Source: Thiohalophilus sp.
Lineage (GTDB): Bacteria > Pseudomonadota > Gammaproteobacteria > UBA6429 > Thiohalophilaceae
Assembly: GCF_034522235.1 (NCBI RefSeq)
Contig: NZ_JAXHLN010000003.1
Coordinates: 62,001-126,000, forward strand
Reading direction: 5' to 3'
Length of the DNA: 64,000 nucleotides
Of the stretch, positions 1 through 64,000 are shown in pieces. The notes beneath the pieces are model-generated. The model ran no database searches, was not told where the DNA came from, and saw nothing but the letters and a program-made list of their open reading frames with translations. Position 1 is the first letter of the stretch; each line of letters begins with the position of its first letter. Both the position numbers and the translations under genes were made by a program.

Positions 1-164
1 TGAATCCCGCTCTGGGTTAAGCGGGGTCAGACACTCTCAGCGTAGTGCGCCCGATGCCCCGGTAACAGGCGGCGATTGTGAACGTTTGTTAAATCTATGC
101 CACTGGTTCCCGATTCAGTTTCATTTCAGAAAAGTCCGCTAGAATGTCCTGATAAACAACCGAT

Positions 165-205
165 CCGGCCGGGCTTACCGTAACCCGCGGGTTACACCGG
201 GCCGG
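165..205. promoter_or_regulatory. Palindrome upstream of the cytochrome-porin gene
   Basis: A perfect 16-nt palindrome (GTAACCCGCGGGTTAC, 180-195) is nested between complementary hexamers CCGGCC (165-170) and GGCCGG (200-205). It lies 39 bp before the start of the Cyc2-like gene and has no T-tract. It could be an operator or a 5'-UTR hairpin; this is inference from symmetry only. Confidence 0.4.
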
Positions 206-243
206 TTCAAAAACAACTTGCCATTGCAACGGGGAGAACAACC

Positions 244-1539
244 ATGCTCAAACGCTTTCATCTGCACACCCTGTTCAGCAGTTTGCTGCTGCTGATCCTG
301 CTGCTGCCCGAGGCGAACGCCATGCCGGCCTTCGCCCGCGACTACAAAATGTCCTGCGCCACCTGTCACGCCGCCTTTCCCAAGCTGAACGCGTTCGGGG
401 AAAGCTTTGCTGCCTCCAACTTCCGCCTGCCCAACTGGAAGGACAACACCGTGGCCACCGGCGACGACATGCTGGCCCTGGCCAAGACCCCGCCGATAGC
501 GTTTCGCGCCCAGGCCTTTGCCCAGGCGCGCGATGCCGAGGCGATCACCGACCTGACCACCGGGGAATCCACGGAAGTCGACAGTGATTTTCAGTCGCCC
601 TATCTGATCAAGATGCTCTCCAGCGCCCCGTTGTCGGAACACATTACCTATTACTTTTACGCGATCTTCGCCGAGAAGGGCGGCAACGGCGAGACCATCG
701 TCGAGGATGCCTGGTTCTCCCACGATGCCCTGTTCGGCACGGATGTGGGCATGATGCTCGGCCAGTTCCAGGTCTCGGATCTGATGTTCCCGCGCGAGAC
801 CCGCCTGACCTTCCAGGACTACATGGCCTATCGCATGGCCGGCATCACCTATGATCGCGGTGTCATCTTCGACACCACCGCCGGGCCACTGGATCTGGCC
901 GTCGGCCTGGTCAACGGCAACGGCATCAAGGAGAACCTCACCATCAACAGCCCCGGGTATCAGCGCTCGGACCATCTGTTCGACAACGATACGTCCAAAG
1001 CGGTGTTCGGCCGCATCGGCGGGGATATCGGACCGGTCGCCGCCGGGCTGTTCGGCTACAGCGGCCAGCAAAAAAATGCAATTACCGATGGAAACAATCC
1101 CGCCGGTACCGGTAGCGGCAATCGTCAGACCGACAAGAACATCGTCGGCCTCGATTTCAACGGCAAGCTCGGCAACAAGACCTACTGGTTCGCCCAGGCC
1201 CTGTGGAACGAGTGGGACGGCTTCATCAATGCCGGCCAAAACTACGAATGGTTCGGCGGCTTTGTCGGAATCGATTACATCCACAGTCCGCGCTGGGCCC
1301 ATTCACTGCTGTATAACTACGCCGACGCCGGGGATCTGGAAAACACCGATACCATCTATGAAGGTATCGCCATGGAGACGGTGACCTATACGGCCTCCTA
1401 TTATTTCATGCGCAACGTCAAGGGCGTGATCGAGTTCAATGCCGATCTGCAAAGTGATGTAGCCAAAACCGGCACCTACTGGACCGGCCACCTGACCAAC
1501 GAAAACTATTTCCTGGTCGGCTTTGACGCGGCGTTCTGA
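244..1539 (+). CDS. Cyc2-like fused monoheme cytochrome-porin (outer membrane)
   Basis: Predicted 431-aa exported protein. Residues 1-26 form a signal peptide (hydrophobic LLLLILLLPEANA). The mature protein begins PAFARDYKMSCATCHAAFPK, with one CXXCH heme c site followed by a PKLNAFGESF-type segment. The remaining ~370 residues are rich in alternating aromatic and polar residues and end in Phe (VGFDAAF), as expected of an outer-membrane beta-barrel. Short N-terminal heme plus barrel is the architecture of Cyc2, the outer-membrane iron oxidase of Fe(II)-oxidising bacteria, and of related uncharacterised porin cytochromes. The start is an ATG preceded by GGGGAG. It stands alone, upstream of a repeat field, with no periplasmic cytochrome gene adjacent. 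The architecture is seen directly; Fe(II) oxidation is only a possibility, because many gammaproteobacterial relatives have no tested substrate. Confidence 0.65.
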   Translation: MLKRFHLHTLFSSLLLLILLLPEANAMPAFARDYKMSCATCHAAFPKLNAFGESFAASNFRLPNWKDNTVATGDDMLALAKTPPIAFRAQAFAQARDAEAITDLTTGESTEVDSDFQSPYLIKMLSSAPLSEHITYYFYAIFAEKGGNGETIVEDAWFSHDALFGTDVGMMLGQFQVSDLMFPRETRLTFQDYMAYRMAGITYDRGVIFDTTAGPLDLAVGLVNGNGIKENLTINSPGYQRSDHLFDNDTSKAVFGRIGGDIGPVAAGLFGYSGQQKNAITDGNNPAGTGSGNRQTDKNIVGLDFNGKLGNKTYWFAQALWNEWDGFINAGQNYEWFGGFVGIDYIHSPRWAHSLLYNYADAGDLENTDTIYEGIAMETVTYTASYYFMRNVKGVIEFNADLQSDVAKTGTYWTGHLTNENYFLVGFDAAF

Positions 1540-1597
1540 ACATCGTATTCCGGGTCGAGATGATGATGCACAGAAGGCATTCTACCCGGCTATAAGA

Positions 1598-2037
1598 CTC
1601 TCGCAGAGACGCAGAGGTCGCAGAGAATAAACGATAGTAGTTTCTCTGCGCCGTGGCGTCTCTGCGAGAGATCCGCTTTTTCCTTCTACGACACCTGCCT
1701 CAAACAGGGATAACCACCGAAACACCGAACAACACCGCCGATTGCCGGACACCGCGTTGCTATGTCCGGCCTACCAATGGACGGCTCTCGCAGAGACGCA
1801 GAGTACGCTGAAGAATAAACGCAATATCAATTTCTCTGCGCCCTGGCATCTCTGCGAGAGCTCCGCTTTTTCCTTACTACGACACCTGCCCCAAACAGGG
1901 ATAACCACGAAACATCGAACAACACCGTTGCCGGACATCGCGTTGCAGTCCGGCCTACCAATGGATTACTCGCGAGACGCAGCGTGCGCGGAGAATAAAC
2001 GCGTGCAGTTTCTCTACCCCTGGCGTCTCTGCGAGAG
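1598..2037. repeat. Tandem ~185-bp repeat with internal CGCAGAG palindromes
   Basis: Three palindromic cores lie at 1598-1670, 1785-1860 and 1968-2037. Each runs from CTCTCGCAGAGACGC to GCGTCTCTGCGAGAG around a GAGAATAAACG centre; the third is more diverged. Between cores the spacer (CCGCTTTTTCCTT, ACGACACCTGCC, CAAACAGGGATAACCA and a TCCGGCCTACCAATGGA segment) is also repeated, so the whole is a tandem array with a period of about 185 bp and roughly 2.4 copies. Together with 2038-2308 it fills the gap after the cytochrome gene. I see no protein-coding gene here. Confidence 0.85.
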
Positions 2038-2044
2038 GTCAGCA

Positions 2045-2078
2045 GGGTGTCACGCAGGCTAACGCCAGCGTGACCTGC
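2045..2078. repeat. REP-like palindrome, copy 1
   Basis: The core GTCACGCAGGCTAACGCCAG and the following CGTGACCTGC form an imperfect palindrome. Near-identical elements recur at 16041, 26538 and 57814, always intergenic. Confidence 0.7.
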
Positions 2079-2100
2079 AGATCCAGAATATAAAGTGGGC

Positions 2101-2145
2101 AAAAAAATGCCCCGGACGAAGTGGGGATAAAGCGCCGTCCGGGGC
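2101..2145 (-). terminator. Rho-independent terminator, minus strand
   Basis: Ten-bp arms GCCCCGGACG (2109-2118) and CGTCCGGGGC (2136-2145) form a perfect stem. On the minus strand it is followed by ATTTTTTT. It lies about 160 bp beyond the stop of the minus-strand gene ending at 2309 and probably terminates it. Confidence 0.7.
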
Positions 2146-2154
2146 CTTCGAAAT

Positions 2155-2182
2155 AGCCCGGCTTGGGGAAACCGGGCTTTTA
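2155..2182 (+). terminator. Rho-independent terminator, plus strand
   Basis: The stem AGCCCGG / CCGGGCT (2155-2161 and 2172-2178) is followed by TTTT on the plus strand. It could end transcription from the cytochrome gene through the repeat field. Confidence 0.6.
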
Positions 2183-2308
2183 ATTCCCACTACAGGGAGG
2201 GTTGCGGGAATAAGCGCATTACTGCGCTCACAAAATAGGACACCCCCGGACCGGGAAAGTTCCGGCCAGTCTCACAGCCCCGATCAATGGGCTCGCGACC
2301 GCGAGCGG

Positions 2309-4192
2309 CTAACGCTGAACCCGGCGGTGATCGTAATCATGCAACAGGCGCTCGAGTTGCTGGATAATCCGACGCCAGCGTTCCGAGTCCATCGACAGGC
2401 CAAGCAGTACAGCCGTGAACTGGCTGGAATAGGGGGTGTCGTCCACCGGCGTGGCGGCAATGACTTCCAGCCGTTCGCGGGTGGCATGGTAATGCTCCAC
2501 CAGAAAATCGATCATCGACTCGCTCAGCGGCACCCGATACATTCGCGTGATACGCAACGCCAGATGTTCGGCACTCTTGCCCAGCTCCTCGCGTACCTCT
2601 CTGACCGCGGCAGCACCCAGCCCGGCCTTGGCATCGGCGCTGAATCCGGTTTCCAGACCACCGAGGTAAGCCGCACGACTGCTATCGATCGCCCGCTGGA
2701 CGCTGGCATCGGCAAGTTGCACGTATGGCTGCAAAATAAGTGTTAAGCGAATTGCCAGCCGCTTGAGATCATCACGCTGCAACGGCCGTCCACCGCGCTG
2801 CAGACCGGCCTCGCTATGCTGATAATCGAGATCCCGCATATATTGGCAAAACTGACGGGCCACCTCGATCTTCTGCGCATCATCCAGGGCAATCGACTCC
2901 TCGCGAATGCGCAATCCCCGCGCGCGCCGGCGAGGCAATTCGAGACGCTTTTCGTCCGGAGAATAACGCCGACGCAACTCTTCCCAGCGCTGCAAATCGC
3001 GGACATAACGCTCCCGCCATTTGTGCAGCTGCTCACCGGCACGCCGACTCTGGCGCACCAGCTCCAGAATCGTTTTCAGATGCTGCCGGGTGCGGGCATC
3101 CGGCCGTTCCTGTGATACCAGACGTTCCAGTCCTTCGGTCAACTGGTTCACCAGCTCTTTCGGCAGCAGCCTGCTAACCGACTCATCAAATCCCAGCTCG
3201 GGGTAGTCCGTCAGCAGGGCAGCCAGGGCATGCAAACGACTCAGGGCCATCGCCTGACTGACACTGTAACGGCTGCGCGCCGCCTCTACCTCATCCAGAC
3301 TGCGTTCCAGTTGCCAACCTCCTTCATAGTCGATCACCAGCCGGGTGATCTCGCGGCCGCTGAGTAACTCGAACACCAGTACCAGCAGCTCCTGGACATC
3401 TTCCTGCGCCATCAAATCCAGGCTGTGCTCATCGGCGGCGGAGAAAATGGCGCCCAGAAAATTTTCCCGCCGCGGTACGCCATGTTCAAAGGAGGGCGCG
3501 ACGCCCGTGAGACGATCGCGTAACAGATCGGCCTCGTCCGGTGCGGTGGCGTGGATCTTCTCCAGCGCCGCCGCACGCGCCTCGGCGCTGGCGGCGATCA
3601 GATCCTGCACCCGGCTGCGCAGTCCCAGGCGGCGGTAAATTTCGATCTGCTCGGTAATCTCGGCCAGACTGGTATCCCCGGTCAGCTCGCGCACCGCCAG
3701 TGCCACGCTCTCGGGACTCAGATCCAGCTCGTGCAACAGGGCGCCGGCCGCGCGCAGCCGCCGGTCTTCCGGCGCCAGCTCGGCCAGTACCCGGTCGCGA
3801 CTTTCAAACAACAGATCCGGCAGCAGATCGAGTGTCTTGCTCAATGCCGCACGGGCATCGTTCTGGCGCCGGCCACGCAACACCACCGCCACAAAACGGG
3901 CCAGCAAACCGATCACACCCAGGATGAGCGTATAGGCGGCAAAAAACACAAAGTTTTCTAACGGGGCAGCATGCCCGAAACCCAGATAATAGCCGCCCTC
4001 CATGGCCAGAAAGGTCACCGGCCCGGCCGTCCATAACAACTGCAACAGGGTCAGGCTCCAGGGTGTCTGACGCACGCTCGAGACCGCCTCATCGATCCGG
4101 CTGTGGCCGACCCGCTCGAGACTGACGCGCTCCTGATCCAGCCCGATCAGTTCCTCGTCGTCGGTTTTGTTTTTACGCCAGGGGAGTTTCAC
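2309..4192 (-). CDS. Uncharacterised 627-aa membrane-anchored helical protein
   Basis: I do not recognise a family. The N-terminal ~50 residues are charged. Two hydrophobic segments follow at about 47-67 (LTLLQLLWTAGPVTFLAMEG) and 78-105 (FVFFAAYTLILGVIGLLARF). The remaining ~500 residues are a long Arg/Glu/Leu-rich, probably alpha-helical cytoplasmic region with no visible catalytic motif. The start is GTG at 4192, preceded by AAGGA on the minus strand; no ATG fits. The next minus-strand gene (4295-5293) is also a membrane protein and the gap is about 100 bp, so they may be co-transcribed. A terminator follows downstream. The ORF is unbroken and its codon use resembles its neighbours, so it is a real gene. 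Its function is unknown. Confidence 0.75.
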   Translation of the reverse strand: MKLPWRKNKTDDEELIGLDQERVSLERVGHSRIDEAVSSVRQTPWSLTLLQLLWTAGPVTFLAMEGGYYLGFGHAAPLENFVFFAAYTLILGVIGLLARFVAVVLRGRRQNDARAALSKTLDLLPDLLFESRDRVLAELAPEDRRLRAAGALLHELDLSPESVALAVRELTGDTSLAEITEQIEIYRRLGLRSRVQDLIAASAEARAAALEKIHATAPDEADLLRDRLTGVAPSFEHGVPRRENFLGAIFSAADEHSLDLMAQEDVQELLVLVFELLSGREITRLVIDYEGGWQLERSLDEVEAARSRYSVSQAMALSRLHALAALLTDYPELGFDESVSRLLPKELVNQLTEGLERLVSQERPDARTRQHLKTILELVRQSRRAGEQLHKWRERYVRDLQRWEELRRRYSPDEKRLELPRRRARGLRIREESIALDDAQKIEVARQFCQYMRDLDYQHSEAGLQRGGRPLQRDDLKRLAIRLTLILQPYVQLADASVQRAIDSSRAAYLGGLETGFSADAKAGLGAAAVREVREELGKSAEHLALRITRMYRVPLSESMIDFLVEHYHATRERLEVIAATPVDDTPYSSQFTAVLLGLSMDSERWRRIIQQLERLLHDYDHRRVQR

Positions 4193-4294
4193 TGAGGTCC
4201 TTGGGTGACATGTGGTAAGGAAGTTAAGCGGATTATTCCAACTTGTGCCATGTCATCACAACAACAAAAACGTGCCACGGCACAAACAACAGCA

Positions 4295-5293
4295 TTAACG
4301 TGCCGGCACCAGCCAACGCTGTACCGCCAGAGGCACCCGGCGAAGTACCTGCGCGCGACTGGCATGCCAGAAAGCGGAGAGCAGCAACAGGGCAGAACCG
4401 ATCACCAGCGCGGTAAGGGCAAAACTCAGACTCACCACTCCGTATTGCTCCAGCAACGTACTGAAGGCATACATCACATAGACCAGGGCGGAGACCATCA
4501 GGGCGCGACGATCAATACACAGCGATACAAACCCGATCGCCACATACAACAGAATCACCACGGCCGCCTGCCACAGGTTCATCTGTCCCTCGAAGACACC
4601 CAGCGCGGCGAATACCGGATGCACCAGCAATGGCGCGGCCAGCAAGTGCAGCCAGAAAGCGACATCCGATTTGCGCGTCAGGCGCGCGGTATCCCGGGTA
4701 TCCCAGTACATCGCCAATACAAAAACTGCCACGCCGGCAATAAAGGAAATCACACTCAGCCAGTGCCGGGCATCGGGCGCCGCCCAGAGCAACAGGGCAA
4801 CGGCAAACGCCACCCCCACCGCCGCGCCGGCCGCCACCGTAATGGGAACCTGAAAACGGCGCCAGTGTAACCAGGCCGCAAGCGTTGCCAGCGCGCTGGC
4901 GATGACGACGCTTTGCGCGCCCTTTTCCGGCCCCAGCAGCAGAAGCACGCCGCCCATAACACTGCTGACAAAGGCCAGCAGCAACACGATCGATGGCAGG
5001 GCCATGCGCCGCTGGCGGGTAAAAAACTCGGCCAGCAGCCAGGCCACGGCCGCCACGGCGGCGGCGCCGATCCAGTCCGTCAGCACGCCGGCAATCCCGC
5101 CCACCGACGCCAGTAACAACACACTGGCGATCACCACAAAGATGTCATTGAAGCCGGTAATCAGACGAAAATGTTCCTCGTCCACCGCCGGCCCCTGTCT
5201 TTCGCCGGCCACATGCGCGCGAAACGCCTCTGCCGTCTCATTACTCAAAATGCCCGCCTTAATGGCCGAGGCGATATCTTCTTCCGTATACAT
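4295..5293 (-). CDS. DUF2157-like multi-pass membrane protein
   Basis: 332-aa protein whose N-terminus (MYTEEDIASAIKAGILSNET) is a short soluble helical segment. It is followed by about eight to ten hydrophobic segments. This layout resembles DUF2157-type integral membrane proteins of unknown function. The frame stays open further upstream, to 5374, but the ATG at 5293 is preceded by GGGGAG at good spacing and matches where the family begins, so I use it. It lies upstream of the 627-aa membrane protein on the same strand. No catalytic residues are evident. The family call is from pattern memory and is moderate. Confidence 0.6.
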   Translation of the reverse strand: MYTEEDIASAIKAGILSNETAEAFRAHVAGERQGPAVDEEHFRLITGFNDIFVVIASVLLLASVGGIAGVLTDWIGAAAVAAVAWLLAEFFTRQRRMALPSIVLLLAFVSSVMGGVLLLLGPEKGAQSVVIASALATLAAWLHWRRFQVPITVAAGAAVGVAFAVALLLWAAPDARHWLSVISFIAGVAVFVLAMYWDTRDTARLTRKSDVAFWLHLLAAPLLVHPVFAALGVFEGQMNLWQAAVVILLYVAIGFVSLCIDRRALMVSALVYVMYAFSTLLEQYGVVSLSFALTALVIGSALLLLSAFWHASRAQVLRRVPLAVQRWLVPAR

Positions 5294-5465
5294 GGCAGGT
5301 AAACTCCCCGAATAGCCGCATAAAACCTCTCCCGGGCCGATGCACGCTGTTTTGTCTGATTTGGCGTTGCGCACTGCGTTTGATCTTCGTCAATGACCGC
5401 CCGAACCGGTTCGCTATGCTCGTTCGATAGCTGTCAGCAACTCAAACTCGACCCGCGAGGCCCCC

Positions 5466-6398
5466 ATGACCCGCCCACAACAAGCCCCTGATCCCACGGC
5501 CAGTCCCTTCAATCTGGATAACGAGGATCGCTATCTGCGCTGGCGCGAGCAAAAACTTCTGGATTACCCCGAGACCCTGGGTGATCTGCTGGTGGAAATC
5601 AACGATCCCCGGAATCTGAGCGAGAGCGAACATGCCGCGCTGTTACAGCTTTGTCGCAAAGCCAATATGGCACTGTATTTCAGCAAAACCGGCACCGATC
5701 CCGATCCGGAGATACCGCTGTCACTGGGACGTCGCTTCGGCCTGCATGATCTGAACCACAACTGGCTGGCCGACGAGAGCGGCCTGACCTCCCTGACTGT
5801 CCGCGACGAAGGCGTTCGCCAGAATTATATTCCCTACACCAACCGGGCAATCAACTGGCACACCGACGGCTACTATAACGCCGCCAACCGGCAGATCCGT
5901 GCCCTGAATCTGCACGTGGTACAACAGGCCGCCCACGGCGGCCACAACGCACTGCTGGATCACGAACTCGCTTACGTTCTGCTGCGCGACAAAAACCCGG
6001 CGTATATCCGGGCGTTGATGCATCCCCGGGTTCTGACCATTCCCGCCCGCATCGATGCAGGCGGAACGGTGGCCCGCAAGGCGGTTACCGGTCCGGTCTT
6101 CAGCATTCTCCCCTCCGGGGATCTGCACATGCGCTACACCATCCGGGTCAACAACGTAATCTGGGCCGACGATCCCCTGAGCCGCGAAGCGCTGGCCTAT
6201 CTCGAGGAGATCCTCCACAGTGACTCACCCTATATCTTTCGCGGCCGCCTCGAATCGGGCATGGGGCTGTTGAGCAATAACGTCCTGCACGATCGCGCTG
6301 CCTTCACCGACGATGCAAAGCATAAACGTCACTATTACCGCGCCCGCTACTTTAATCGGCTGGCCAGCACGTCCATCGCGGACACTTATAAGCTGTAA
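5466..6398 (+). CDS. TauD/TfdA-family Fe(II)/2-oxoglutarate dioxygenase
   Basis: 310-aa protein with the facial-triad motif of the TauD family. The first His and Asp are in INWHTDGYYN (near residue 138) and the second His is in SNNVLHDRAAF near the C-terminus. An Arg-rich segment follows (HKRHYYRARYF), compatible with 2-oxoglutarate binding. Enzymes of this family couple decarboxylation of 2-oxoglutarate to hydroxylation of a small substrate. The substrate cannot be read from sequence: TauD acts on taurine and TfdA on 2,4-D, but many homologues act elsewhere. It is divergent from the minus-strand membrane gene and ends about 30 bp from the convergent DUF1622 gene. No sulfonate transporter is adjacent, so taurine use is not supported. 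Confidence 0.8.
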   Translation: MTRPQQAPDPTASPFNLDNEDRYLRWREQKLLDYPETLGDLLVEINDPRNLSESEHAALLQLCRKANMALYFSKTGTDPDPEIPLSLGRRFGLHDLNHNWLADESGLTSLTVRDEGVRQNYIPYTNRAINWHTDGYYNAANRQIRALNLHVVQQAAHGGHNALLDHELAYVLLRDKNPAYIRALMHPRVLTIPARIDAGGTVARKAVTGPVFSILPSGDLHMRYTIRVNNVIWADDPLSREALAYLEEILHSDSPYIFRGRLESGMGLLSNNVLHDRAAFTDDAKHKRHYYRARYFNRLASTSIADTYKL

Positions 6399-6428
6399 CG
6401 AAACGCCCGCCAGCCCGGGCAGATTGCG

Positions 6429-6779
6429 TTATCGCTTCGCCTGCCAGGGCCAGCGGCCGGTCAACTCGACCTCCAGGGTAAAACTCAGGAAGGTTCGAAC
6501 CAGCACCACCACGGCCAGCACCCCCACCGAATAAAATGTCAGATCGACCGCGACGGTATGGATAATATCCGCCGCGATCAAAAACTCCAGCCCGAGCAGA
6601 ATGCCACTGCCGACTCGCTGGCGCAGTTCCTGGAAGATCGGTTCACGTTCCGTTTCCTTGATCAAACGGCGCAGGGCCTGAACCAGCGCGTACACCGCCA
6701 CCAGGGTGATAATCACGATCCCGAGCGCCTCAATCAGCAGCACGCTCCACTCGGCGACCAGCCTGAGCATCTCTGACAT
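6429..6779 (-). CDS. DUF1622 family membrane protein
   Basis: 116-aa protein with three hydrophobic segments: about 8-33, 62-78 and 80-100 (the latter FYSVGVLAVVVLVRTFLSF). The central RQRVGSGILLGLEFLIAADI segment is characteristic of DUF1622, a family of small inner-membrane proteins of unknown function. The start ATG at 6779 has a strong GGGAGG upstream. It is convergent with the dioxygenase gene. Confidence 0.75.
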   Translation of the reverse strand: MSEMLRLVAEWSVLLIEALGIVIITLVAVYALVQALRRLIKETEREPIFQELRQRVGSGILLGLEFLIAADIIHTVAVDLTFYSVGVLAVVVLVRTFLSFTLEVELTGRWPWQAKR

Positions 6780-6905
6780 AACCCCTCCCGTTCACCCTGA
6801 CCTGCAGACCTGCAGGCCATGATGCTGATTAAATAAAGTGAGATGACTTCATTGTGACAGAGACAGGGGATTTGTCATCCGGCGCAAGACATGAGAATGA
6901 TCGGT

Positions 6906-8285
6906 CTAACATTCGGTCAGGCTGACCGCCAGGCCGCCCAGCGCGGTCTCTTTATACTTGTCTGACATTTCCAGCCCGGTCTGCTTCATGGCCGCGATAC
7001 AGTTATCCAGCGGCATGAAGTGAGTGCCGCTTTCGCGAATCGCCAGTGAAGCCGCCGCATGGGCCTTGATGGCACCGAAGGCGTTGCGTTCGATGCACGG
7101 CACCTGCACCAGCCCGTTGACCGGGTCGCAGGTCATGCCCAGATGATGCTCCAGCGCGATCTCCGCCGCGTTCTCGATCTGTTGCACCGAACCGCCGCGC
7201 AGCGCGCACAGTCCGGCCGCGGCCATGGCCGCCGCGGATCCGACCTCGCCCTGACAACCGACTTCCGCACCGGAAATGGAACTGCGGTGTTTGATAATTC
7301 CGCCGATCGCCCCGGCACTCAGCAGATAATCCCGGATCTGTTGCTCAGTTGCTCCGTGATGCATGACCTGATAATAGAGCACCGCCGGGATCACCCCGGC
7401 CGCGCCGTTGGTTGGCGCGGTCACCACCATGTGCCCGGCGGCGTTTTCCTCGTTCACCGCGATGGCGTAGGCCGACAACCAGTCATTCAGGCTCGCATTG
7501 TGCGGCTCGGCTTCAAGTTGCCGGTACAGATGTCGGGCACGCCGCCGTATATTCAGACCACCGGGCAAGTGACCCTCGGCCGCCAGCCCTGTTTCGATAC
7601 AGGTGCGCATCGCCTGCCAGATCGCATCCAGCCCGGTATCGAGCTCGGCCTCCGTGCGCTGTACCCGTTCATTGGCCCGCTTCATCTGCGCGATCGACAT
7701 ACCGCTGTCGACGGCCATGGCCAGCATCGAACGTGCCGAATCAAACGGATAGGGACAGTCCAGGGCCGACACCATCTTGAGAGGGGCTTCCAGGTCGCTG
7801 ATCTCGGCCAGCGTATTGATAAACCCGCCGCCGATGGAAAAACAGGTTTCGGACAGGACCACGCTGTCCTGCGAATCGCGCAGCTCGAAGATCATCCCGT
7901 TGGGATGCTGGGGCAACGGCGGCCCCTGATCGAAAACAATGTCTGTGGCGGGTGAAAAGCGGATGGCGGGCAACTCTTTGGATTCGATCGTATCCTGTTG
8001 CCAGAGCTCACTTACCAGGCGGTCCACATCCTGCGCAGCCAGCCCTTTGGGGGTATAACCGTGTAAGCCCAGCGTCACCGCTCGATCCGTGCCATGGCCC
8101 TTGCCGGTAAACGCCAGCGATCCCCGCAGCGTGCAGCGCAGGTTGATATCCGTCACTTGCCCGGCGGAGGTCAAATAACGCTGTGTCCGTGCAATAAAAT
8201 CATTCGCCGCCACCATCGGGCCCATGGTGTGGGAGCTGGAAGGCCCGATGCCGATTTTGAACAGATCCAGGACACTGATAAACAT
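6906..8285 (-). CDS. sdaA: L-serine dehydratase, iron-sulfur type, single chain
   Basis: 459-aa L-serine ammonia-lyase, which converts L-serine to pyruvate and ammonia using an oxygen-labile [4Fe-4S] cluster. The N-terminal beta domain begins [20 protein letters not shown]. The C-terminal alpha domain has the cluster cysteines in [33 protein letters not shown] and near PLDNCIAAM. Length and fusion of both domains in one chain match SdaA/SdaB of proteobacteria. The start ATG at 8285 is in the universally conserved N-terminal context. Its neighbours are unrelated, so it is probably monocistronic. sdaA versus sdaB cannot be separated by eye. Confidence 0.95.
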
Positions 8286-8325
8286 GAATCGAACCCGCCT
8301 CTGTCAGACCGCCCTTACCAGGCGG

Positions 8326-8634
8326 TTAACCCTGTACCAGTGCATCTCGCATCTGCATATAGGCGATAAGAAATTCAAACAGCAAACGCCAGAACAGTTC
8401 CATCAGCAAAAAGAAAACCAGGCCGAACAACACCAGCCAGAACCGTTGCTGTTTATTTAACAAATCCCAGGTTGCTGTCTTACCTTTTTGATAAGCGTCA
8501 CCCAAAAGCTGATACTTTCGCAACAACCATAACGCCACAAACCACGCCCCGACTGGCAGGATAACCGCACCGAGATAATAAAACACAATCAGCACCTCGA
8601 TGCTGATAAACGTGTTGAAAGTCAGATAATCCAT
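8326..8634 (-). CDS. DUF4282-like small membrane protein
   Basis: 102-aa protein with two hydrophobic helices (about 11-40 and 66-92) separated by a charged linker containing KYQLLGDAYQKGK. The arrangement resembles DUF4282-type small membrane proteins of unknown function. It starts at ATG 8634 with AGGGG upstream and lies 21 bp downstream of the polA stop on the same strand, so it is likely co-transcribed with polA. Confidence 0.6.
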   Translation of the reverse strand: MDYLTFNTFISIEVLIVFYYLGAVILPVGAWFVALWLLRKYQLLGDAYQKGKTATWDLLNKQQRFWLVLFGLVFFLLMELFWRLLFEFLIAYMQMRDALVQG

Positions 8635-8655
8635 TTCCCCTATCCGTTAACAGAA

Positions 8656-11376
8656 TTAGTGCGCCTCATCCCAGTTGTCACCCACACCGATATCCACTTC
8701 CAGCGGTACCGACAGCTCGGCGGCCCGGACCATGTTGTCACGGATAACCCGGGTCGCTTCATCGACGGCGTCGTCCCTGACTTCGAAGACCAGTTCGTCG
8801 TGGACCTGCATGATCATCCAGATCGGCAGTTGTTCTTTTTCGATCACGGTGTCCAGGGTGATCATGGCGCGCTTGATGATGTCGGCGGCGGTGCCCTGCA
8901 TGGGGGCGTTGATGGCGGTGCGCTCGGCGTACTGGCGGCGGGTGTGGTTGCTGGTGTTGATCTCGGGCAGATAGAGCCGGCGGCCGTAGACGGTTTCCAC
9001 GTAGCCCTGTTCGCGGGCCTTCTCGCGGATGTCGTCCATGTACTGTTTGACGCCGGGGTAACGATCAAAGTAGCGATCCACATACTGCTGCGCTTCACCG
9101 CGTCCGATGCCGAGCTGGCGGCCCAGGCCGAAGGCGGACATGCCGTAGATCAGGCCGAAGTTGATCGCCTTGGCCGAGCGGCGTTGCTCGTTGCTGACCT
9201 TGTCCAGCGCCACGCCGAACACTTCAGCGGCGGTGGCACGGTGAATGTCCTCGCCGTTTTTAAACGCCTCCAGCAAGCCCTTGTCGCCGGACAGGTGGGC
9301 CATGATGCGAAGTTCGATCTGCGAATAGTCGGCCGCCAGCATGCGATAGCCTGACTCCGGTACAAACGCCTTGCGAATGCGCCGCCCTTCCTCGCTGCGC
9401 ACCGGGATGTTCTGCAGGTTGGGCTCGGTGGAGGAGAGACGGCCGGTGGCGGCCACCGCCTGCTGATAGGAGGTGTGCACCCGGCCACTGTCGGGGTGGA
9501 TCATCTCCGGCAGCTTGTCGGTGTAGGTGGATTTGAGTTTGCTCAGGCCGCGCCATTCCAGGACCCGTTGCGGCAGCTCGTAGCCCTGATCGGCCAGCTC
9601 CTGCAGTACCGACTCGGCGGTAGAGGGTTGGCCCTTGGCGGTCTTGCTCACCACCGGCAGGCCCTGTTTTTCGAACAGGATCGCCTGCAGCTGTTTGGGC
9701 GAGCCGAGGTTGAAGGCCTCGCCGGCCGACTCGTGCGCGGCCTGTTCCAGCTCCTTGAGTCGTTTGGCCAGCTGCTTGCTCTGTTTATTCAGCATGGCCA
9801 CATCCAGCTTCACCCCGCGGCGTTCCATGCGCGAGAGCACCGGCATCAACGGCATCTCGATTTCTTTCAAGACCCTGGCCAGTGACGGAATGGCTTCGAG
9901 TCTGGGCCACAGGGTCTGGTGCAGGCGCAGGGTGACATCGGCATCCTCGGCGGCATACTCGCTGGCCGCCTCGATCGCGACCTGATCGAAGCTCACCTGT
10001 TTGGCGCCCTTGCCGGCGACATCTTCGTAGTGGATGGTCTTGTGCCCCAGGTACTTGAGCGCCAGGGTGTCCATGTCGTGGCGATTGGCGGTACTCTCCA
10101 GCACGTAGGATTCGAGCATGCTGTCAAACGCCACACCCTCGAGATGAATGTCATAGCGGGCCAGCACGTTCATGTCGTACTTGATGTGCTGGCCGAGCTT
10201 GGGGTATTTGGGTTCCTCGAGCAGTGGTTTTAACTGTTCCAGCACCGCAGCGCGATCCAGCTGCTCTGGCGCACCTTCATACACATGCGCCAGCGGCACA
10301 TAGGCCGCCTCGCCCGGCTCGATGGCAAACGAGCAGCCGACGATCTCCGCCTGCATGTAATTAAGGCTGGTGGTTTCCAGATCGAAAGCGAACAACTCGG
10401 CGGTTTTTAAACGCTTCAGCCAGCCATCCAGCGTGCCTTGATCCAGTACGCACTCATAGCCGGCCTTGTCTTCGCTGTTCTTGCTCTTGTCGTTATCGCC
10501 GCCGTTGCCACCGGCCTCGCCGAGCAGATCGCTGAGCCAGCTTTTGAATTCATAACGTTGATAAAACTCGCGCAATGCCGAATTGTCCGGCTCGCCGCGG
10601 TTCAGCGTTTCAGGCGTGACATCCAGATCGACATCGCACTTGATGGTCACCAGCTCGCGCGACAGCGGTAACTGCTCCAGCGACTCGCGCAGGTATTCGC
10701 CCACCTTGCCCCTGAACTGATCGGCGTTTTCCATGATGGTATCCAGCGAGCCGTATTCCTGCAGCCATTTGGCCGCCGTTTTCGGCCCCACCTTGGGGAC
10801 GCCGGGCACGTTGTCCACCGTGTCGCCGATCAGCGCCAGGTAATCGATGATCTGCTCCGGTTTGACGCCGAATTTCTCGACCACGCCACCGGGATCGCTG
10901 ACGCTATCACTCATGGTATTGATCAGCGTGACGTGTTTATCCACCAGCTGCGCCATGTCCTTGTCGCCAGTGGAGATGACGGTGTCGATACCATTTGCCT
11001 CCGCCTGGCGGGCCAGGGTGCCGATCACGTCATCCGCCTCCACGCCGGGTACGCACAGCAGCGGCAACCCCATGGCCTGGATGATCCGGTGGATGGGTTC
11101 GATCTGCTCGGCCAGTTCGTCGGGCATGGGCGGGCGGTTGGCCTTGTACTCGGCATAGAGGTCGTCGCGAAAGGTCTTGCCTTTGGCGTCGAACACCACG
11201 GCGATATGCTCGGGTTGGTAGTCCTTGAGCAGGCGGCGGATCATGTTGATCACCCCGTAGATGGCGCCGGTCGCCTCGCTGCTGGAGTTGGTCAGCTTGG
11301 GCATCGCGTGATAGGCGCGAAACAGATAGGATGAGCCGTCGACCAGGATAAAAGGGGTGTTCTGCTTGTCAGACAT
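8656..11376 (-). CDS. polA: DNA polymerase I
   Basis: 906-aa family A polymerase used in Okazaki-fragment maturation and repair. Residues 1-290 are the 5'-3' flap nuclease (FILVDGSSYLFRAYHAMP, GVEADDVIGTLA). The 3'-5' exonuclease domain keeps its acidic residues (FAFDLETTSL, YAAEDADVTLR). The polymerase domain carries motif A (LAADYSQIELRIMAHL), motif B (RRSAKAINFGLIYGMSA) and motif C (MQVHDELVFEV). All three activities look intact. It is divergently oriented from the LOG-family gene across about 140 bp. Confidence 0.98.
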   Translation of the reverse strand: MSDKQNTPFILVDGSSYLFRAYHAMPKLTNSSSEATGAIYGVINMIRRLLKDYQPEHIAVVFDAKGKTFRDDLYAEYKANRPPMPDELAEQIEPIHRIIQAMGLPLLCVPGVEADDVIGTLARQAEANGIDTVISTGDKDMAQLVDKHVTLINTMSDSVSDPGGVVEKFGVKPEQIIDYLALIGDTVDNVPGVPKVGPKTAAKWLQEYGSLDTIMENADQFRGKVGEYLRESLEQLPLSRELVTIKCDVDLDVTPETLNRGEPDNSALREFYQRYEFKSWLSDLLGEAGGNGGDNDKSKNSEDKAGYECVLDQGTLDGWLKRLKTAELFAFDLETTSLNYMQAEIVGCSFAIEPGEAAYVPLAHVYEGAPEQLDRAAVLEQLKPLLEEPKYPKLGQHIKYDMNVLARYDIHLEGVAFDSMLESYVLESTANRHDMDTLALKYLGHKTIHYEDVAGKGAKQVSFDQVAIEAASEYAAEDADVTLRLHQTLWPRLEAIPSLARVLKEIEMPLMPVLSRMERRGVKLDVAMLNKQSKQLAKRLKELEQAAHESAGEAFNLGSPKQLQAILFEKQGLPVVSKTAKGQPSTAESVLQELADQGYELPQRVLEWRGLSKLKSTYTDKLPEMIHPDSGRVHTSYQQAVAATGRLSSTEPNLQNIPVRSEEGRRIRKAFVPESGYRMLAADYSQIELRIMAHLSGDKGLLEAFKNGEDIHRATAAEVFGVALDKVSNEQRRSAKAINFGLIYGMSAFGLGRQLGIGRGEAQQYVDRYFDRYPGVKQYMDDIREKAREQGYVETVYGRRLYLPEINTSNHTRRQYAERTAINAPMQGTAADIIKRAMITLDTVIEKEQLPIWMIMQVHDELVFEVRDDAVDEATRVIRDNMVRAAELSVPLEVDIGVGDNWDEAH

Positions 11377-11519
11377 GGATGTGTTTAACCGTTACGTGAG
11401 AATAGTGGCTGAATCTGTCGAACTCGCTCCACGGGATGCATTATACTTGGCCGGCCGCGATATTGCGGCCGCTCGACGCCGACAACCACAGCCGACAATG
11501 AGACAGGGCCGGACCGATC

Positions 11520-12242
11520 ATGATGGATGACAAGCACAAACACCCCGGGATGCTGCCGGTCAACGATACCATGCTGACCCGCGAATCCTGGAAAATTTTC
11601 CAGATCATGGCGGAATTTGTCGAAGGTTTCGAACGGCTGGCGCAAATCCGCCCCTCGGTCAGTATCTTCGGCTCGGCCCGGACCAATCCCGATCACCCTT
11701 ATTACCAGAAAACCATCGAGGTCGCCCGGACCCTGTCCAACGCCGGCTTCTCGGTGGTCAGCGGGGGTGGTCCCGGCATCATGGAGGCGGCCAACAAGGG
11801 CGCCTACGAGGGCAAGTCGCCCAGTATCGGGCTCAACATCCAGCTGCCCCACGAGCAGTCCGGCAATCCGTATCAGGATATCTCGCTGACCTTCCGGCAC
11901 TTCTTCTCACGCAAGGTGATGTTCGTCAAATACGCCGCGGCCTATGTGGTGCTGCCCGGCGGCTTCGGCACTCTCGATGAGCTGGCCGAAATTCTGACCC
12001 TGGTGCAGACCAAAAAATCGCGACGGATTCCGATTATTCTGGTCCATGCGCCCTTCTGGACCGGTCTGCTCGACTGGTTTCGCACCACGCTGGTGGACGA
12101 GGGCACGATCAACGCCGAGGATCTCGATCTGATCCAGATTCTGGACGAGCCCGAGGCGATCCTGGATGCTATCTTTAAACATTATGAGTACAGTGGCTTC
12201 GAGCCCTCGGCCGAAGAGGCCGAAATCATGCTGGACCTGTAG
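11520..12242 (+). CDS. LOG-family (TIGR00730) Rossmann-fold protein
   Basis: 240-aa protein with the two LOG signatures: SGGGPGIMEAANKGAYEG near residue 80 and PGGFGTLDELAEILTL near residue 147. Family members act as cytokinin riboside 5'-monophosphate phosphoribohydrolases or cleave other nucleoside 5'-monophosphates to the base plus ribose 5-phosphate. The bacterial role is often nucleotide salvage or unknown. Two ATGs (11520 and 11523) are possible starts. The DUF2782 gene begins 12 bp after its stop, so the two probably form an operon, continuing to thrB. Confidence 0.85.
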   Translation: MMDDKHKHPGMLPVNDTMLTRESWKIFQIMAEFVEGFERLAQIRPSVSIFGSARTNPDHPYYQKTIEVARTLSNAGFSVVSGGGPGIMEAANKGAYEGKSPSIGLNIQLPHEQSGNPYQDISLTFRHFFSRKVMFVKYAAAYVVLPGGFGTLDELAEILTLVQTKKSRRIPIILVHAPFWTGLLDWFRTTLVDEGTINAEDLDLIQILDEPEAILDAIFKHYEYSGFEPSAEEAEIMLDL

Positions 12243-12254
12243 GCGGTTAACCCG

Positions 12255-12575
12255 ATGATGCAACGCATTTCGTTATTCTTTATATTGGCCCTGCTGGGCG
12301 TCACCCTGCCGGCTGCCGACGATGCGCCGCCGCCGCTACCGGAAGAGCTGGAAGGTTACGAAGATATTCCCCAGCCGGAAGTCACCATCATTCGTCGCGA
12401 GGATCGCGTCATCGAAGAGGTGCGCATCAACGGCCAGCTGCGCTATGTCAAAGTGACGCCCAAAAAGGGCAAACCCTACTATTTTATCGACACCGATGGC
12501 GATGGCGAGCTGGAGACCCGGAAACACGAGCTGGATAATCCGACCATTAACCAATGGATCCTCAAACGCTGGTAA
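12255..12575 (+). CDS. DUF2782 exported protein
   Basis: 106-aa protein with a signal peptide (residues 1-20, FFILALLGVTLPAA). It has a compact C-terminal domain containing RYVKVTPKKGKPYYFIDTDG and DNPTINQWILKRW. This matches DUF2782, a small gammaproteobacterial periplasmic family commonly found beside polA and thrB. Function unknown. It starts 12 bp after the LOG gene and is followed by thrB. Confidence 0.85.
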   Translation: MMQRISLFFILALLGVTLPAADDAPPPLPEELEGYEDIPQPEVTIIRREDRVIEEVRINGQLRYVKVTPKKGKPYYFIDTDGDGELETRKHELDNPTINQWILKRW

Positions 12576-12617
12576 CAGGGCGACCATTTACATACACGAA
12601 TCTGGCTGAATCCCGAT

Positions 12618-13607
12618 ATGTCGGTTTATACAAAGGTCGAGCACCACAAGCTTGAAGCATTCCTGCGCCATTACTCACTGGGACAACTGGTGGAGTATCG
12701 CGGGATCAGTGCCGGTATCGAAAACACCAATTATTTCGTCACCACCACCGGCGGGCGCTATGTGCTGACCCTGTTCGAGGCGCTGGCGATGGACGAACTG
12801 CCCTATTTTCTGGATCTGATGGCGCATCTGGCCGAACACGACGTGCCTTGCGCCCACCCCGAGGCGGACGATGAAGGCCACTATCTGCGCACGCTCAACG
12901 GCAAGCCGGCTGCACTGGTCATCCGTCTGGAAGGCAAGAGCGTGGACGACCCCAACCAGGTCCAGTGCGCCGCACTGGGCAAGGCGCTCGGCCATTTGCA
13001 TGTGGTCGGCCAGTCATTTACCGGCTACCGGGAAAACCAGCGTGGGCCCCACTGGTGGGTGGAAACCGCCGAACAGGTACTGCCCCGACTCACCGGCGAG
13101 GATGCCGAACTGCTGGACAACGAGATCGCCTACCAAAAGCAGCACCGCCGCGACAGCCTGCCGCGCGGCGTGATCCACGCCGATCTGTTCCGCGACAACG
13201 CCCTGTTTACGGGCAACAAACTGACCGGCATCATCGATTTCTATTACGCGTGTAACGACGTGCTGCTCTACGACGTGGCCGTCACGGTCAACGACTGGTG
13301 CTGCGACGAAAACGGCCATTTCGACCCGCCGCGCCTGGAGGCCTTCCTCGAGGCTTATCGTCAGGAGCGGGAATTTACCGACGCCGAGCAGGAAGCCTGG
13401 CCGGTGATGCTGCGCGCCGCCGCCCTGCGCTTCTGGCTCTCACGGCTGTACGATATGCACTTCCCACGCGCCGGGGAGATCACCCATACCAAGGATCCCC
13501 TGGTATTTCGACGAATCCTGGCACGGCGTATTGCTGCCCGGGACTCGCTTACGCTCGTTCCCCCCGGGAGTGACGAGGGACGAGGGACAAGGGACGAGGC
13601 GTTTTAA
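12618..13607 (+). CDS. thrB: Homoserine kinase, type II (APH fold)
   Basis: 329-aa kinase of the aminoglycoside-phosphotransferase fold that phosphorylates L-homoserine in threonine synthesis. The N-lobe begins MSVYTKVEHHKLEAFLRHYS. The catalytic loop is GVIHADLFRDNALF and the metal-binding Asp is in IIDFYYACND. The length is slightly beyond the usual ~316-320 because the last ~12 residues (ending SDEGRGTRDEAF) are encoded by an intergenic heptamer repeat (GGGACGAG words) that has run into the frame. The ancestral stop was probably close to residue 315. Catalytic residues are intact, so activity is expected. It is third in the LOG-DUF2782-thrB unit. Confidence 0.92.
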   Translation: MSVYTKVEHHKLEAFLRHYSLGQLVEYRGISAGIENTNYFVTTTGGRYVLTLFEALAMDELPYFLDLMAHLAEHDVPCAHPEADDEGHYLRTLNGKPAALVIRLEGKSVDDPNQVQCAALGKALGHLHVVGQSFTGYRENQRGPHWWVETAEQVLPRLTGEDAELLDNEIAYQKQHRRDSLPRGVIHADLFRDNALFTGNKLTGIIDFYYACNDVLLYDVAVTVNDWCCDENGHFDPPRLEAFLEAYRQEREFTDAEQEAWPVMLRAAALRFWLSRLYDMHFPRAGEITHTKDPLVFRRILARRIAARDSLTLVPPGSDEGRGTRDEAF

Positions 13608-13654
13608 GCCCGGTGCCCGCCTTTGCCTCGGCACTCGTAACTCGTCCCTCGGCC
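13569..13654. repeat. Inverted heptamer array (GACGAGG / CCTCGTC)
   Basis: The left arm (13569-13599) is four degenerate 7-bp units of AGGGACG type. The right arm (13626-13654) is CTCGGCA, CTCGTAA, CTCGTCC, CTCGGCC. The two arms are complementary, so RNA or single-stranded DNA could fold into a long hairpin. The left arm overlaps the thrB 3' end. Related arrays occur at 16696 and 44087. Confidence 0.8.
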
Positions 13655-13666
13655 CTGTTCTTTGCT

Positions 13667-13859
13667 TGTGGATAACTTTGTGGACGAAACGGCAGGATTT
13701 TTCCGATTCGGTGCATTTTTCAGCGCCATTTCTCCCCGGGAATATTAGCAATTTCTTTTTTTTCAATAATAACAGCAAGTTATATTGTTTTTATGCGTTC
13801 TTTTTCAGCCGGGCGAATTTTTTCACAAATGTGTCATGCACTTAGCCAACTGTGTATAA
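13667..13859. other. AT-rich intergenic stretch with two DnaA-box-like 9-mers
   Basis: Between thrB and the TRAP permease, TGTGGATAA (13667-13675, the complement of TTATCCACA) and TGTGTATAA (13851-13859, the complement of TTATACACA) both fit the TTWTNCACA DnaA consensus in the same orientation. They flank an AT-rich run at about 13740-13805 with a T8 tract. No gene is visible. Two boxes are few for an origin, so this may be chance or a DnaA-titration or regulatory site. Confidence 0.35.
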
Positions 13860-13961
13860 GTTATCTCAGGGTAAACCCTGAGGGGGTTTGCCAATGTCTT
13901 GCGCAATACCCCTACTGCATGCAGGATCACAGGCCCGAACAGGCCCGATAGCGCGTTGCTC

Positions 13962-14498
13962 ATGGAAAAAGTCAGCCATTTTCTTGAAGGACTCAGCGAA
14001 TGGAGCGGACGCGCCGTCGCCTGGTTGACGCTGCTGATGGTACTCATCACCTTTGCCGTGGTGGTCCTGCGCTACGGCTTCGACACCGGCTGGATCGGCC
14101 TGCAGGAAGTCATCACTTACCTGCATGCCGCCGTCTTTATGCTGGGGGCCGCCTATACCCTGCGCCATGAAGGGCACGTGCGGGTGGACATTTTCTACCA
14201 CCGCCTCGGGCCGCGCGGCAAGGCGCTCGTGGATCTGCTGGGTACCCTGCTGCTGCTGTGGCCCATGTGCCTGTTCATCGCCTTTATCAGCTGGGACTAC
14301 GTGGCGGTCAGCTGGGAACGGCTGGAGACCTCCAACGAGCCGGGCGGCCTGCCCTTCGTCTATCTGCTCAAGAGCCTGCTGTTACTGATGCCGCTGCTGC
14401 TGATGCTGCAGGGGCTGGCCGGGGTCCTGCAAAACTGGCAGGTGCTGCGCGGTCGGCGGCGTGGCCAGAGCGACGAGCACCAGCAGGAGGTGCTTTGA
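13962..14498 (+). CDS. TRAP transporter small permease (DctQ type)
   Basis: About 178-aa inner-membrane protein with four hydrophobic helices. It begins MEKVSHFLEGLSEWSGRAVA, with GLQEVITYLHAAVFMLGAAY and HEGHVRVDIFYHRL, which are hallmarks of the DctQ subunit. The frame is open upstream to 13899, but the family start is the ATG at 13962. DctQ pairs with the DctM channel, whose ATG comes 2 nt after this stop codon, so the two are translationally linked. Together with the periplasmic DctP at 17048-18136 they would form a TRAP importer for an organic acid. Confidence 0.9.
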   Translation: MEKVSHFLEGLSEWSGRAVAWLTLLMVLITFAVVVLRYGFDTGWIGLQEVITYLHAAVFMLGAAYTLRHEGHVRVDIFYHRLGPRGKALVDLLGTLLLLWPMCLFIAFISWDYVAVSWERLETSNEPGGLPFVYLLKSLLLLMPLLLMLQGLAGVLQNWQVLRGRRRGQSDEHQQEVL

Positions 14499-14500
14499 GC

Positions 14501-15886
14501 ATGGCCGAGCTGATGCCGTTGCTGATGTTTCTGGTCGTCGGGCTGGTCCTGCTCAGCGGTTACCCGGTGGCCTTCTGCCTGGGGGGCACGGCGCTCGCCT
14601 TTGCCCTGCTTGGCCATCTGACCGGCACCTTCGACGAAGCCTTTTTGAGTGCGGCGCCCAACCGGTTGTACGGCATCATGACCAACGGCACGCTGATCGC
14701 CGTGCCGTTGTTTGTCTTCATGGGGGTGATGCTGGAGCGCTCGAAGGTGGCCGATCAGCTGCTGGATACCATGGCCATGCTGTTCGGCCCGCTGCGGGGC
14801 GGCCTCGGGATCTCGGTCATCCTGGTCGGCATGCTGCTGGCCGCCAGCACCGGCATCGTCGGCGCCACCGTGGTCACCATGGGCCTGCTCTCCCTGCCCA
14901 CCATGCTGCGCCGCAATTATGACCCGGGGCTGGCCGGCGGCGCCATCTGCGCCTCGGGGACCCTCGGGCAGATTATTCCGCCGTCGATCATTCTGGTGCT
15001 GCTGGGGGACGTCCTCTCCTCCGCCTATCAGCAGGCCCAGCTCGATATGGGGCTGTTTGCCCCGGAGACGGTCTCGGTTGGCGATCTGTTCGCCGGGGCG
15101 CTGATTCCCGGCCTGATGCTGGTCGGCCTGTATGTCCTCTATATGCTGGGCGTGGCCTGGCTGCAGCCGGAAAAGGTCCCGGCCATGCCGCACGATGAAC
15201 GCCAGCACAGCAAGCGGGAGCTCGCCGGCCGGGTTATCAAGGTGCTGATTCCGCCACTGCTGCTGATCGTGGCCGTGCTCGGTTCCATCATGGCCGGTGC
15301 CGCCACCCCCACCGAAGCGGCCTCGGTCGGCGCGGTCGGCGCCACGCTGCTGGCATTATTACAGCGCCAGTTTGATCCGGGCAAACTGCGCGAGGTGATG
15401 CGTACCACCGTCCAGGTCACCAGCATGGTATTTCTGATCTTCATCGGCGCATCGCTGTTCTCGCTGGTGTTCCGCGGCTTCGGCGGGGACGAGGCGGTGC
15501 GCGATATTCTTACCAGCCTGCCCGGCGGGGTGGTTGGCGCCATGCTGATCGTCATGCTGGTGATGTTCCTGCTCGGCTTCATTCTCGATTTTATCGAGAT
15601 CACCTTCGTGGTGGTGCCGATCGTCGCCCCCATACTGTTGATGATGGGCCTGGATCCGGTCTGGCTGGGGGTCATGATTGCTATCAACCTGCAGACCTCG
15701 TTTTTGACCCCGCCGTTCGGCTTCGCCCTGTTCTACCTGCGCGGCGTCGCCTCCCAGGGCATGAGTACCGGCCAGCTGTATCGCGGCGTCATGCCCTTCA
15801 TCGCCATCCAGTTATTCGCCCTCGCCCTGCTCGCCCTCTGGCCGGGCCTGGCCACCTGGCTGCCGGGTGTCATTTACGGCTCCTAG
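14501..15886 (+). CDS. TRAP transporter large permease (DctM type)
   Basis: 461-aa, 12-helix transport subunit beginning MAELMPLLMFLVVGLVLLSG. It has the DctM signatures LYGIMTNGTLIAVPLFVFMG, CASGTLGQIIPPSIILVLLG and LQTSFLTPPFGFALFYLRG. AGGAGG sits just upstream of the ATG at 14501. The frame is also open upstream to 14258, but that part is out of frame with real DctQ coding and is not used. It uses an ion gradient to drive solute uptake handed over by DctP. It ends beside a palindromic repeat copy. Confidence 0.93.
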   Translation: MAELMPLLMFLVVGLVLLSGYPVAFCLGGTALAFALLGHLTGTFDEAFLSAAPNRLYGIMTNGTLIAVPLFVFMGVMLERSKVADQLLDTMAMLFGPLRGGLGISVILVGMLLAASTGIVGATVVTMGLLSLPTMLRRNYDPGLAGGAICASGTLGQIIPPSIILVLLGDVLSSAYQQAQLDMGLFAPETVSVGDLFAGALIPGLMLVGLYVLYMLGVAWLQPEKVPAMPHDERQHSKRELAGRVIKVLIPPLLLIVAVLGSIMAGAATPTEAASVGAVGATLLALLQRQFDPGKLREVMRTTVQVTSMVFLIFIGASLFSLVFRGFGGDEAVRDILTSLPGGVVGAMLIVMLVMFLLGFILDFIEITFVVVPIVAPILLMMGLDPVWLGVMIAINLQTSFLTPPFGFALFYLRGVASQGMSTGQLYRGVMPFIAIQLFALALLALWPGLATWLPGVIYGS

Positions 15887-15891
15887 TCCTT

Positions 15892-16020
15892 TTCAAAGTC
15901 TCTGGGAATTAACGCGGAGGACGCAGAGGCGCAAAGAACGCAGAGAAGACAATAATGATGCTGGAATACTTTTCAGTTCCTCTGCGACTCCGCGGCTCTG
16001 CGCCCTCTGCGTTATAAATT
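15892..16020. repeat. CGCAGAG palindromic element, copy 1
   Basis: A ~128-bp element beginning CTTTTCAAAGTCTCTGGGAA immediately after dctM. The left arm (AACGCGGAGGACGCAGAGGC) pairs with the right arm (GCGGCTCTGCGCCCTCTGCGTT) around a GACAATAATGATGCTGGAAT centre. Copies 2 and 3 lie at 16087 and 16807, making this a MITE-like non-coding family. It also shares CGCAGAG words with the array at 1598. It accounts for much of the 15887-16309 gap. Confidence 0.8.
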
Positions 16021-16040
16021 CGTGGTCTGAACAGTCGCGT

Positions 16041-16072
16041 AGGTCACATTGACGATAGCCTATGTGACACCC
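16041..16072. repeat. REP-like palindrome, copy 2
   Basis: AGGTCACATTGACGATAGCC followed by TATGTGACACC is a slightly diverged member of the GGTCACGCTGGC...GCCTGCGTGACACC family found at four intergenic places in the window. Confidence 0.65.
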
Positions 16073-16086
16073 CAGGGCATGAACCA

Positions 16087-16250
16087 CTTTTCAGGCTCTC
16101 TGGAAAGTAATGCAGAGGACGCGGAGGCGTTTATGCCCGTTGTTTGGGTGCAAAGGCGCGGAGAAAACAATCATTATGCCCCGATGTGTCTGGAATACTT
16201 TTAAATCCTCTGCGACTCCGCGGCTCTGCGTCCTCCGCGTAATAAATCCG
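16087..16250. repeat. CGCAGAG palindromic element, copy 2
   Basis: The same element as at 15892, starting CTTTTCAGGCTCTCTGGAAA and ending in TCCTCCGCGTAATAAA. It is longer because of extra sequence around 16128-16151 and 16176-16191. Confidence 0.75.
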
Positions 16251-16309
16251 TTATGAGAACAGGGGTGCCGCCCCTTGTCTGACCCCGACACTGCGTGTAC
16301 AACAGGGCC

Positions 16310-16711
16310 ATGGTGGAGAAAATCAGAAAGTCGGACGAGGAATGGCGGGAATTGCTGAGCGAGGAGCAGTTCCAGGTCACCCGCCGCCACGGTACCGAGC
16401 GGCCGTTCAGCGGGGAGTATTGTGACAGCAAGGCGCCGGGGACCTATGTCTGCGTCTGCTGCGGCCAGCCGCTGTTTCACTCCAAAGAGAAATTCGATTC
16501 GGGCAGCGGCTGGCCCAGTTACTGGCAGCCGATCAGCGAGGAGGTCATTGAGACCACCGAAGACGCCAGCCACGGCATGGTGCGCAGTGAAGTGCACTGT
16601 AGCCGCTGCGACGCCCACCTCGGCCACGTCTTCCCCGACGGCCCGCCCCCCACCGGCCTGCGCTACTGCATCAACTCCGTGGCCCTTCGGGCCGTACCGA
16701 GTGACGAGTAA
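16310..16711 (+). CDS. msrB: Peptide-methionine (R)-S-oxide reductase
   Basis: 133-aa enzyme that reduces methionine-R-sulfoxide in proteins. The structural zinc cysteines are in [11 protein letters not shown] and [11 protein letters not shown]. The substrate pocket is [11 protein letters not shown] and the catalytic Cys is in [10 protein letters not shown]. The ATG at 16310 begins [12 protein letters not shown], the expected N-terminus; the frame is open five codons further. The last residues (PSDE) and stop codon are formed by an intergenic GACGAGT heptamer repeat. It stands alone between two halves of the TRAP system and repeat elements. Confidence 0.95.
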
Positions 16712-16716
16712 CGAGG
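16696..16716. repeat. Heptamer repeat overlapping the msrB stop
   Basis: Three 7-bp units ACCGAGT, GACGAGT, AACGAGG. The second and third encode the end of MsrB and its TAA stop. It belongs to the same GACGAG class as 13569 and 44087. Confidence 0.65.
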
Positions 16717-16806
16717 AAGTGCTTGTTATTCCGGCGCCTGTACCCGACAGGGTGAAAGCCGGAACCCAGCAATGCGCCAGGTAACACGCATACGTCCTGG
16801 CCTGCC

Positions 16807-16935
16807 ACTTTTCAGACTCTCTGGAAATAACGCGGAGGACGCAGAGACGCAAAGGCGCGGAGAAGACAATAATAATACTGGAATACCTTTCAATTCCTCT
16901 GCGACTCCGCGGCTCTGCGTCCTCCGCGTTTTAAT
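16807..16935. repeat. CGCAGAG palindromic element, copy 3
   Basis: Starts CTTTTCAGACTCTCTGGAAA and ends TCCTCCGCGTTTTAA, nearly identical to the copies at 15892 and 16087. A related half element (CTTTGCGTCTTTGCGTTCTC) follows at about 16998-17038 before the dctP stop. No gene is present in 16712-17047. Confidence 0.8.
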
Positions 16936-17047
16936 CCATGACTCCAACTGGGCCCCAGCATGCGCCGGGGTGACAAAACCCCGGGCTTTATAAATTTATC
17001 TTCTTTGCGTCCTTTGCGTCTTTGCGTTCTCTGCGTTAAAGCTTTTC

Positions 17048-18136
17048 CTACATCTCTCTCGCCGCCATGTAGGTCTGTTCGGAAATGCGGTGCCATTCCA
17101 TCGCCTGGTTGCGGAATTTTTTGAACGACTCGTAGACTTTCTTGCTCATCTTGTCTTTTTCGGCCACTTCGGCGACGACTTCGTCGGACAGGTTGCGCAG
17201 TTTTTTGAGCACATCGTCCGGGTAGCGGCGCAGATCGACATTGTGTTTTTCCACCAGGGTCTTGAGGGCCTGATTGTTGCGCGCGGTGTATTCGGACAGC
17301 ATGTCCAGATTGACCACCTTGCAGGCATTGAGCACGATGCTTTGCAGATCCTTCGGCAGTTCCTCGAAGGCTTCTTTGTTGATCATCGCCTCCAGCGTCG
17401 TGCCCGGTTCGTGCCAGCCCGGGTAGTAATAGTATTTGGCGATCTTGTAAAGGCCGAAGGCCAGGTCGTTGTAGGGACCGACCCACTCGGTGGCATCGAT
17501 GTTACCGGACTGCAACGAGGTGTACAGCTCGCCGCCGGGCAGGTTCACCGGAGTCCCGCCAGCGCGCTTTAACACCTCGCCGCCAAGACCGGGGATACGC
17601 ATTTTCAGGCCTTCGAGATCGGCCAGCGAGTTGATCTCCTTGTTGAACCAGCCGCCCATCTGCACACCGGTATTCCCGGCCGCCGCCGGGACCAGGTTAA
17701 ACGGCGCATAAACCTCTTCCCACAGTTCCATGCCGCCACCGTGATAGAGCCAGCCGTTCATCTCCTGACCGGTCAGGCCGAAGGGCACGGCGGAGAAAAA
17801 CTGCGCCGCCTCGCTCTTGCCTTTCCAGTAATAGGCGGCACCGTGGCCCATCTGCGCTGTACCACGTGATACGGCATCAAACACTTCCAGAGCCGGCACC
17901 AGCTCGCCCGCACCGTAGACCTTGACCTCGATGCGGCCATTGCTCATCTGGTTGATCAGGGCGGCCAGATTGTTGGCGCCGGTACCCAGACCGGGAAAGT
18001 TTTTCGGCCAGGTGGTCACCATTTTCCATTTGAATTGGGTTTTGCCTTTGGCAGAGGCCGTTTCGACGCCTGTCAGCAGGCTGCCGGCCGCCAGGGAACC
18101 GGCCCCGGCGGATTTGAGAAAGTCGCGTCGTTTCAT
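17048..18136 (-). CDS. TRAP transporter solute-binding protein (DctP/TakP-like)
   Basis: 362-aa periplasmic receptor with a Tat-type signal (MKRRDFLKSAGAGSLAAGSL). The mature part has WKMVTTWPKNFPGLGTGANN, LKMRIPGLGGEVLKRAGGTP and IDATEWVGPYNDLAFGLYKI, which resemble TakP, the receptor of a TRAP transporter for 2-oxo acids. The conserved Arg of MRIPG normally binds the substrate carboxylate. It lies convergent to dctQM with msrB and repeats between. This is unusual, because DctP is normally in the same operon. Assignment of DctP to these permeases is by proximity. TakP-like specificity is moderate inference. Confidence 0.9.
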   Translation of the reverse strand: MKRRDFLKSAGAGSLAAGSLLTGVETASAKGKTQFKWKMVTTWPKNFPGLGTGANNLAALINQMSNGRIEVKVYGAGELVPALEVFDAVSRGTAQMGHGAAYYWKGKSEAAQFFSAVPFGLTGQEMNGWLYHGGGMELWEEVYAPFNLVPAAAGNTGVQMGGWFNKEINSLADLEGLKMRIPGLGGEVLKRAGGTPVNLPGGELYTSLQSGNIDATEWVGPYNDLAFGLYKIAKYYYYPGWHEPGTTLEAMINKEAFEELPKDLQSIVLNACKVVNLDMLSEYTARNNQALKTLVEKHNVDLRRYPDDVLKKLRNLSDEVVAEVAEKDKMSKKVYESFKKFRNQAMEWHRISEQTYMAAREM

Positions 18137-18342
18137 TACTCCGTCCCCGTCTGGTTTTTGTTCGAGACTGTTTTCTGTTGAGAAATCATAACTTCATTCG
18201 CTTTGTTCCAGTAAATTGTGAACAAAGCGAGCTAACCGGATCCGCCACAATCATGACTGGTATCCCGGATTTTATTCTGTCATTATTGAACGGACTGCTC
18301 AGACCCCCGTTCAGGTAAACTTCTAACAATAATGCGGGTGCC

Positions 18343-21198
18343 ATGGAAGAACAAGCTCTGAGGCGCATTCATCAACGGCTCCTTGTCGTAATCACCGCCA
18401 GTTTTGCGCTCACGCCAATCATAGGCTATTCGACAGCCTGGTTTTTCACCATGATCCAGGCGGATCAGCTTGTCTCCGCGCAGGCCGTCCTGCTGCTGAC
18501 CGTGACCGCACTGGTGCTGCCGGTCACACTCTGTTTTTATTTCCGCCGCTACTTTCGACCGCTGCGGGAGTGGCAACTTCGCCAGCACGATCACGCCATA
18601 CTGCCCGAGTCGCTGGATCAGCAACTGAAGAACTTCAGCGATAATTACTGGCTGTTCTTCCTGCTTTACGCCCTGCTCGCGCCGACCCTGCAGCACTGGC
18701 TGGGACTCTATCCCGCGGAACAATCCGCATTTGCCAGCCTCAGCCAGTTTATCCTCCTGCAGCTGGTTATAGCCATCCTGGTGGGGATGCCGGGCTATCT
18801 TTACGCATTGGCGCTCATCGGGCGACTGGTGGAACACAGCGGTTTCCAGCAGGTCCATGTCCGCATGCAGACCAGGATGCTGCTGATGGGGGGATACATC
18901 CCCTTGCTTACCGGCACCATTTTGCTGAAATATTACTGGTGGCGGACCCAGTATCTGACCGGCGAGGTCATTCTGATCTGGGCCGCACTCGGGCTGTTCG
19001 CGTTTACCCTGACCATTCTCTCAATTCGCAGTCTCAAACAATCCCTGCAGCCCGTTCAGGACCTGATCAGCGGCAGCGGCGCGACCAATTACGATGATAT
19101 GGCACGACGTCTTCGACCCCGCTCCACCGACGAAACCGGCTATATTATCCAGATGCTGGGCCGACTGTTCCGTCGTCTGGGCGACCAGGAGAGCCACGTT
19201 CACGCGATTGTCGATCACGCCGCCGAGGGCATTATCGTGATCAATGATCAGCATGCAATTGAAACCTTTAATCCGGCCGCGGAAAAACTCTTCGGTTTTA
19301 ATTCCCAGGAAATCCGCGGCAAATCCCTGGACTGGCTGTTGCCGGATTTTATCCTGCCCCGTGACGAGGCCTCACTGCCACGTAAAGAACTGGAGGTGGA
19401 GGGTCGACATCGCACCGGCTATGCAATTCCCATGTCGATGCGTATCAGCCTGATGCATAACGATGAGCGGATTTATTATACCTGTCTGATTGCAGACATC
19501 TCCGCACGCAAGGCCGCCGAACAGATGCTGCTGGACGCCGAAGCCCGCTATCGCAATCTGGTCGAAACCGCACACGATCTGGTCTGGAGCATGGACCGGG
19601 AAGGACGCTGGACCTATCTCAATGATGCGGTCAGCCGTATTTACGGTTACCAGGCCAAAGAAATGTTATTTCGGTACTACCAGGACTTCCAGGCCCCCGA
19701 ATCGGAACAACGTGATAAAACAGCAATAGCGCGCGTAATGGAAGGGCAGGAATTACTCCATTATGAAACCGTGCATCTGGACAAGGACGGCCAGCGCCGC
19801 CACATCAGTTTCAACGCCAAACCCCAGTGGGGTGAAAATGGTGAAGTGGTCAGCATAATGGGGACCGCCCGGGATATCTCGGCACAAAAAGCCTTTGAGC
19901 AGGAACTCACCTATCAGGCCCAACATGACACGCTGACCGGCCTCTATAACCGCAATTACTTCCAGCGCGAACTGGAACGCACACTCAGTCGGATCTATCG
20001 CAGTGGTATCAGTTGTGCCCTGCTTTATCTGGATCTGGATCAGTTTAAATATATTAACGACACACTCGGCCACGCCACCGGCGACCGACTGCTTCTCGAG
20101 TGCAGCGAAATGCTGCAGGAGCATACCCGCGAAGCAGATCTGCTTGCCCGCTTTGGTGGTGACGAGTTCACCCTGCTACTGGATAATGTAGATCCACCTA
20201 CTGTTCTGAGGGTGGCTGAAAACATCCGGCTGTTATTCGAAAACTACCGCTTCATGGAAGCCGGTAAGGCCTTCAATATCACCTGCAGTATCGGGATTGC
20301 CATGTTGACGCATCAATCACTCTCCGAGGACGAGGTGCTATCGCATGCCGATCTGGCCTGTAACATCGCCAAGTCCCAGGGACGCAACTGTCTGCATCTC
20401 TATGATCCCGGTGACAAGCAGCGTGACGGCATGGCCGAAGATATGGGCTGGGCCAGCCGGGTACGTGATGCATTTGAAAATAATCATTTCAAACTGGTCT
20501 TTCAGCCCATTATCGATATTCAAAATGGTCTGAGCGAGGATTACGAGGTCTTATTACGCATGTCACTGGATGATGGCGATGTGATTCTGCCTGGCGGCTT
20601 TTTGCCCGCCGCCGAACGCTTTGGATTGATCAACCAGGTGGATCGCTGGACAGTGCGCAGTGCAATAGAGCATCTTGCCCGACTGCATGAAAAAAACGAC
20701 AGCATCCATTTCGCCATCAATCTCTCAGGCCGTGCCTTTGAAGACCGGGAACTGTTACCGTTAATTAATAGTCTACTACGGGAAACCAGACTCAGTCCCG
20801 AGGCACTGACATTTGAAATAACCGAGTCGGCGGCAATCTCCAACCTTGCCGAGGCGACCCGTTTCATTTATCAACTCAAGGATATTGGCTGTCAATTTGC
20901 ACTGGATGATTTCGGTACCGGTTTCTCCTCATTTGCTTATCTGAAACATCTGCCGGTGGACAAACTCAAGATCGACGGTTCTTTCGTCAAGGGGCTGGCC
21001 GGATCTGACATCGATCAGGCGATGGTCCGATCCATGAACCAGATCGCCCACGCCCTGGGCAAACAAACCATTGCCGAGTTCGTTGAGAATGAAAAGACGC
21101 TGGTACTGTTACGTGAGTTTGAGGTAGATTTTGCCCAGGGCCACCATCTGGGTAAACCCCAGACCGAAATTCCATACGTAGTCACAGTCAGCGCCTAG
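18343..21198 (+). CDS. Membrane PAS-PAS-GGDEF-EAL cyclic-di-GMP protein
   Basis: 951-aa signalling protein. Residues 1-235 hold about six hydrophobic helices. Two PAS domains follow (about 285-400, beginning near IVDHAAEGIIVINDQ, and 405-525 near LVETAHDLVWSMDREG). The GGDEF domain (about 530-690) has an intact RFGGDEF motif and an upstream RxxD inhibitory site (READ). The EAL domain (about 705-950) has EVL in place of EAL, but keeps FEITESAAI, DDFGTGFSSF and KLKIDGSFV. Synthesis of c-di-GMP looks possible and hydrolysis is plausible. It is convergent with uvrD, with only 10 bp between stops. Start ATG at 18343. Confidence 0.95.
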   Translation: MEEQALRRIHQRLLVVITASFALTPIIGYSTAWFFTMIQADQLVSAQAVLLLTVTALVLPVTLCFYFRRYFRPLREWQLRQHDHAILPESLDQQLKNFSDNYWLFFLLYALLAPTLQHWLGLYPAEQSAFASLSQFILLQLVIAILVGMPGYLYALALIGRLVEHSGFQQVHVRMQTRMLLMGGYIPLLTGTILLKYYWWRTQYLTGEVILIWAALGLFAFTLTILSIRSLKQSLQPVQDLISGSGATNYDDMARRLRPRSTDETGYIIQMLGRLFRRLGDQESHVHAIVDHAAEGIIVINDQHAIETFNPAAEKLFGFNSQEIRGKSLDWLLPDFILPRDEASLPRKELEVEGRHRTGYAIPMSMRISLMHNDERIYYTCLIADISARKAAEQMLLDAEARYRNLVETAHDLVWSMDREGRWTYLNDAVSRIYGYQAKEMLFRYYQDFQAPESEQRDKTAIARVMEGQELLHYETVHLDKDGQRRHISFNAKPQWGENGEVVSIMGTARDISAQKAFEQELTYQAQHDTLTGLYNRNYFQRELERTLSRIYRSGISCALLYLDLDQFKYINDTLGHATGDRLLLECSEMLQEHTREADLLARFGGDEFTLLLDNVDPPTVLRVAENIRLLFENYRFMEAGKAFNITCSIGIAMLTHQSLSEDEVLSHADLACNIAKSQGRNCLHLYDPGDKQRDGMAEDMGWASRVRDAFENNHFKLVFQPIIDIQNGLSEDYEVLLRMSLDDGDVILPGGFLPAAERFGLINQVDRWTVRSAIEHLARLHEKNDSIHFAINLSGRAFEDRELLPLINSLLRETRLSPEALTFEITESAAISNLAEATRFIYQLKDIGCQFALDDFGTGFSSFAYLKHLPVDKLKIDGSFVKGLAGSDIDQAMVRSMNQIAHALGKQTIAEFVENEKTLVLLREFEVDFAQGHHLGKPQTEIPYVVTVSA

Positions 21199-21208
21199 AT
21201 CTGTTTGT

Positions 21209-23380
21209 TCAACAAACCATCAGGTTGGCGTACTCCACCATCAGCCACTTGCTGCCTTCGGACTCGAAGTTAACCTGCACCCGGGCGTGGCGGCCCTCAC
21301 CTTCGTAGTTGAGCACCACCCCTTCACCGAAGGTGTCGTGACAAACCCGTTGCCCGAGTGCAAAGCCCGATTCATTGAGCGAGAACCCGCCCTGTCCCGA
21401 TGACAGGCTGGCGGCGGGCGTGACTACGCCGGTGAGACGTTGCTCCTCGATCAGCTCGGGCGGGATCTCCTTGAGAAAGCGCGACGGCCTGGCGAAGTGC
21501 TCCTCGCCGTAGAGCCGGCGCTTTTCGGCGTAGCTCAGAGTCAGCTGTTCCATGGCACGGGTCATCCCCACATAGCAGAGGCGCCGCTCCTCTTCGAGCC
21601 GGCCGGGATTTTCCGCCGACAGCCGGTGAGGAAACAGGCCCTCTTCCATCCCGCACATGAATACCTGCTTGAACTCCAGCCCCTTGGCCGAGTGCAGGGT
21701 CATCAACTGTACGCAGTCATCCCACTCGTCGGCCTGGCGTTCGCCCGCCTCGAGCGCGGCGTGGGACAAAAAGGCCGACAGGGGATCCGGTTCGGGTTCG
21801 TCGTCCTCGATCTGCTCCGGCTCAAAGGCGCGCCCGGCACTGACCAGCTCCTCGAGGTTTTCGATGCGCGCCTGGCCGCGCTCGCCCTTCTCTTTTTCAT
21901 AATGGGCGATCAGGCCACTGGCCTGTATCACCTGTTCGATCTGCTCGTGCAGTTCCAGTTCGCGGATATCATTTCCCAGTTTTTCGATTAACTGGACAAA
22001 GTTCTGCAACGCACCCAGTGCGCGGGCGGCCAGCTGCTTGTGCTCGATCACGTGCTGCATGGCCTGCCACATGGAGCTGCCGCTGTGACGGGCCTCGTCG
22101 CGCACGGCAGCGACGGTACGGTTGCCGATACCGCGGGTCGGCACATTGATAATGCGCTCCAGCGAGGCATCATCCTCGTGGTTGACCGCCAGACGCAAAT
22201 AGGCCAGCGCGTCCTTGATCTCCTGGCGCTCGAAAAAGCGCAGCCCGCCATAGACCCGATAGGGAATGCGCGCCTGGAACAATACCTCTTCCAGCACCCG
22301 GGACTGGGCATTGGAGCGATACAATAACGCGCATTCACTGCGCGCCCCGCCCTGCTCGATCCAGTCCTGGATCTGCTCGATCACATAGCGCGCCTCTTCC
22401 TGCTCGTTGAACGCGCCGTACAGCCGGATGAGATCGCCTTCCTGGCCGGCGGTCCACAGATGCTTGCCCAGGCGATCCGTGTTATTGGCGATCAGGGCGT
22501 TGGCACCGTTGAGAATGGTCGAGGTGGAACGGTAATTCTGCTCCAGGCGAAACGTGCTGGTATTGGTAAAATCCTGGGCAAACTGATGAATATTCTCCAC
22601 CCGGGCGCCACGCCAGCCATAAATCGACTGATCGTCGTCGCCGACGGCGAAGACCTGGCCGCTCTGTCCGGCCAGCAGGCGCACGAAGGCATACTGGATG
22701 GTATTGGTGTCCTGAAACTCGTCCACCAGAATGTGGCGAAAACGCTGCTGATAATGACCCAGAATGTCGGGATGTTTGAGCCACAGCTCATGGGCCCGCA
22801 GCAGCAGCTCGGCAAAATCGACCAGCCCGGCACGCTGACAGGCGGCCTCGTAATTTTCATAAATGGCGATCATGTGTCGCTGGCGGGGATCACCATGATG
22901 TTCGAGATGTTGCGGACGCAGCCCCTCGTCCTTGCGCGCATTGATAAACCATTGTGCCTCGCGCGGCGACCAGTGCTCCTCGTCCAGTCCCATCTCCCGC
23001 ACCACCCGCTTTACGGCGCGGAACTGATCCTCGCTGTCCATGATCTGGAAGGTTTGCGGCAGATCGACATCCTTCCAGTGCGCGCGCAACAAACGATGGG
23101 CGATGCCATGAAAGGTGCCGACCCACAGACCGGCCGCCGGGATCCCGAGCAGTTGCTCGATCCGGCTGCGCATCTCGCCGGCCGCCTTGTTGGTAAAGGT
23201 AACCGCCAGAATGCCGTAAGGCGAAACATTTTCGGCCTGCAACAACCAGGCGATACGATGCACCAGTACCCGGGTCTTGCCGCTGCCGGCGCCGGCCAAC
23301 ACCCGTACATTACCGGCCGGCGCACACACCGCCTGGCGCTGGGCATCGTTGAGGGAATCGAGAATCCGGGAGATATCCAT
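21209..23380 (-). CDS. uvrD: UvrD-type DNA helicase II
   Basis: 723-aa superfamily 1A 3'-5' helicase of nucleotide-excision and mismatch repair. Motif I is AGAGSGKTRVLVHRIAWL, motif II ILVDEFQDTNTIQY, motif III FAVGDDDQSIYGWRGA, and motif V/VI LMTLHSAKGLEFKQVFM with YVGMTRAME. The length and the C-terminal GQRVCHDTFGEGVVLNYEGE (Tudor-like) segment are typical of UvrD. It is convergent with the GGDEF/EAL gene. Confidence 0.96.
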   Translation of the reverse strand: MDISRILDSLNDAQRQAVCAPAGNVRVLAGAGSGKTRVLVHRIAWLLQAENVSPYGILAVTFTNKAAGEMRSRIEQLLGIPAAGLWVGTFHGIAHRLLRAHWKDVDLPQTFQIMDSEDQFRAVKRVVREMGLDEEHWSPREAQWFINARKDEGLRPQHLEHHGDPRQRHMIAIYENYEAACQRAGLVDFAELLLRAHELWLKHPDILGHYQQRFRHILVDEFQDTNTIQYAFVRLLAGQSGQVFAVGDDDQSIYGWRGARVENIHQFAQDFTNTSTFRLEQNYRSTSTILNGANALIANNTDRLGKHLWTAGQEGDLIRLYGAFNEQEEARYVIEQIQDWIEQGGARSECALLYRSNAQSRVLEEVLFQARIPYRVYGGLRFFERQEIKDALAYLRLAVNHEDDASLERIINVPTRGIGNRTVAAVRDEARHSGSSMWQAMQHVIEHKQLAARALGALQNFVQLIEKLGNDIRELELHEQIEQVIQASGLIAHYEKEKGERGQARIENLEELVSAGRAFEPEQIEDDEPEPDPLSAFLSHAALEAGERQADEWDDCVQLMTLHSAKGLEFKQVFMCGMEEGLFPHRLSAENPGRLEEERRLCYVGMTRAMEQLTLSYAEKRRLYGEEHFARPSRFLKEIPPELIEEQRLTGVVTPAASLSSGQGGFSLNESGFALGQRVCHDTFGEGVVLNYEGEGRHARVQVNFESEGSKWLMVEYANLMVC

Positions 23381-23527
23381 GTGCCAAGTTTACCAAATTG
23401 GCTTCGGCTACGGGGCCTCCGCCCCGGCAAAGTTTCCTTCTTTCCGCCTTTTCAACCATACTTGACTGATTGTTACTGACCAATAACCCCACTCATACCG
23501 GCCCATGTTCCAGCAACCCGGATAGCC

Positions 23528-23881
23528 ATGCGCAACAAACCGACCGACATTCAGCGCCGCCTCGAGCAGCTGCACAACAATTACGCCCGTCAGCTACCGG
23601 CGAAGATCGAGGCGATCCAGTGTAGTTGGCAAGGGCTGGCGGACAACATGACAGCCGACGGTCTGGAGCAACTGATGCGTCAATGCCACACCCTGGCCGG
23701 CACCGGGACCAGCTACGGATTTGCCCGGGTGACCGAACATTGCCGGGCAATCGAACAGCTGCTGCGGGTCGTGATCGAGCAGAAGCGAACGCCGGATACG
23801 ACGCTGTCGCAACAGATCAATCACCATTTGACGCAACTGAAAGAAGTGGCCGGGCAGGCCGCCGATAAAGCCAGGGGCTAG
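23528..23881 (+). CDS. Hpt-domain histidine phosphotransfer protein
   Basis: 117-aa protein that appears to be one Hpt domain. The phosphorylatable His is in CHTLAGTGTSYGFARV (near residue 57), matching the HxLxGxxxxxG pattern, and a second helix follows (CRAIEQLLRVV). Hpt modules relay phosphate between hybrid kinases and response regulators. No kinase is adjacent, so its partners must be elsewhere. Its TAG stop overlaps the stop of the convergent flavoprotein gene within a single CTAG. Confidence 0.8.
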   Translation: MRNKPTDIQRRLEQLHNNYARQLPAKIEAIQCSWQGLADNMTADGLEQLMRQCHTLAGTGTSYGFARVTEHCRAIEQLLRVVIEQKRTPDTTLSQQINHHLTQLKEVAGQAADKARG

Positions 23882-25044
23882 GGGCTGCTATCCAGTACAT
23901 TGGGCAGTTGTTTGGTGAGGCTTTGCTTCTCCTTGACTTTGTCTTCAGTCAGGACGAAGCCCCGCAACGTCTCTTCCGCATCCATAAAGAGCGCGCGCAA
24001 CCCCGCTTCATCCTGCTCGATCTGCCATTGACCGACCGCATCCGGCGCGGGCGGGCAGACCACCAGCGGGAAATCGGGCGTCTTGACCACCACCGGCATG
24101 GGGGGATACACCAGTTCGGTCGATTCACCGGCCAGTGTCCTGGCCAGCGCCCGTGCTGCATTCATGATCGGCATGACATAGGGCAACCACAACCCCGCCA
24201 CTTCGGCACAATCGCCCAGGGCATAGATATCCGCCGCGCTGGTGGCAAGATGCCGATCCACTTCAATTCCCCGGTTCACTTCAAGCCCGGCCGCCCTGGC
24301 AAGATCCAGATTGGGGGCCAGCCCGACCGCCGATAACACAAAGTCGGCTTGCAACGGTTCACCATCGGATAACTGCAAAGCGAATGCGCCATTCTGTGTA
24401 TCGATACGTTCCACCGTGCGCTGCAAATACCAGTGGAAACCCTTCTCTTCCAATACCTGCTGCATGCGCCGACCGGCCTCTTCCGGCAGCAGGGTGCTGA
24501 GCGGATACGCATCCGGCCCGATAACCTGCACCTCATGACCGCTACGCAACAGATCGTTGGCAAATTCACAACCGACCAGTCCCGGCCCCATAATCGCCAC
24601 GCGCCGCTGTCCTTCAAGTCGTTCCCGAAACTCACGATAGGCAACAAGATCATTCACACTGATGACCTGATCGGCAGCATCACCCTGCAACGGTAACTGC
24701 CGTGGCCTGGCTCCCAGTGCCAGGACCAGCTGGCGATAACCTATCTCGGTACCATTACAATGCAGGCTGTGATCGGCAGGCTGAAGTTCCGTAACATCAG
24801 TTTCGGTCCAGATCTCCGCAGCCAGCTCCTCGCGCATTTTCTCAACCGGCTTCATCACCAGTTGCTCGGCGGTTTTGTTACCGGCCAGGGCATTGGACAA
24901 CATGGGTTTGGAATAGAATACCCCGTCATCACGGGTGATCATCAACAGCGTTGCCTCCTTGTCGAGCTTGCGAAACTCACGGGCCAGGGTATAGGCCCCC
25001 AGGCCGCTGCCAACGATTACCACATCATAATTCGAATGCGTCAT
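23878..25044 (-). CDS. Rubredoxin/ferredoxin-reductase-like FAD oxidoreductase
   Basis: 388-aa flavoprotein of the pyridine-nucleotide-disulfide fold. The FAD site is VVIVGSGLGAYTLAREF and the NAD(P)H site is VAIMGPGLVGCEFANDLLRS. The second FAD motif is SAADIYALGDCAEV. The N-terminal YSKPMLSNALAGNKTAEQL and overall length resemble rubredoxin reductases and NorW. No rubredoxin gene is adjacent, so the electron acceptor is unknown. I chose ATG 25044; a TTG four codons upstream (25056) is possible. Convergent with the Hpt gene. Confidence 0.85.
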   Translation of the reverse strand: MTHSNYDVVIVGSGLGAYTLAREFRKLDKEATLLMITRDDGVFYSKPMLSNALAGNKTAEQLVMKPVEKMREELAAEIWTETDVTELQPADHSLHCNGTEIGYRQLVLALGARPRQLPLQGDAADQVISVNDLVAYREFRERLEGQRRVAIMGPGLVGCEFANDLLRSGHEVQVIGPDAYPLSTLLPEEAGRRMQQVLEEKGFHWYLQRTVERIDTQNGAFALQLSDGEPLQADFVLSAVGLAPNLDLARAAGLEVNRGIEVDRHLATSAADIYALGDCAEVAGLWLPYVMPIMNAARALARTLAGESTELVYPPMPVVVKTPDFPLVVCPPAPDAVGQWQIEQDEAGLRALFMDAEETLRGFVLTEDKVKEKQSLTKQLPNVLDSSP

Positions 25045-25115
25045 TATCAAATTCAACCTTTTACGAAGCGGGAGCCCATTTGTCCATTTAACAGGCTTGA
25101 GGTATAACCGTCAGC

Positions 25116-26405
25116 ATGATGACAAGCTCCCGAACTTTCTACAATAGCCTGATCGGCCTGCTGATGCTGATCGCGGGCTGGCCGGGTATTTCACCCGTTC
25201 ATGCACAACAGTCCGCGACGGTAAGCAGTGAAGATGGTACTGAAATCACATACCGTCGCCACGGTGGTGAGGGCGAGGTGTTGTTTATCTGGTTCCCCTC
25301 CGAGGACGGCCTGCAAGAAGCCGAACGCCGCGCGGCCCGCCGTCTGGCGGACTCGGGACACGAAAACTGGCTGGTGGATCTGTTTGAATCACGTTTTTTG
25401 CCGACCACCGCAAGCAGTCTGGACAAGATCCCGGCAAGCGACGTGGTCGCACTGATTGAAGCGGCAGACCCGGGGCAAAAGCGGGTTTTTCTCATCAGCA
25501 GCGGCCGCGGTGCCCTGCCCGTGTTGCGCGGCCTGCACGCCTGGCAGTTGCAGAATCCGGACAACGATCACACGCCCGGGGTGATCCTGATCAGTCCCCA
25601 GTTCTATCATGAAACGCCGGATCCGGGTGAGGCGGCACAACTGCGCCCCATTGTCCGGCAGAGCAATGCTTCGATCTTTATTTTGCAGCCGGCCAAATCC
25701 CCCTGGCGCTGGAAACTTGGGCAAACGGTCCCCGCACTGGAGGAGAGCGGTAGTGATGTCTTTTTCCGCCTGCTGCCGGCGGCGCGAGATCGTTTCTATT
25801 ACCGTCCCGATGCCACGGAGCGTGAACAACAATGGGAAACCGGGCTGGTTCACCTGGTTCGTCAGGCCGCCCTGGCCCTGCATCACTGGCCCGCGATCAG
25901 CCGGCGCGTCAACCCGCTGGAGGAAGAACTCAAGCCTCTTTCCTCCAGCAAGAAGGAACGCGAGCTCAAGGCCTATGCCGGCGATCCGCAACCGCCCTCC
26001 CTGCGACTTTCCGGGCTGGATGATCGCGAGTACACCCTGGAGGATTACCGTGGCGACGTGGTGCTGGTCAACTTCTGGGCCAGCTGGTGCCCGCCCTGCG
26101 TGCATGAAATGCCCTCCATGGAACGACTGCAAAACCGCCTGCAGGACCGGCCGTTTACGATTCTGGCCGTGAACATGGCCGAGGACAAACCGACCATCCG
26201 CGACTTTCTCGACAACAAAGTCAACGTCACCTTCCCGATCCTGCTGGATCGCGACGGCAAGGCACTGAAACAATGGGAGGTCTTCGCCTTTCCGACCAGT
26301 TACGTCATCGACAAACAGGGCAGTATCCGTTACGCCCTGTTCGGCAGCGTCGACTGGGAACGGCCGGATATCCTCGACAAAATCGAAAAGCTGATTAATG
26401 AATAA
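25116..26405 (+). CDS. Exported hydrolase-like domain fused to TlpA-type thioredoxin
   Basis: 429-aa periplasmic protein with a signal peptide (about 1-30, ending SPVHAQQ). Residues 35-270 look like an alpha/beta-hydrolase-type domain (VLFIWFPSEDGLQEAERRAA, VFLISSGRGALPVLRGL), but the elbow does not read as a canonical GxSxG. Residues 290-429 are a TlpA/ResA-like thioredoxin domain with active site WASWCPPCVHEMPSM and the cis-Pro loop FAFPTSYVIDKQG. The TlpA half should reduce disulfides, for example in cytochrome c or oxidase maturation. This fits the nearby sco1 and ctaG genes. The fused N-terminal domain is unusual. Start ATG 25116. Confidence 0.8.
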   Translation: MMTSSRTFYNSLIGLLMLIAGWPGISPVHAQQSATVSSEDGTEITYRRHGGEGEVLFIWFPSEDGLQEAERRAARRLADSGHENWLVDLFESRFLPTTASSLDKIPASDVVALIEAADPGQKRVFLISSGRGALPVLRGLHAWQLQNPDNDHTPGVILISPQFYHETPDPGEAAQLRPIVRQSNASIFILQPAKSPWRWKLGQTVPALEESGSDVFFRLLPAARDRFYYRPDATEREQQWETGLVHLVRQAALALHHWPAISRRVNPLEEELKPLSSSKKERELKAYAGDPQPPSLRLSGLDDREYTLEDYRGDVVLVNFWASWCPPCVHEMPSMERLQNRLQDRPFTILAVNMAEDKPTIRDFLDNKVNVTFPILLDRDGKALKQWEVFAFPTSYVIDKQGSIRYALFGSVDWERPDILDKIEKLINE

Positions 26406-26537
26406 GAAAAACACCCAACGCAGAGGGTCGCTCCCGGCCTCCTGCCTCCCGCGACACTTGTACATCCCTGTACATCGCGCAACAAAGACGCAGAGGACCG
26501 CAGAGTTTTAATTTTTTGCAGGGTGGCTCAAATCGCG

Positions 26538-26584
26538 TAGGTCACGCTGGCGATAGCCTGCGTGACACCTCTCGAATGAGGTGT
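26538..26584. repeat. REP-like palindrome, copy 3, with adjoining hairpin
   Basis: GTAGGTCACGCTGGCGATAG followed by CCTGCGTGACACC is a near-consensus copy. It is joined by GACACCTC-TCGAAT-GAGGTGTC (26563-26584), a perfect 8-bp stem. The 26406-26680 gap also holds CGCAGAG fragments (about 26490-26505) but no gene. Confidence 0.7.
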
Positions 26585-26680
26585 CAGGTATCGCACTCGC
26601 GCAACCAGACCTGCGATACTGTGAACATAATCTGATTGTCTGCCGGATTGAAACACTACTTGAGGAATAAAAAGGGCAGG

Positions 26681-27313
26681 TCAGTGGCTTTCGGCCAGCA
26701 ATTGTTCCAGATCGTGACGAATTGCCTCTGTTGAATCACTATCGCGGATCAACAGGCGCGCCTGTCCCTGGTGATCGAACACATAAACCGCGCTGCTGTG
26801 TGAAACGGTGTAATCACCGTCAGCATCAGGTTTGTCGTAACCATAGGTTACACGATAACGTTTGGTCAGCTCCTGCAGGGCCTGCTGACCCCCACGCAGG
26901 CCAACAACCTGTTGGCCAAAGGCCTGTACATACTGTCCCAGCTCGTCAAGACTATCACGCCGCGGATCCACGCTGACAAACAGTATTCTGATCTCACTTG
27001 CTCGCTTGCCTAACTGCGAAACCGTACTCTGCAGTCGACTCAGGGTCATCGGACAGACATCCGGACAATGCATATAGCCGAAATACATTAACAGGATCTT
27101 ACCGCGATAATCCTGCGCATCAACCATGCTTTTACTGTTTGCGGAGCGCAGGGTAAAAGCCAGCGGTGGCATAAGGCCAGTAATGTCCTTTGTTTGCCAC
27201 TTTTCATCACTGTCAGTGCAGCCATGCAGAAATAGCACGATCATCAGTAACACGACAAGATACCCAAATCCGGGTATTGTTACTTTACGGTCTCGATGCA
27301 TAGTCATGCTCAT
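26681..27313 (-). CDS. SCO1/SenC copper chaperone, lipoprotein
   Basis: 210-aa thioredoxin-fold protein that delivers copper to the CuA centre of cytochrome c oxidase. The N-terminal hydrophobic segment ends in LFLHGC, a lipobox, so it is probably membrane-anchored. Copper ligands are the CPDVC motif in YFGYMHCPDVCPMTLS and a distal His in VSHSSAVYVFD. Its start overlaps the ctaG stop by 4 nt (ATGA), indicating an operon and translational coupling. No oxidase subunit genes are in the window, so the target oxidase is elsewhere. Confidence 0.92.
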   Translation of the reverse strand: MSMTMHRDRKVTIPGFGYLVVLLMIVLFLHGCTDSDEKWQTKDITGLMPPLAFTLRSANSKSMVDAQDYRGKILLMYFGYMHCPDVCPMTLSRLQSTVSQLGKRASEIRILFVSVDPRRDSLDELGQYVQAFGQQVVGLRGGQQALQELTKRYRVTYGYDKPDADGDYTVSHSSAVYVFDHQGQARLLIRDSDSTEAIRHDLEQLLAESH

Positions 27314-28173
27314 ACCTGCTTGCTTTCGCCACCGGAAACATTTTTCTGCTCAGCTTGCGCGCTTTGCCTCATCCACAGGCGAATAACCAGTAGAATGCCG
27401 ATCACGCTCATCATCGCAGCGGGAATCCAGGTGGTCAGTCCGCCGATGGTCTGATCCGTCAGCGGGCTAATCGGCCAGGCCCGCCCGCAAACACTGTAGA
27501 CGTCATACAGCACCTTTTCACTCAGCGCGATATAGGCGCCGATGATGATCTGCAAAACCATCACCACCCACAACATCACAATCCGGCTTGAATAGTGCAG
27601 GGTTATCCGCCCCTGCGGGGCGCGTGGATCCACGATCAGCCACCAGAACAGCAGACCATCGATCAGCATACTCCAGTTCATGACCTTGTAGCGTGTTTCG
27701 CTGAGCATTGCCTCGAAATGGACTTCCGGGATCAACCATAAATAGATCAGGCCTACAAACAACGCTGGCGCCAAGACCGGGTTCTGCAGGAATCGATAGA
27801 TCCCGCGTACAGGCCGGCTATACCAGATCGGCAACAGCATCTGCTGGCGCCATTTTTGCGGGATGCCCCGGCCGAGAACCTTATGGGGTGTGGCCAGCAC
27901 AATCAGAAACGGTCCGATATGATGCAGGACCAGATGCTGCAGGCGATGCACCCAGAACATGTGCTGGGACAGGTAATCCACGTAAGTCTGCATCACCCCG
28001 TAAATCAGTAATAACCCGAGGCAAAAACTCAGTGTGGGCCAGAAACCGGTGCGCAGCTTATCGCGCCGTCGCTGTTTTATCCCCCGCCAGTACAGAACTG
28101 CCGCAGCCAGGGTGCTGACCAGCACGGTGGGAGAAAACTCCCAGGGTTTGATCAAAGTGACAAGTGACGGCAT
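27310..28173 (-). CDS. CtaG-type (caa3) cytochrome oxidase assembly membrane protein
   Basis: 287-aa protein with seven or more hydrophobic helices. It contains the histidine-rich segment FWVHRLQHLVLHHIGPFLIV, characteristic of the caa3_CtaG family, and SMLIDGLLFWWLIVDPRAPQ. This family assists copper insertion into haem-copper oxidases and is unrelated to the Cox11 type also called CtaG. It is first gene of a two-gene unit with sco1, which it overlaps by 4 nt. Confidence 0.88.
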   Translation of the reverse strand: MPSLVTLIKPWEFSPTVLVSTLAAAVLYWRGIKQRRRDKLRTGFWPTLSFCLGLLLIYGVMQTYVDYLSQHMFWVHRLQHLVLHHIGPFLIVLATPHKVLGRGIPQKWRQQMLLPIWYSRPVRGIYRFLQNPVLAPALFVGLIYLWLIPEVHFEAMLSETRYKVMNWSMLIDGLLFWWLIVDPRAPQGRITLHYSSRIVMLWVVMVLQIIIGAYIALSEKVLYDVYSVCGRAWPISPLTDQTIGGLTTWIPAAMMSVIGILLVIRLWMRQSAQAEQKNVSGGESKQV

Positions 28174-28204
28174 ACCTGTTCAGTGGCTACGGATGCGGCC
28201 TATG

Positions 28205-29134
<930 letters not shown>

Positions 29135-29203
29135 TTAATATAATTTTTACCGCAGAGGGCGCTGAGTACAAGATTAATAAAACCTGAGACCATCCGTTCG
29201 TAG

Positions 29204-29276
29204 GGTGGCTCAAGCGAAAGCGGAGCCACCTTACCTTGCAGATGATTTTGCCGGATCCGCTATCGCTTGATCCGGC
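29204..29276. repeat. Two intergenic hairpins
   Basis: GGTGGCTC / GAGCCACC (29204-29230) and GCCGGATC / GATCCGGC (29250-29276) are perfect 8-bp stems. Both contain an AAGCG or CGCTT segment. CGCAGAG words occur on either side (29150 and 29302). The 29120-29336 gap contains no gene. Confidence 0.6.
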
Positions 29277-29336
29277 CTACAGGTTTTCTTAAATAATATT
29301 TCTCTGCGACCTTTGCGTCTCTGCAGTAAGATTTTC

Positions 29337-29888
29337 TTATCCGCGGATCAGCTCTCCAGTGAGCGCATCGCGGATTTCCGTCGGGCTGCTGTGCGGGCCG
29401 ACTTCACCCTCGAGCACAAAATCTACCCGGGCGTCGAACTGTTCACGCACTTGTGCGACCGTGCGCGCCGGCGGCTGGCCGCCGAGGTTCGCGCTGGTCG
29501 AGACCAGCGGTTTACCGAAGGCCTGGCACAGTTCCCGCGCCTGCGGATGGGCGGTGACGCGCACCGCCAGTGTGGCAAAGTCGCCGCGCAACCACTCGCT
29601 GGTTTGCGCTTTGGCCGGCCACAACCAGGTAAACGGTCCCGGCCAGCTGGCCAGAACCCGATGCCGCGCCTCTTCCGGTAATTCGTCCAGATAGGGCTCT
29701 AGCTGCCCGACCTCACTGGCGATCAGGATCAACCCCTTGTTCTTTTCACGTTGTTTTAACGTCAGGATCTTTTCGATCGCCGGGCTGTTATCCGGATCGC
29801 AGCCGAGGCCATAGACCGCCTCGGTGGGATAGGCAATCACCCCGCCATTGCGCAACACTTCCACGGCTTGGTCTATCGACGAGGACAT
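29337..29888 (-). CDS. tsaC: Threonylcarbamoyl-AMP synthase (YrdC/TsaC)
   Basis: 183-aa enzyme making threonylcarbamoyl-AMP for the t6A37 modification of ANN-decoding tRNAs. The N-terminal YrdC signature is GGVIAYPTEAVYGLGCDPDN, followed by KQREKNKGLILIASE and KPLVSTSANLGGQPPARTV. The short length (no SUA5 C-terminal domain) fits TsaC. The start is ATG 29888. Its surroundings are repeats, and hemF lies downstream on the same strand beyond about 220 bp. Confidence 0.95.
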   Translation of the reverse strand: MSSSIDQAVEVLRNGGVIAYPTEAVYGLGCDPDNSPAIEKILTLKQREKNKGLILIASEVGQLEPYLDELPEEARHRVLASWPGPFTWLWPAKAQTSEWLRGDFATLAVRVTAHPQARELCQAFGKPLVSTSANLGGQPPARTVAQVREQFDARVDFVLEGEVGPHSSPTEIRDALTGELIRG

Positions 29889-29912
29889 GGCTGTTACCCT
29901 TCATTATTCAAG

Positions 29913-30121
29913 GTCGCATCGCGGCGCAGCCGCTCCTACACCGGCCGATGGCACAACAAATCAGATCACCATCGATTGACGATTCACGACTTCCGATTTC
30001 CCACTGCCGAAAGTCGCATCGCGGCGCAGCCGCTCCTGCACCGGCCGATGGCACAACAAATCAGATCGACAACGATTAACAATTAACGACTGTTGACTGC
30101 CAACTGCCATCTGCCAACTTT
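29913..30121. repeat. 55-bp direct repeat at 100-bp period, interleaved with heptamers
   Basis: GTCGCATCGCGGCGCAGCCG... is repeated at 29913-29967 and 30013-30067 with one mismatch and exactly 100 bp spacing. After each copy comes 7-bp-periodic DNA: ATCGATT, GACGATT, CACGACT, TCCGATT and so on (about 29970-30011), and GATTAAC, AATTAAC, GACTGTT, GACTGCC, AACTGCC, ATCTGCC (about 30073-30117). No gene lies in 29889-30127. Confidence 0.85.
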
Positions 30122-30127
30122 TATTAT

Positions 30128-32431
30128 TTATTCCTGCTCAGTCTCTTCTTCGGTTTCCACCGGCTCGCTGTAATTGCAATCCTTTTGCGGACAGACCTTT
30201 TCGGTACCGCGCCGCTTGGTGGTCTTGAGGGTCAGCATCGGCCAGTTGCACTGGGGACAGGCTTCGTTCAGCGGCTGGTTCCAGACGGCGTACTTGCAGT
30301 CGGGATAGCGCTCACAGGAGAAAAAGATTTTGCCGTTACGTGATTTGCGCTTGAGCATGTTGCCCTGCTTGCATTCGGGACACTGTACGCCGGTGTTTTC
30401 CGGCTTCTCCAGCGGCTCGATATAGCGGCAGTCGGGGTAACCGCTGCAGCCGATGAATTTGCCGTAACGCCCGTGGCGGATAATCAGATCCGAACCGCAA
30501 TCTGGACACTTGCGGCCCTCGATCACTTCCGGCTCGGCGTTAGCGTCCTCGTTGACGTTGCGGGTGTAATCACACTCGGGATAGTTATTGCAGCCGATAA
30601 AGCGCCCGCGCCGGCCCAGACGAATCGCCAGGCTGCCGCCACATTTGGGACACTTCTCGTCGATCTGCTCGTGAGTCACATCCTTGCGATCCACGCTCTT
30701 GTCCTTGTCCTCGACCAGTTCGTGGAAGGGCTTCCAGAAGGCCTTCATCATCGGAATCCAGTCCTTCTCGCCGCGAGAGATGGCATCCAGATCGTCTTCC
30801 ATATGCGCGGTGAACTCATAGTCCACGTACTGGGGAAAATGTTCGGTCAGGAACTTGTTGACGATACGCCCCACATCGGTCGGAATGAAGCGCTTCTTGT
30901 CCATCTCCACATATTCGCGCTGCTGCAAGGTGGAGATGATGGAAGCATAAGTGGAGGGGCGGCCGATGCCGTACTCCTCCAGCGCCTTGACCAGGCTGGC
31001 TTCCGAATAGCGCGGCGGCGGCTCGGTGAAGTGCTGCTCCGGCAGGATCTTGAGCAGCTTGACCACATCGCCTTCTTTCATCGGCGGCAGAATGCGGTCC
31101 TTGTCGTCCTTATCTTTCTTGCTGTCGTCCTCACTTTCCAGATACAGCGCCATGAAACCGGGCTTGACCACGGTCGAGCCGTTGGCGCGAAACAGGTTGT
31201 CCGGGCTACCGGCAGCCAGATCCACGGCCACGGTATCCATGGTGGCGTGGATCATCTGGCAGGCGACGGTGCGTTTCCAGATCAACTCATACAGGCGGAA
31301 CTGATCCTTGCTCAGATTCTTTTTAATCTGTGCCGGTTCGTACAGCACCGATGTCGGGCGAATTGCCTCGTGCGCTTCCTGGGCATTTTTGGATTTGGTC
31401 TTGAACTGGCGCGGTTCTTTCGGCAGGTTGTCGGCGCCGTACTTGTCCTGAATAAACTGGCGGATCTCGGTCAACGCTTCATCAGCGAGGTTCACCGAGT
31501 CGGTACGCATGTAAGTAATCAAACCGACGGTTTCGCCGCCAAGATCGATCCCTTCATACAGCTGCTGGGCGACACTCATAGTCTTGCGCGCGGTAAAGCC
31601 GAGTTTGCGTGAAGCTTCCTGCTGCACGGTCGAGGTGGTAAACGGCGCGGCCGGGTTACGCTTGCGCTGTTTCTTTTCGACCTTGTGGACCGTGAGTTTG
31701 CCATTGGCCGCACTACTCAGGGTCTGTTCGGCCTCTTTGGCCTTTTTCTCGTTATTAATCGTGAACTGGCTGACTTTCTTGCTTTTGAGATAGGTCAGCT
31801 TGGCGGCAAACACCTGCTTGTCCTGCTCCACCTCGGCATCCATGCTCCAGTACTCCTTGGGCTTGAAATTTTCAATCTCGATTTCCCGCTCGACGATCAG
31901 GCGCAGGGCCGGACTCTGTACCCGTCCTGCGGACAGGCCACGACGGATTTTTTTCCATAACAGGGGAGAGAGATTGAAGCCCACCAGATAGTCCAGCGCG
32001 CGACGCGCCAGCTGGGCATGGATCAGATCATCGGACAGTTCACGCGGATGCTCTACCGCATCATTCACCGCACGCTTGGTGATTTCGTTGAACGCCACGC
32101 GGCCGACGTGTTTATCCTTGAGTGCGTCCCGGTCTTTGAGGATCTCATACAGATGCCAGGAGATCGCTTCACCCTCACGATCCGGGTCAGTGGCAAGATA
32201 CAGGTTGTCGGCTTTTTTCAGCGATTTGACAATCGCATCGACATGCTTTTCATTCTTTTCGATCAGCTGATACTTCATGGCAAAGTCATGTTCGGGATCG
32301 ACCGCGCCCTCCTTGGGCAACAGGTCGCGCACATGACCATAGGAAGCCAGGACCTCATAATCCTTGCCAAGATATTTTTTGATCGTTTTGGCCTTGGCGG
32401 GCGACTCAACGATAACCAGACTTTTTGCCAT
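30128..32431 (-). CDS. topA: DNA topoisomerase I
   Basis: 767-aa type IA topoisomerase relaxing negative supercoils. The Toprim domain starts MAKSLVIVESPAKAKTIKKY and includes ATDPDREGEAISWHL. The catalytic Tyr is in VGLITYMRTDSVNL. The C-terminus carries four Cys4 ribbons, beginning CPKCGGSLAIRLGRRGRF, CPDCGSDLIIRHGRYGKF, CPECKQGNMLKRKSRNGK and CPQCNWPMLTLKTT. It ends in an acidic tail. Following smg on the same strand, it lies in the conserved topA-smg-dprA order. Confidence 0.98.
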   Translation of the reverse strand: MAKSLVIVESPAKAKTIKKYLGKDYEVLASYGHVRDLLPKEGAVDPEHDFAMKYQLIEKNEKHVDAIVKSLKKADNLYLATDPDREGEAISWHLYEILKDRDALKDKHVGRVAFNEITKRAVNDAVEHPRELSDDLIHAQLARRALDYLVGFNLSPLLWKKIRRGLSAGRVQSPALRLIVEREIEIENFKPKEYWSMDAEVEQDKQVFAAKLTYLKSKKVSQFTINNEKKAKEAEQTLSSAANGKLTVHKVEKKQRKRNPAAPFTTSTVQQEASRKLGFTARKTMSVAQQLYEGIDLGGETVGLITYMRTDSVNLADEALTEIRQFIQDKYGADNLPKEPRQFKTKSKNAQEAHEAIRPTSVLYEPAQIKKNLSKDQFRLYELIWKRTVACQMIHATMDTVAVDLAAGSPDNLFRANGSTVVKPGFMALYLESEDDSKKDKDDKDRILPPMKEGDVVKLLKILPEQHFTEPPPRYSEASLVKALEEYGIGRPSTYASIISTLQQREYVEMDKKRFIPTDVGRIVNKFLTEHFPQYVDYEFTAHMEDDLDAISRGEKDWIPMMKAFWKPFHELVEDKDKSVDRKDVTHEQIDEKCPKCGGSLAIRLGRRGRFIGCNNYPECDYTRNVNEDANAEPEVIEGRKCPDCGSDLIIRHGRYGKFIGCSGYPDCRYIEPLEKPENTGVQCPECKQGNMLKRKSRNGKIFFSCERYPDCKYAVWNQPLNEACPQCNWPMLTLKTTKRRGTEKVCPQKDCNYSEPVETEEETEQE

Positions 32432-32446
32432 AAGGTTAAGTTACTC

Positions 32447-32477
32447 TTATAAAAGCAAATGCCCGCGTTTAGCGGGC
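32447..32477 (-). terminator. Terminator downstream of smg
   Basis: On the minus strand the stem GCCCGC-TAAAC-GCGGGC (32461-32477) is followed by ATTTGCTTTTATAAG. It lies 31 bp beyond the smg stop and just ahead of topA, so it separates or attenuates the two. Confidence 0.8.
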
Positions 32478-32507
32478 ACTATGTTTAAATCTGCTTGTTT
32501 TGCCAAC

Positions 32508-32987
32508 TCAATGCAGAATACCGGGCATTTCGTCGAACACCAGATCTTCCATCCAGGCAAATGCCGCTTCCCTGCCCGGTTGATTAAACAGTACCATCAA
32601 GACGACCCATTTGAGCTGTTCCAGGTCAATTTCATCTTCGCCCAGCGCCATGACCCGGTCGATAACCATTTCACGGGTATAATGATCCAGTACGCCGGTC
32701 TGCTCCAGAAACAGCAAAAAGCCGCGGGCTTCAATATCCAGTTTTTCGCACTCTTCGGCGGTGTAGATGCGAATCGATCCGGTGGTTTTACCACTGTAGA
32801 TCGACGGGTCATCCTGCATCGCCACCAGACCTTCCAGCCATTCAAAGGCGCGGGTGATTTCGACTTGACGGAAACCCGCTTCCTGGAGTTCCACGCGCAG
32901 TGTTTCCTCGTCCGTATCGAATTCTATTTCATCATTCATATAGTTTTCAAACAGATACATCAATACGTCGAGTACACTCTCTTTCAT
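32508..32987 (-). CDS. smg: Smg family protein (DUF494)
   Basis: 159-aa acidic protein beginning MKESVLDVLMYLFENYMNDE, with a helical C-terminus (YTREMVIDRVMALGEDEIDL). It matches the Smg/DUF494 family, which is conserved beside dprA and topA in beta- and gammaproteobacteria. Molecular role is unknown. It starts 13 bp after the dprA stop, so it is very probably co-transcribed with dprA, and it is followed by a terminator. Confidence 0.92.
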   Translation of the reverse strand: MKESVLDVLMYLFENYMNDEIEFDTDEETLRVELQEAGFRQVEITRAFEWLEGLVAMQDDPSIYSGKTTGSIRIYTAEECEKLDIEARGFLLFLEQTGVLDHYTREMVIDRVMALGEDEIDLEQLKWVVLMVLFNQPGREAAFAWMEDLVFDEMPGILH

Positions 32988-32999
32988 TTTCTTACCCCT

Positions 33000-34118
33000 C
33001 TAACAGGTCTGGCAATAATGACCACCGGTGGTGGCGGCAACAAAGCCTTGCAATTCCAGTACCAAGAGCATGGAACAAACGGCATCGGCCGTCAATCCAC
33101 TGCGTTCTACTACCGTATCTACGGATGTCGGCTCGTGACCAATACACTCCAGCACTTTTTGATACTCGGCGTCGAGTTCATTCTTCGGATCCACCACGAT
33201 CTGTTCGCCAGACGGGGCATCCGCTGTGACTTGATAGTCCACCAGTTCGCCCAGCTCTTCGAGCACATCCTGCGCCGTTTCGACCAGCTTGGCACCCTGA
33301 CGCAGTAACTGGTGGCAGCCTCTGGCCTGGGGGTTATGAATCGAGCCGGGCACGGCAAATACCTCGCGACCCTGCTCCAGCGCCAGCCGGGCGGTAATCA
33401 ATGACCCGCTCTGCCGCGCGGCTTCCACCACCAGCACCCCCACCGCCAGGCCGCTGATAATGCGATTGCGGCGCGGGAAATTCCCCGCCAGCGGCGGCGT
33501 GCCGGGCGCGAATTCCGACACCAGCGCGCCACGCTGGACAATTTCGTGGGCCAGCTCACGATGGCGGGCCGGGTAGACCCGATCCAGGCCGGTGCCAACC
33601 ACCGCCACACTGTAGCCGCCACCGGTCAGGGCACCCTGGTGGCTGGCGGCATCAATACCCAGCGCCAGGCCACTGGTGATGGTCAATCCCATGCCACCCA
33701 GGTGGCGGGCAAACTCCTGCGCCGTCTCGCGACCGGCCGGAGTCGGGTTGCGGGTACCGACCATGGCCAGTTGCGGCAGCCCGAGACAGTCAGGATCGCC
33801 GTACACGTATAACAGTGGCGGGGGATCGGCAATCGCCCGCAAACGGGCCGGATAGCGGGGATCCGTCAGGGTCAGGATATGCGCCCCGGGCTGCGCGGCC
33901 CAGGCCAGATCGGCCTCGATCGCGGCCTCGTCCGGGGTCTGCAACGCTGCCACCGTCTCCTCCCGCAGGCCGGCCGCACTCAACGCCGCCGATCCGGCGC
34001 CAAGAACCTTCGCCGGGCTGCCAAAACGCTCTATCAGGGAGTAAAAGGTCGCGGGACCGATATGCGGGGCCCGGTGAAGCGCCAGCCAGGGGCGCAATGA
34101 TTCCTGTCGTTCAGCCAT
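33000..34118 (-). CDS. dprA: DNA-processing protein DprA
   Basis: About 372-aa protein that binds incoming single-stranded DNA and loads RecA during transformation. The Rossmann core has LAMVGTRNPTPAGRETAQEF, TSGLALGIDAASHQGAL and VAVVGTGLDRVYPARHREL. It also has an N-terminal helix-hairpin region and a C-terminal winged-helix-like segment (EPTSVDTVVERSGLTADAV). I use ATG 34118 (MAERQESLRPW), the usual family start. The frame is open to 34166. It is upstream of smg in the same operon. Confidence 0.95.
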   Translation of the reverse strand: MAERQESLRPWLALHRAPHIGPATFYSLIERFGSPAKVLGAGSAALSAAGLREETVAALQTPDEAAIEADLAWAAQPGAHILTLTDPRYPARLRAIADPPPLLYVYGDPDCLGLPQLAMVGTRNPTPAGRETAQEFARHLGGMGLTITSGLALGIDAASHQGALTGGGYSVAVVGTGLDRVYPARHRELAHEIVQRGALVSEFAPGTPPLAGNFPRRNRIISGLAVGVLVVEAARQSGSLITARLALEQGREVFAVPGSIHNPQARGCHQLLRQGAKLVETAQDVLEELGELVDYQVTADAPSGEQIVVDPKNELDAEYQKVLECIGHEPTSVDTVVERSGLTADAVCSMLLVLELQGFVAATTGGHYCQTC

Positions 34119-34238
34119 AAGTGTATCCCGACCAACTCCGTTTGGTCCCCCGAAAGCGGCCATCAAGGCCGTTTCGGTTGCATCAGGGGGATTGTATCAC
34201 CCGACGGGAATTTGAACAGCCCCGCCGTTCACGCCCTC

Positions 34239-35417
34239 TCAGGGATTGGTGACTTTGTCATTGACGTGCAAGGAGCGGTAGGCCTCCATGACCAGTCCGT
34301 AGCTGACTTTCTCGTAGGTACGGAACACCATCAGGATCCCGGCCCGCTCGTCGGGCAAATCCACATGGAAGCCGAGCCAGCTGTCGGGATCGCGGGCGGT
34401 GTCCCCGTCCTGATAGATCGCCAGGACATGGCCCGGTTCCAGCCCATCGCGAGTGCCCTTGCTCAGAATCACCACATTATATTGGCCAATCTGGGAAAGG
34501 CCGTTGTGCACGGCAATGATATGGCCGTTCATTTCGTCCTCGGGTGGCCGGGGGAAGAAATTAAAATCGAGCGCGTGATCCTCAATCGGCAACAGACGAT
34601 CGCCGTTGAGCACCTCCTGCGTGGCATTCACGATATTCAGGGTGGTGATATCATCGGCACCGGTTTTACCGCGAACCACGCGCGCCTCCGCCAGCCGCAG
34701 GACCTCGTAACCGAGCGTTTCGCCCGTTTCCGGATCCTTGTAGACCCGTCCCGGACGGACCACCTCATAGCGGCCGATCTGCTCATCCTGGATATCCCGG
34801 GCATAGATCCTGTTATCGGTCGCGCTGATCAGATGGCCTTCATAGCTGGAAACGATATAGGGGGCATCATCCAGCTCATCCCTGTCGATCACCCGCGGAC
34901 GCTGCAAGAAGGGCGCGATGATCGAACGGGGGATGGTCGGAATGGCCTTTTCGATCGGCTCGTAGCGCTTGCGCGGTGACAGTTTGATAGTCTCGATGCC
35001 CCGCGGCGCTTCGGGAACCACCCCTGCGCTACCTTCCAGCGTCAGATAGGGTTTGCCGTCAGCATCACGATAAAGCACGATCACATCACCGGGATAGATC
35101 AGGTGCGGATTGCGAATCTCGGGGTTGATATGCCAGACCTGTGGCCATAACCAGGAATCATTGAGAAAGCGGCCGGCGATATCCCACAGGGTATCCCCTT
35201 TTTTGACCACGTAGCGCTCCGGATAATCCGGTTTAAACACCGGCTTTTCGGGTTCGGCACCGGCACCGGGCTCTTCCAGCGTATACGGGGTCGATTCAGG
35301 CGCCGGAGCGGACTCGGGCTCCGGCGGCGTCGAGCCACAGGCCGCCAGGCCCGCGCCGAGCAAAACAATCGACAGGAAACGTGTCAAAATCAGGCCAGTC
35401 GGTTTATTATCTACCAT
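34239..35417 (-). CDS. LysM-domain exported protein
   Basis: 392-aa envelope protein. Its N-terminus ends in a lipobox-like LLGAGLAAC, so it is probably a lipoprotein. An acidic Pro/Glu linker follows, then one LysM module at about 70-120 ([20 protein letters not shown]). The long C-terminal half lacks a known motif. LysM binds peptidoglycan. The same type of gene is found divergent from def in many gammaproteobacteria, as here. Its start codon is 160 bp from the def start. Confidence 0.88.
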
Positions 35418-35577
35418 GAAGGTTCCCCTGTCAGAGGCCGCTTGTTATTCGAGTTTAATCGACCTGGCACCGGGAACAAGCCCGAATCTGACAGGTCTGC
35501 AGTCAGTAGTATCACAGTACTATCATAATGTTAGCAGCTTTTTCTACACTCGTACTAGAGAAACGTCACGAAATTAT

Positions 35578-36081
35578 ATGGCAATGTTGAATATTTTGAA
35601 TTATCCCGATGACCGGCTGCGCATCAAGGCGAAGCCGGTGGAGCAGTTCGCCGCCCGCCTGCACCGGCAGATCGACGACATGTTCGAGACCATGTACGCC
35701 GCGCCGGGCATCGGTCTGGCGGCGACCCAGGTGGATTTCCACCAGCGTCTGATTGTCATCGACGTTTCCGAGGACAAGAGCCAGCCGCTGGTATTGATCA
35801 ACCCGGAGATCCTTGAAAAAGACGGTATCCAGCAGATCGACGAAGGCTGTCTCTCCGTGCCGGGCGTGTATGAGCCCGTGGAGCGGGCCGAGCATATCCG
35901 TCTCAAGATGCAGGACCGCGACGGCAACCCCGTGGAGATGGAAGCCGAAGGCCTGCTGGCGGTCTGCATCCAGCACGAAATGGACCATCTGGAGGGCAAA
36001 CTGTTCGTTGACTACCTCTCCGATCTCAAGCGCCAGCGCATCCGCAAAAAGCTGCAAAAACAGCAACGCCAGGCCGGATAA
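35578..36081 (+). CDS. def: Peptide deformylase
   Basis: 167-aa metalloenzyme removing formyl groups from nascent proteins. The three conserved motifs are present: [21 protein letters not shown] (metal Cys) and [12 protein letters not shown] (metal His residues and catalytic Glu). The frame is open to 35416, but ATG 35578 gives the standard N-terminus [14 protein letters not shown] and length. First of the def-fmt-rsmB-DUF4390-ntrYX series. Confidence 0.97.
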
Positions 36082-36088
36082 ATCCGAC

Positions 36089-36133
36089 AGGTGCCAGGTA
36101 CTAGTTTCCAGGACCTGGAACCTAGCCCCTGGC
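36089..36133. repeat. Heptamer array between def and fmt
   Basis: Six 7-bp units (GTGCCAG, GTACTAG, TTTCCAG, GACCTGG, AACCTAG, CCCCTGG) with a conserved CCAGG/CCTGG core. The centre CTAGTTTCCAGGACCTGGAA is nearly palindromic. It fills the gap between two genes that are otherwise tightly packed. Confidence 0.75.
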
Positions 36134-36170
36134 GGCGTCTAACAAGTCGCAACACACACCCAGGACACCG

Positions 36171-37130
36171 ATGCCCTCTGAACAACGTCTTGTCTTCGCC
36201 GGCACCCCTCAGTTCGCCGCTATTTCGCTGCGAGCCCTGCTCGATGCCGGTCACGAGATTGCTGCGGTGTACACCCAGCCCGATCGCCCGGCCGGGCGCG
36301 GACGCAAGCTGCAACCGGGGCCGGTCAAGCGGCTGGCGCGGGAACACGGGATACCGGTCTGCCAGCCGGAGAATTTCAAATCCGACGCCGCCCTGGCCGA
36401 ACTGGCCGACTGGCAGGCGGAGCGGATGATCGTCGCCGCCTATGGACTGCTGCTGCCGCAACAGGTGCTCGACATTCCGGCCCACGGCTGCCTGAACATC
36501 CACGCCTCGCTGCTGCCGCGCTGGCGCGGCGCGGCGCCGATCCAGCGGGCCATTCTGGCCGGCGACAGCGAGACCGGCGTGACCATCATGCAGATGGACG
36601 CCGGACTGGATACCGGCGATATGCTGCTCAGGCTGCGCTGCCCGATTGCCCCGGATGAGACCGGCGGCAGTCTGCACGACAAGCTGGCCACGCTCGGTGG
36701 CAAGGCGATCGTGCAGGCGCTGGCCAGCCTCGACCAGCTTCAGCCCGAGCCTCAGGACGACAGTCAGGCGACCTATGCCCGCAAGCTGGACAAGGCCGAG
36801 GCCCGGATTGACTGGTACAAACCGGCCATCCAGCTGGCGCGCGAAGTGCACGCCTTCAACCCCTGGCCGGTGAGTCACACCCGGCTCGAGGGCGAGGCAT
36901 TGCGGATCTGGCAGGCCGGGGCGCGGGAAACACCCCCTGCCGCCTCTGACCAAACGCCTGGCACCGTAGTAAGCACTGACTCTGAGGGGATCGGTGTGGC
37001 CTGTGGGCAGGGCCTGTTACTGCTGCAACAGATCCAGCCGGCCGGCAGCAAGGCGATGAGCGCGGCTGCCTTCCTCAACGGCCGCCCCGGTCGGCTGCAG
37101 GTGGGCATGCGCCTGGGCGACACGCACTGA
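36171..37130 (+). CDS. fmt: Methionyl-tRNA formyltransferase
   Basis: 319-aa enzyme formylating initiator Met-tRNA with 10-formyl-THF. The N-terminal catalytic domain has LVFAGTPQFAAISLRALLDA, HASLLPRWRGAAPIQRAILA and MDAGLDTGDMLL. A C-terminal OB-like domain starts near ARIDWYKPAIQLAREVHAFN. Its TGA stop overlaps the rsmB ATG by one base (TGATG), showing translational coupling. Confidence 0.97.
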   Translation: MPSEQRLVFAGTPQFAAISLRALLDAGHEIAAVYTQPDRPAGRGRKLQPGPVKRLAREHGIPVCQPENFKSDAALAELADWQAERMIVAAYGLLLPQQVLDIPAHGCLNIHASLLPRWRGAAPIQRAILAGDSETGVTIMQMDAGLDTGDMLLRLRCPIAPDETGGSLHDKLATLGGKAIVQALASLDQLQPEPQDDSQATYARKLDKAEARIDWYKPAIQLAREVHAFNPWPVSHTRLEGEALRIWQAGARETPPAASDQTPGTVVSTDSEGIGVACGQGLLLLQQIQPAGSKAMSAAAFLNGRPGRLQVGMRLGDTH

Positions 37131-38422
37131 TGAACGTCCGCCTTGCCTGCCTGCGGGTGCTGCAGCAGATCGTCCAGCACGGTCAGAACCTGGATACGGC
37201 CCTGGAAGAGATCATCCCGCAGCTGGATCAGGCCCGCGATCAAGGGCTGTTGCAGCACCTCTGCTACGGGGTAATGCGCTGGTATCCGCAACTCGAATTT
37301 CTGCTCGGACAACTGCTGCACAAACCGCTGAAGAAAAAAGACGCCGATCTGCGTCTGCTGCTGTTGCTGGGACTGTATCAGTTACGTTTCAGCCGGATCC
37401 CGGCCCATGCGGCGGTGGGCGAGACCGTCGCCGTGACCCAAAGCCTCAACAAGGCCTGGGCGCGCGGCATGGTCAATGCGGTACTGCGCAATTATCAACG
37501 CCAGCAACCTCAACTCGAGACTAAACTGACGCAGGACGCCCCGGCTCGCACTGCCCATCCCGCCTGGCTGCTGACCCACCTGCAGCAGGCCTGGCCCGGG
37601 CAGTGGCCGGCGATCGTCGAGGCCAACAACACCCAGGCACCGATGAGCCTGCGGGTCAATCAGCGTCAGGTCTCCCGCGACACCTATATAAAGCGTCTGG
37701 CCGCGGCCGGGCTCGAAGCCCGTGCCGGCGACAGCGGCGTGATTCTCGCCGACCCCTGCCCGGTGGAACAGCTGCCCGGCTTTGCCGAGGGGCATATCTC
37801 GGTCCAGGATATCGCCGCTCAGCTGGCCGCGCCGCTGCTGGATCCCCAACCCGGCGAACGGATCCTCGATGCCTGCGCCGCACCCGGGGGCAAGACCGCG
37901 CATTTGCTCGAACAGCAGCCCGACGTACAGGAGCTGGTCGCCCTGGACATCGAGCCATCTCGCCTGCAGCGGATCGCACAGAACCTGACGCGGCAGAACC
38001 TGCACGCGACACTGCTGGAGGGCGATGCCGCCCGGCCACAGAGCTGGTGGGACGGCCGGCTTTTCGATCGCATCTTGCTCGATGCGCCGTGCAGCGCCAC
38101 CGGCGTCATTCGCCGCCATCCCGACATCAAACTGCACCGCCGTCAGAGTGATATCCCGACGCTGTGCGCCACACAACATGCTATGCTGTTAGCACTGTGG
38201 CCCCTGCTTAAACCGGGCGGCAGCCTGCTGTACGCCACCTGTTCGATCCTGCCGGAGGAAAATCGACAACAGGTGGAACATTTTCTGGCCGCCGTGGACA
38301 ATGCCCGGCACGATGCCCTGCCGACAGGCTGGGGACATGCTCAGTCGGCAGGGCAACAGATCTTGCCCGGCGAGGATGATATGGATGGTTTTTATTACGC
38401 ACGTCTGGTCAAGACAAGCTGA
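37130..38422 (+). CDS. rsmB: 16S rRNA m5C967 methyltransferase
   Basis: 430-aa SAM-dependent methyltransferase acting on C967 of 16S rRNA. It has a NusB-like N-terminal domain (about 1-140) and a Rossmann methyltransferase domain. The SAM site is LDACAAPGGKTAHLLE. The two catalytic cysteines are in DAPCSATGVIRRHPDI and YATCSILPEENRQQ. It overlaps fmt by 1 nt, and its 3' end overlaps the DUF4390 gene by 38 nt. Confidence 0.96.
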   Translation: MNVRLACLRVLQQIVQHGQNLDTALEEIIPQLDQARDQGLLQHLCYGVMRWYPQLEFLLGQLLHKPLKKKDADLRLLLLLGLYQLRFSRIPAHAAVGETVAVTQSLNKAWARGMVNAVLRNYQRQQPQLETKLTQDAPARTAHPAWLLTHLQQAWPGQWPAIVEANNTQAPMSLRVNQRQVSRDTYIKRLAAAGLEARAGDSGVILADPCPVEQLPGFAEGHISVQDIAAQLAAPLLDPQPGERILDACAAPGGKTAHLLEQQPDVQELVALDIEPSRLQRIAQNLTRQNLHATLLEGDAARPQSWWDGRLFDRILLDAPCSATGVIRRHPDIKLHRRQSDIPTLCATQHAMLLALWPLLKPGGSLLYATCSILPEENRQQVEHFLAAVDNARHDALPTGWGHAQSAGQQILPGEDDMDGFYYARLVKTS

Positions 38423-38996
38423 GACCGCAACACCGGAGCCCGTCCGCTGGCTGCGCTATCTGCTGCTCGTGACCGCTCTAGGCACTTCCAATCCCGCCGC
38501 AGCCGATAACGGTTTTGCAATCCGCTCGGCAGAGCTGACCCTGCGTGATATGGTCTATCACCTGGATGCCCGCATCGACTACCGCCTGTCGCGGGAAGCC
38601 GTCAATGCGGTCAAAAACGGGGTACCGCTGATCATCGCCCTCGATATCCGGGTGGATCGCAAGCGCGTCTGGTGGCTGGACAAGGAGCTGGCCACCCTGA
38701 CCCAGAACTACCTGCTGCTCTATCACGCGCTGACCGAAAAATACGTGATTCACAACCTCAACAGCGGTATTCAGGAAAACTACAGCAATCTGGACACCGC
38801 CCTCTGGTCGCTCGGTCAGGTCAATGACCTGCCCCTGATTGACGCCAACCTGCTGGAGCCGGGCGCCGAATACGGCATCGACCTGCGTGCCCGACTGGAT
38901 ATCGAATCCCTGCCGGCACCCATGCGACCACTGGCCTATATTTCAAGTGACTGGCAACTGCAAAGCGACTGGTACTCATGGTCATTGGCTCGCTGA
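38385..38996 (+). CDS. DUF4390 exported protein
   Basis: About 203-aa protein. The ATG at 38385, inside the rsmB 3' end, is preceded by GAGG and gives an N-terminus with a hydrophobic signal (VRWLRYLLLVTALGTSNPAA) before a mature FAIRSAELTLRDMVYHLDAR. This matches DUF4390, a family lying between rsmB and ntrY in many beta- and gammaproteobacteria. It is likely periplasmic and of unknown role, possibly linked to NtrY sensing. The frame is open to 38301, but those codons lie inside rsmB. It overlaps ntrY by 19 nt. Confidence 0.88.
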   Translation: MVFITHVWSRQAETATPEPVRWLRYLLLVTALGTSNPAAADNGFAIRSAELTLRDMVYHLDARIDYRLSREAVNAVKNGVPLIIALDIRVDRKRVWWLDKELATLTQNYLLLYHALTEKYVIHNLNSGIQENYSNLDTALWSLGQVNDLPLIDANLLEPGAEYGIDLRARLDIESLPAPMRPLAYISSDWQLQSDWYSWSLAR

Positions 38997-41227
38997 TTCG
39001 CAAGCTGTTCTCCGGCAGCGCACCGATCATTATTCTGTTCGCCCTGCTGCTGACCTCGCTCTATCTGATGAGCGGCGCTACGCACAACTCGGCGCTGTTC
39101 GGCGAGCTCTACTCGCTGATGCTTGGCGTCAATATTATCGCGATACTCTTGTTGCTGGTTCTGATCGGCAAAAGCCTGTGGCAACTGATACAGCAATACC
39201 GAAGGAAGGATACGGGTACCCGGCTTACCGCCCGCCTGGTCGTCATGTTTGTCATTCTCTCGGTCACGCCGGTGTCGGTGGTCTATTACTTCTCACTCGA
39301 CTTTATCAAGCGCGGCATCGACAGTTGGTTCGATGTGCGGGTCGAGAATGCATTGAACGATGCACTGGAACTGAGCCAGGCGTCACTGGGCGTGCGCATG
39401 CGCGAGTTACTGCGCGAGACCCAGAACCTGAGCAGTGAGCTGGTTAATACGCCCAACAACCTCGCCGCGCTGAAGCTGAATGAAATCCATCAAAGTACCG
39501 ACGCCTCCGAACTGACCCTGTTCTCGCGCAACGGCCGCATCATCGCCTCCAGCAACCTGGAGTCGACCCAGCTGTTGCCGGCCCGACTGGATGACACCAC
39601 CCTGCACATGCTGCGCCAGGGTAACGATGACATCGGCCTGGTCCCGATCAAGGACAGTGGCCTGCACTTTCGGGCCGCGGTGACCCTGCCCGGACCCGAT
39701 GCGGTCACCGAACCGCGCATCCTGCAGGCCCTGTTTCCGGTGAACGAGCGTATCAATACTCTGGCCGACAGCGTGCAGTCGGCGTTCGGCCAGTACCGGG
39801 AAGTGGCTTATCTGCGCACGCCACTGAAATACAGCTTTATTCTCACCCTCTCGCTGGTATTGCTGCTGAGTATTCTGGTCGCCATCTGGGCGGCCTTTTA
39901 TGCGGCGCGACGCATGGTGCAACCCATCTACGATCTGGTGGAGGGCACGCGCGAAGTGGCCGCCGGCAACTACGACAAACGGTTGCCCCTGCCCGGTAAG
40001 GATGAGCTCGGCTTTCTGGTTCGCTCGTTCAACGAGATGACCCACAAGATCGCCATTGCCCAGCAACAGGCCCAGCAAAGTCAACAGCAACTGGAAGCCC
40101 AGCACGCCTATCTGGAGGCGGTGCTCGCCAATCTCTCCTCCGGTGTGTTGACCCTGGATAACCAGCACACGCTGAATACCCACAACCTGGCTGCCAGCCA
40201 GATCCTGAATCTCGACCTGAGCCGTTATCAGGGCGCGCGACTGGATACGCTGGCCGACGCCGAACCCGCCACCCGGCAACTGGTCGACGCGATCGCCCAG
40301 TATCTCGATGCCGGCGAACAGGAATGGCAGGAGCAGGTTACCCTGTTCGGTCCCAACGGCCGCAAGGTGTTGATGTGTCGCGGCACCCCGCTGCCCGACA
40401 GCAGCGATCGCGAAAGCGGCAGTATTATCGTCTTCGACGACATTACCGCGCTGATTCAGGCCCAACGCAATGCGGCCTGGGGCGAAGTCGCCCGGCGCCT
40501 GGCCCATGAAATCAAAAATCCGTTAACCCCCATTCAGCTGGCTGCCGAACGCCTGCGTCACAAGTATCTGAAAACAATGCCGCAAGACGATGCCGACGTG
40601 CTGGACCGTTCCACCCACACCATCGTCCAGCAGGTCGAGGCGCTCAAGGAGATGGTCAAGGCGTTCTCCGACTATGCCCGTATGCCGGAGCTGCAACTGG
40701 AAACGCTGGATTTGAACACGATCATTGACGAAGTCCTCGATCTCTATCGCACCAGCAATAACCAGATCCGCTTCACCTTGAAGCTGGATCCCAGCATGCC
40801 GCGCATCGAAGCCGATGCCGGCCGCCTGCGTCAGGTGCTGCACAACCTGTTCAAAAACGCGCTGGAAGCGATGGACTATGCCAGGGGCTCCAGGCTTCGA
40901 GTCACCACGAAGTGCGCTCATGAGCAGAGCTGCCGCTATGTGGAACTGAAAATCGAGGACAGTGGCCCGGGCATCCCCGATCAGCTGTTTGATCAGTTAT
41001 TCGACCCTTATGTCACCACCAAACCCCGCGGCAGTGGTCTGGGGCTGGCCATTGTGAAAAAGATCGTCGAAGAGCACGGCGGCATGTTATGGGCGGAGAA
41101 CAGCCCCACAGGGGGTGCCACGATTATTATCCGCCTGCCGGTGGTTTCCTCCGGCGGTGAAATAAGCGATACAATGGAGCTTGACTCCGAACAATCGATT
41201 AACCGCGATGATGATGCAGCCGCCTGA
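38978..41227 (+). CDS. ntrY: NtrY-type membrane sensor histidine kinase
   Basis: 749-aa sensor. Three hydrophobic helices occur in the first ~105 residues and another near 285-310 (FILTLSLVLLLSILVAIWAA). A HAMP segment follows (RRMVQPIYDLVEGTREVAAG), then a PAS-like domain near HAYLEAVLANLSSGVLTLDN. The HisKA box is RRLAHEIKNPLTPIQLAAER and the ATPase motifs are DSGPGIPDQLFDQ and GSGLGLAIVKKIVEEHGG. It looks catalytically complete. Start ATG 38978 overlaps DUF4390 and its stop overlaps ntrX. NtrYX systems respond to nitrogen or redox/respiratory cues depending on the species. Confidence 0.95.
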   Translation: MVIGSLIRKLFSGSAPIIILFALLLTSLYLMSGATHNSALFGELYSLMLGVNIIAILLLLVLIGKSLWQLIQQYRRKDTGTRLTARLVVMFVILSVTPVSVVYYFSLDFIKRGIDSWFDVRVENALNDALELSQASLGVRMRELLRETQNLSSELVNTPNNLAALKLNEIHQSTDASELTLFSRNGRIIASSNLESTQLLPARLDDTTLHMLRQGNDDIGLVPIKDSGLHFRAAVTLPGPDAVTEPRILQALFPVNERINTLADSVQSAFGQYREVAYLRTPLKYSFILTLSLVLLLSILVAIWAAFYAARRMVQPIYDLVEGTREVAAGNYDKRLPLPGKDELGFLVRSFNEMTHKIAIAQQQAQQSQQQLEAQHAYLEAVLANLSSGVLTLDNQHTLNTHNLAASQILNLDLSRYQGARLDTLADAEPATRQLVDAIAQYLDAGEQEWQEQVTLFGPNGRKVLMCRGTPLPDSSDRESGSIIVFDDITALIQAQRNAAWGEVARRLAHEIKNPLTPIQLAAERLRHKYLKTMPQDDADVLDRSTHTIVQQVEALKEMVKAFSDYARMPELQLETLDLNTIIDEVLDLYRTSNNQIRFTLKLDPSMPRIEADAGRLRQVLHNLFKNALEAMDYARGSRLRVTTKCAHEQSCRYVELKIEDSGPGIPDQLFDQLFDPYVTTKPRGSGLGLAIVKKIVEEHGGMLWAENSPTGGATIIIRLPVVSSGGEISDTMELDSEQSINRDDDAAA

Positions 41228-42641
41228 ATCCGCCGCCCCTGATCCGACACAGCAGCCTGACACCTCGGCTGCCAGGCCCTATATTCTGGTCGTCGATGAC
41301 GAGCCGGATATTCGTCAGCTGTTGCGAGAGATCCTTGAGGATGAAGGCTATACTGTCGCGGTTGCCGAAAACGGCGAAGCCGCGCGCCAACAACACCGTC
41401 AACGCAGACCGGATCTGATTCTGCTGGATATCTGGATGCCGGACATCGATGGTATCACCCTGCTCAAGGAGTGGAAGGATGATAACCAACTTGGCACCCC
41501 GGTGATCATGATGTCCGGCCATGGCACGGTTGAAACCGCTGTCGAGGCCACCCGCCTGGGCGCTTATGACTTTATCGAAAAGCCGATCTCCCTGGCCAAG
41601 CTGTTATTGACCATCGAACACGCCCTGGAAACAGACAAACTGCAGCGCGAAAACCAGGGGCTGCGTCGGCACAGTCTGCTGGTGCACGAACCGATCGGCA
41701 AAAGCGCTGCCATGCAGACACTGCGGGATCAACTACGGCGCATCGCGGAACATGACAGCTGGGTATTAATGAGTGGCGAACCGGGCTGCGGGATTCATAT
41801 CGCCGCACGCTATCTACATGATGCCAGCAACCGGCGCGATCGCCCCTTTATCGACGTCAATGTCGCCGGTCTGAACCCCGATAATGCCGCGCACGAACTG
41901 TTCGGCTCTGAAAAGAACGGCCTGGTTCATTACGGCTTGCTGGAACAAGCCAGTGGCGGGACGCTGATGTTGTATGATATTGCCGAAATGGATTCGGCCA
42001 CCCAGGCCAAGCTCTATTCCGCCCTTGATGCACAGAGTTTTTATCGAACCGGCGGGACCCAACCCATCGAATTGCACGCGCGCATCATCGCAGCCACCCA
42101 CTACGATCTGGAACAGCGGGTGGCCGACGGCCTGTTCCGCAAAGATATGTTTTATCTGCTAAACGTGGTACCGGTGCGTATCCCCGCCTTACGCGAACAT
42201 CGTGAAGATGTCCCTGATTTGCTTAATTTCTTTACCAACCAGCTGGTCGACCTGGAAAAATTACCTTACCGCAAGTTCACAATGGCGGCCCAGAATCGAC
42301 TACGCAACTACGACTGGCCGGGTAACCTGCGCGAGTTGACCAACCTGATTCAGCGACTTCTTATTGTCGGCTCGGGCCACGAGATCGATGTCGATGAGAT
42401 TGACGCCACCCTGGGCGAAGGCGACACAACAACTAACAAACGTGAGGTTGAGGTCAATTATGACCTACCACTTCGCGAAGCACGTGAACAGTTCGAACGT
42501 GATTACCTGGAGTATCAGTTACGCAAAGCACATGGCAGTGTCGGCAAGGTAGCCCGGGCGGTCGGGCTGGAACGTACCCATCTATATCGCAAACTGCGTG
42601 CACTGGGGATTGATCCAAAAAATATCACTCATGATGGGTAA
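41208..42641 (+). CDS. ntrX: NtrX-type response regulator with degenerate AAA+ domain
   Basis: About 477-aa regulator starting at one of three ATGs (41208, 41211, 41214) inside the ntrY 3' end. The receiver domain is intact (ILVVDDEPDIRQLL, phospho-Asp in LILLDIWMPDIDG, Lys in DFIEKP). The central AAA+ domain is degraded. The Walker A reads GEPGCGIHI with no Lys. The GAFTGA loop is absent between LFGSEKNG and GLLEQ. Walker B is TLMLYDI instead of the usual TLFLDEI, and sensor I reads AATH rather than AATN. The C-terminal Fis-type helix-turn-helix is intact (HGSVGKVARAVGLERTHLYR). It should therefore be phosphorylated and bind DNA, but not hydrolyse ATP or open sigma-54 promoters. Confidence 0.93.
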   Translation: MMMQPPESAAPDPTQQPDTSAARPYILVVDDEPDIRQLLREILEDEGYTVAVAENGEAARQQHRQRRPDLILLDIWMPDIDGITLLKEWKDDNQLGTPVIMMSGHGTVETAVEATRLGAYDFIEKPISLAKLLLTIEHALETDKLQRENQGLRRHSLLVHEPIGKSAAMQTLRDQLRRIAEHDSWVLMSGEPGCGIHIAARYLHDASNRRDRPFIDVNVAGLNPDNAAHELFGSEKNGLVHYGLLEQASGGTLMLYDIAEMDSATQAKLYSALDAQSFYRTGGTQPIELHARIIAATHYDLEQRVADGLFRKDMFYLLNVVPVRIPALREHREDVPDLLNFFTNQLVDLEKLPYRKFTMAAQNRLRNYDWPGNLRELTNLIQRLLIVGSGHEIDVDEIDATLGEGDTTTNKREVEVNYDLPLREAREQFERDYLEYQLRKAHGSVGKVARAVGLERTHLYRKLRALGIDPKNITHDG

Positions 42642-42704
42642 TCCATCAATAAACGTTTTACAATTCCTCCATACAGCCAATAACAAGTACAATACTGGAT
42701 TTTT

Positions 42705-44078
42705 ATGAAAATCATCATCCTCGGGGCCGGACAGGTGGGCAGTTCCCTGGCAGAAAATCTTGCCAGTGAAGCCAACGATATCACCCTGATCGATCAGCGC
42801 GAAGAGGTATTGCAGGGCCTGCAGGACCGGCTGGATCTGCGTACCGTGGTCGGCCACGCCTCCTATCCCGAAGTGTTGCAGCGCGCCGGCGCGGATGATG
42901 CCGACATGCTGATTGCCGTGACCGACAGTGATGAAACCAACATGATCGCCTGTCAGATCGCCTATACGATCTTCCATACGCCGACCAAAATCGCCCGGGT
43001 CCGGGCCCTGGAATACCTGAAACACAAGAATCTGTTCAGTCCGACAGCCTTGCCCATCGATGTGCTGATCAGCCCCGAACAGTTGATCACCAATTATGTA
43101 CAAAGCCTGATCAACCATCCCGGCGCCCTGCAAGTCCTCGACTTTGCGGACGGGCTGGTGCAACTGGTCGGCGTTCGCGCCTATTACGGCGGCCCGCTGG
43201 TCGGCCATGAACTGCGAACCCTGCGCAAACACATGCCCGCTATCGAGGCACGTGTCGCCGCCATCTACCGCCGTGGCCGACCGATTATCCCCGAAGGCCA
43301 CACGGTTATCGAGGCCGACGACGAAGTCTTCTTCATTGCCGCCAGCAAGAATATCCGCAAGGTCATGAGTGAACTGCGCCGCCTGGACAAACCCTACAAG
43401 CGCATCATGATTGTCGGCGGCGGCAATATCGGCAAGCGGGTAGCCCAGGCACTGGAACGCAATTACCAGGTCAAGCTGATCGATCACAATCCCGAGCGCA
43501 CCCGAATAATCTCCAATGAATTATCCCGAACCATGGTGCTATGCGGCGATGCCGCCGACGAGGAATTACTGCTGGAAGAGAACATCGATAAAACCGATGT
43601 CTTCTGTGCCCTGACCAATGATGATGAGGCCAATATCCTCTCATCCATGCTGGCCAAACGCCTTGGCGCGCGTAAGGCGATTACGCTAATCAACCGTGCC
43701 GCCTATGTGGATCTGATCCAGAGCGGCGAAATCGACATCGCCCTGTCACCGCAACAGTCTACCATTGGCAGTCTGCTGGCCCATGTACGTCGTGGTGACG
43801 TGGTCAAGGTCCATTCCCTGCGCCGTGGCGCGGCCGAGGCGATCGAGGCGATCGCCCATGGCGATATCAACACCTCGAAAGTCGTTGGTCGTAAAATCGA
43901 AGACCTGAAGCTTCCGCCCGGCACCACCATCGGCGCCATCGTCCGCAACAAGGAAGTCATCATTGCCCACCATGACACACTGATCGAATCCGATGACCAC
44001 GTCATTATGTTCCTGGTGGACAAAGCCCGTATCCCCGATGTCGAGCGCATGTTCCAGGTCAGCATCACATTCATTTAA
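42705..44078 (+). CDS. trkA: Trk potassium uptake regulator TrkA
   Basis: 457-aa cytoplasmic NAD(H)-binding regulator of TrkH. It is two repeats of RCK-N plus RCK-C: the first nucleotide site is [20 protein letters not shown] and the second is [20 protein letters not shown]. The C-terminal TrkA-C domain ends near [20 protein letters not shown]. It is 63 bp after ntrX on the same strand. The ntrX-trkA-trkH order is conserved in this bacterial group. Confidence 0.97.
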
Positions 44079-44086
44079 ATAACAAG

Positions 44087-44234
44087 GTACGAGTTACGAG
44101 GGACGAGTGACGAGGAACATGCAATTAATCCACTGCATCACCACAGCTCTATTTATAAGAACCGTCCGTAAACAAGGCAAATACCCCGTGCCTTTTGTTT
44201 ATCCTCGTCCCTCGTCCCTCGTCCCTCGTCCCTG
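44087..44234. repeat. Inverted heptamer arrays between trkA and trkH
   Basis: Left: GTACGAG, TTACGAG, GGACGAG, TGACGAG (44087-44114). Right: four perfect CCTCGTC units plus CCTG (44203-44234). The arms are complementary across an ~88-bp loop. The right array abuts the trkH start, whose ATG is only 10 nt away, so it occupies the place of the ribosome-binding region. Confidence 0.85.
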
Positions 44235-44243
44235 TTTTTGATT

Positions 44244-45698
44244 ATGCATCTGCTTGTTATACAACGCATCCTGGGTATTCTGCTGATGATCTTCAGCCTG
44301 GCAATGCTGCCACCGCTGGTGACCTCGGTGATCTATCTTGATGTAACCTTCGAGGCCTTCTTTTACAGTTTTGCGGTGATCCTCATCAGTGGCATTGTGC
44401 TCTGGCTGCCGGTCAAAAACCGCAAACAGGAATTGCGGACACGCGACGGTTTCCTGGTTGTCGCCTTATTCTGGACCACCCTGAGTCTGTTTGGTGCCAT
44501 TCCTTTCATTCTCGCACCTCAACCGGATATCTCCATCACGGACGCGATTTTCGAGTCCTTCTCTGGCCTGACAACCACCGGCTCGACCATTCTCACCGGC
44601 ATCGACACCTTGCCTGAATCCATTTTGTTCTATCGACAGCAGCTGCAATGGCTGGGCGGGATGGGGATCATCGTACTGGCGGTGGCCATCATGCCTATGC
44701 TTGGGATCGGCGGCATGCAGTTGTATCGCGCCGAAACCCCCGGCCCGGTCAAGGACACCAAGATCACCCCCCGCATCACCGAAACCGCCAAGGCACTGTG
44801 GTATATCTATTTGAGCCTGACTGTACTCTGTGCCGCAGGCTACTGGCTGGCGGGTATGAATCTGTTCGATGCGATTGGCCACAGTTTTTCCACCGTCGCA
44901 ATCGGTGGTTTTTCCACCCACGATGCCAGCATGGGCTATTTTATCGACAAGCCCATGATTGAGGTGGTGGCAATCATTTTCATGTTCTTATCCGGTATTA
45001 ACTTCGCCCTGCATTTTGCCGCCTGGCGCTATCGCTCAGTAGCATCTTACTTTGTTGATCCCGAATTCAGGGCTTATGTTCTTATCCTGCTAGTAGTTGC
45101 ATTGGTTACTGTATTTTACCTGTATTACGAGGGCGTCTTCGACGGCATCGAACGCAGCCTGCTGCATGGGATATTCCAGACCGTCTCCATCGGCACCACC
45201 ACCGGCTTCACCACCCACCAATATCATCTGTGGCCCGGCTTTTTGCCGGTGCTGCTGTTGTTCGTCAGTTTTGTCGGCGCCTGTGCCTGGTCCACCGGCG
45301 GCGGTATGAAGGTGATTCGCTTTCTGCTGCTAATCAAGCAGGGCTCACGCGAAATTATGCGGATTATTCATCCCAACGCCGTAATCCCCATCAAAATCGG
45401 CGGCAAACCTGTCTCCCCCCGGATCATTGATTCCATCTGGGGTTTCTTCTCCGCCTATGTGGCCGTGTTTGCTATTATGCTGCTGATCCTGATGATGACC
45501 GGACTGGATCAGATCACCGCCTTTTCCGCCGTCGCCGCCACCATGAACAACCTTGGTCCGGGGCTGGGTGAGGTGGGTAGCAACTATGCCTCTCTAAGCG
45601 ATAGCGCCAAATGGATTCTCTGTTTTGCCATGCTGCTCGGTCGCCTCGAAATCTTCACCCTGCTTGTTCTACTGACTCCCGCCTTCTGGCGCCGCTAA
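44244..45698 (+). CDS. trkH: Trk potassium transporter membrane subunit TrkH
   Basis: 484-aa K+ channel-like transporter with four M1-P-M2 repeats. Filter-loop sequences are visible in order: SGLTTTGSTILTG, STVAIGGFSTHDA, IGTTTGFTTHQYH and MNNLGPGLGEVGS, each with the key Gly. I use ATG 44244 (MHLLVIQRILGILLMI); a TTG lies two codons upstream. No clear Shine-Dalgarno is visible because a CCTCGTC array precedes it. It works with TrkA in osmotic and ionic balance. Confidence 0.96.
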   Translation: MHLLVIQRILGILLMIFSLAMLPPLVTSVIYLDVTFEAFFYSFAVILISGIVLWLPVKNRKQELRTRDGFLVVALFWTTLSLFGAIPFILAPQPDISITDAIFESFSGLTTTGSTILTGIDTLPESILFYRQQLQWLGGMGIIVLAVAIMPMLGIGGMQLYRAETPGPVKDTKITPRITETAKALWYIYLSLTVLCAAGYWLAGMNLFDAIGHSFSTVAIGGFSTHDASMGYFIDKPMIEVVAIIFMFLSGINFALHFAAWRYRSVASYFVDPEFRAYVLILLVVALVTVFYLYYEGVFDGIERSLLHGIFQTVSIGTTTGFTTHQYHLWPGFLPVLLLFVSFVGACAWSTGGGMKVIRFLLLIKQGSREIMRIIHPNAVIPIKIGGKPVSPRIIDSIWGFFSAYVAVFAIMLLILMMTGLDQITAFSAVAATMNNLGPGLGEVGSNYASLSDSAKWILCFAMLLGRLEIFTLLVLLTPAFWRR

Positions 45699-45699
45699 T

Positions 45700-45752
45700 C
45701 AAATATTCAAACAATCCAGAATTCAAAATTAAACATTCAAAATTCAAAATTT
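45700..45752. repeat. AT-rich heptamer array (ATTCAAA)
   Basis: After trkH, degenerate ATTCAAA units occur, the last part a clean 7-bp period (CATTCAAAATTCAAAATTTC). This is a different word from, but the same period as, the GACGAG arrays. Confidence 0.65.
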
Positions 45753-45814
45753 CCGCATGCTCTCTGCGGTAATACATTATTGTTTTTTGTTTTATCTCCC
45801 CCTATCCTTGTGCC

Positions 45815-46129
45815 ATGTCCATGATTAACAACCTCGAAAAAATGCTCACCGACGGCCAGGACAGTCTGTTGCTGCGGTTCGGGCTTGGCCAGGCCTACCT
45901 GAAGGAACAACAACCCGCCAACGCTATCCCACATCTACAGCGCGCCCTGCAGTTCGATGGTGACTACTCGGCCGCATGGAAACTGCTGGGCCAGGCCCAT
46001 GCCGACAGCGGCGATCACCAGCAGGCGATCGCCACCTATGAAAAGGGCATCGAAGTGGCGGAAAAGAAAGGCGACATGCAAGCCGCCAAGGAAATGCGGG
46101 TTTTTCTCAAGCGACTGCTGAAAGAGTAG
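45815..46129 (+). CDS. Small TPR protein
   Basis: 104-aa protein made of about two and a half tetratricopeptide repeats: LLLRFGLGQAYLKEQQPANA, then SAAWKLLGQAHADSGDHQQA and a following helix AIATYEKGIEVAEKKGD. It has no signal peptide, so it is probably cytoplasmic and mediates protein-protein contact. Partner unknown. It is the last gene with core-like base composition before the AT-richer accessory island. Confidence 0.85.
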   Translation: MSMINNLEKMLTDGQDSLLLRFGLGQAYLKEQQPANAIPHLQRALQFDGDYSAAWKLLGQAHADSGDHQQAIATYEKGIEVAEKKGDMQAAKEMRVFLKRLLKE

Positions 46130-46184
46130 GCTGTAGAATTAAAAATAAGTGTGCCAATCTGGCTGCTCTCGGCCAGGAGCAGAC

Positions 46185-46262
46185 ATTCAACGCCCACATA
46201 AAAGGCGCGAGCTTGCGAGCGTCCGTCGACCGAAGGGAGCGAAGTTAATGTGATTGTTAAGT
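46185..46262 (-). other. attC-like recombination site 1 (after the FRG gene)
   Basis: Read on the minus strand, this 78-bp block opens with ACTTAAC (fits RYYYAAC, and contains the TAA stop of the FRG gene) and closes with GTTGAAT (fits GTTRRRY). An imperfect palindrome lies between. GTTGAATGTCTGCTCCTGGCCG continues past the end, similar to the boundary at 48539. Length and arrangement match integron attC sites. The end boxes are only partly complementary. Confidence 0.55.
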
Positions 46263-47078
46263 TCCATTCTTCGACTTAATCTTCTCGCATATTATTTCGA
46301 TCTCGTCATTATGAGGATACAGTGCCGTTTTCGGAATAGCATGAAAATCTTTATTCCAGAAGCCTTTTTTCGGTATTTCAAACTTGGCTATTAGTCTCCT
46401 ACCAAAATCGAGAAACGGCTGCTTCCTTTTAACACGGGATGGAAATGAGCCCAGCAAGTATCCTTCTTGGAAATGAGGACGCAATGCTTCAGCTGGGCAT
46501 GCACTTAGCAACCTTACGTTTAACAACTCTTCCTCTGTTGAGTAGGAAATGGTTCCGTTCGGGTATGGAAAGGCAAAAACAAATATATTGGCAGTATCGA
46601 CTGCATCATTTAGAGCAAAGGAAGCTGCCACGCGAAGTGAATGAGTAAAATCCAACAAAGGAGTTTGGCAAACCTCATAGTGCTGAAGAATCGACCATGG
46701 TAATTCAGGGAATTTCTTCAACTTATTGATGCTATCAATATCTAACTCATCTAGTTTTATAAGCAGGTCATTAGTGCACTTTTCTAGTTTATTGTATCTT
46801 TCTTCTAGCTCTCTTGTAGACAACGAGCGACCCGGTGATCTGAAAAGCGTGGGATAGAATGAACTTGAGCCAGAATTTAGCTTGTAGTCTTTGAGTTGCC
46901 CGCGGAAAAATAGACTATAATCCGGATTGTGATTTGCAATTTTTGCTACAGCTTGGACCAATTCTCTAAAGCTAAAGATTTTGGCGGGAATACTTTCACG
47001 AATTTCCTTGTTCGTGAATTGTACCCCACTAACAAACGACAGGTGACACCATAGTTTTGTGTTGCCGAGATTTCTCAA
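46257..47078 (-). CDS. FRG-domain protein (gene-cassette-like)
   Basis: 273-aa protein with the FRG signature: SLFFRGQ near residue 54, then SILQHYEVCQTPLLDFTHSL and RVAASFAL near residues 130-155. The domain is named for its FRG motif, occurs in many mobile-element and prophage proteins, and has no settled biochemistry. The start is TTG 47078 with AGGAG at 5-nt spacing; there is no ATG in the N-terminal region. Composition is AT-richer than the housekeeping genes. It is flanked by attC-like sites, with its stop codon inside one of them. A defence or toxin-type role is possible but unproven. Confidence 0.8.
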   Translation of the reverse strand: MRNLGNTKLWCHLSFVSGVQFTNKEIRESIPAKIFSFRELVQAVAKIANHNPDYSLFFRGQLKDYKLNSGSSSFYPTLFRSPGRSLSTRELEERYNKLEKCTNDLLIKLDELDIDSINKLKKFPELPWSILQHYEVCQTPLLDFTHSLRVAASFALNDAVDTANIFVFAFPYPNGTISYSTEEELLNVRLLSACPAEALRPHFQEGYLLGSFPSRVKRKQPFLDFGRRLIAKFEIPKKGFWNKDFHAIPKTALYPHNDEIEIICEKIKSKNGT

Positions 47079-47096
47079 CTTATCTCCTGATTAAGC

Positions 47097-47165
47097 ACTT
47101 AACGACTAAGCTGAGGGGCGCATGCCGCATCGCGGCGCGCGCACCAGACAAGCGCGTTGTTATGC
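47097..47165 (-). other. attC-like recombination site 2 (after the MltR-like gene)
   Basis: 69-bp minus-strand block. It opens with GCATAAC and closes with GTTAAGT (fits GTTRRRY), with a GC-rich inverted segment (GCGCGCGCCGCGATGCGGCA) in the middle. It begins 11 bp after the stop of the MltR-like gene and ends 19 bp before the FRG start. Confidence 0.6.
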
Positions 47166-47175
47166 GTAATTTTTA

Positions 47176-47688
47176 CTATGAACGCATTTTGTGAGACCAC
47201 TCTTTAATATCTCTTTGTTCATTTTTAATAAGTCGAACTCGCCACAGGAAATCAGAAAGTAATATTGCCACCTCAGCACTAAACCGCGCTTTTGCATCAG
47301 AAGTTTCTTTATGCTCCTCTGGGCCTAACCACGGCAAGTTATTACACAGGTCTATGATTTTTTGTGTTTTAAAACTTACACCTTTCCAACTATGGCCGAA
47401 TTCATTACGTATTTTTCTTATTATATTTAGTTCGCTAAATTCATTATCTTGTATAAGACCAAGAGAATATGCTGCTTTAATGCGTGCTGAGTAGGTGCCG
47501 ATCGGGGCGTTAAAGCCAAATAGCAGATCGTCTGTTTCTTTTACCTCAGCGAAAAATGCTTTTAGCATTTCACCTAACCTCTCATCGAGATATGCTCCTG
47601 CCGTTAGTACGGCACCCCGATCACTCTCGCCGTTAAATTCTGCTAAGAATTCTGATAGTTCCTTTATCTCAGGCTCTGTTTTTTTCAT
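47176..47688 (-). CDS. MltR-like (mannitol repressor family) protein
   Basis: 170-aa all-helical protein containing RGAVLTAGAYLDERLGEMLK, LFGFNAPIGTYSARIKAAYS and IIRKIRNEFGHSW. These are the hallmarks of the MltR family, named for the E. coli mannitol operon repressor but frequent as a stand-alone accessory gene. No mannitol genes are here. It lies in a cassette-like array followed by an attC-like site, so a sugar-regulation role is doubtful. Start ATG 47688. Confidence 0.8.
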   Translation of the reverse strand: MKKTEPEIKELSEFLAEFNGESDRGAVLTAGAYLDERLGEMLKAFFAEVKETDDLLFGFNAPIGTYSARIKAAYSLGLIQDNEFSELNIIRKIRNEFGHSWKGVSFKTQKIIDLCNNLPWLGPEEHKETSDAKARFSAEVAILLSDFLWRVRLIKNEQRDIKEWSHKMRS

Positions 47689-47745
47689 GGTTGTTTATTA
47701 TTGTTGCGCATAAAGTAAATGGGGTCGGTAACAAACGAGAAGCAT

Positions 47746-47783
47746 TTTCATTAGTATTTATCGCCTTCCCATTTCCTGCAATG
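47746..47783. repeat. 38-bp repeat A, upstream of the recombinase pseudogene
   Basis: TTTCATTAGTATTTATCGCC... (38 bp) matches 50089-50126 at most positions without gaps. At the second site the group II intron begins right where the similarity would continue. Confidence 0.75.
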
Positions 47784-47858
47784 CCGCTCTGCGTCGGTCA
47801 GCGCCCATCAGAATTTGTCGCATACTTGGTGATCCTGTCACCACCGGGAGAACCGACC

Positions 47859-48484
47859 ATGACCTACCGTACCGAGTTTCCACATTACGCTGGACCCTGG
47901 AACAAGGGTAGATTAGTTGGCCTGAAGCCGCCACTGAAAATCCGTGAAATCTCGGCAATCCGTATCCGCCTTCAGTAGGCTACAAGGTGAGAGAACTGGC
48001 CCTATTCAATCTAGCCCTGGACAGCAAATTGCGCAGCTGTGACCTCGTCAGGCTCAGGGTGCGAGACATCGCTCACGGCACCCAGGTATCTAAACGCGCC
48101 ATGATCCTGCAACAGAAGACGCAACAGCCCGTTCAATTCGAAATAACCGAGCAGACTCGTCAGGCACTTTCGGCCTGGATCGACCAGTCACAACTGTCCA
48201 GTGGCGATTATCTCTTCCCGAGTCGGATGAAGAGATCGCCGCATCTTTCAACCCGACAATATGCGCGGATCGTGCGATCGTGGATTGCCGATATTGGGTT
48301 GGATCCAGCTGACTATGGGACGCACTCGCTACGACGTACCAAGGCGACATTAATCTATCGACGCACGAAGAATCTTCGGGCGATTCAACTGCTACTCGGT
48401 CATACCAAGCTGGAGAGCACCGTTCGCTACCTGGGTATCGAAGTGGATGACGCGCTAGAGCTGGCGGAACAAACTGAGATCTAA
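47859..48484 (+). pseudogene. Frameshifted catalytic-domain tyrosine recombinase
   Basis: The first part starts at ATG 47859 with GGGAG upstream and reads MTYRTEFPHYAGPWNKGRLV... to a TAG at 47976. The rest continues in another frame from about 47987 (VRELALFNLALDSKLRSCDL...) to 48484. Joined, they match the widespread ~200-aa single-domain integrase family. The catalytic residues are visible: Arg in RSCDLVRLRVRD, HSLRRT, LLGHTKLESTVRYLGIEV with the nucleophile Tyr. Eight nucleotides replace an expected nine between CTTCAG and AAGGTG, so one base is lost and a nonsense codon is present. It is opposite in orientation to all surrounding cassette genes. Probably inactive. Confidence 0.8.
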
Positions 48485-48538
48485 TCGGAGCTGGTCGGTG
48501 AGTAGCCAGGTACGGTCACTTACCGGCCAGAAGCCGAC

Positions 48539-48616
48539 ATTCAACTACAAAATATGCAACGCGGCTTTGCCGTGTCCGAGAGAGCAATAGCGAACGACAT
48601 GATTTTCTTGTTAGGC
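48539..48616 (-). other. attC-like recombination site 3 (after the 52-aa gene)
   Basis: 78-bp minus-strand block from GCCTAAC (perfect RYYYAAC, including the TAA stop of the 52-aa gene) to GTTGAAT (perfect GTTRRRY). An internal palindrome ACGGCAAAGCCG lies between. It has the same length and same outer boundary sequence (GTTGAATGTCGGCTTCTGGC) as the site at 46185. Confidence 0.65.
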
Positions 48617-48769
48617 ATTATTTTTCTCTTCTAAATATGCTGCCATCATTTCCCAATCTTCAGAGATATTCTTTAAACCTCTTTTATTTTGGGATTGTTG
48701 TGAAGGATGGGCTTGAAAGAATACTTTTGATTTGTCTGCAAAGAAAGATTGCATAACCGCCTCTTCCAT
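48611..48769 (-). CDS. Small cassette ORF, 52 aa
   Basis: An ATG at 48769 opens a 52-codon frame, MEEAVMQSFFADKSKVFFQA..., ending YLEEKNNA, whose TAA lies inside the attC-like site. I do not recognise a family. The ribosome-binding site is weak. Position and the stop-in-attC arrangement are exactly those of integron cassette genes, which supports it being real despite its size. Confidence 0.5.
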   Translation of the reverse strand: MEEAVMQSFFADKSKVFFQAHPSQQSQNKRGLKNISEDWEMMAAYLEEKNNA

Positions 48770-48781
48770 ATTCTATCAAAG

Positions 48782-48830
48782 GGTTAGAGCGCTTGAAATA
48801 TAAGATTGTCAGACTTCAAGTGCTCTGACC
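48782..48830. repeat. Inverted repeat, GGTCAGAGCACTTGAA type
   Basis: Arms GGTTAGAGCGCTTGAA (48782-48797) and TTCAAGTGCTCTGACC (48815-48830) differ at two positions. It sits 11 bp after the stop of the 199-aa gene and may act as its terminator. GGTCAGAGCACTT-type palindromes are also common as REP elements. Confidence 0.6.
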
Positions 48831-48841
48831 CCATGATCCTC

Positions 48842-49441
48842 TCATGATCGCTCGCTGCCCACGTACTCACTGAAAAGTCGCTCAATTTGAGTCTCCAGCA
48901 ATATTTGGTTGCAACGCTCTAGAAAGGAGTAAACTTCTAACAATAGAAATACGTTATCTTTAATGCTGTAGTAATTTATGGGCTCTTGAAGGTCACGAAG
49001 CCTATCCGTGTATGACTGTAGCTTTATATATTCTATGGCTTCTGAAAGCCCTTTTGACTCGAAATCTTTTAACGTCGCTTCAATTTCAAAAGGCGCCAAC
49101 TCAGTATACAAGCCAGAAATTCCAGAAAAACTGTCAACAATCTTACTTGTCGAATCACCTTCATCGTAGTCACTAGAAGCAGCAGACATTCCTAGCAATT
49201 GACTCAGCGCGCGGTTGAGCTCTTCATGGCTCATTGAGAGCTTCGCTTGCCTTTCCTTGTAATAATCAAACAAATGTTCTCGGGCTTTGAACTCATGGCC
49301 TTTCGTTATTTCCTGTAACTTTATTTCATACTGGATCTTAGTGGCTTTGTAGGTAGCGAAAGCAGCAATTATAGCTGGACCAAGAATCTTTATCGCGTCT
49401 AGAGATACCGTCTCTATAAGTCTAACCACTTCCGCATCCAT
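48842..49441 (-). CDS. Uncharacterised membrane-anchored coiled-coil protein
   Basis: 199-aa protein, family not recognised. Residues 11-30 (VSLDAIKILGPAIIAAFATY) form one membrane helix near the N-terminus. A charged helical, probably coiled-coil region follows to about 85 (IKLQEITKGHEFKAREHLFD), then an acidic linker and more helices. The layout, one helix then a long coil, is common among accessory cell-envelope proteins. It lies between an attC-like site (49458-49518) and an inverted repeat. AT-rich composition suggests transfer. Confidence 0.65.
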   Translation of the reverse strand: MDAEVVRLIETVSLDAIKILGPAIIAAFATYKATKIQYEIKLQEITKGHEFKAREHLFDYYKERQAKLSMSHEELNRALSQLLGMSAASSDYDEGDSTSKIVDSFSGISGLYTELAPFEIEATLKDFESKGLSEAIEYIKLQSYTDRLRDLQEPINYYSIKDNVFLLLEVYSFLERCNQILLETQIERLFSEYVGSERS

Positions 49442-49457
49442 ATCCGATTTCCTATAC

Positions 49458-49518
49458 GTATAACGTTAATGCTATGCAGCGCGACGACAAAAGCGTCCGA
49501 ACGAGCGCATTGTTATAC
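49458..49518 (-). other. attC-like recombination site 4 (after the HNH remnant)
   Basis: 61-bp minus-strand block bounded by GTATAAC and its exact complement GTTATAC, with inner AATGC / GCATT pairing. The outer boxes deviate from RYYYAAC / GTTRRRY at one position each, but are perfectly complementary to each other. It starts 2 bp beyond the stop of the HNH remnant and ends 16 bp before the 199-aa gene. Confidence 0.6.
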
Positions 49519-49520
49519 GC

Positions 49521-49679
49521 TCATTGCTTTACTGATTGATTACAATAAGGATGAGTAAGCTGTGTATTATCGGAGGCACCCAAGCCACCATCCCTCACTC
49601 GCTCTATATGATCGTATGGAATCAAAGGGCTTTGATCCCTTAAATTCCGATATGATATAGGTATAACGACATCAGGTTC
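49521..49679 (-). pseudogene. C-terminal remnant of an HNH endonuclease
   Basis: The minus-strand frame reads VVIPISYRNLRDQSPLIPYD, then HIERVRDGGLGASDNTQLTH, then PYCNQSVKQ and stop. DHI...GG...N.QL...YCN is the second half of an HNH nuclease motif. No start codon or first zinc half is present. The frame is open only to 49736, inside the adjacent lipoprotein gene, so the 5' part has been lost. Confidence 0.6.
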
Positions 49680-49681
49680 CT

Positions 49682-50002
49682 CTAGGTGCAGCCATATGCT
49701 TCCCCTCGAATTGCCGAACCCGACGTTCCGGTTGATTTAGTGACAATATGTACAGTATTAGCACCCATATCCGCTGCTCGATTACGAATTTCTCGCATTG
49801 CATTTTCCTCCGCCGCACCTTGGCCTGCAAGACCGCCATTAAAATGATCAGTGCCTTTTACTTGCCCTACGTATGAACAGTTGCGAACAACATCAGGATT
49901 AGATGTAAGTCTCACTTTAGAGCCTTCTGGCGACAAACTTACCGTAATGCAACCCGTTAGCAACAAAGCAACCATCAAGAATGGAACTATAATTATTTTC
50001 AT
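49682..50002 (-). CDS. DUF4156-type lipoprotein
   Basis: 106-aa protein with a lipobox signal peptide (VALLLTGC, Cys at 18). The mature part contains VRNCSYVGQVKGTDHFNGGL and REIRNRAADMGANTVHIVT, ending in GCT. The DUF4156/RcsF-like pattern is small lipoproteins with a conserved Cys pair and an ANxVxI segment. Function unknown. It is the most upstream minus-strand gene of the cassette cluster, just left of the group II intron. Confidence 0.75.
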   Translation of the reverse strand: MKIIIVPFLMVALLLTGCITVSLSPEGSKVRLTSNPDVVRNCSYVGQVKGTDHFNGGLAGQGAAEENAMREIRNRAADMGANTVHIVTKSTGTSGSAIRGEAYGCT

Positions 50003-50088
50003 AGACTAATACTCCTAAAAATCACCAAACTAAATTGGAACCAGTACACAATATCATTGTAAATGGAGTCAATGACATACTAGAAATA

Positions 50089-50126
50089 TTTCATTAGTGT
50101 TTATCGCTGCCTCATTGCCTGCAATG
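50089..50126. repeat. 38-bp repeat B, at the 3' junction of the group II intron
   Basis: TTTCATTAGTGTTTATCGCT... matches repeat A (47746-47783). The intron abuts its end. After the intron, plus-strand CGCTTCGGGTCGATAGCC resembles the sequence following repeat A (CCGCTCTGCGTCGGTCAGC), so the exon appears to be a second copy of the recombinase upstream region. Confidence 0.7.
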
Positions 50127-50166
50127 GTCGCGGTAGGAATACCGGTTACCCAGTACCCCCCGCGCA

Positions 50167-50199
50167 GATCCCAGCGTGCGCTACTAACGCACTGGGCTC
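50167..50199 (-). ncRNA. Group II intron domain V
   Basis: The minus strand reads GAGCCCAGTGCG-TTAGTA-GCGCACGCTGGGATC, a 33-nt hairpin with an AGC catalytic triad near the 5' side and a 2-nt bulge. It overlaps the last maturase codons (RSPVR and stop), a known feature of this intron type. Confidence 0.8.
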
Positions 50200-51486
50200 C
50201 TCCCTCGAGTACGAACGTCAAAGCGGTAACAAGGATGAGGATGTAGCAACCGGATTTTAGGAAAGAAACGAGTGGTGATACGCATGAATTTATTCCAACT
50301 CATAAAAGCTTTTTGGCTTCGAGATCTAATACGTTGTAGCCAAAGTCGGCGCACTTCGCTATAGAAAAGCCAAATGCTAGAGTCATTTCCCGACACCGAA
50401 AAGTAATTCAAGTGGCCTTGTAGCACCCTTTGAATCCATTTTCCCGTCTTGGGAATTGAATCATGCCATCGCCTGCGCAACTCTGCTTTAATAAGCTTCA
50501 GCGTTGCACGCATACGCTTTTTGATCGTCTTACGCCCAATAACAAACGCGCCGTTCTTTCTAGACCGCGTACAGAAATGCGTAAAACCAAGGAAGTCGAA
50601 TGTTTCCGGCTTCCTTTCACCTAAACGCTTCCTATTCTGTATCGCATACCTTCCGAAACGGATCAGCCTCGTTTTATCTGGGTGTAAGACCAAATCAAAC
50701 GCTTTCAAACGTTCCTTAACGTCAACCAGAAATGACTGCGCAACGTGTTCGTGTTCAAAACCAAACACACAGTCATCTGCATAACGTACAACGATCATAT
50801 CACCGTTGGCCTGTTGGCGGCGCCATTTTTGACTCCACAAATCGAGCACATAATGCAGGTAAATGTTCGCAAGAATAGGCGAAATTACCGCTCCTTGCGG
50901 CGCTCCCTGATCACTGCTCTCTCTATGATGGCCATTCATGACACCCACTTTCAGCCACTTCGCGATAAGTCGAAGCAGTCGTTTGTCTCCGATTCGGTGT
51001 TGGAGAAATCGCATCATCCAATCATGGTTCATGGCATCAAAGAACTTCTGAATATCTGCGTCCAACACCCAATTCACTCGCTTTCTATAGATCCCGGTAC
51101 TAAGAGCATCTAGCGCATCATGTTGGCTACGCCCTCGACGGAATCCATATGAGAATCCCATGAAGTTATCCTCAAAGATCGCTTCCAGCACATAAACCAC
51201 AGCTTGTTGGACTATCTTATCCTCCAGGCATAAGATACTCAGAGGTCTTTCTGAACCATCTGCCTTTGGGATCATTGTCCGCCTGGCAGGTTGGGCTCGG
51301 TAGTTACCTTTGTGTATCCGGTTATGAAGATTTGTAAGCTGATCAGAAAGGTTTTCCCCATAGGACCGCCACGTCACACCATCAATCCCCGGAGCAGAGT
51401 TTCTTTTTAGTGCAAAATAGCTTTGCTCCAGGAGTTCCACGCTGATGTGATGTAGCAATGCTGTGAACTGTCCATCCTTCCTTGAT
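50184..51486 (-). pseudogene. ltrA: Group II intron maturase, 3' segment
   Basis: Reverse transcriptase/maturase. This part begins in frame at the IS target site and reads DGQFTALLHHISVELLEQSY, with FALKRNSAPGIDGVTW, then KADGSERPLSILCLEDKIVQ, the catalytic YADD in VVRYADDCVFG and domain X to RTRGRSPVR. Its N-terminal ~65 codons are separated from it by the IS256 insertion. Rejoining the segment ending at 52815 to that starting at 51478, with one TSD copy removed, restores a single 497-aa frame. An internal ATG at 51458 could start a truncated protein, but the missing N-terminus includes the start of RT motif 0, so splicing and mobility are probably lost. Confidence 0.85.
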
Positions 51487-52814
51487 GAGACTGTAAATAA
51501 TTCTGTGTAACTGCCCGCTTAGAACTGCTCCGGCATTCTGTCCGGGAATTCAATCATAAAGCGATTGAGCGCGTTCTTCCAATGGTGAATGGGCATGGTC
51601 CATTTTTTCGATGCCGCCTGGATGGCCAGGTAGACGACCTTGAGGGCGGATTCATCGTTAGGGAAAACCTTGCGATTTTTGACCGCCTTGCGGATCACGC
51701 TGTTCAGTGATTCGATGGCGTTGGTCGTGTAGATCACCCGACGGATGTCATCCGGATAGTCGAACAGGGTAATCAGGTTGGGCCAGTGTCGCCGCCAGCT
51801 GGCACTGATCGACGGGAACTGATCATCCCAGCGAGCCGCAAAGGCGTCGAGCTCCTGCTCGGCTTCGGCCACCGTCAGGGAGGTGTAGATCTTTTTCAAA
51901 TCCGCGGCGACCGCCTTGCGCTGTTTCCAGGCCACGAACTTCAGCGAGTTGCGCACCATGTGGACGATACACAGCTGGATTTTTGTTTTGGGGTAGACGG
52001 TATTGATCGCCTCGGGGAAGCCGGTCAGACCGTCCACGGCGGCGATAAAGATATCCCGGACACCCCGCTGCTGGAGTTCGGTCAACACGGACAACCAGAA
52101 CTTAGCCCCCTCGTTCTCATTGAGCCAGAGCCCCAGCAGTTCTTTCTGGCCGTCCAGGTTGATACCCAGCGCCAGATAGATGGCCTTGTTGCTGACCCGC
52201 TTGTCCTGGCGGATCTTGATGTGGATGCAGTCCAGATAGACGATGGGATAGATCTCGTCCAGCGGTCGGCACTGCCACTGCTGCACTTCCTCAATCACCT
52301 GCGCGGTGACCTGGGAGATGAGCGTAGGGGAAACCTCGACGCCGTAGAGCTCTAGTAGCATGGCAACGATATCGCGGGTACTCATGCCCCGACTGTAGAG
52401 CGCCAGGATTTTATCGTTGAACATCGGCAGACGCGTCTGCCCCTTGGGAATAATGAGCGGCTCAAACTCGCCGTTACGGTCTCGAGGCACATCGAGGGTC
52501 AGTGCGCCCTGTTCGCCTTTGAGGGTTTTGGCGCTATACCCGTTACGGCTGTTGCCGGTGTTGTGGCCGGCTGTGGCGTGCTTGGGATAGCCGAGATGGT
52601 CAGTCATCTCGCCTTCGAGCATGGCCTCAAAGGCTTTTTGCTGAAGCTGCTGGGTCAATGCGGCAAGCTGTTCTGGCGTTTTGACTGCCTTGACCAGTTC
52701 TTCAAGCTGCGGGTCGAGATCGGTTTTGGTTTTTGTTCTTCTGCTCATGTGTCTTCTCCTTTATTATCAAGGGTATGGGACTTTGAGCAGTTACACAATT
52801 TAATTTACAGTCTC
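51487..52814 (-). mobile_element. IS256-family insertion sequence
   Basis: 1328 bp with terminal inverted repeats. The left end 51487-51516 starts GAGACTGTAAATAATTCTGT and the right end (reversed) starts GAGACTGTAAATTAAATTGT; 25 of 30 positions agree. It is flanked by a perfect 8-bp direct repeat TCCTTGAT (51479-51486 and 52815-52822), the target-duplication length expected for IS256. The intact transposase, near-identical ends and perfect duplication indicate a recent insertion. Confidence 0.92.
51519..52748 (-). CDS. IS256-family (Mutator-type) transposase
   Basis: 409-aa DDE transposase. It begins MSRRTKTKTDLDPQLEELVK and contains LYSRGMSTRDIVAMLLELYG. The first catalytic Asp is in YPIVYLDCIHIKIRQD, the second in FIAAVDGLTGFPEAIN, and the Glu in IYTTNAIESLNSVIRKAVKN. 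IQLCIVHMVRNSLKF also matches the family signature. It fills the IS and appears intact. It is the probable agent of the insertion into the maturase gene. Confidence 0.96.
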   Translation of the reverse strand: MSRRTKTKTDLDPQLEELVKAVKTPEQLAALTQQLQQKAFEAMLEGEMTDHLGYPKHATAGHNTGNSRNGYSAKTLKGEQGALTLDVPRDRNGEFEPLIIPKGQTRLPMFNDKILALYSRGMSTRDIVAMLLELYGVEVSPTLISQVTAQVIEEVQQWQCRPLDEIYPIVYLDCIHIKIRQDKRVSNKAIYLALGINLDGQKELLGLWLNENEGAKFWLSVLTELQQRGVRDIFIAAVDGLTGFPEAINTVYPKTKIQLCIVHMVRNSLKFVAWKQRKAVAADLKKIYTSLTVAEAEQELDAFAARWDDQFPSISASWRRHWPNLITLFDYPDDIRRVIYTTNAIESLNSVIRKAVKNRKVFPNDESALKVVYLAIQAASKKWTMPIHHWKNALNRFMIEFPDRMPEQF

Positions 52815-53013
52815 TCCTTGATCGCGCCGCTTGGCGCACACCAGCCAGTCCAAGCGACGCGATACCCCGGCTCTGCGTCCGGACCGCGGTCGTCTGACCA
52901 GTGTTCCTCTTGGGCAAAGCCCTTCCCTCCACGACCTCCGCCGAGAGTTGCCTCTCTTTGTTCGGTAGCATCTTCAGTACTATGGCTTTGTCCGACTTCT
53001 CATCTGCGTTCAT
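52815..53013 (-). pseudogene. ltrA: Group II intron maturase, 5' segment
   Basis: ATG 53013 opens MNADEKSDKAIVLKMLPNKE... and ends ...GLAGVRQAARSR at the IS boundary, where the frame passes into IS sequence. Continued through the target site into 51478 it reads RKDGQFTALLHHIS with no frame change, showing it is the N-terminal end of the maturase. Confidence 0.85.
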
Positions 53014-53378
53014 ATTTATTGCTCAGTTATTACCTTAATAAATCGGCTCGGTATGCCCACCGGGCACAGATGAGACCTCCCAGGTTCCGTACAAAGGACT
53101 TTTCCACATGCATGAGGTCTACGACTGCGCGAGGTCCGATGTCATACTGGCCAATAACGCATGACTCGATGTTGCTTTCTCTTCAGCAGTAGGAGATCAG
53201 CACCTCGGAGTTCGACCCATTTCGCAGCTCGATACTCAGCCTATGGTTTCCCCTGTGAACGCTTCACGTTTACACTCACGTGCAGCCGCGCATCACTCGG
53301 GGCTGTGGCGGTTGGCTAAACCTTACCCCATGGAGGACTTCCACCTCCTATCCTTTGCCAGCTTGTCCTGGCGCACAC

Positions 53379-53962
53379 CGCTTCGGGTCGATAGCCGTCA
53401 CCCTTTATCCTAGATCACCATAACGCTCAAACATATCAGGGATAACCCGCAGCTGTGCCTTGACCATGTTCCGGCCAGCCCGTATGCCGCGAATTTTCAA
53501 CTATAAAATCAAATGAAATCAGAAAGTTATGACTACTGGAGGCATTTATACCAATGTATACCGCTGTATAACGGCTGCACGCAAGTTCTGGTAATAAATC
53601 AGCCGCCGCGTTAGTGGATGGATGAGACAGGGCGGTCCGGGGTAAGGGGGGATGGCGGGGATGAACCAAATAACTATGTTTAAAAACAATCACCTGGTGC
53701 AATCCTGCACAATAAGCTAAATATGGCAACACAGAAAAAGCTAAAAATTGCACAGAACCGAACTCTTTGCAGAGCTCCTGGCTAATCTCGGTCTGACCAG
53801 CCTCTAAACGGACCAAATAATTGCTTCTTCGGATAACTCATTTTTAATCAATTACTTAACTACACCCGCTGAGGTAAGAACTTTTTTATTCAGGTAAAGA
53901 CTTTATTTTCCAGGTAAGAACATTTTTTTCCCCGGACATTAAGACGAATTTCAGGATTTTCG
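53379..53962. other. Gene-free gap between the intron and glmS
   Basis: It holds the intron 5' exon (CGCTTCGGGTCGATAGCC...), a ~90-bp possible IS3-type orfA remnant around 53770-53845 (minus strand, broken reading frames with LSEEAIIW and LEAGQTEISQELCKEFG), and a tandem repeat at 53871-53930. An open frame at 53436-53816 has no recognisable content and I do not call it a gene. Confidence 0.6.
53871..53930. repeat. Three tandem 20-bp units downstream of glmS
   Basis: GAGGTAAGAACTTTTTTATT, CAGGTAAAGACTTTATTTTC and CAGGTAAGAACATTTTTTTC are consecutive 20-bp units. They lie 32 bp beyond the glmS stop, between the accessory island and the core genes. Confidence 0.85.
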
Positions 53963-55795
53963 TCATTCGACGGTCACGCTTTTGGCGAGATTGCGCGGCT
54001 GGTCCACGTCGGTACCCTTGAGTAACGCCACATGGTAGGCCAGCAATTGCAACGGTACGCTATAAATAATGGGTGAGATGGCGATATCTACCGGTGCAAT
54101 CTCCAGGATCGTAACCCCTTCGTCGGCACTCATCCCCGCGTTCTGATCGGCAAATACAAACAACTTACCGCCGCGGGCACGGACTTCCTGAAGGTTGGAT
54201 TTGAGTTTATCCAGCAGTTTATCGTTGGGCGCGACGGCGACGATCGGCACGTTGGCATCGACCAGGGCAAGCGGACCGTGCTTCAGCTCGCCGGCGGGAT
54301 AACCTTCGGCATGGATGTAGGAGATCTCCTTGAGTTTGAGTGCGCCCTCCAGCGCCACCGGGTACATCATGCCGCGACCGAGAAACAGGGCATGCTGCTT
54401 ATCGACAAATTGCTCCGCCAATTGCCTGATCTCGCCGTCCAGCTTGAGGACCTCCTCGATCATTCCCGGCAGATGGCGCAGCTGATCCACGACCTTGGCT
54501 TCCAGTTCTTCGGACAAGCCATGGCGGCGCGCCAGTACTACCAATAATAATAGTATCGCTACCAGCTGCGTGGTGAAGGCCTTGGTAGAGGCCACACCGA
54601 TCTCGGGACCTGCCCGGGTCATCAGTGAGAGCTCCGACTCACGCACCAGCGAACTTTCCGGCACATTGCAGATCGCCAGGGTATGTTCGTAACCCAGTTC
54701 CTTGGCCAGGCGCAGCGCCGCCAGGGTGTCGGCGGTCTCGCCGGACTGGGAAATGGTGATAAACAGGGTATCGGGCTGGACGACGTGCTTGCGATAACGA
54801 AACTCGCTGGCAACCTCGACATTGCATGGCAGGCTGGTAACTGATTCGAAACCGTATTTGGCAATCATTCCGGCGTGATAGCTGGTCCCGCAAGCGACAA
54901 TCTGCACATTGCGTACCTGCTCGAAAATGGTCGCCGCTTTCGGGCCGAAGCTGGCTTCCAGTACCTTGTCTTCACTCAACCGGCCTTCGAGTGTTTCGGC
55001 AATGGCCTGCGGCTGCTCATAAATCTCTTTGAGCATGTAATGCGCATACTCGCCTCGCTCGACTGCATCGCTGCTGAGTTTGCTCTCATGCACCGGGCGA
55101 CTGACCGGCTGGCGCCGGCTGTCATAGATCTCGACACCATCGCGGCCAAGCACCGCGACATCACCTTCCTCGAGAATATAAAAACGGTTGGTGACGGGTA
55201 ACAGCGCGGCCATGTCCGAGGCAATGAAATTCTCCTCCTCGCCGATGCCAATGACCAACGGTGAGCCGCGTCGCGCCGCCACCAGTTTGTCCGGCTCCGC
55301 GTTATACACCACACCCAGAGCATAGGCGCCATCCAGATCATCCACCGTATCCTGCACGGCCAGTAACAGATCCTTGCCCTGATTGAGATGTTTATGCAGT
55401 TGGTGAACGATTACCTCGGAATCGGTATCCGAGGTAAACAGATACTCCTCGGCAATCTGGGCATGCTTGAGGCCCTCGAAATTCTCGATGATGCCGTTAT
55501 GCACCAGTGCAACCGACTGCTTGCAGATATGCGGATGGGCATTGTGCGTAGCCGGCTCACCGTGAGTCGCCCAGCGGGTATGTCCAATGCCGATATGTCC
55601 CGCCGCCGGGGTCTTCTCCAGCTCTTTTTGCAGATTGGCAATCTTGCCCACCGTGCGCACCCGGTTCAGACAGGCCTTTTCGTCCAGTACCGCCACGCCG
55701 GCGGAATCATAGCCGCGATACTCCAGTCGCCTTAGCCCTTCGACCAGGATCGGGGTAATGTCACGGTTTGCAATAGCGCCAACGATTCCACACAT
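53963..55795 (-). CDS. glmS: Glucosamine-fructose-6-phosphate aminotransferase
   Basis: 610-aa enzyme forming glucosamine-6-phosphate from fructose-6-phosphate and glutamine, the first step to UDP-GlcNAc. The N-terminal glutaminase has Cys2 (MCGIVGAIANRDIT, exposed after Met removal), RWATHGEP and HNGIIENFEG. The isomerase half has two SIS domains, with CGTSYHAGMIAKYG and SQSGETADTLAAL, and ends with the typical PRNLAKSVTVE. Gene order glmU-glmS downstream of atpC is typical. It is the last core gene before the accessory island. Confidence 0.98.
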   Translation of the reverse strand: MCGIVGAIANRDITPILVEGLRRLEYRGYDSAGVAVLDEKACLNRVRTVGKIANLQKELEKTPAAGHIGIGHTRWATHGEPATHNAHPHICKQSVALVHNGIIENFEGLKHAQIAEEYLFTSDTDSEVIVHQLHKHLNQGKDLLLAVQDTVDDLDGAYALGVVYNAEPDKLVAARRGSPLVIGIGEEENFIASDMAALLPVTNRFYILEEGDVAVLGRDGVEIYDSRRQPVSRPVHESKLSSDAVERGEYAHYMLKEIYEQPQAIAETLEGRLSEDKVLEASFGPKAATIFEQVRNVQIVACGTSYHAGMIAKYGFESVTSLPCNVEVASEFRYRKHVVQPDTLFITISQSGETADTLAALRLAKELGYEHTLAICNVPESSLVRESELSLMTRAGPEIGVASTKAFTTQLVAILLLLVVLARRHGLSEELEAKVVDQLRHLPGMIEEVLKLDGEIRQLAEQFVDKQHALFLGRGMMYPVALEGALKLKEISYIHAEGYPAGELKHGPLALVDANVPIVAVAPNDKLLDKLKSNLQEVRARGGKLFVFADQNAGMSADEGVTILEIAPVDIAISPIIYSVPLQLLAYHVALLKGTDVDQPRNLAKSVTVE

Positions 55796-55802
55796 ACAAT
55801 CA

Positions 55803-55834
55803 GTTCCTAGCTGCTAGGTCCTAGTCACTAGAAC
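55803..55834. repeat. CTAG heptamer array between glmU and glmS
   Basis: CCTAGCT, GCTAGGT, CCTAGTC, ACTAGAA: degenerate 7-bp units with a fixed CTAG, roughly palindromic overall (GTTCCTAG ... CTAGAAC). The array runs into the last codons of glmU, whose frame ends at 55821. Confidence 0.65.
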
Positions 55835-57200
55835 CTTTTTTAGTCGGTCGCTTCCAGCCCATCACAGTTTTCTGTTTGGTCCGGCTCAGGGTCAGGGTGT
55901 TTTCCGGGGCATCGCCAGTCAGGGTCGTGCCGGCGCCGATGGTGGCGCCGTCACCGATCTTCACCGGCGCCACCAGCTGACAGTCGGAACCAATGAAGGC
56001 GTCATCGCCGATTTCGGTGCGGTGCTTGTTGGCGCCGTCGTAGTTGCAGGTGATCACGCCGGCACCGATGTTGCTGCGCTCGCCAATGGTGGTATCGCCG
56101 ACATAACTCAGGTGATTGATCTTGCTGCCTGCGCCGACCTGGCTGTTTTTCAGCTCGACGAAATTGCCGATATGGGTCTGCGCCGCCAGCTCAGTGCCAG
56201 GACGAATCCGGGCAAAGGGGCCGATACGGCTGCCGGCACCGATACGGGCGTTTTCGATCACGCTCATGGGCAGCACCTGCACGCCGTCGGCCAGCTCGCA
56301 ATCCTTCAGCACGCAATTGGCACCCACCGACACGTTATCACCGAGTGTGACGCTGCCCTCAATGATGACGTTGATATCCAGTGTTACGTCCTGGCCACTG
56401 CTCAGCTTGCCGCGGATATCGAAGCGCTGCGGATCGGCCAGCGTGACACCCTGCTGCATCAAGCGTTCAGCCTGCTGCTGCTGATAGATGCGCTCCAGTT
56501 GCGCCAGTTGCTGGCGGCTGTTGACGCCCAGCACCTCAAAAGACTCGGCGGGATGGCTGACGCGTACGGCAATCCCGTCATTCACCGCCATGGCAATAAT
56601 ATCAGTCAGGTAGTATTCACCCTGGGCGTTGTTATTCTCCAGGCACCCGAGCCAGGCTTTCAACTTGCCGCCATTGACGGCCAGGATGCCGGTATTCACC
56701 TCGCTGATACGCCGCTGATTATCATCGGCATCCTTGTGTTCGACAATCGCCGTCACCTGCCCGTGTTCATCACGCACGATACGCCCGTAACCGGTTGGAT
56801 CCTCCAGGTGGACAGTCAATAAACAGAGCTCGCGATCGGCATATTCGGTCAACAGGGCCAGGGTCTCCGCCGACAGCAACGGGACATCGCCATAGAGCAC
56901 CAGGACGATATCGTCATTCTCCACCTCGGGCAATGCCTGCATCACGGCATGACCCGTGCCCAGTTGTTCCGCCTGCAGAACCCAGTTGATGGCAGGATCG
57001 GCAATCTGTTGCGGCACCTGCTCGCCACCGTGACCGTAGACCACGCTCAGTTTGGCCGGCAGCAATTCGCGCGCTGTGTCTATCGTATGTTGCAACATGG
57101 GCTTGCCGGCCAGTGGATGCAGCACCTTGGGCAGTCCGGAACACATGCGAGTACCCTGCCCCGCAGCGAGGATGACGATATTCAGTTGAGATTTGCCCAT
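55821..57200 (-). CDS. glmU: Bifunctional GlcNAc-1-P uridyltransferase / GlcN-1-P acetyltransferase
   Basis: 459-aa two-domain enzyme making UDP-GlcNAc for peptidoglycan and LPS. The N-terminal pyrophosphorylase has [20 protein letters not shown]. The C-terminal left-handed beta-helix carries the repeated hexapeptides ([20 protein letters not shown]) and acetyltransferase residues [20 protein letters not shown]. The final residues (PTKKGSSD) include sequence from an overlapping heptamer repeat. It lies upstream of glmS on the same strand. Confidence 0.97.
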
Positions 57201-57227
57201 GACAGAGATTGTAGCGCGCCGGACGAA

Positions 57228-57725
57228 TTAATTCAGCGTGGGCTTTTGCGTGGGGGCGTCCGTCGGTTGGCCCGTACCGATCCCCTGCTCGGAGGCATCG
57301 CGAATGCCCAGGATGTTGATGATAAAGACCACTGTCTTGCCGACAAACGGCGGATTCCCGTCAAACTCGATGCGCCCGTCCTCGATTCGGGTCACGCGCA
57401 TGGTCACACTCTCGCCGGCGGCGTCATTGAACGTGGCTTCGGCACCGAGCCGCTGATACTCGCGGGGAACATTCTTCATATCATCGGAAAAAGTCAGACC
57501 CGGGTCATAATGACCAAACCCCTCTTCCGGGGTCAGGGTCACCTTCACTACATCCCCCACCTGGTGGCCCTCCAGCGCCTGGATCACCCTGGGAAACATC
57601 CGCTCATCCTGATCGTGCAGGTAGTCGTGGGGGATATCGGACTGCTCAAGGACCTCGCCGGCCTCATCGGTAATCGTGTAAACAAAAGTCACGATTTTAT
57701 TTTTTTCCACCCGTTCTTCAGCCAT
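57228..57725 (-). CDS. FKBP-type peptidyl-prolyl isomerase (SlyD-like)
   Basis: 165-aa protein with an FKBP domain split by an insert-in-flap chaperone domain. The N-terminal IVTFVYTITDEAGEVLEQSD is followed by RVIQALEGHQVGDVVKVTLT and PEEGFGHYDPGL, a SlyD-like order. It lacks the His-rich metal tail of E. coli SlyD and instead ends in a Thr/Pro-rich tail (GTGQPTDAPTQKPTLN). It is cytoplasmic, with no signal peptide. Its stop codon is 27 bp before the glmU start on the same strand. Confidence 0.88.
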   Translation of the reverse strand: MAEERVEKNKIVTFVYTITDEAGEVLEQSDIPHDYLHDQDERMFPRVIQALEGHQVGDVVKVTLTPEEGFGHYDPGLTFSDDMKNVPREYQRLGAEATFNDAAGESVTMRVTRIEDGRIEFDGNPPFVGKTVVFIINILGIRDASEQGIGTGQPTDAPTQKPTLN

Positions 57726-57813
57726 GACACCTTCTCTTGATCATAAACGAAGCTGGACAGTGCAATCTAAACAACTGTTCCAGATTCATGCGTACCTTAT
57801 ACTCTGGCTAATT

Positions 57814-57849
57814 CTGCAGGTCACGCTGGCGCCAGCCTGCGTGACACCC
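57814..57849. repeat. REP-like palindrome, copy 4
   Basis: CTGCAGGTCACGCTGGCGCC followed by AGCCTGCGTGACACCC. This is the most symmetric of the four copies (2045, 16041, 26538, 57814). It lies between the ATP synthase terminator and the isomerase gene. Confidence 0.75.
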
Positions 57850-57894
57850 GGCCAATACGTAGAATGTCAGGTAGCGCTGCGCCATCCCCAAAAT

Positions 57895-57928
57895 AGCAAA
57901 GGGGCAGTATAACAACTGCCCCTTTGCT
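57895..57928 (-). terminator. Terminator of the ATP synthase operon
   Basis: The perfect 14-bp stem AGCAAAGGGGCAGT / ACTGCCCCTTTGCT is followed by ATTTTG on the minus strand. It begins 27 bp after the atpC stop and should end the atp operon. The near-perfect symmetry means it could also work in reverse. Confidence 0.9.
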
Positions 57929-57954
57929 CTGACACATCCATTGTCGGGTGACGA

Positions 57955-58374
57955 TCAGCGTTTTTTGCGCATCTTCTGGATCGTCTGCAGCTGGGCGACC
58001 GCCTCGGCCAGCTGGGCCTGGGCCTCGGCCAGCTCCATTTCGCCGGAGCGATCCTTGAGCTCCTGCTCGGCGGCCTGCTTGGCTTCCAGGGCCGCGGCTT
58101 CGTCCAGGTCGTGAGCCCGCACGGCGGTATCCGACAGCACGGTCACGTGATGCGGCTGAACCTCGAGGATCCCGCCGGAGACGTAGAAGCTTTCCTCCTC
58201 GCCACCCTCTTTGGTCACGCGGACCTCGCCGGGCTTGAGGGGGGACAGCAGCTGGGTATGGCGGGGATAGATCCCCACCTCACCGGTGCTGGCCGGCGCC
58301 ACCACGACTTCCGCCGTGCCGGAGAAAATCGCCGCTTCGGCGCTTACGATATCAAGATGCATGGTCATGGCCAT
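57955..58374 (-). CDS. atpC: ATP synthase F1 epsilon subunit
   Basis: 139-aa central-stalk subunit coupling rotation to catalysis and inhibiting ATP hydrolysis. The N-terminal beta-sandwich ([38 protein letters not shown]) is followed by a helical hairpin ([20 protein letters not shown]). It is the last gene of the operon, 18 bp after atpD, and is followed by the terminator. Confidence 0.96.
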
Positions 58375-58392
58375 GTTTCACTCCTCGCCCGC

Positions 58393-59802
<1,410 letters not shown>

Positions 59803-60666
59803 TTATACCGCCGCGGCGCCCGATACGATCTCGGACAATTCCTGGGTGATGGCGGCCTGGCGGGCCTTGTTATAGACCAGCTGCAGGTCATCAATCAGGT
59901 TGCCGGCATTGTCGGAAGCGGCCTTCATGGCCACCATCCGGGCTGCCATTTCACAGGCGACGTTTTCCACGACACCCTGATAAACCTGGGACTCGATATA
60001 GCGCACCAGCAAGCCGTCGAGTACTTCCTTGGCATCCGGTTCGTAAATGTAATCCCAGTGGTATTCGAGCTGTTCATGCTTCTCGGCAGAAGCCACCGGC
60101 AGCAACTGTTCAATCGTCGGCTGTTGGGTCATGGTATTGACGAAGCGGTTATAGACCACGAACAGGCGATCGATTTCGCCGTTATCGTAGGCATCCAGCA
60201 TCACCTTGACGGTGCCAATCACATCGGTCAGCGACGGGGCGTCACCCAGATGGGTGGTCTGCGCTTTAATGTTGCCGGTCAGTCGCTTGAAAAAACCCAG
60301 TGCCTTCTGGCCAACGGTACAGAAGTCCATCTCGACATTCTGGTCCTGCCACTGCTTCATGTCCTTGAGCACGACCTTGAACATGTTGTTGTTCAGGCCG
60401 CCGCACAGACCGCGGTCGGACGAGATGATGATGTAACCGACCCGCTTGACCTCGCGCTCCTGCAGATACGGATGGTGATACTCGGGATGGGCGAAGGCCA
60501 GATGATCGATAACGCCCCGCATCTTGTCCGCGTAGGGACGTGAGCTGGACATCCGATCCTGAGCCTTGCGCATCTTGCTCGCCGCCACCATTTCCATGGC
60601 GCTGGTGATCTTCTGCGTATTTTTAACGCTGTTGATCTGAGTGCGTATTTCTTTGCCGCTCGCCAT
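59803..60666 (-). CDS. atpG: ATP synthase F1 gamma subunit
   Basis: 287-aa rotor shaft. The N-terminal coiled-coil strand is [20 protein letters not shown] and [15 protein letters not shown]. The C-terminal partner is [20 protein letters not shown] with [19 protein letters not shown], both highly conserved. It is 15 bp after atpA and 33 bp before atpD. Confidence 0.98.
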
Positions 60667-60681
60667 CGCGATAAACCCCGC

Positions 60682-62223
<1,542 letters not shown>

Positions 62224-62245
62224 GATTGATATCCTTGTTAAAACC

Positions 62246-62782
62246 TTAATGCATCAGTGTATTAGTCAGCCGCTCTAACTGACCTGTGACAGAAGCATCA
62301 ATGACCAGGTCTCCGGCTCGGATGATCGCACCACCTATGAGTGATTCGTCGGTCTTGTTGACCAGCGTCACTTCACGTCCCAGGCGATTTTTCAACGCGG
62401 CGATCATGGCCTGCTGTTGCTCATCGGACAGGGGATACGGCGTTGTCACTTCTGCTTCGACTGTCTTTTCTGCTTCTGCACGCTGTTCTTCGAACTGCTG
62501 GGCAATTTCGGGCAGCACCGTCAGGCGTTTGTTTTCAGCCAGGACCTTGAGCATGCTCTTGCCGTAATCGTTGATCTTGTCGGCGCATACATCCGTGAAC
62601 AGCTTGATCTTGGCGTCCTGACTGACCTCCGGGTTACCGACCAGATCCATCGCGGCATCATCCGCCGCCACGGCAGCCAGCCACTGCAGCATCTCGGACC
62701 ACTCTTTAAGTTTGCCCTGCTGCTGTGCCAGATCAAAGGCGGCCTGCGCATAGGGACGTGCAATGGTGCTTTTCTCTGCCAT
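62246..62782 (-). CDS. atpH: ATP synthase F1 delta subunit
   Basis: 178-aa peripheral-stalk subunit. The N-terminal six-helix domain starts [20 protein letters not shown]. The C-terminal part includes [20 protein letters not shown] and [13 protein letters not shown], the conserved OSCP signature. It is 16 bp after atpF and 22 bp before atpA. Confidence 0.97.
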
Positions 62783-62798
62783 AGTTCAGACCCCTGGA

Positions 62799-63269
62799 TT
62801 AAATTTGCGCGACCAGATCCTTGAGCAGATCTTCGTTGGCCTTGGCATCGATTTCCCGCTTGAGAATCTTGCCGGCACCGGCAACCGCCAGGGATGCGAC
62901 CTGACCGCGCAATTCTTCGCGCGCCCGGTTTACTTCCTGTTCGATTTCGGCATTGGCCGTTGCAATAATGCGTTCGCCTTCAGCGCGCGCTGTTTCCTTG
63001 GACTCTTCAACGATCTCCGAAGCACGCTTCTGAGCCTGGTTGATAATGTCCTGAGCCTGCTGTTTGGCTTCGTGCAGAACTTCCGCCGCCTTCTTTTCAG
63101 CCAGCTCTTTCTCATGCGCGCCGCGCTCGGCTGCGGCAAGGCCATCGGCTATCTTCTTCTTGCGCTCGTTCAGCGCGTTCATAATCGGCGGCCACACGAA
63201 TTTCATGCAGAACCACACGAATACGATGAACGTAAGCGTTTGGCCTATGAGAGTTAAGTTGATATTCAT
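62799..63269 (-). CDS. atpF: ATP synthase Fo b subunit
   Basis: 156-aa peripheral stalk protein. One N-terminal membrane helix ([20 protein letters not shown]) with the conserved [20 protein letters not shown], then a long charged coiled coil rich in Ala/Glu/Lys. Standard length for proteobacterial b subunits. Confidence 0.97.
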
Positions 63270-63329
63270 CGCCAGAACCTTGGTTGATTAGTTCGAATGT
63301 CTGTCTCGGGTACTCGACTATTCTTAAAC

Positions 63330-63587
<258 letters not shown>

Positions 63588-63617
63588 TTAAATAATAAAA
63601 AATAAAAATTGTTTACG

Positions 63618-64000
<383 letters not shown>

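Follow-up and report, generated by a model that had tools for sequence, protein, structure and literature searches.

An NtrX response regulator of Thiohalophilus with a degenerate AAA+ domain

The ntrYX locus and its response regulator

The window, i.e., the whole stretch of 64,000 nucleotides of Thiohalophilus sp. DNA that was analysed, carries on its forward (+) strand a gene cluster in the order rsmB–DUF4390 (plrP)–ntrY–ntrX–trkA–trkH; the genome is of the Thiohalophilus type. The conserved neighbour rsmB (37130–38422; PF01189, PF22458, PF01029) encodes a 16S rRNA methyltransferase and is followed by the DUF4390 gene, a plrP homologue (38301–38996; PF14334, E 3.1e-49), the real start of which may lie nearer 38400. 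In the available text of PMC13001219, PlrP is proposed to act in the periplasm as a third component of the NtrYX systems of beta- and gammaproteobacteria. The gene of the cognate histidine kinase, ntrY (38978–41227), adjoins ntrX with an overlap of 20 nt; its product is complete, as the sequence-only reading of this DNA had maintained, with matches to NtrY_N, HAMP, PAS, HisKA and HATPase_c and with HEIKN, N and G boxes. Further downstream are trkA (42705–44078; PF02254, PF02080) and the K+ transport subunit gene trkH (44238–45698; PF02386). A TrkA-like gene is present 3′ of ntrX in 89 of the 113 loci with enough flanking sequence.

The ntrX gene (41208–42641) opens with an ATG at 41208 and runs, free of internal stops, to a stop codon ending at 42641, which gives a protein of 477 amino acids; an alternative, longer TTG start is possible at 41181. 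The domain order is receiver, AAA+ core, lid and Fis-type helix-turn-helix (HTH). Both the receiver (aa 26–136, 41283–41615; PF00072, 118 bits) and the HTH (aa 426–465, 42483–42602; PF02954) score above the Pfam cut-off, and the earlier description of these two domains as intact stands. As in a phosphorylation-controlled regulator, the receiver contains the acidic pocket, the phospho-acceptor D74, S103 and K125, with no variation of the D/S/K residues in 204 of 204 NtrX rows. The AAA+ core (aa 163–328, 41694–42191; PF00158 together with model and structural matches) and the lid (aa 329–411, 42192–42440; PF25601) lie between them.

NtrX is the best-scoring family for the window protein (NCBIfam NF051870, 480.2 bits, versus 333 bits for ntrC, TIGR01818), and it is placed with NtrX, not with NtrC. 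Since 480.2 bits do not reach the cut-off of 600 bits of NF051870, the equivalog “nitrogen assimilation response regulator NtrX”, the protein is not filed as that equivalog, and a nitrogen role is not claimed here. Within a phylogenetic tree that comprised NtrX rows only, it falls inside a starred set of eight rows (SH-aLRT 97).

Among known systems, Bordetella PlrR (PlrSR/PlrP) resembles the window system in its gene order rsmB–plrP–plrS/ntrY–plrR/ntrX, in trkAH downstream, in the HEIKN motif of the kinase and in having no sigma-54-type ATPase, according to the available sections of PMC13001219. The beta NtrX differs, however, in that its AAA+ domain is described there as wholly absent, whereas the window NtrX keeps AAA+ core and lid in an apparently non-catalytic form. 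Brucella NtrX (PDB 5m7n, 5m7o, 5m7p) has the same domains as the window protein and is 41–44% identical to it in structural alignments.

Lesions of the AAA+ domain and their spread

The strings GEPGCGIHI, TLMLYDI and AATH, together with the absence of GAFTGA, formed the basis of the sequence-only reading and are found in the ORF as quoted. In the degenerate Walker A motif GEPGCGIH (41775–41798), the Lys, which is the main phosphate ligand, is indeed replaced, namely by Ile196 (codon 41793–41795). In the degenerate Walker B motif TLMLYDI (41961–41981), both acids had been regarded as lost; this holds for the first one, the Asp, which is Tyr256 (codon 41973–41975), while the Glu is only conservatively exchanged for Asp257. 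The L1 loop stretch, ELFGSEKNGLVHYGLLEQ (SEKNGLVHY, 41907–41933), is without the GAFTGA motif of the sigma-54 enhancer-binding activators (bEBPs). Overlooked by the earlier reading was the loss of the second (trans) Arg finger: in the register given by alignment of the window NtrX, the position equivalent to NtrC1 R299 and PspF R168, residues with this role according to PMC7175178, is Leu317 (42156–42158). Hence, the bEBP set of Walker A Lys, Walker B Asp-Glu and trans Arg finger is not present in the window NtrX. Retained are the first Arg finger position next to the lost finger, Arg311 (42138–42140), and the sensor II Arg375 of the lid.

The sensor I His of AATH, previously counted among the lesions, is ruled out as a defect, given that His is frequent at this position in NtrX (62 of 205 rows, with Asn in 10) and in intact bEBPs (L007, L104 and most of L106–L121). 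A functional Walker A elsewhere, which the sequence-only reading had named as possible counter-evidence, was looked for in all three forward frames, none of which contains a G-x4-G-K or a GAFTGA-like motif. The sole hydrophobic-D-[DE] match is the receiver acidic pocket; an alternative P-loop and a hidden frameshift are therefore ruled out.

General drift is excluded as well, because the Lys, the Asp-Glu pair, both Arg fingers and sensor II are retained in all ten further genes of bEBP type that were detected in the genome. Among 30 control bEBP loci, ten of them from this genome, the Lys, Asp and trans Arg are kept, save in one row that is truncated before Walker A. Sigma-54 is present in the genome (rpoN match PF04552, 235 bits), which rules out its genome-wide loss as a cause. 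With ten intact bEBP-type proteins in the genome and Arg311 kept, the window NtrX might be thought of as an inactive subunit that joins NtrC or another intact activator of the cell in mixed rings and so dampens or redirects its activity. We regard this as very improbable, considering that NtrX is equipped with its own HTH and a dedicated kinase, that its identity to the ten paralogues is only 31–36%, and that GAFTGA is absent.

The lesion is real and old, and instead of a single odd protein, as which the window NtrX had been presented, a family-wide and class-wide trend emerges. The equivalents of Lys196, Asp256 and Arg317 are missing in all 30 NtrX rows of the window's family, with Ile, Leu or Met (26 rows) or Thr (4 rows) at the Lys position; at the Asp position, His, Tyr, Ser or Arg are most often found in the window's clade. 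The same four motif residues recur in a second genome of the genus Thiohalophilus (L031, 91% identity), and the same motif residues are also present in T. thiocyanatoxydans (L060). GAFTGA occurs in none of 205 NtrX rows. Where an AAA+ domain is present (202 NtrX rows), the Walker A Lys is conserved in 141 and the position is Arg in 26; Walker B retains its Asp in 75, and the trans Arg is found in 55. In two relatives, L293 and L296, which also have DUF4390 upstream, the regulator resembles the beta NtrX: the open frames, 234 and 240 codons long, encode receiver and HTH without any AAA+ domain.

The alpha NtrX proteins share the absence of GAFTGA, reported for Caulobacter in the accessible part of PMC10274813. 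They differ from the window NtrX, which is without Lys, Asp and trans Arg, in having the full set: Lys in Walker A, Asp-Glu in Walker B, the two Arg fingers and sensor II are all present in 12 of 12 rows. The gamma NtrX of Thioalkalivibrio thiocyanoxidans, compared on GAFTGA alone, is likewise listed without this motif (PMC5744179, Table 2). On a 163-row tree, the minimum numbers of changes (losses or regains) are 27 for the Walker B Asp, 19 for the trans Arg and 13 for the Lys. In an independent-pairs test with ten pairs, all on starred branches, losses of the Lys and of the Asp are not significantly associated (median p 0.625), and an ordered loss pathway is, thus, without statistical support.

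Selection, predicted fold and nucleotide binding

The degenerate AAA+ domain is under purifying selection. For its core, dN/dS is 0.15 between the window and L031 and ranges from 0.020 to 0.221 in 11 of 12 degenerate pairs, these being the ones with computable dS; the values are well below 1, and ntrX is therefore not a pseudogene. Several motifs of one protein broken together could also point to ongoing decay or to an assembly or sequencing error. This explanation, to which we give practically no chance, is refuted by the open frame, the family-wide loss and the dN/dS values; moreover, the second species at 91% identity has the same residues, receiver and HTH are intact, and the NtrY, DUF4390 and trkAH neighbours are kept. 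Within the degenerate set (32 rows), column entropy places the Lys position at the 81st and the Asp position at the 92nd percentile of 250 AAA+/lid columns, 46 of which are invariant. This pattern indicates that constraint is gone from catalysis and retained on the fold. That fold is confidently predicted to be intact and of the sigma-54-activator type (PF00158, 138.7 bits), with the model AAA+ about 2 Å from the AAA+ domains of FleQ and NtrC1 (FleQ AAA+ 5exs: Z 29.9, rmsd 2.1 over 247 residues).

Retention in the degenerate set extends to the P-loop glycines (G190 in 28, G193 in 32 and G195 in 26 of 32 rows), to Arg311 (32/32) and to the sensor II Arg375 (29/32), which is compatible with residual binding of a nucleotide or another ligand. 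An AAA+ pocket without hydrolysis could, hence, still bind ATP, ADP or a cyclic dinucleotide and act as a sensor module that tunes oligomerisation. It would fit this possibility, which we rate as unlikely, that these residues are largely kept while the catalytic columns drift, and that Brucella NtrX has been crystallised with ATP and with ADP, going by the PDB titles. Likewise, R. capsulatus NtrC is reported to require ATP binding, not hydrolysis (PMC10274813), and c-di-GMP to be bound by VpsR, FleQ and VfmH (PMC10274813, PMC10714721, as far as accessible). The substitutions at the Walker A Lys throughout the window's family speak against it, and so does the P-loop Gly195, which is also gone in 6 of the 32 degenerate rows.

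The earlier suggestion that ATP is no longer used divides accordingly into two parts. Loss of ATP hydrolysis is well supported by the absence of Lys, Asp and trans Arg in 30 of 30 family rows and by the intact control bEBPs, whereas non-use of the nucleotide is less sure in view of the mostly kept glycines, Arg311 and sensor II Arg; the window NtrX probably binds little or no ATP.

Promoter context and proposed mode of action

The sigma-54 promoter pattern gave two one-mismatch matches in a scan of the window, versus a chance mean of 2.93, neither of them inside the cluster. Between 37800 and 46300, consensus sigma-70 sites are not in excess (6 versus 5.0 expected from shuffles), and the terminator scan returned 8 sites versus 7.0 expected; the top promoter-like site (10/12, + strand, 41257–41285) lies within ntrX. 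Comparison by eye of the ntrX–trkA intergenic region in 22 loci and the window revealed no conserved site.

NtrC-family regulators with a lost or altered GAFTGA that are sigma-70-dependent or not sigma-54-dependent comprise R. capsulatus NtrC, HupR, TyrR and VpsR; sigma-70 promoters are the reported sites of action of R. capsulatus NtrC, TyrR and HupR, and VpsR, without GAFTGA, is described as not requiring ATP (accessible parts of PMC3162934 and PMC10274813). These proteins belong to other lineages, and R. capsulatus NtrC differs by its need for ATP binding; the comparison concerns GAFTGA and promoter type.

Against this background, the window NtrX is probably a regulator that is switched by phosphorylation, acts independently of sigma-54 and has a pseudo-ATPase domain as its scaffold. 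NtrY would set the phosphorylation of Asp74, probably tuned by the DUF4390/PlrP protein, and phosphorylation would alter the receiver/AAA+ dimer or oligomer and, in turn, the spacing of the Fis-type HTH pair and the DNA affinity. NtrX would then activate or repress ordinary, sigma-70-type promoters through binding, without ATP hydrolysis; action at such promoters, as the sequence-only reading had already suggested, is consistent with the absent GAFTGA and the published precedents. The AAA+ domain and lid may be kept as a folded scaffold that connects the receiver to the HTH and aids oligomerisation.

Regarding the order of losses, which was read from the positions of states on one quick tree, the loss of GAFTGA would, most simply, predate the alpha/gamma NtrX split; in the window's class, decay may have followed at the trans Arg finger and at the Walker B Asp, joined in part of the lineages by the Walker A Lys, with the two AAA+-less relatives as a possible end stage. 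The loss of GAFTGA alone leaves the ATPase under selection, because Caulobacter NtrC, also without GAFTGA, still requires the Walker A Lys and the Walker B Asp (PMC10274813, accessible part). In a further reading, which we consider unlikely, NtrX might represent a stepwise, in-place dismantling of a motor: sigma-54 coupling, then repeatedly the trans Arg and Asp, the Lys in some lineages and finally the AAA+ domain. In the window's clade, other side chains (I, L, M at the Lys position; mostly H, Y, S, R at the Asp position) would now occupy the empty ATP pocket, fixing the domain in one nucleotide-like state and leaving switching to phosphorylation alone.

Sigma-54-independent NtrC-family regulators without GAFTGA are known; an NtrX without the Walker A Lys is not described in the partial literature on NtrX motifs covered here. 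For NtrX of this group, a sigma-54-activator label based on PF00158 would mislead. One regulator lineage thereby offers a natural series from intact ATPase via broken ATPase to none, which allows a direct test of why a response regulator retains its AAA+ domain after loss of the ATPase.

The ntrX cluster and its degenerate ATPase site

The ntrX gene (41208–42641) encodes a 477-aa response regulator comprising a receiver, a sigma-54-activator-type AAA+ core, a lid and a Fis-type helix-turn-helix (HTH); receiver and HTH are present, as the sequence-only reading had it. The top NCBIfam family is NtrX (480 bits versus 333 for NtrC, below the curated NtrX cut-off of 600), and the nearest named relative is that of Thiohalophilus thiocyanatoxydans (locus L060; 91% identical). 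In the assembly holding the window (G000, 3.06 Mb), the cluster is composed of rsmB (37130–38422), a DUF4390 gene (38301–38996; PF14334), ntrY (38978–41227) directly before ntrX, and trkA (42705–44078) followed by trkH (44238–45698). The DUF4390 gene preceding ntrY is homologous to plrP, the proposed third component of NtrYX (PlrSR) systems, and overlaps rsmB and ntrY as listed. According to PMC13001219, rsmB and plrP are often 5′ of ntrYX in beta- and gammaproteobacteria, an arrangement also present here, and PlrP is proposed to restrain the phosphatase activity of PlrS. A small TPR protein and two minus-strand ORFs lie downstream of trkH (45815–46129 and 46257–47688).

Within the AAA+ core, Walker A reads GEPGCGIHI, with Ile196 replacing the Lys, and Walker B reads LMLYD, with Tyr256 in place of Asp and Asp257 in place of Glu. 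GAFTGA is missing from the L1 loop, which is short. The second, trans-acting Arg finger position is occupied by Leu317, equivalent (in a register taken from the alignment) to NtrC1 R299/PspF R168, which contacts the γ-phosphate in trans according to PMC7175178. The protein still has the P-loop glycines, Arg311 and the Arg375 of sensor II. The earlier observation of an apparently dead AAA+ domain is right, with corrections: replacement of the Walker A Lys and absence of GAFTGA were borne out; of the two Walker B acids reported lost, only the Asp is gone, the Glu position still being acidic; and the AATH sensor I was rejected as a lesion, His being common there in intact proteins. A functional Walker A elsewhere was not found, no G-x4-G-K occurring in any forward frame of ntrX.

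The AlphaFold model (27-row alignment; mean pLDDT 81.6) has a pTM of 0.53, so the domain arrangement is unsure; ten-residue blocks over residues 161–400 score 81 to 96. Among full-length structures, those closest to the model are of Brucella NtrX (5m7n/o/p; Z about 34), at an rmsd of 13–20 because the domains are placed differently; the AAA+ domain taken alone matches FleQ and NtrC1 (Z 28–30, rmsd about 2). The fold is predicted to be intact; this is no proof of activity, and an alignment that includes intact relatives favours such a model.

Motif loss across the family and the class

In Thiohalophilaceae, 38 of 40 genomes hold a match at E ≤ 1e-90, of which 30, window included, were read. Every one has another residue in place of the Walker A Lys (Ile in 10, Leu in 9, Met in 7, Thr in 4), the Walker B Asp (His in 8; Tyr, Ser and Arg in 5 each; Gly in 3; Asn in 2; Val and Cys in 1 each) and the second Arg finger (Gln in 18, Leu in 12); Arg311 is kept in 30/30.

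In the Gammaproteobacteria, 236 of 370 sampled genomes gave a match at E ≤ 1e-80, part of which were read. Altogether, 205 NtrX rows were gathered (≥280 bits to the window protein, >400 aligned query residues, an ERxxLxRKL-like HTH), including five rows adjoining DUF4390 genes that were added by hand; the filter itself demanded closeness and a conserved HTH, both of which are therefore in part built into the set. GAFTGA occurs in 0/205, and 204/204 have the Asp, Ser and Lys of the receiver. After removal of L001 (a repeat of the window copy) and two AAA+-less rows, the Walker A position of 202 rows holds Lys in 141, Arg in 26 and other residues in 35, and all of these 35 also miss the Walker B Asp, which is present in 75/202. 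The second Walker B acid (Asp or Glu) is found in 170, Arg at position 311 in 169, the second finger Arg in 55 and the sensor II Arg in 169. All six catalytic residues are kept in 12/12 alphaproteobacterial rows and in 21 of 163 rows outside these and the window's family (the 163 including L001 and the two AAA+-less rows).

The window's genome encodes sigma-54. Ten other genes of the type of sigma-54 enhancer-binding activators (bEBPs) were found in it, and each has kept the Walker A Lys, the Walker B Asp-Glu, the two Arg fingers and sensor II. Together with 20 further non-NtrX bEBP loci (n = 30), the residues of Walker B, of the fingers and of sensor II are retained in 30/30, GAFTGA or a near variant in 29/30, and the Walker A Lys in 29/30, the remaining row being truncated before that position.

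A quick tree of 163 rows (thinned at 80% identity, motif columns excluded, SH-aLRT only, long-branch joins flagged) carries the intact catalytic set in six alphaproteobacterial rows and most early class branches; early class rows L249 and L253 carry Asn at the Walker B Asp position. From one 144-row branch onward (SH-aLRT 100), most rows have lost the trans Arg, though some there have Arg. Minimum changes, losses or regains, amount to 27 for the Walker B Asp, 19 for the trans Arg and 13 for the Lys (4 if Arg counts as Lys). For each residue these are fewer than with shuffled labels, and the states are therefore clustered by descent; an independent-pairs test on the tree found no significant coupling between losses. 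The window protein belongs to a set of 21 rows (SH-aLRT 95) drawn from its family and one further family (L131, L132), none of which has the Lys; L269, L298 and L302, the other three rows where the position holds neither Lys nor Arg, sit on long branches.

Neighbourhoods and absence of the AAA+ domain

Where the flank sufficed, NtrX has an NtrY-like gene upstream in 93/104 loci, a TrkA-like gene downstream in 89/113 and a DUF4390-like gene upstream in 13/30; the 17 without the latter are ten alphaproteobacteria, six of an orphan-NtrX group and L067. In L077, L079 and L083 (Lysobacterales/Xanthomonadales/Gammaproteobacteria MAGs), NtrX looks orphan since no NtrY-like gene is directly upstream; it lies between a DsbA-type thiol oxidoreductase-like gene (so named from its sequence) upstream and trkA- and trkH-like genes downstream. 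Their Walker A Lys is replaced by Arg, and Walker B acids are missing (IPKL, IPNL). NtrY was also scored absent in L080, L082 and L100.

Of the class genomes in which no NtrX match reached E ≤ 1e-80, 80 were searched for DUF4390 and 11 have it (53 more lay outside this search); the 11 neighbourhoods were examined, several being cut by contig ends. L293 and L296, which share a family code, have a regulator made up of receiver and HTH only (open frames of 234 and 240 codons); these adjoin the DUF4390 gene, the AAA+ domain being wholly absent. The AAA+ regions of L298, L299 and L302 are shorter and eroded, L294 and L297 hold pieces only, and no NtrX was matched in the neighbourhoods of L292, L295, L300 or L301. 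PMC13001219 describes betaproteobacterial NtrX as devoid of an AAA+ domain.

Selection and mode of action

Among the AAA+ and lid columns of 32 degenerate rows, the Lys column ranks at the 81st entropy percentile and the Asp column at the 92nd. The 6th percentile of the same columns in 68 comparison rows is by construction, because these were chosen for the residues; the informative side is that 46 columns are invariant in degenerate rows while Lys and Asp drift. The dN/dS of the AAA+ core is 0.150 for the window versus L031 (dS 0.43), 0.020–0.221 for degenerate pairs (11 computable of 12) and 0.013–0.156 for intact pairs (11 of 13), values that are rough because many dS are high. The degenerate domain is under purifying selection, with mild relaxation at most.

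Residual ligand binding by the pocket is the main rival to a wholly dead site, since Arg311, the sensor II Arg and the glycines of the P-loop persist. Loss of ATPase activity is well supported by the motif comparison across family and class, and this part of the original proposal stands; action at sigma-70 promoters, its other part, is plausible by analogy. Missing GAFTGA would make NtrX independent of sigma-54 (PMC3162934). The precedents for sigma-70 action, from PMC10274813, are Rhodobacter capsulatus NtrC, requiring ATP binding and not hydrolysis, and VpsR, not needing ATP; Caulobacter NtrC is a counter-example, lacking GAFTGA yet depending on Walker residues. The evidence supports a phosphorylation-switched DNA-binding regulator that would work without ATP hydrolysis, and the window's NtrX, like the rest of its family, stands at one stage of an erosion that the AAA+ domain of NtrX shows across the class.
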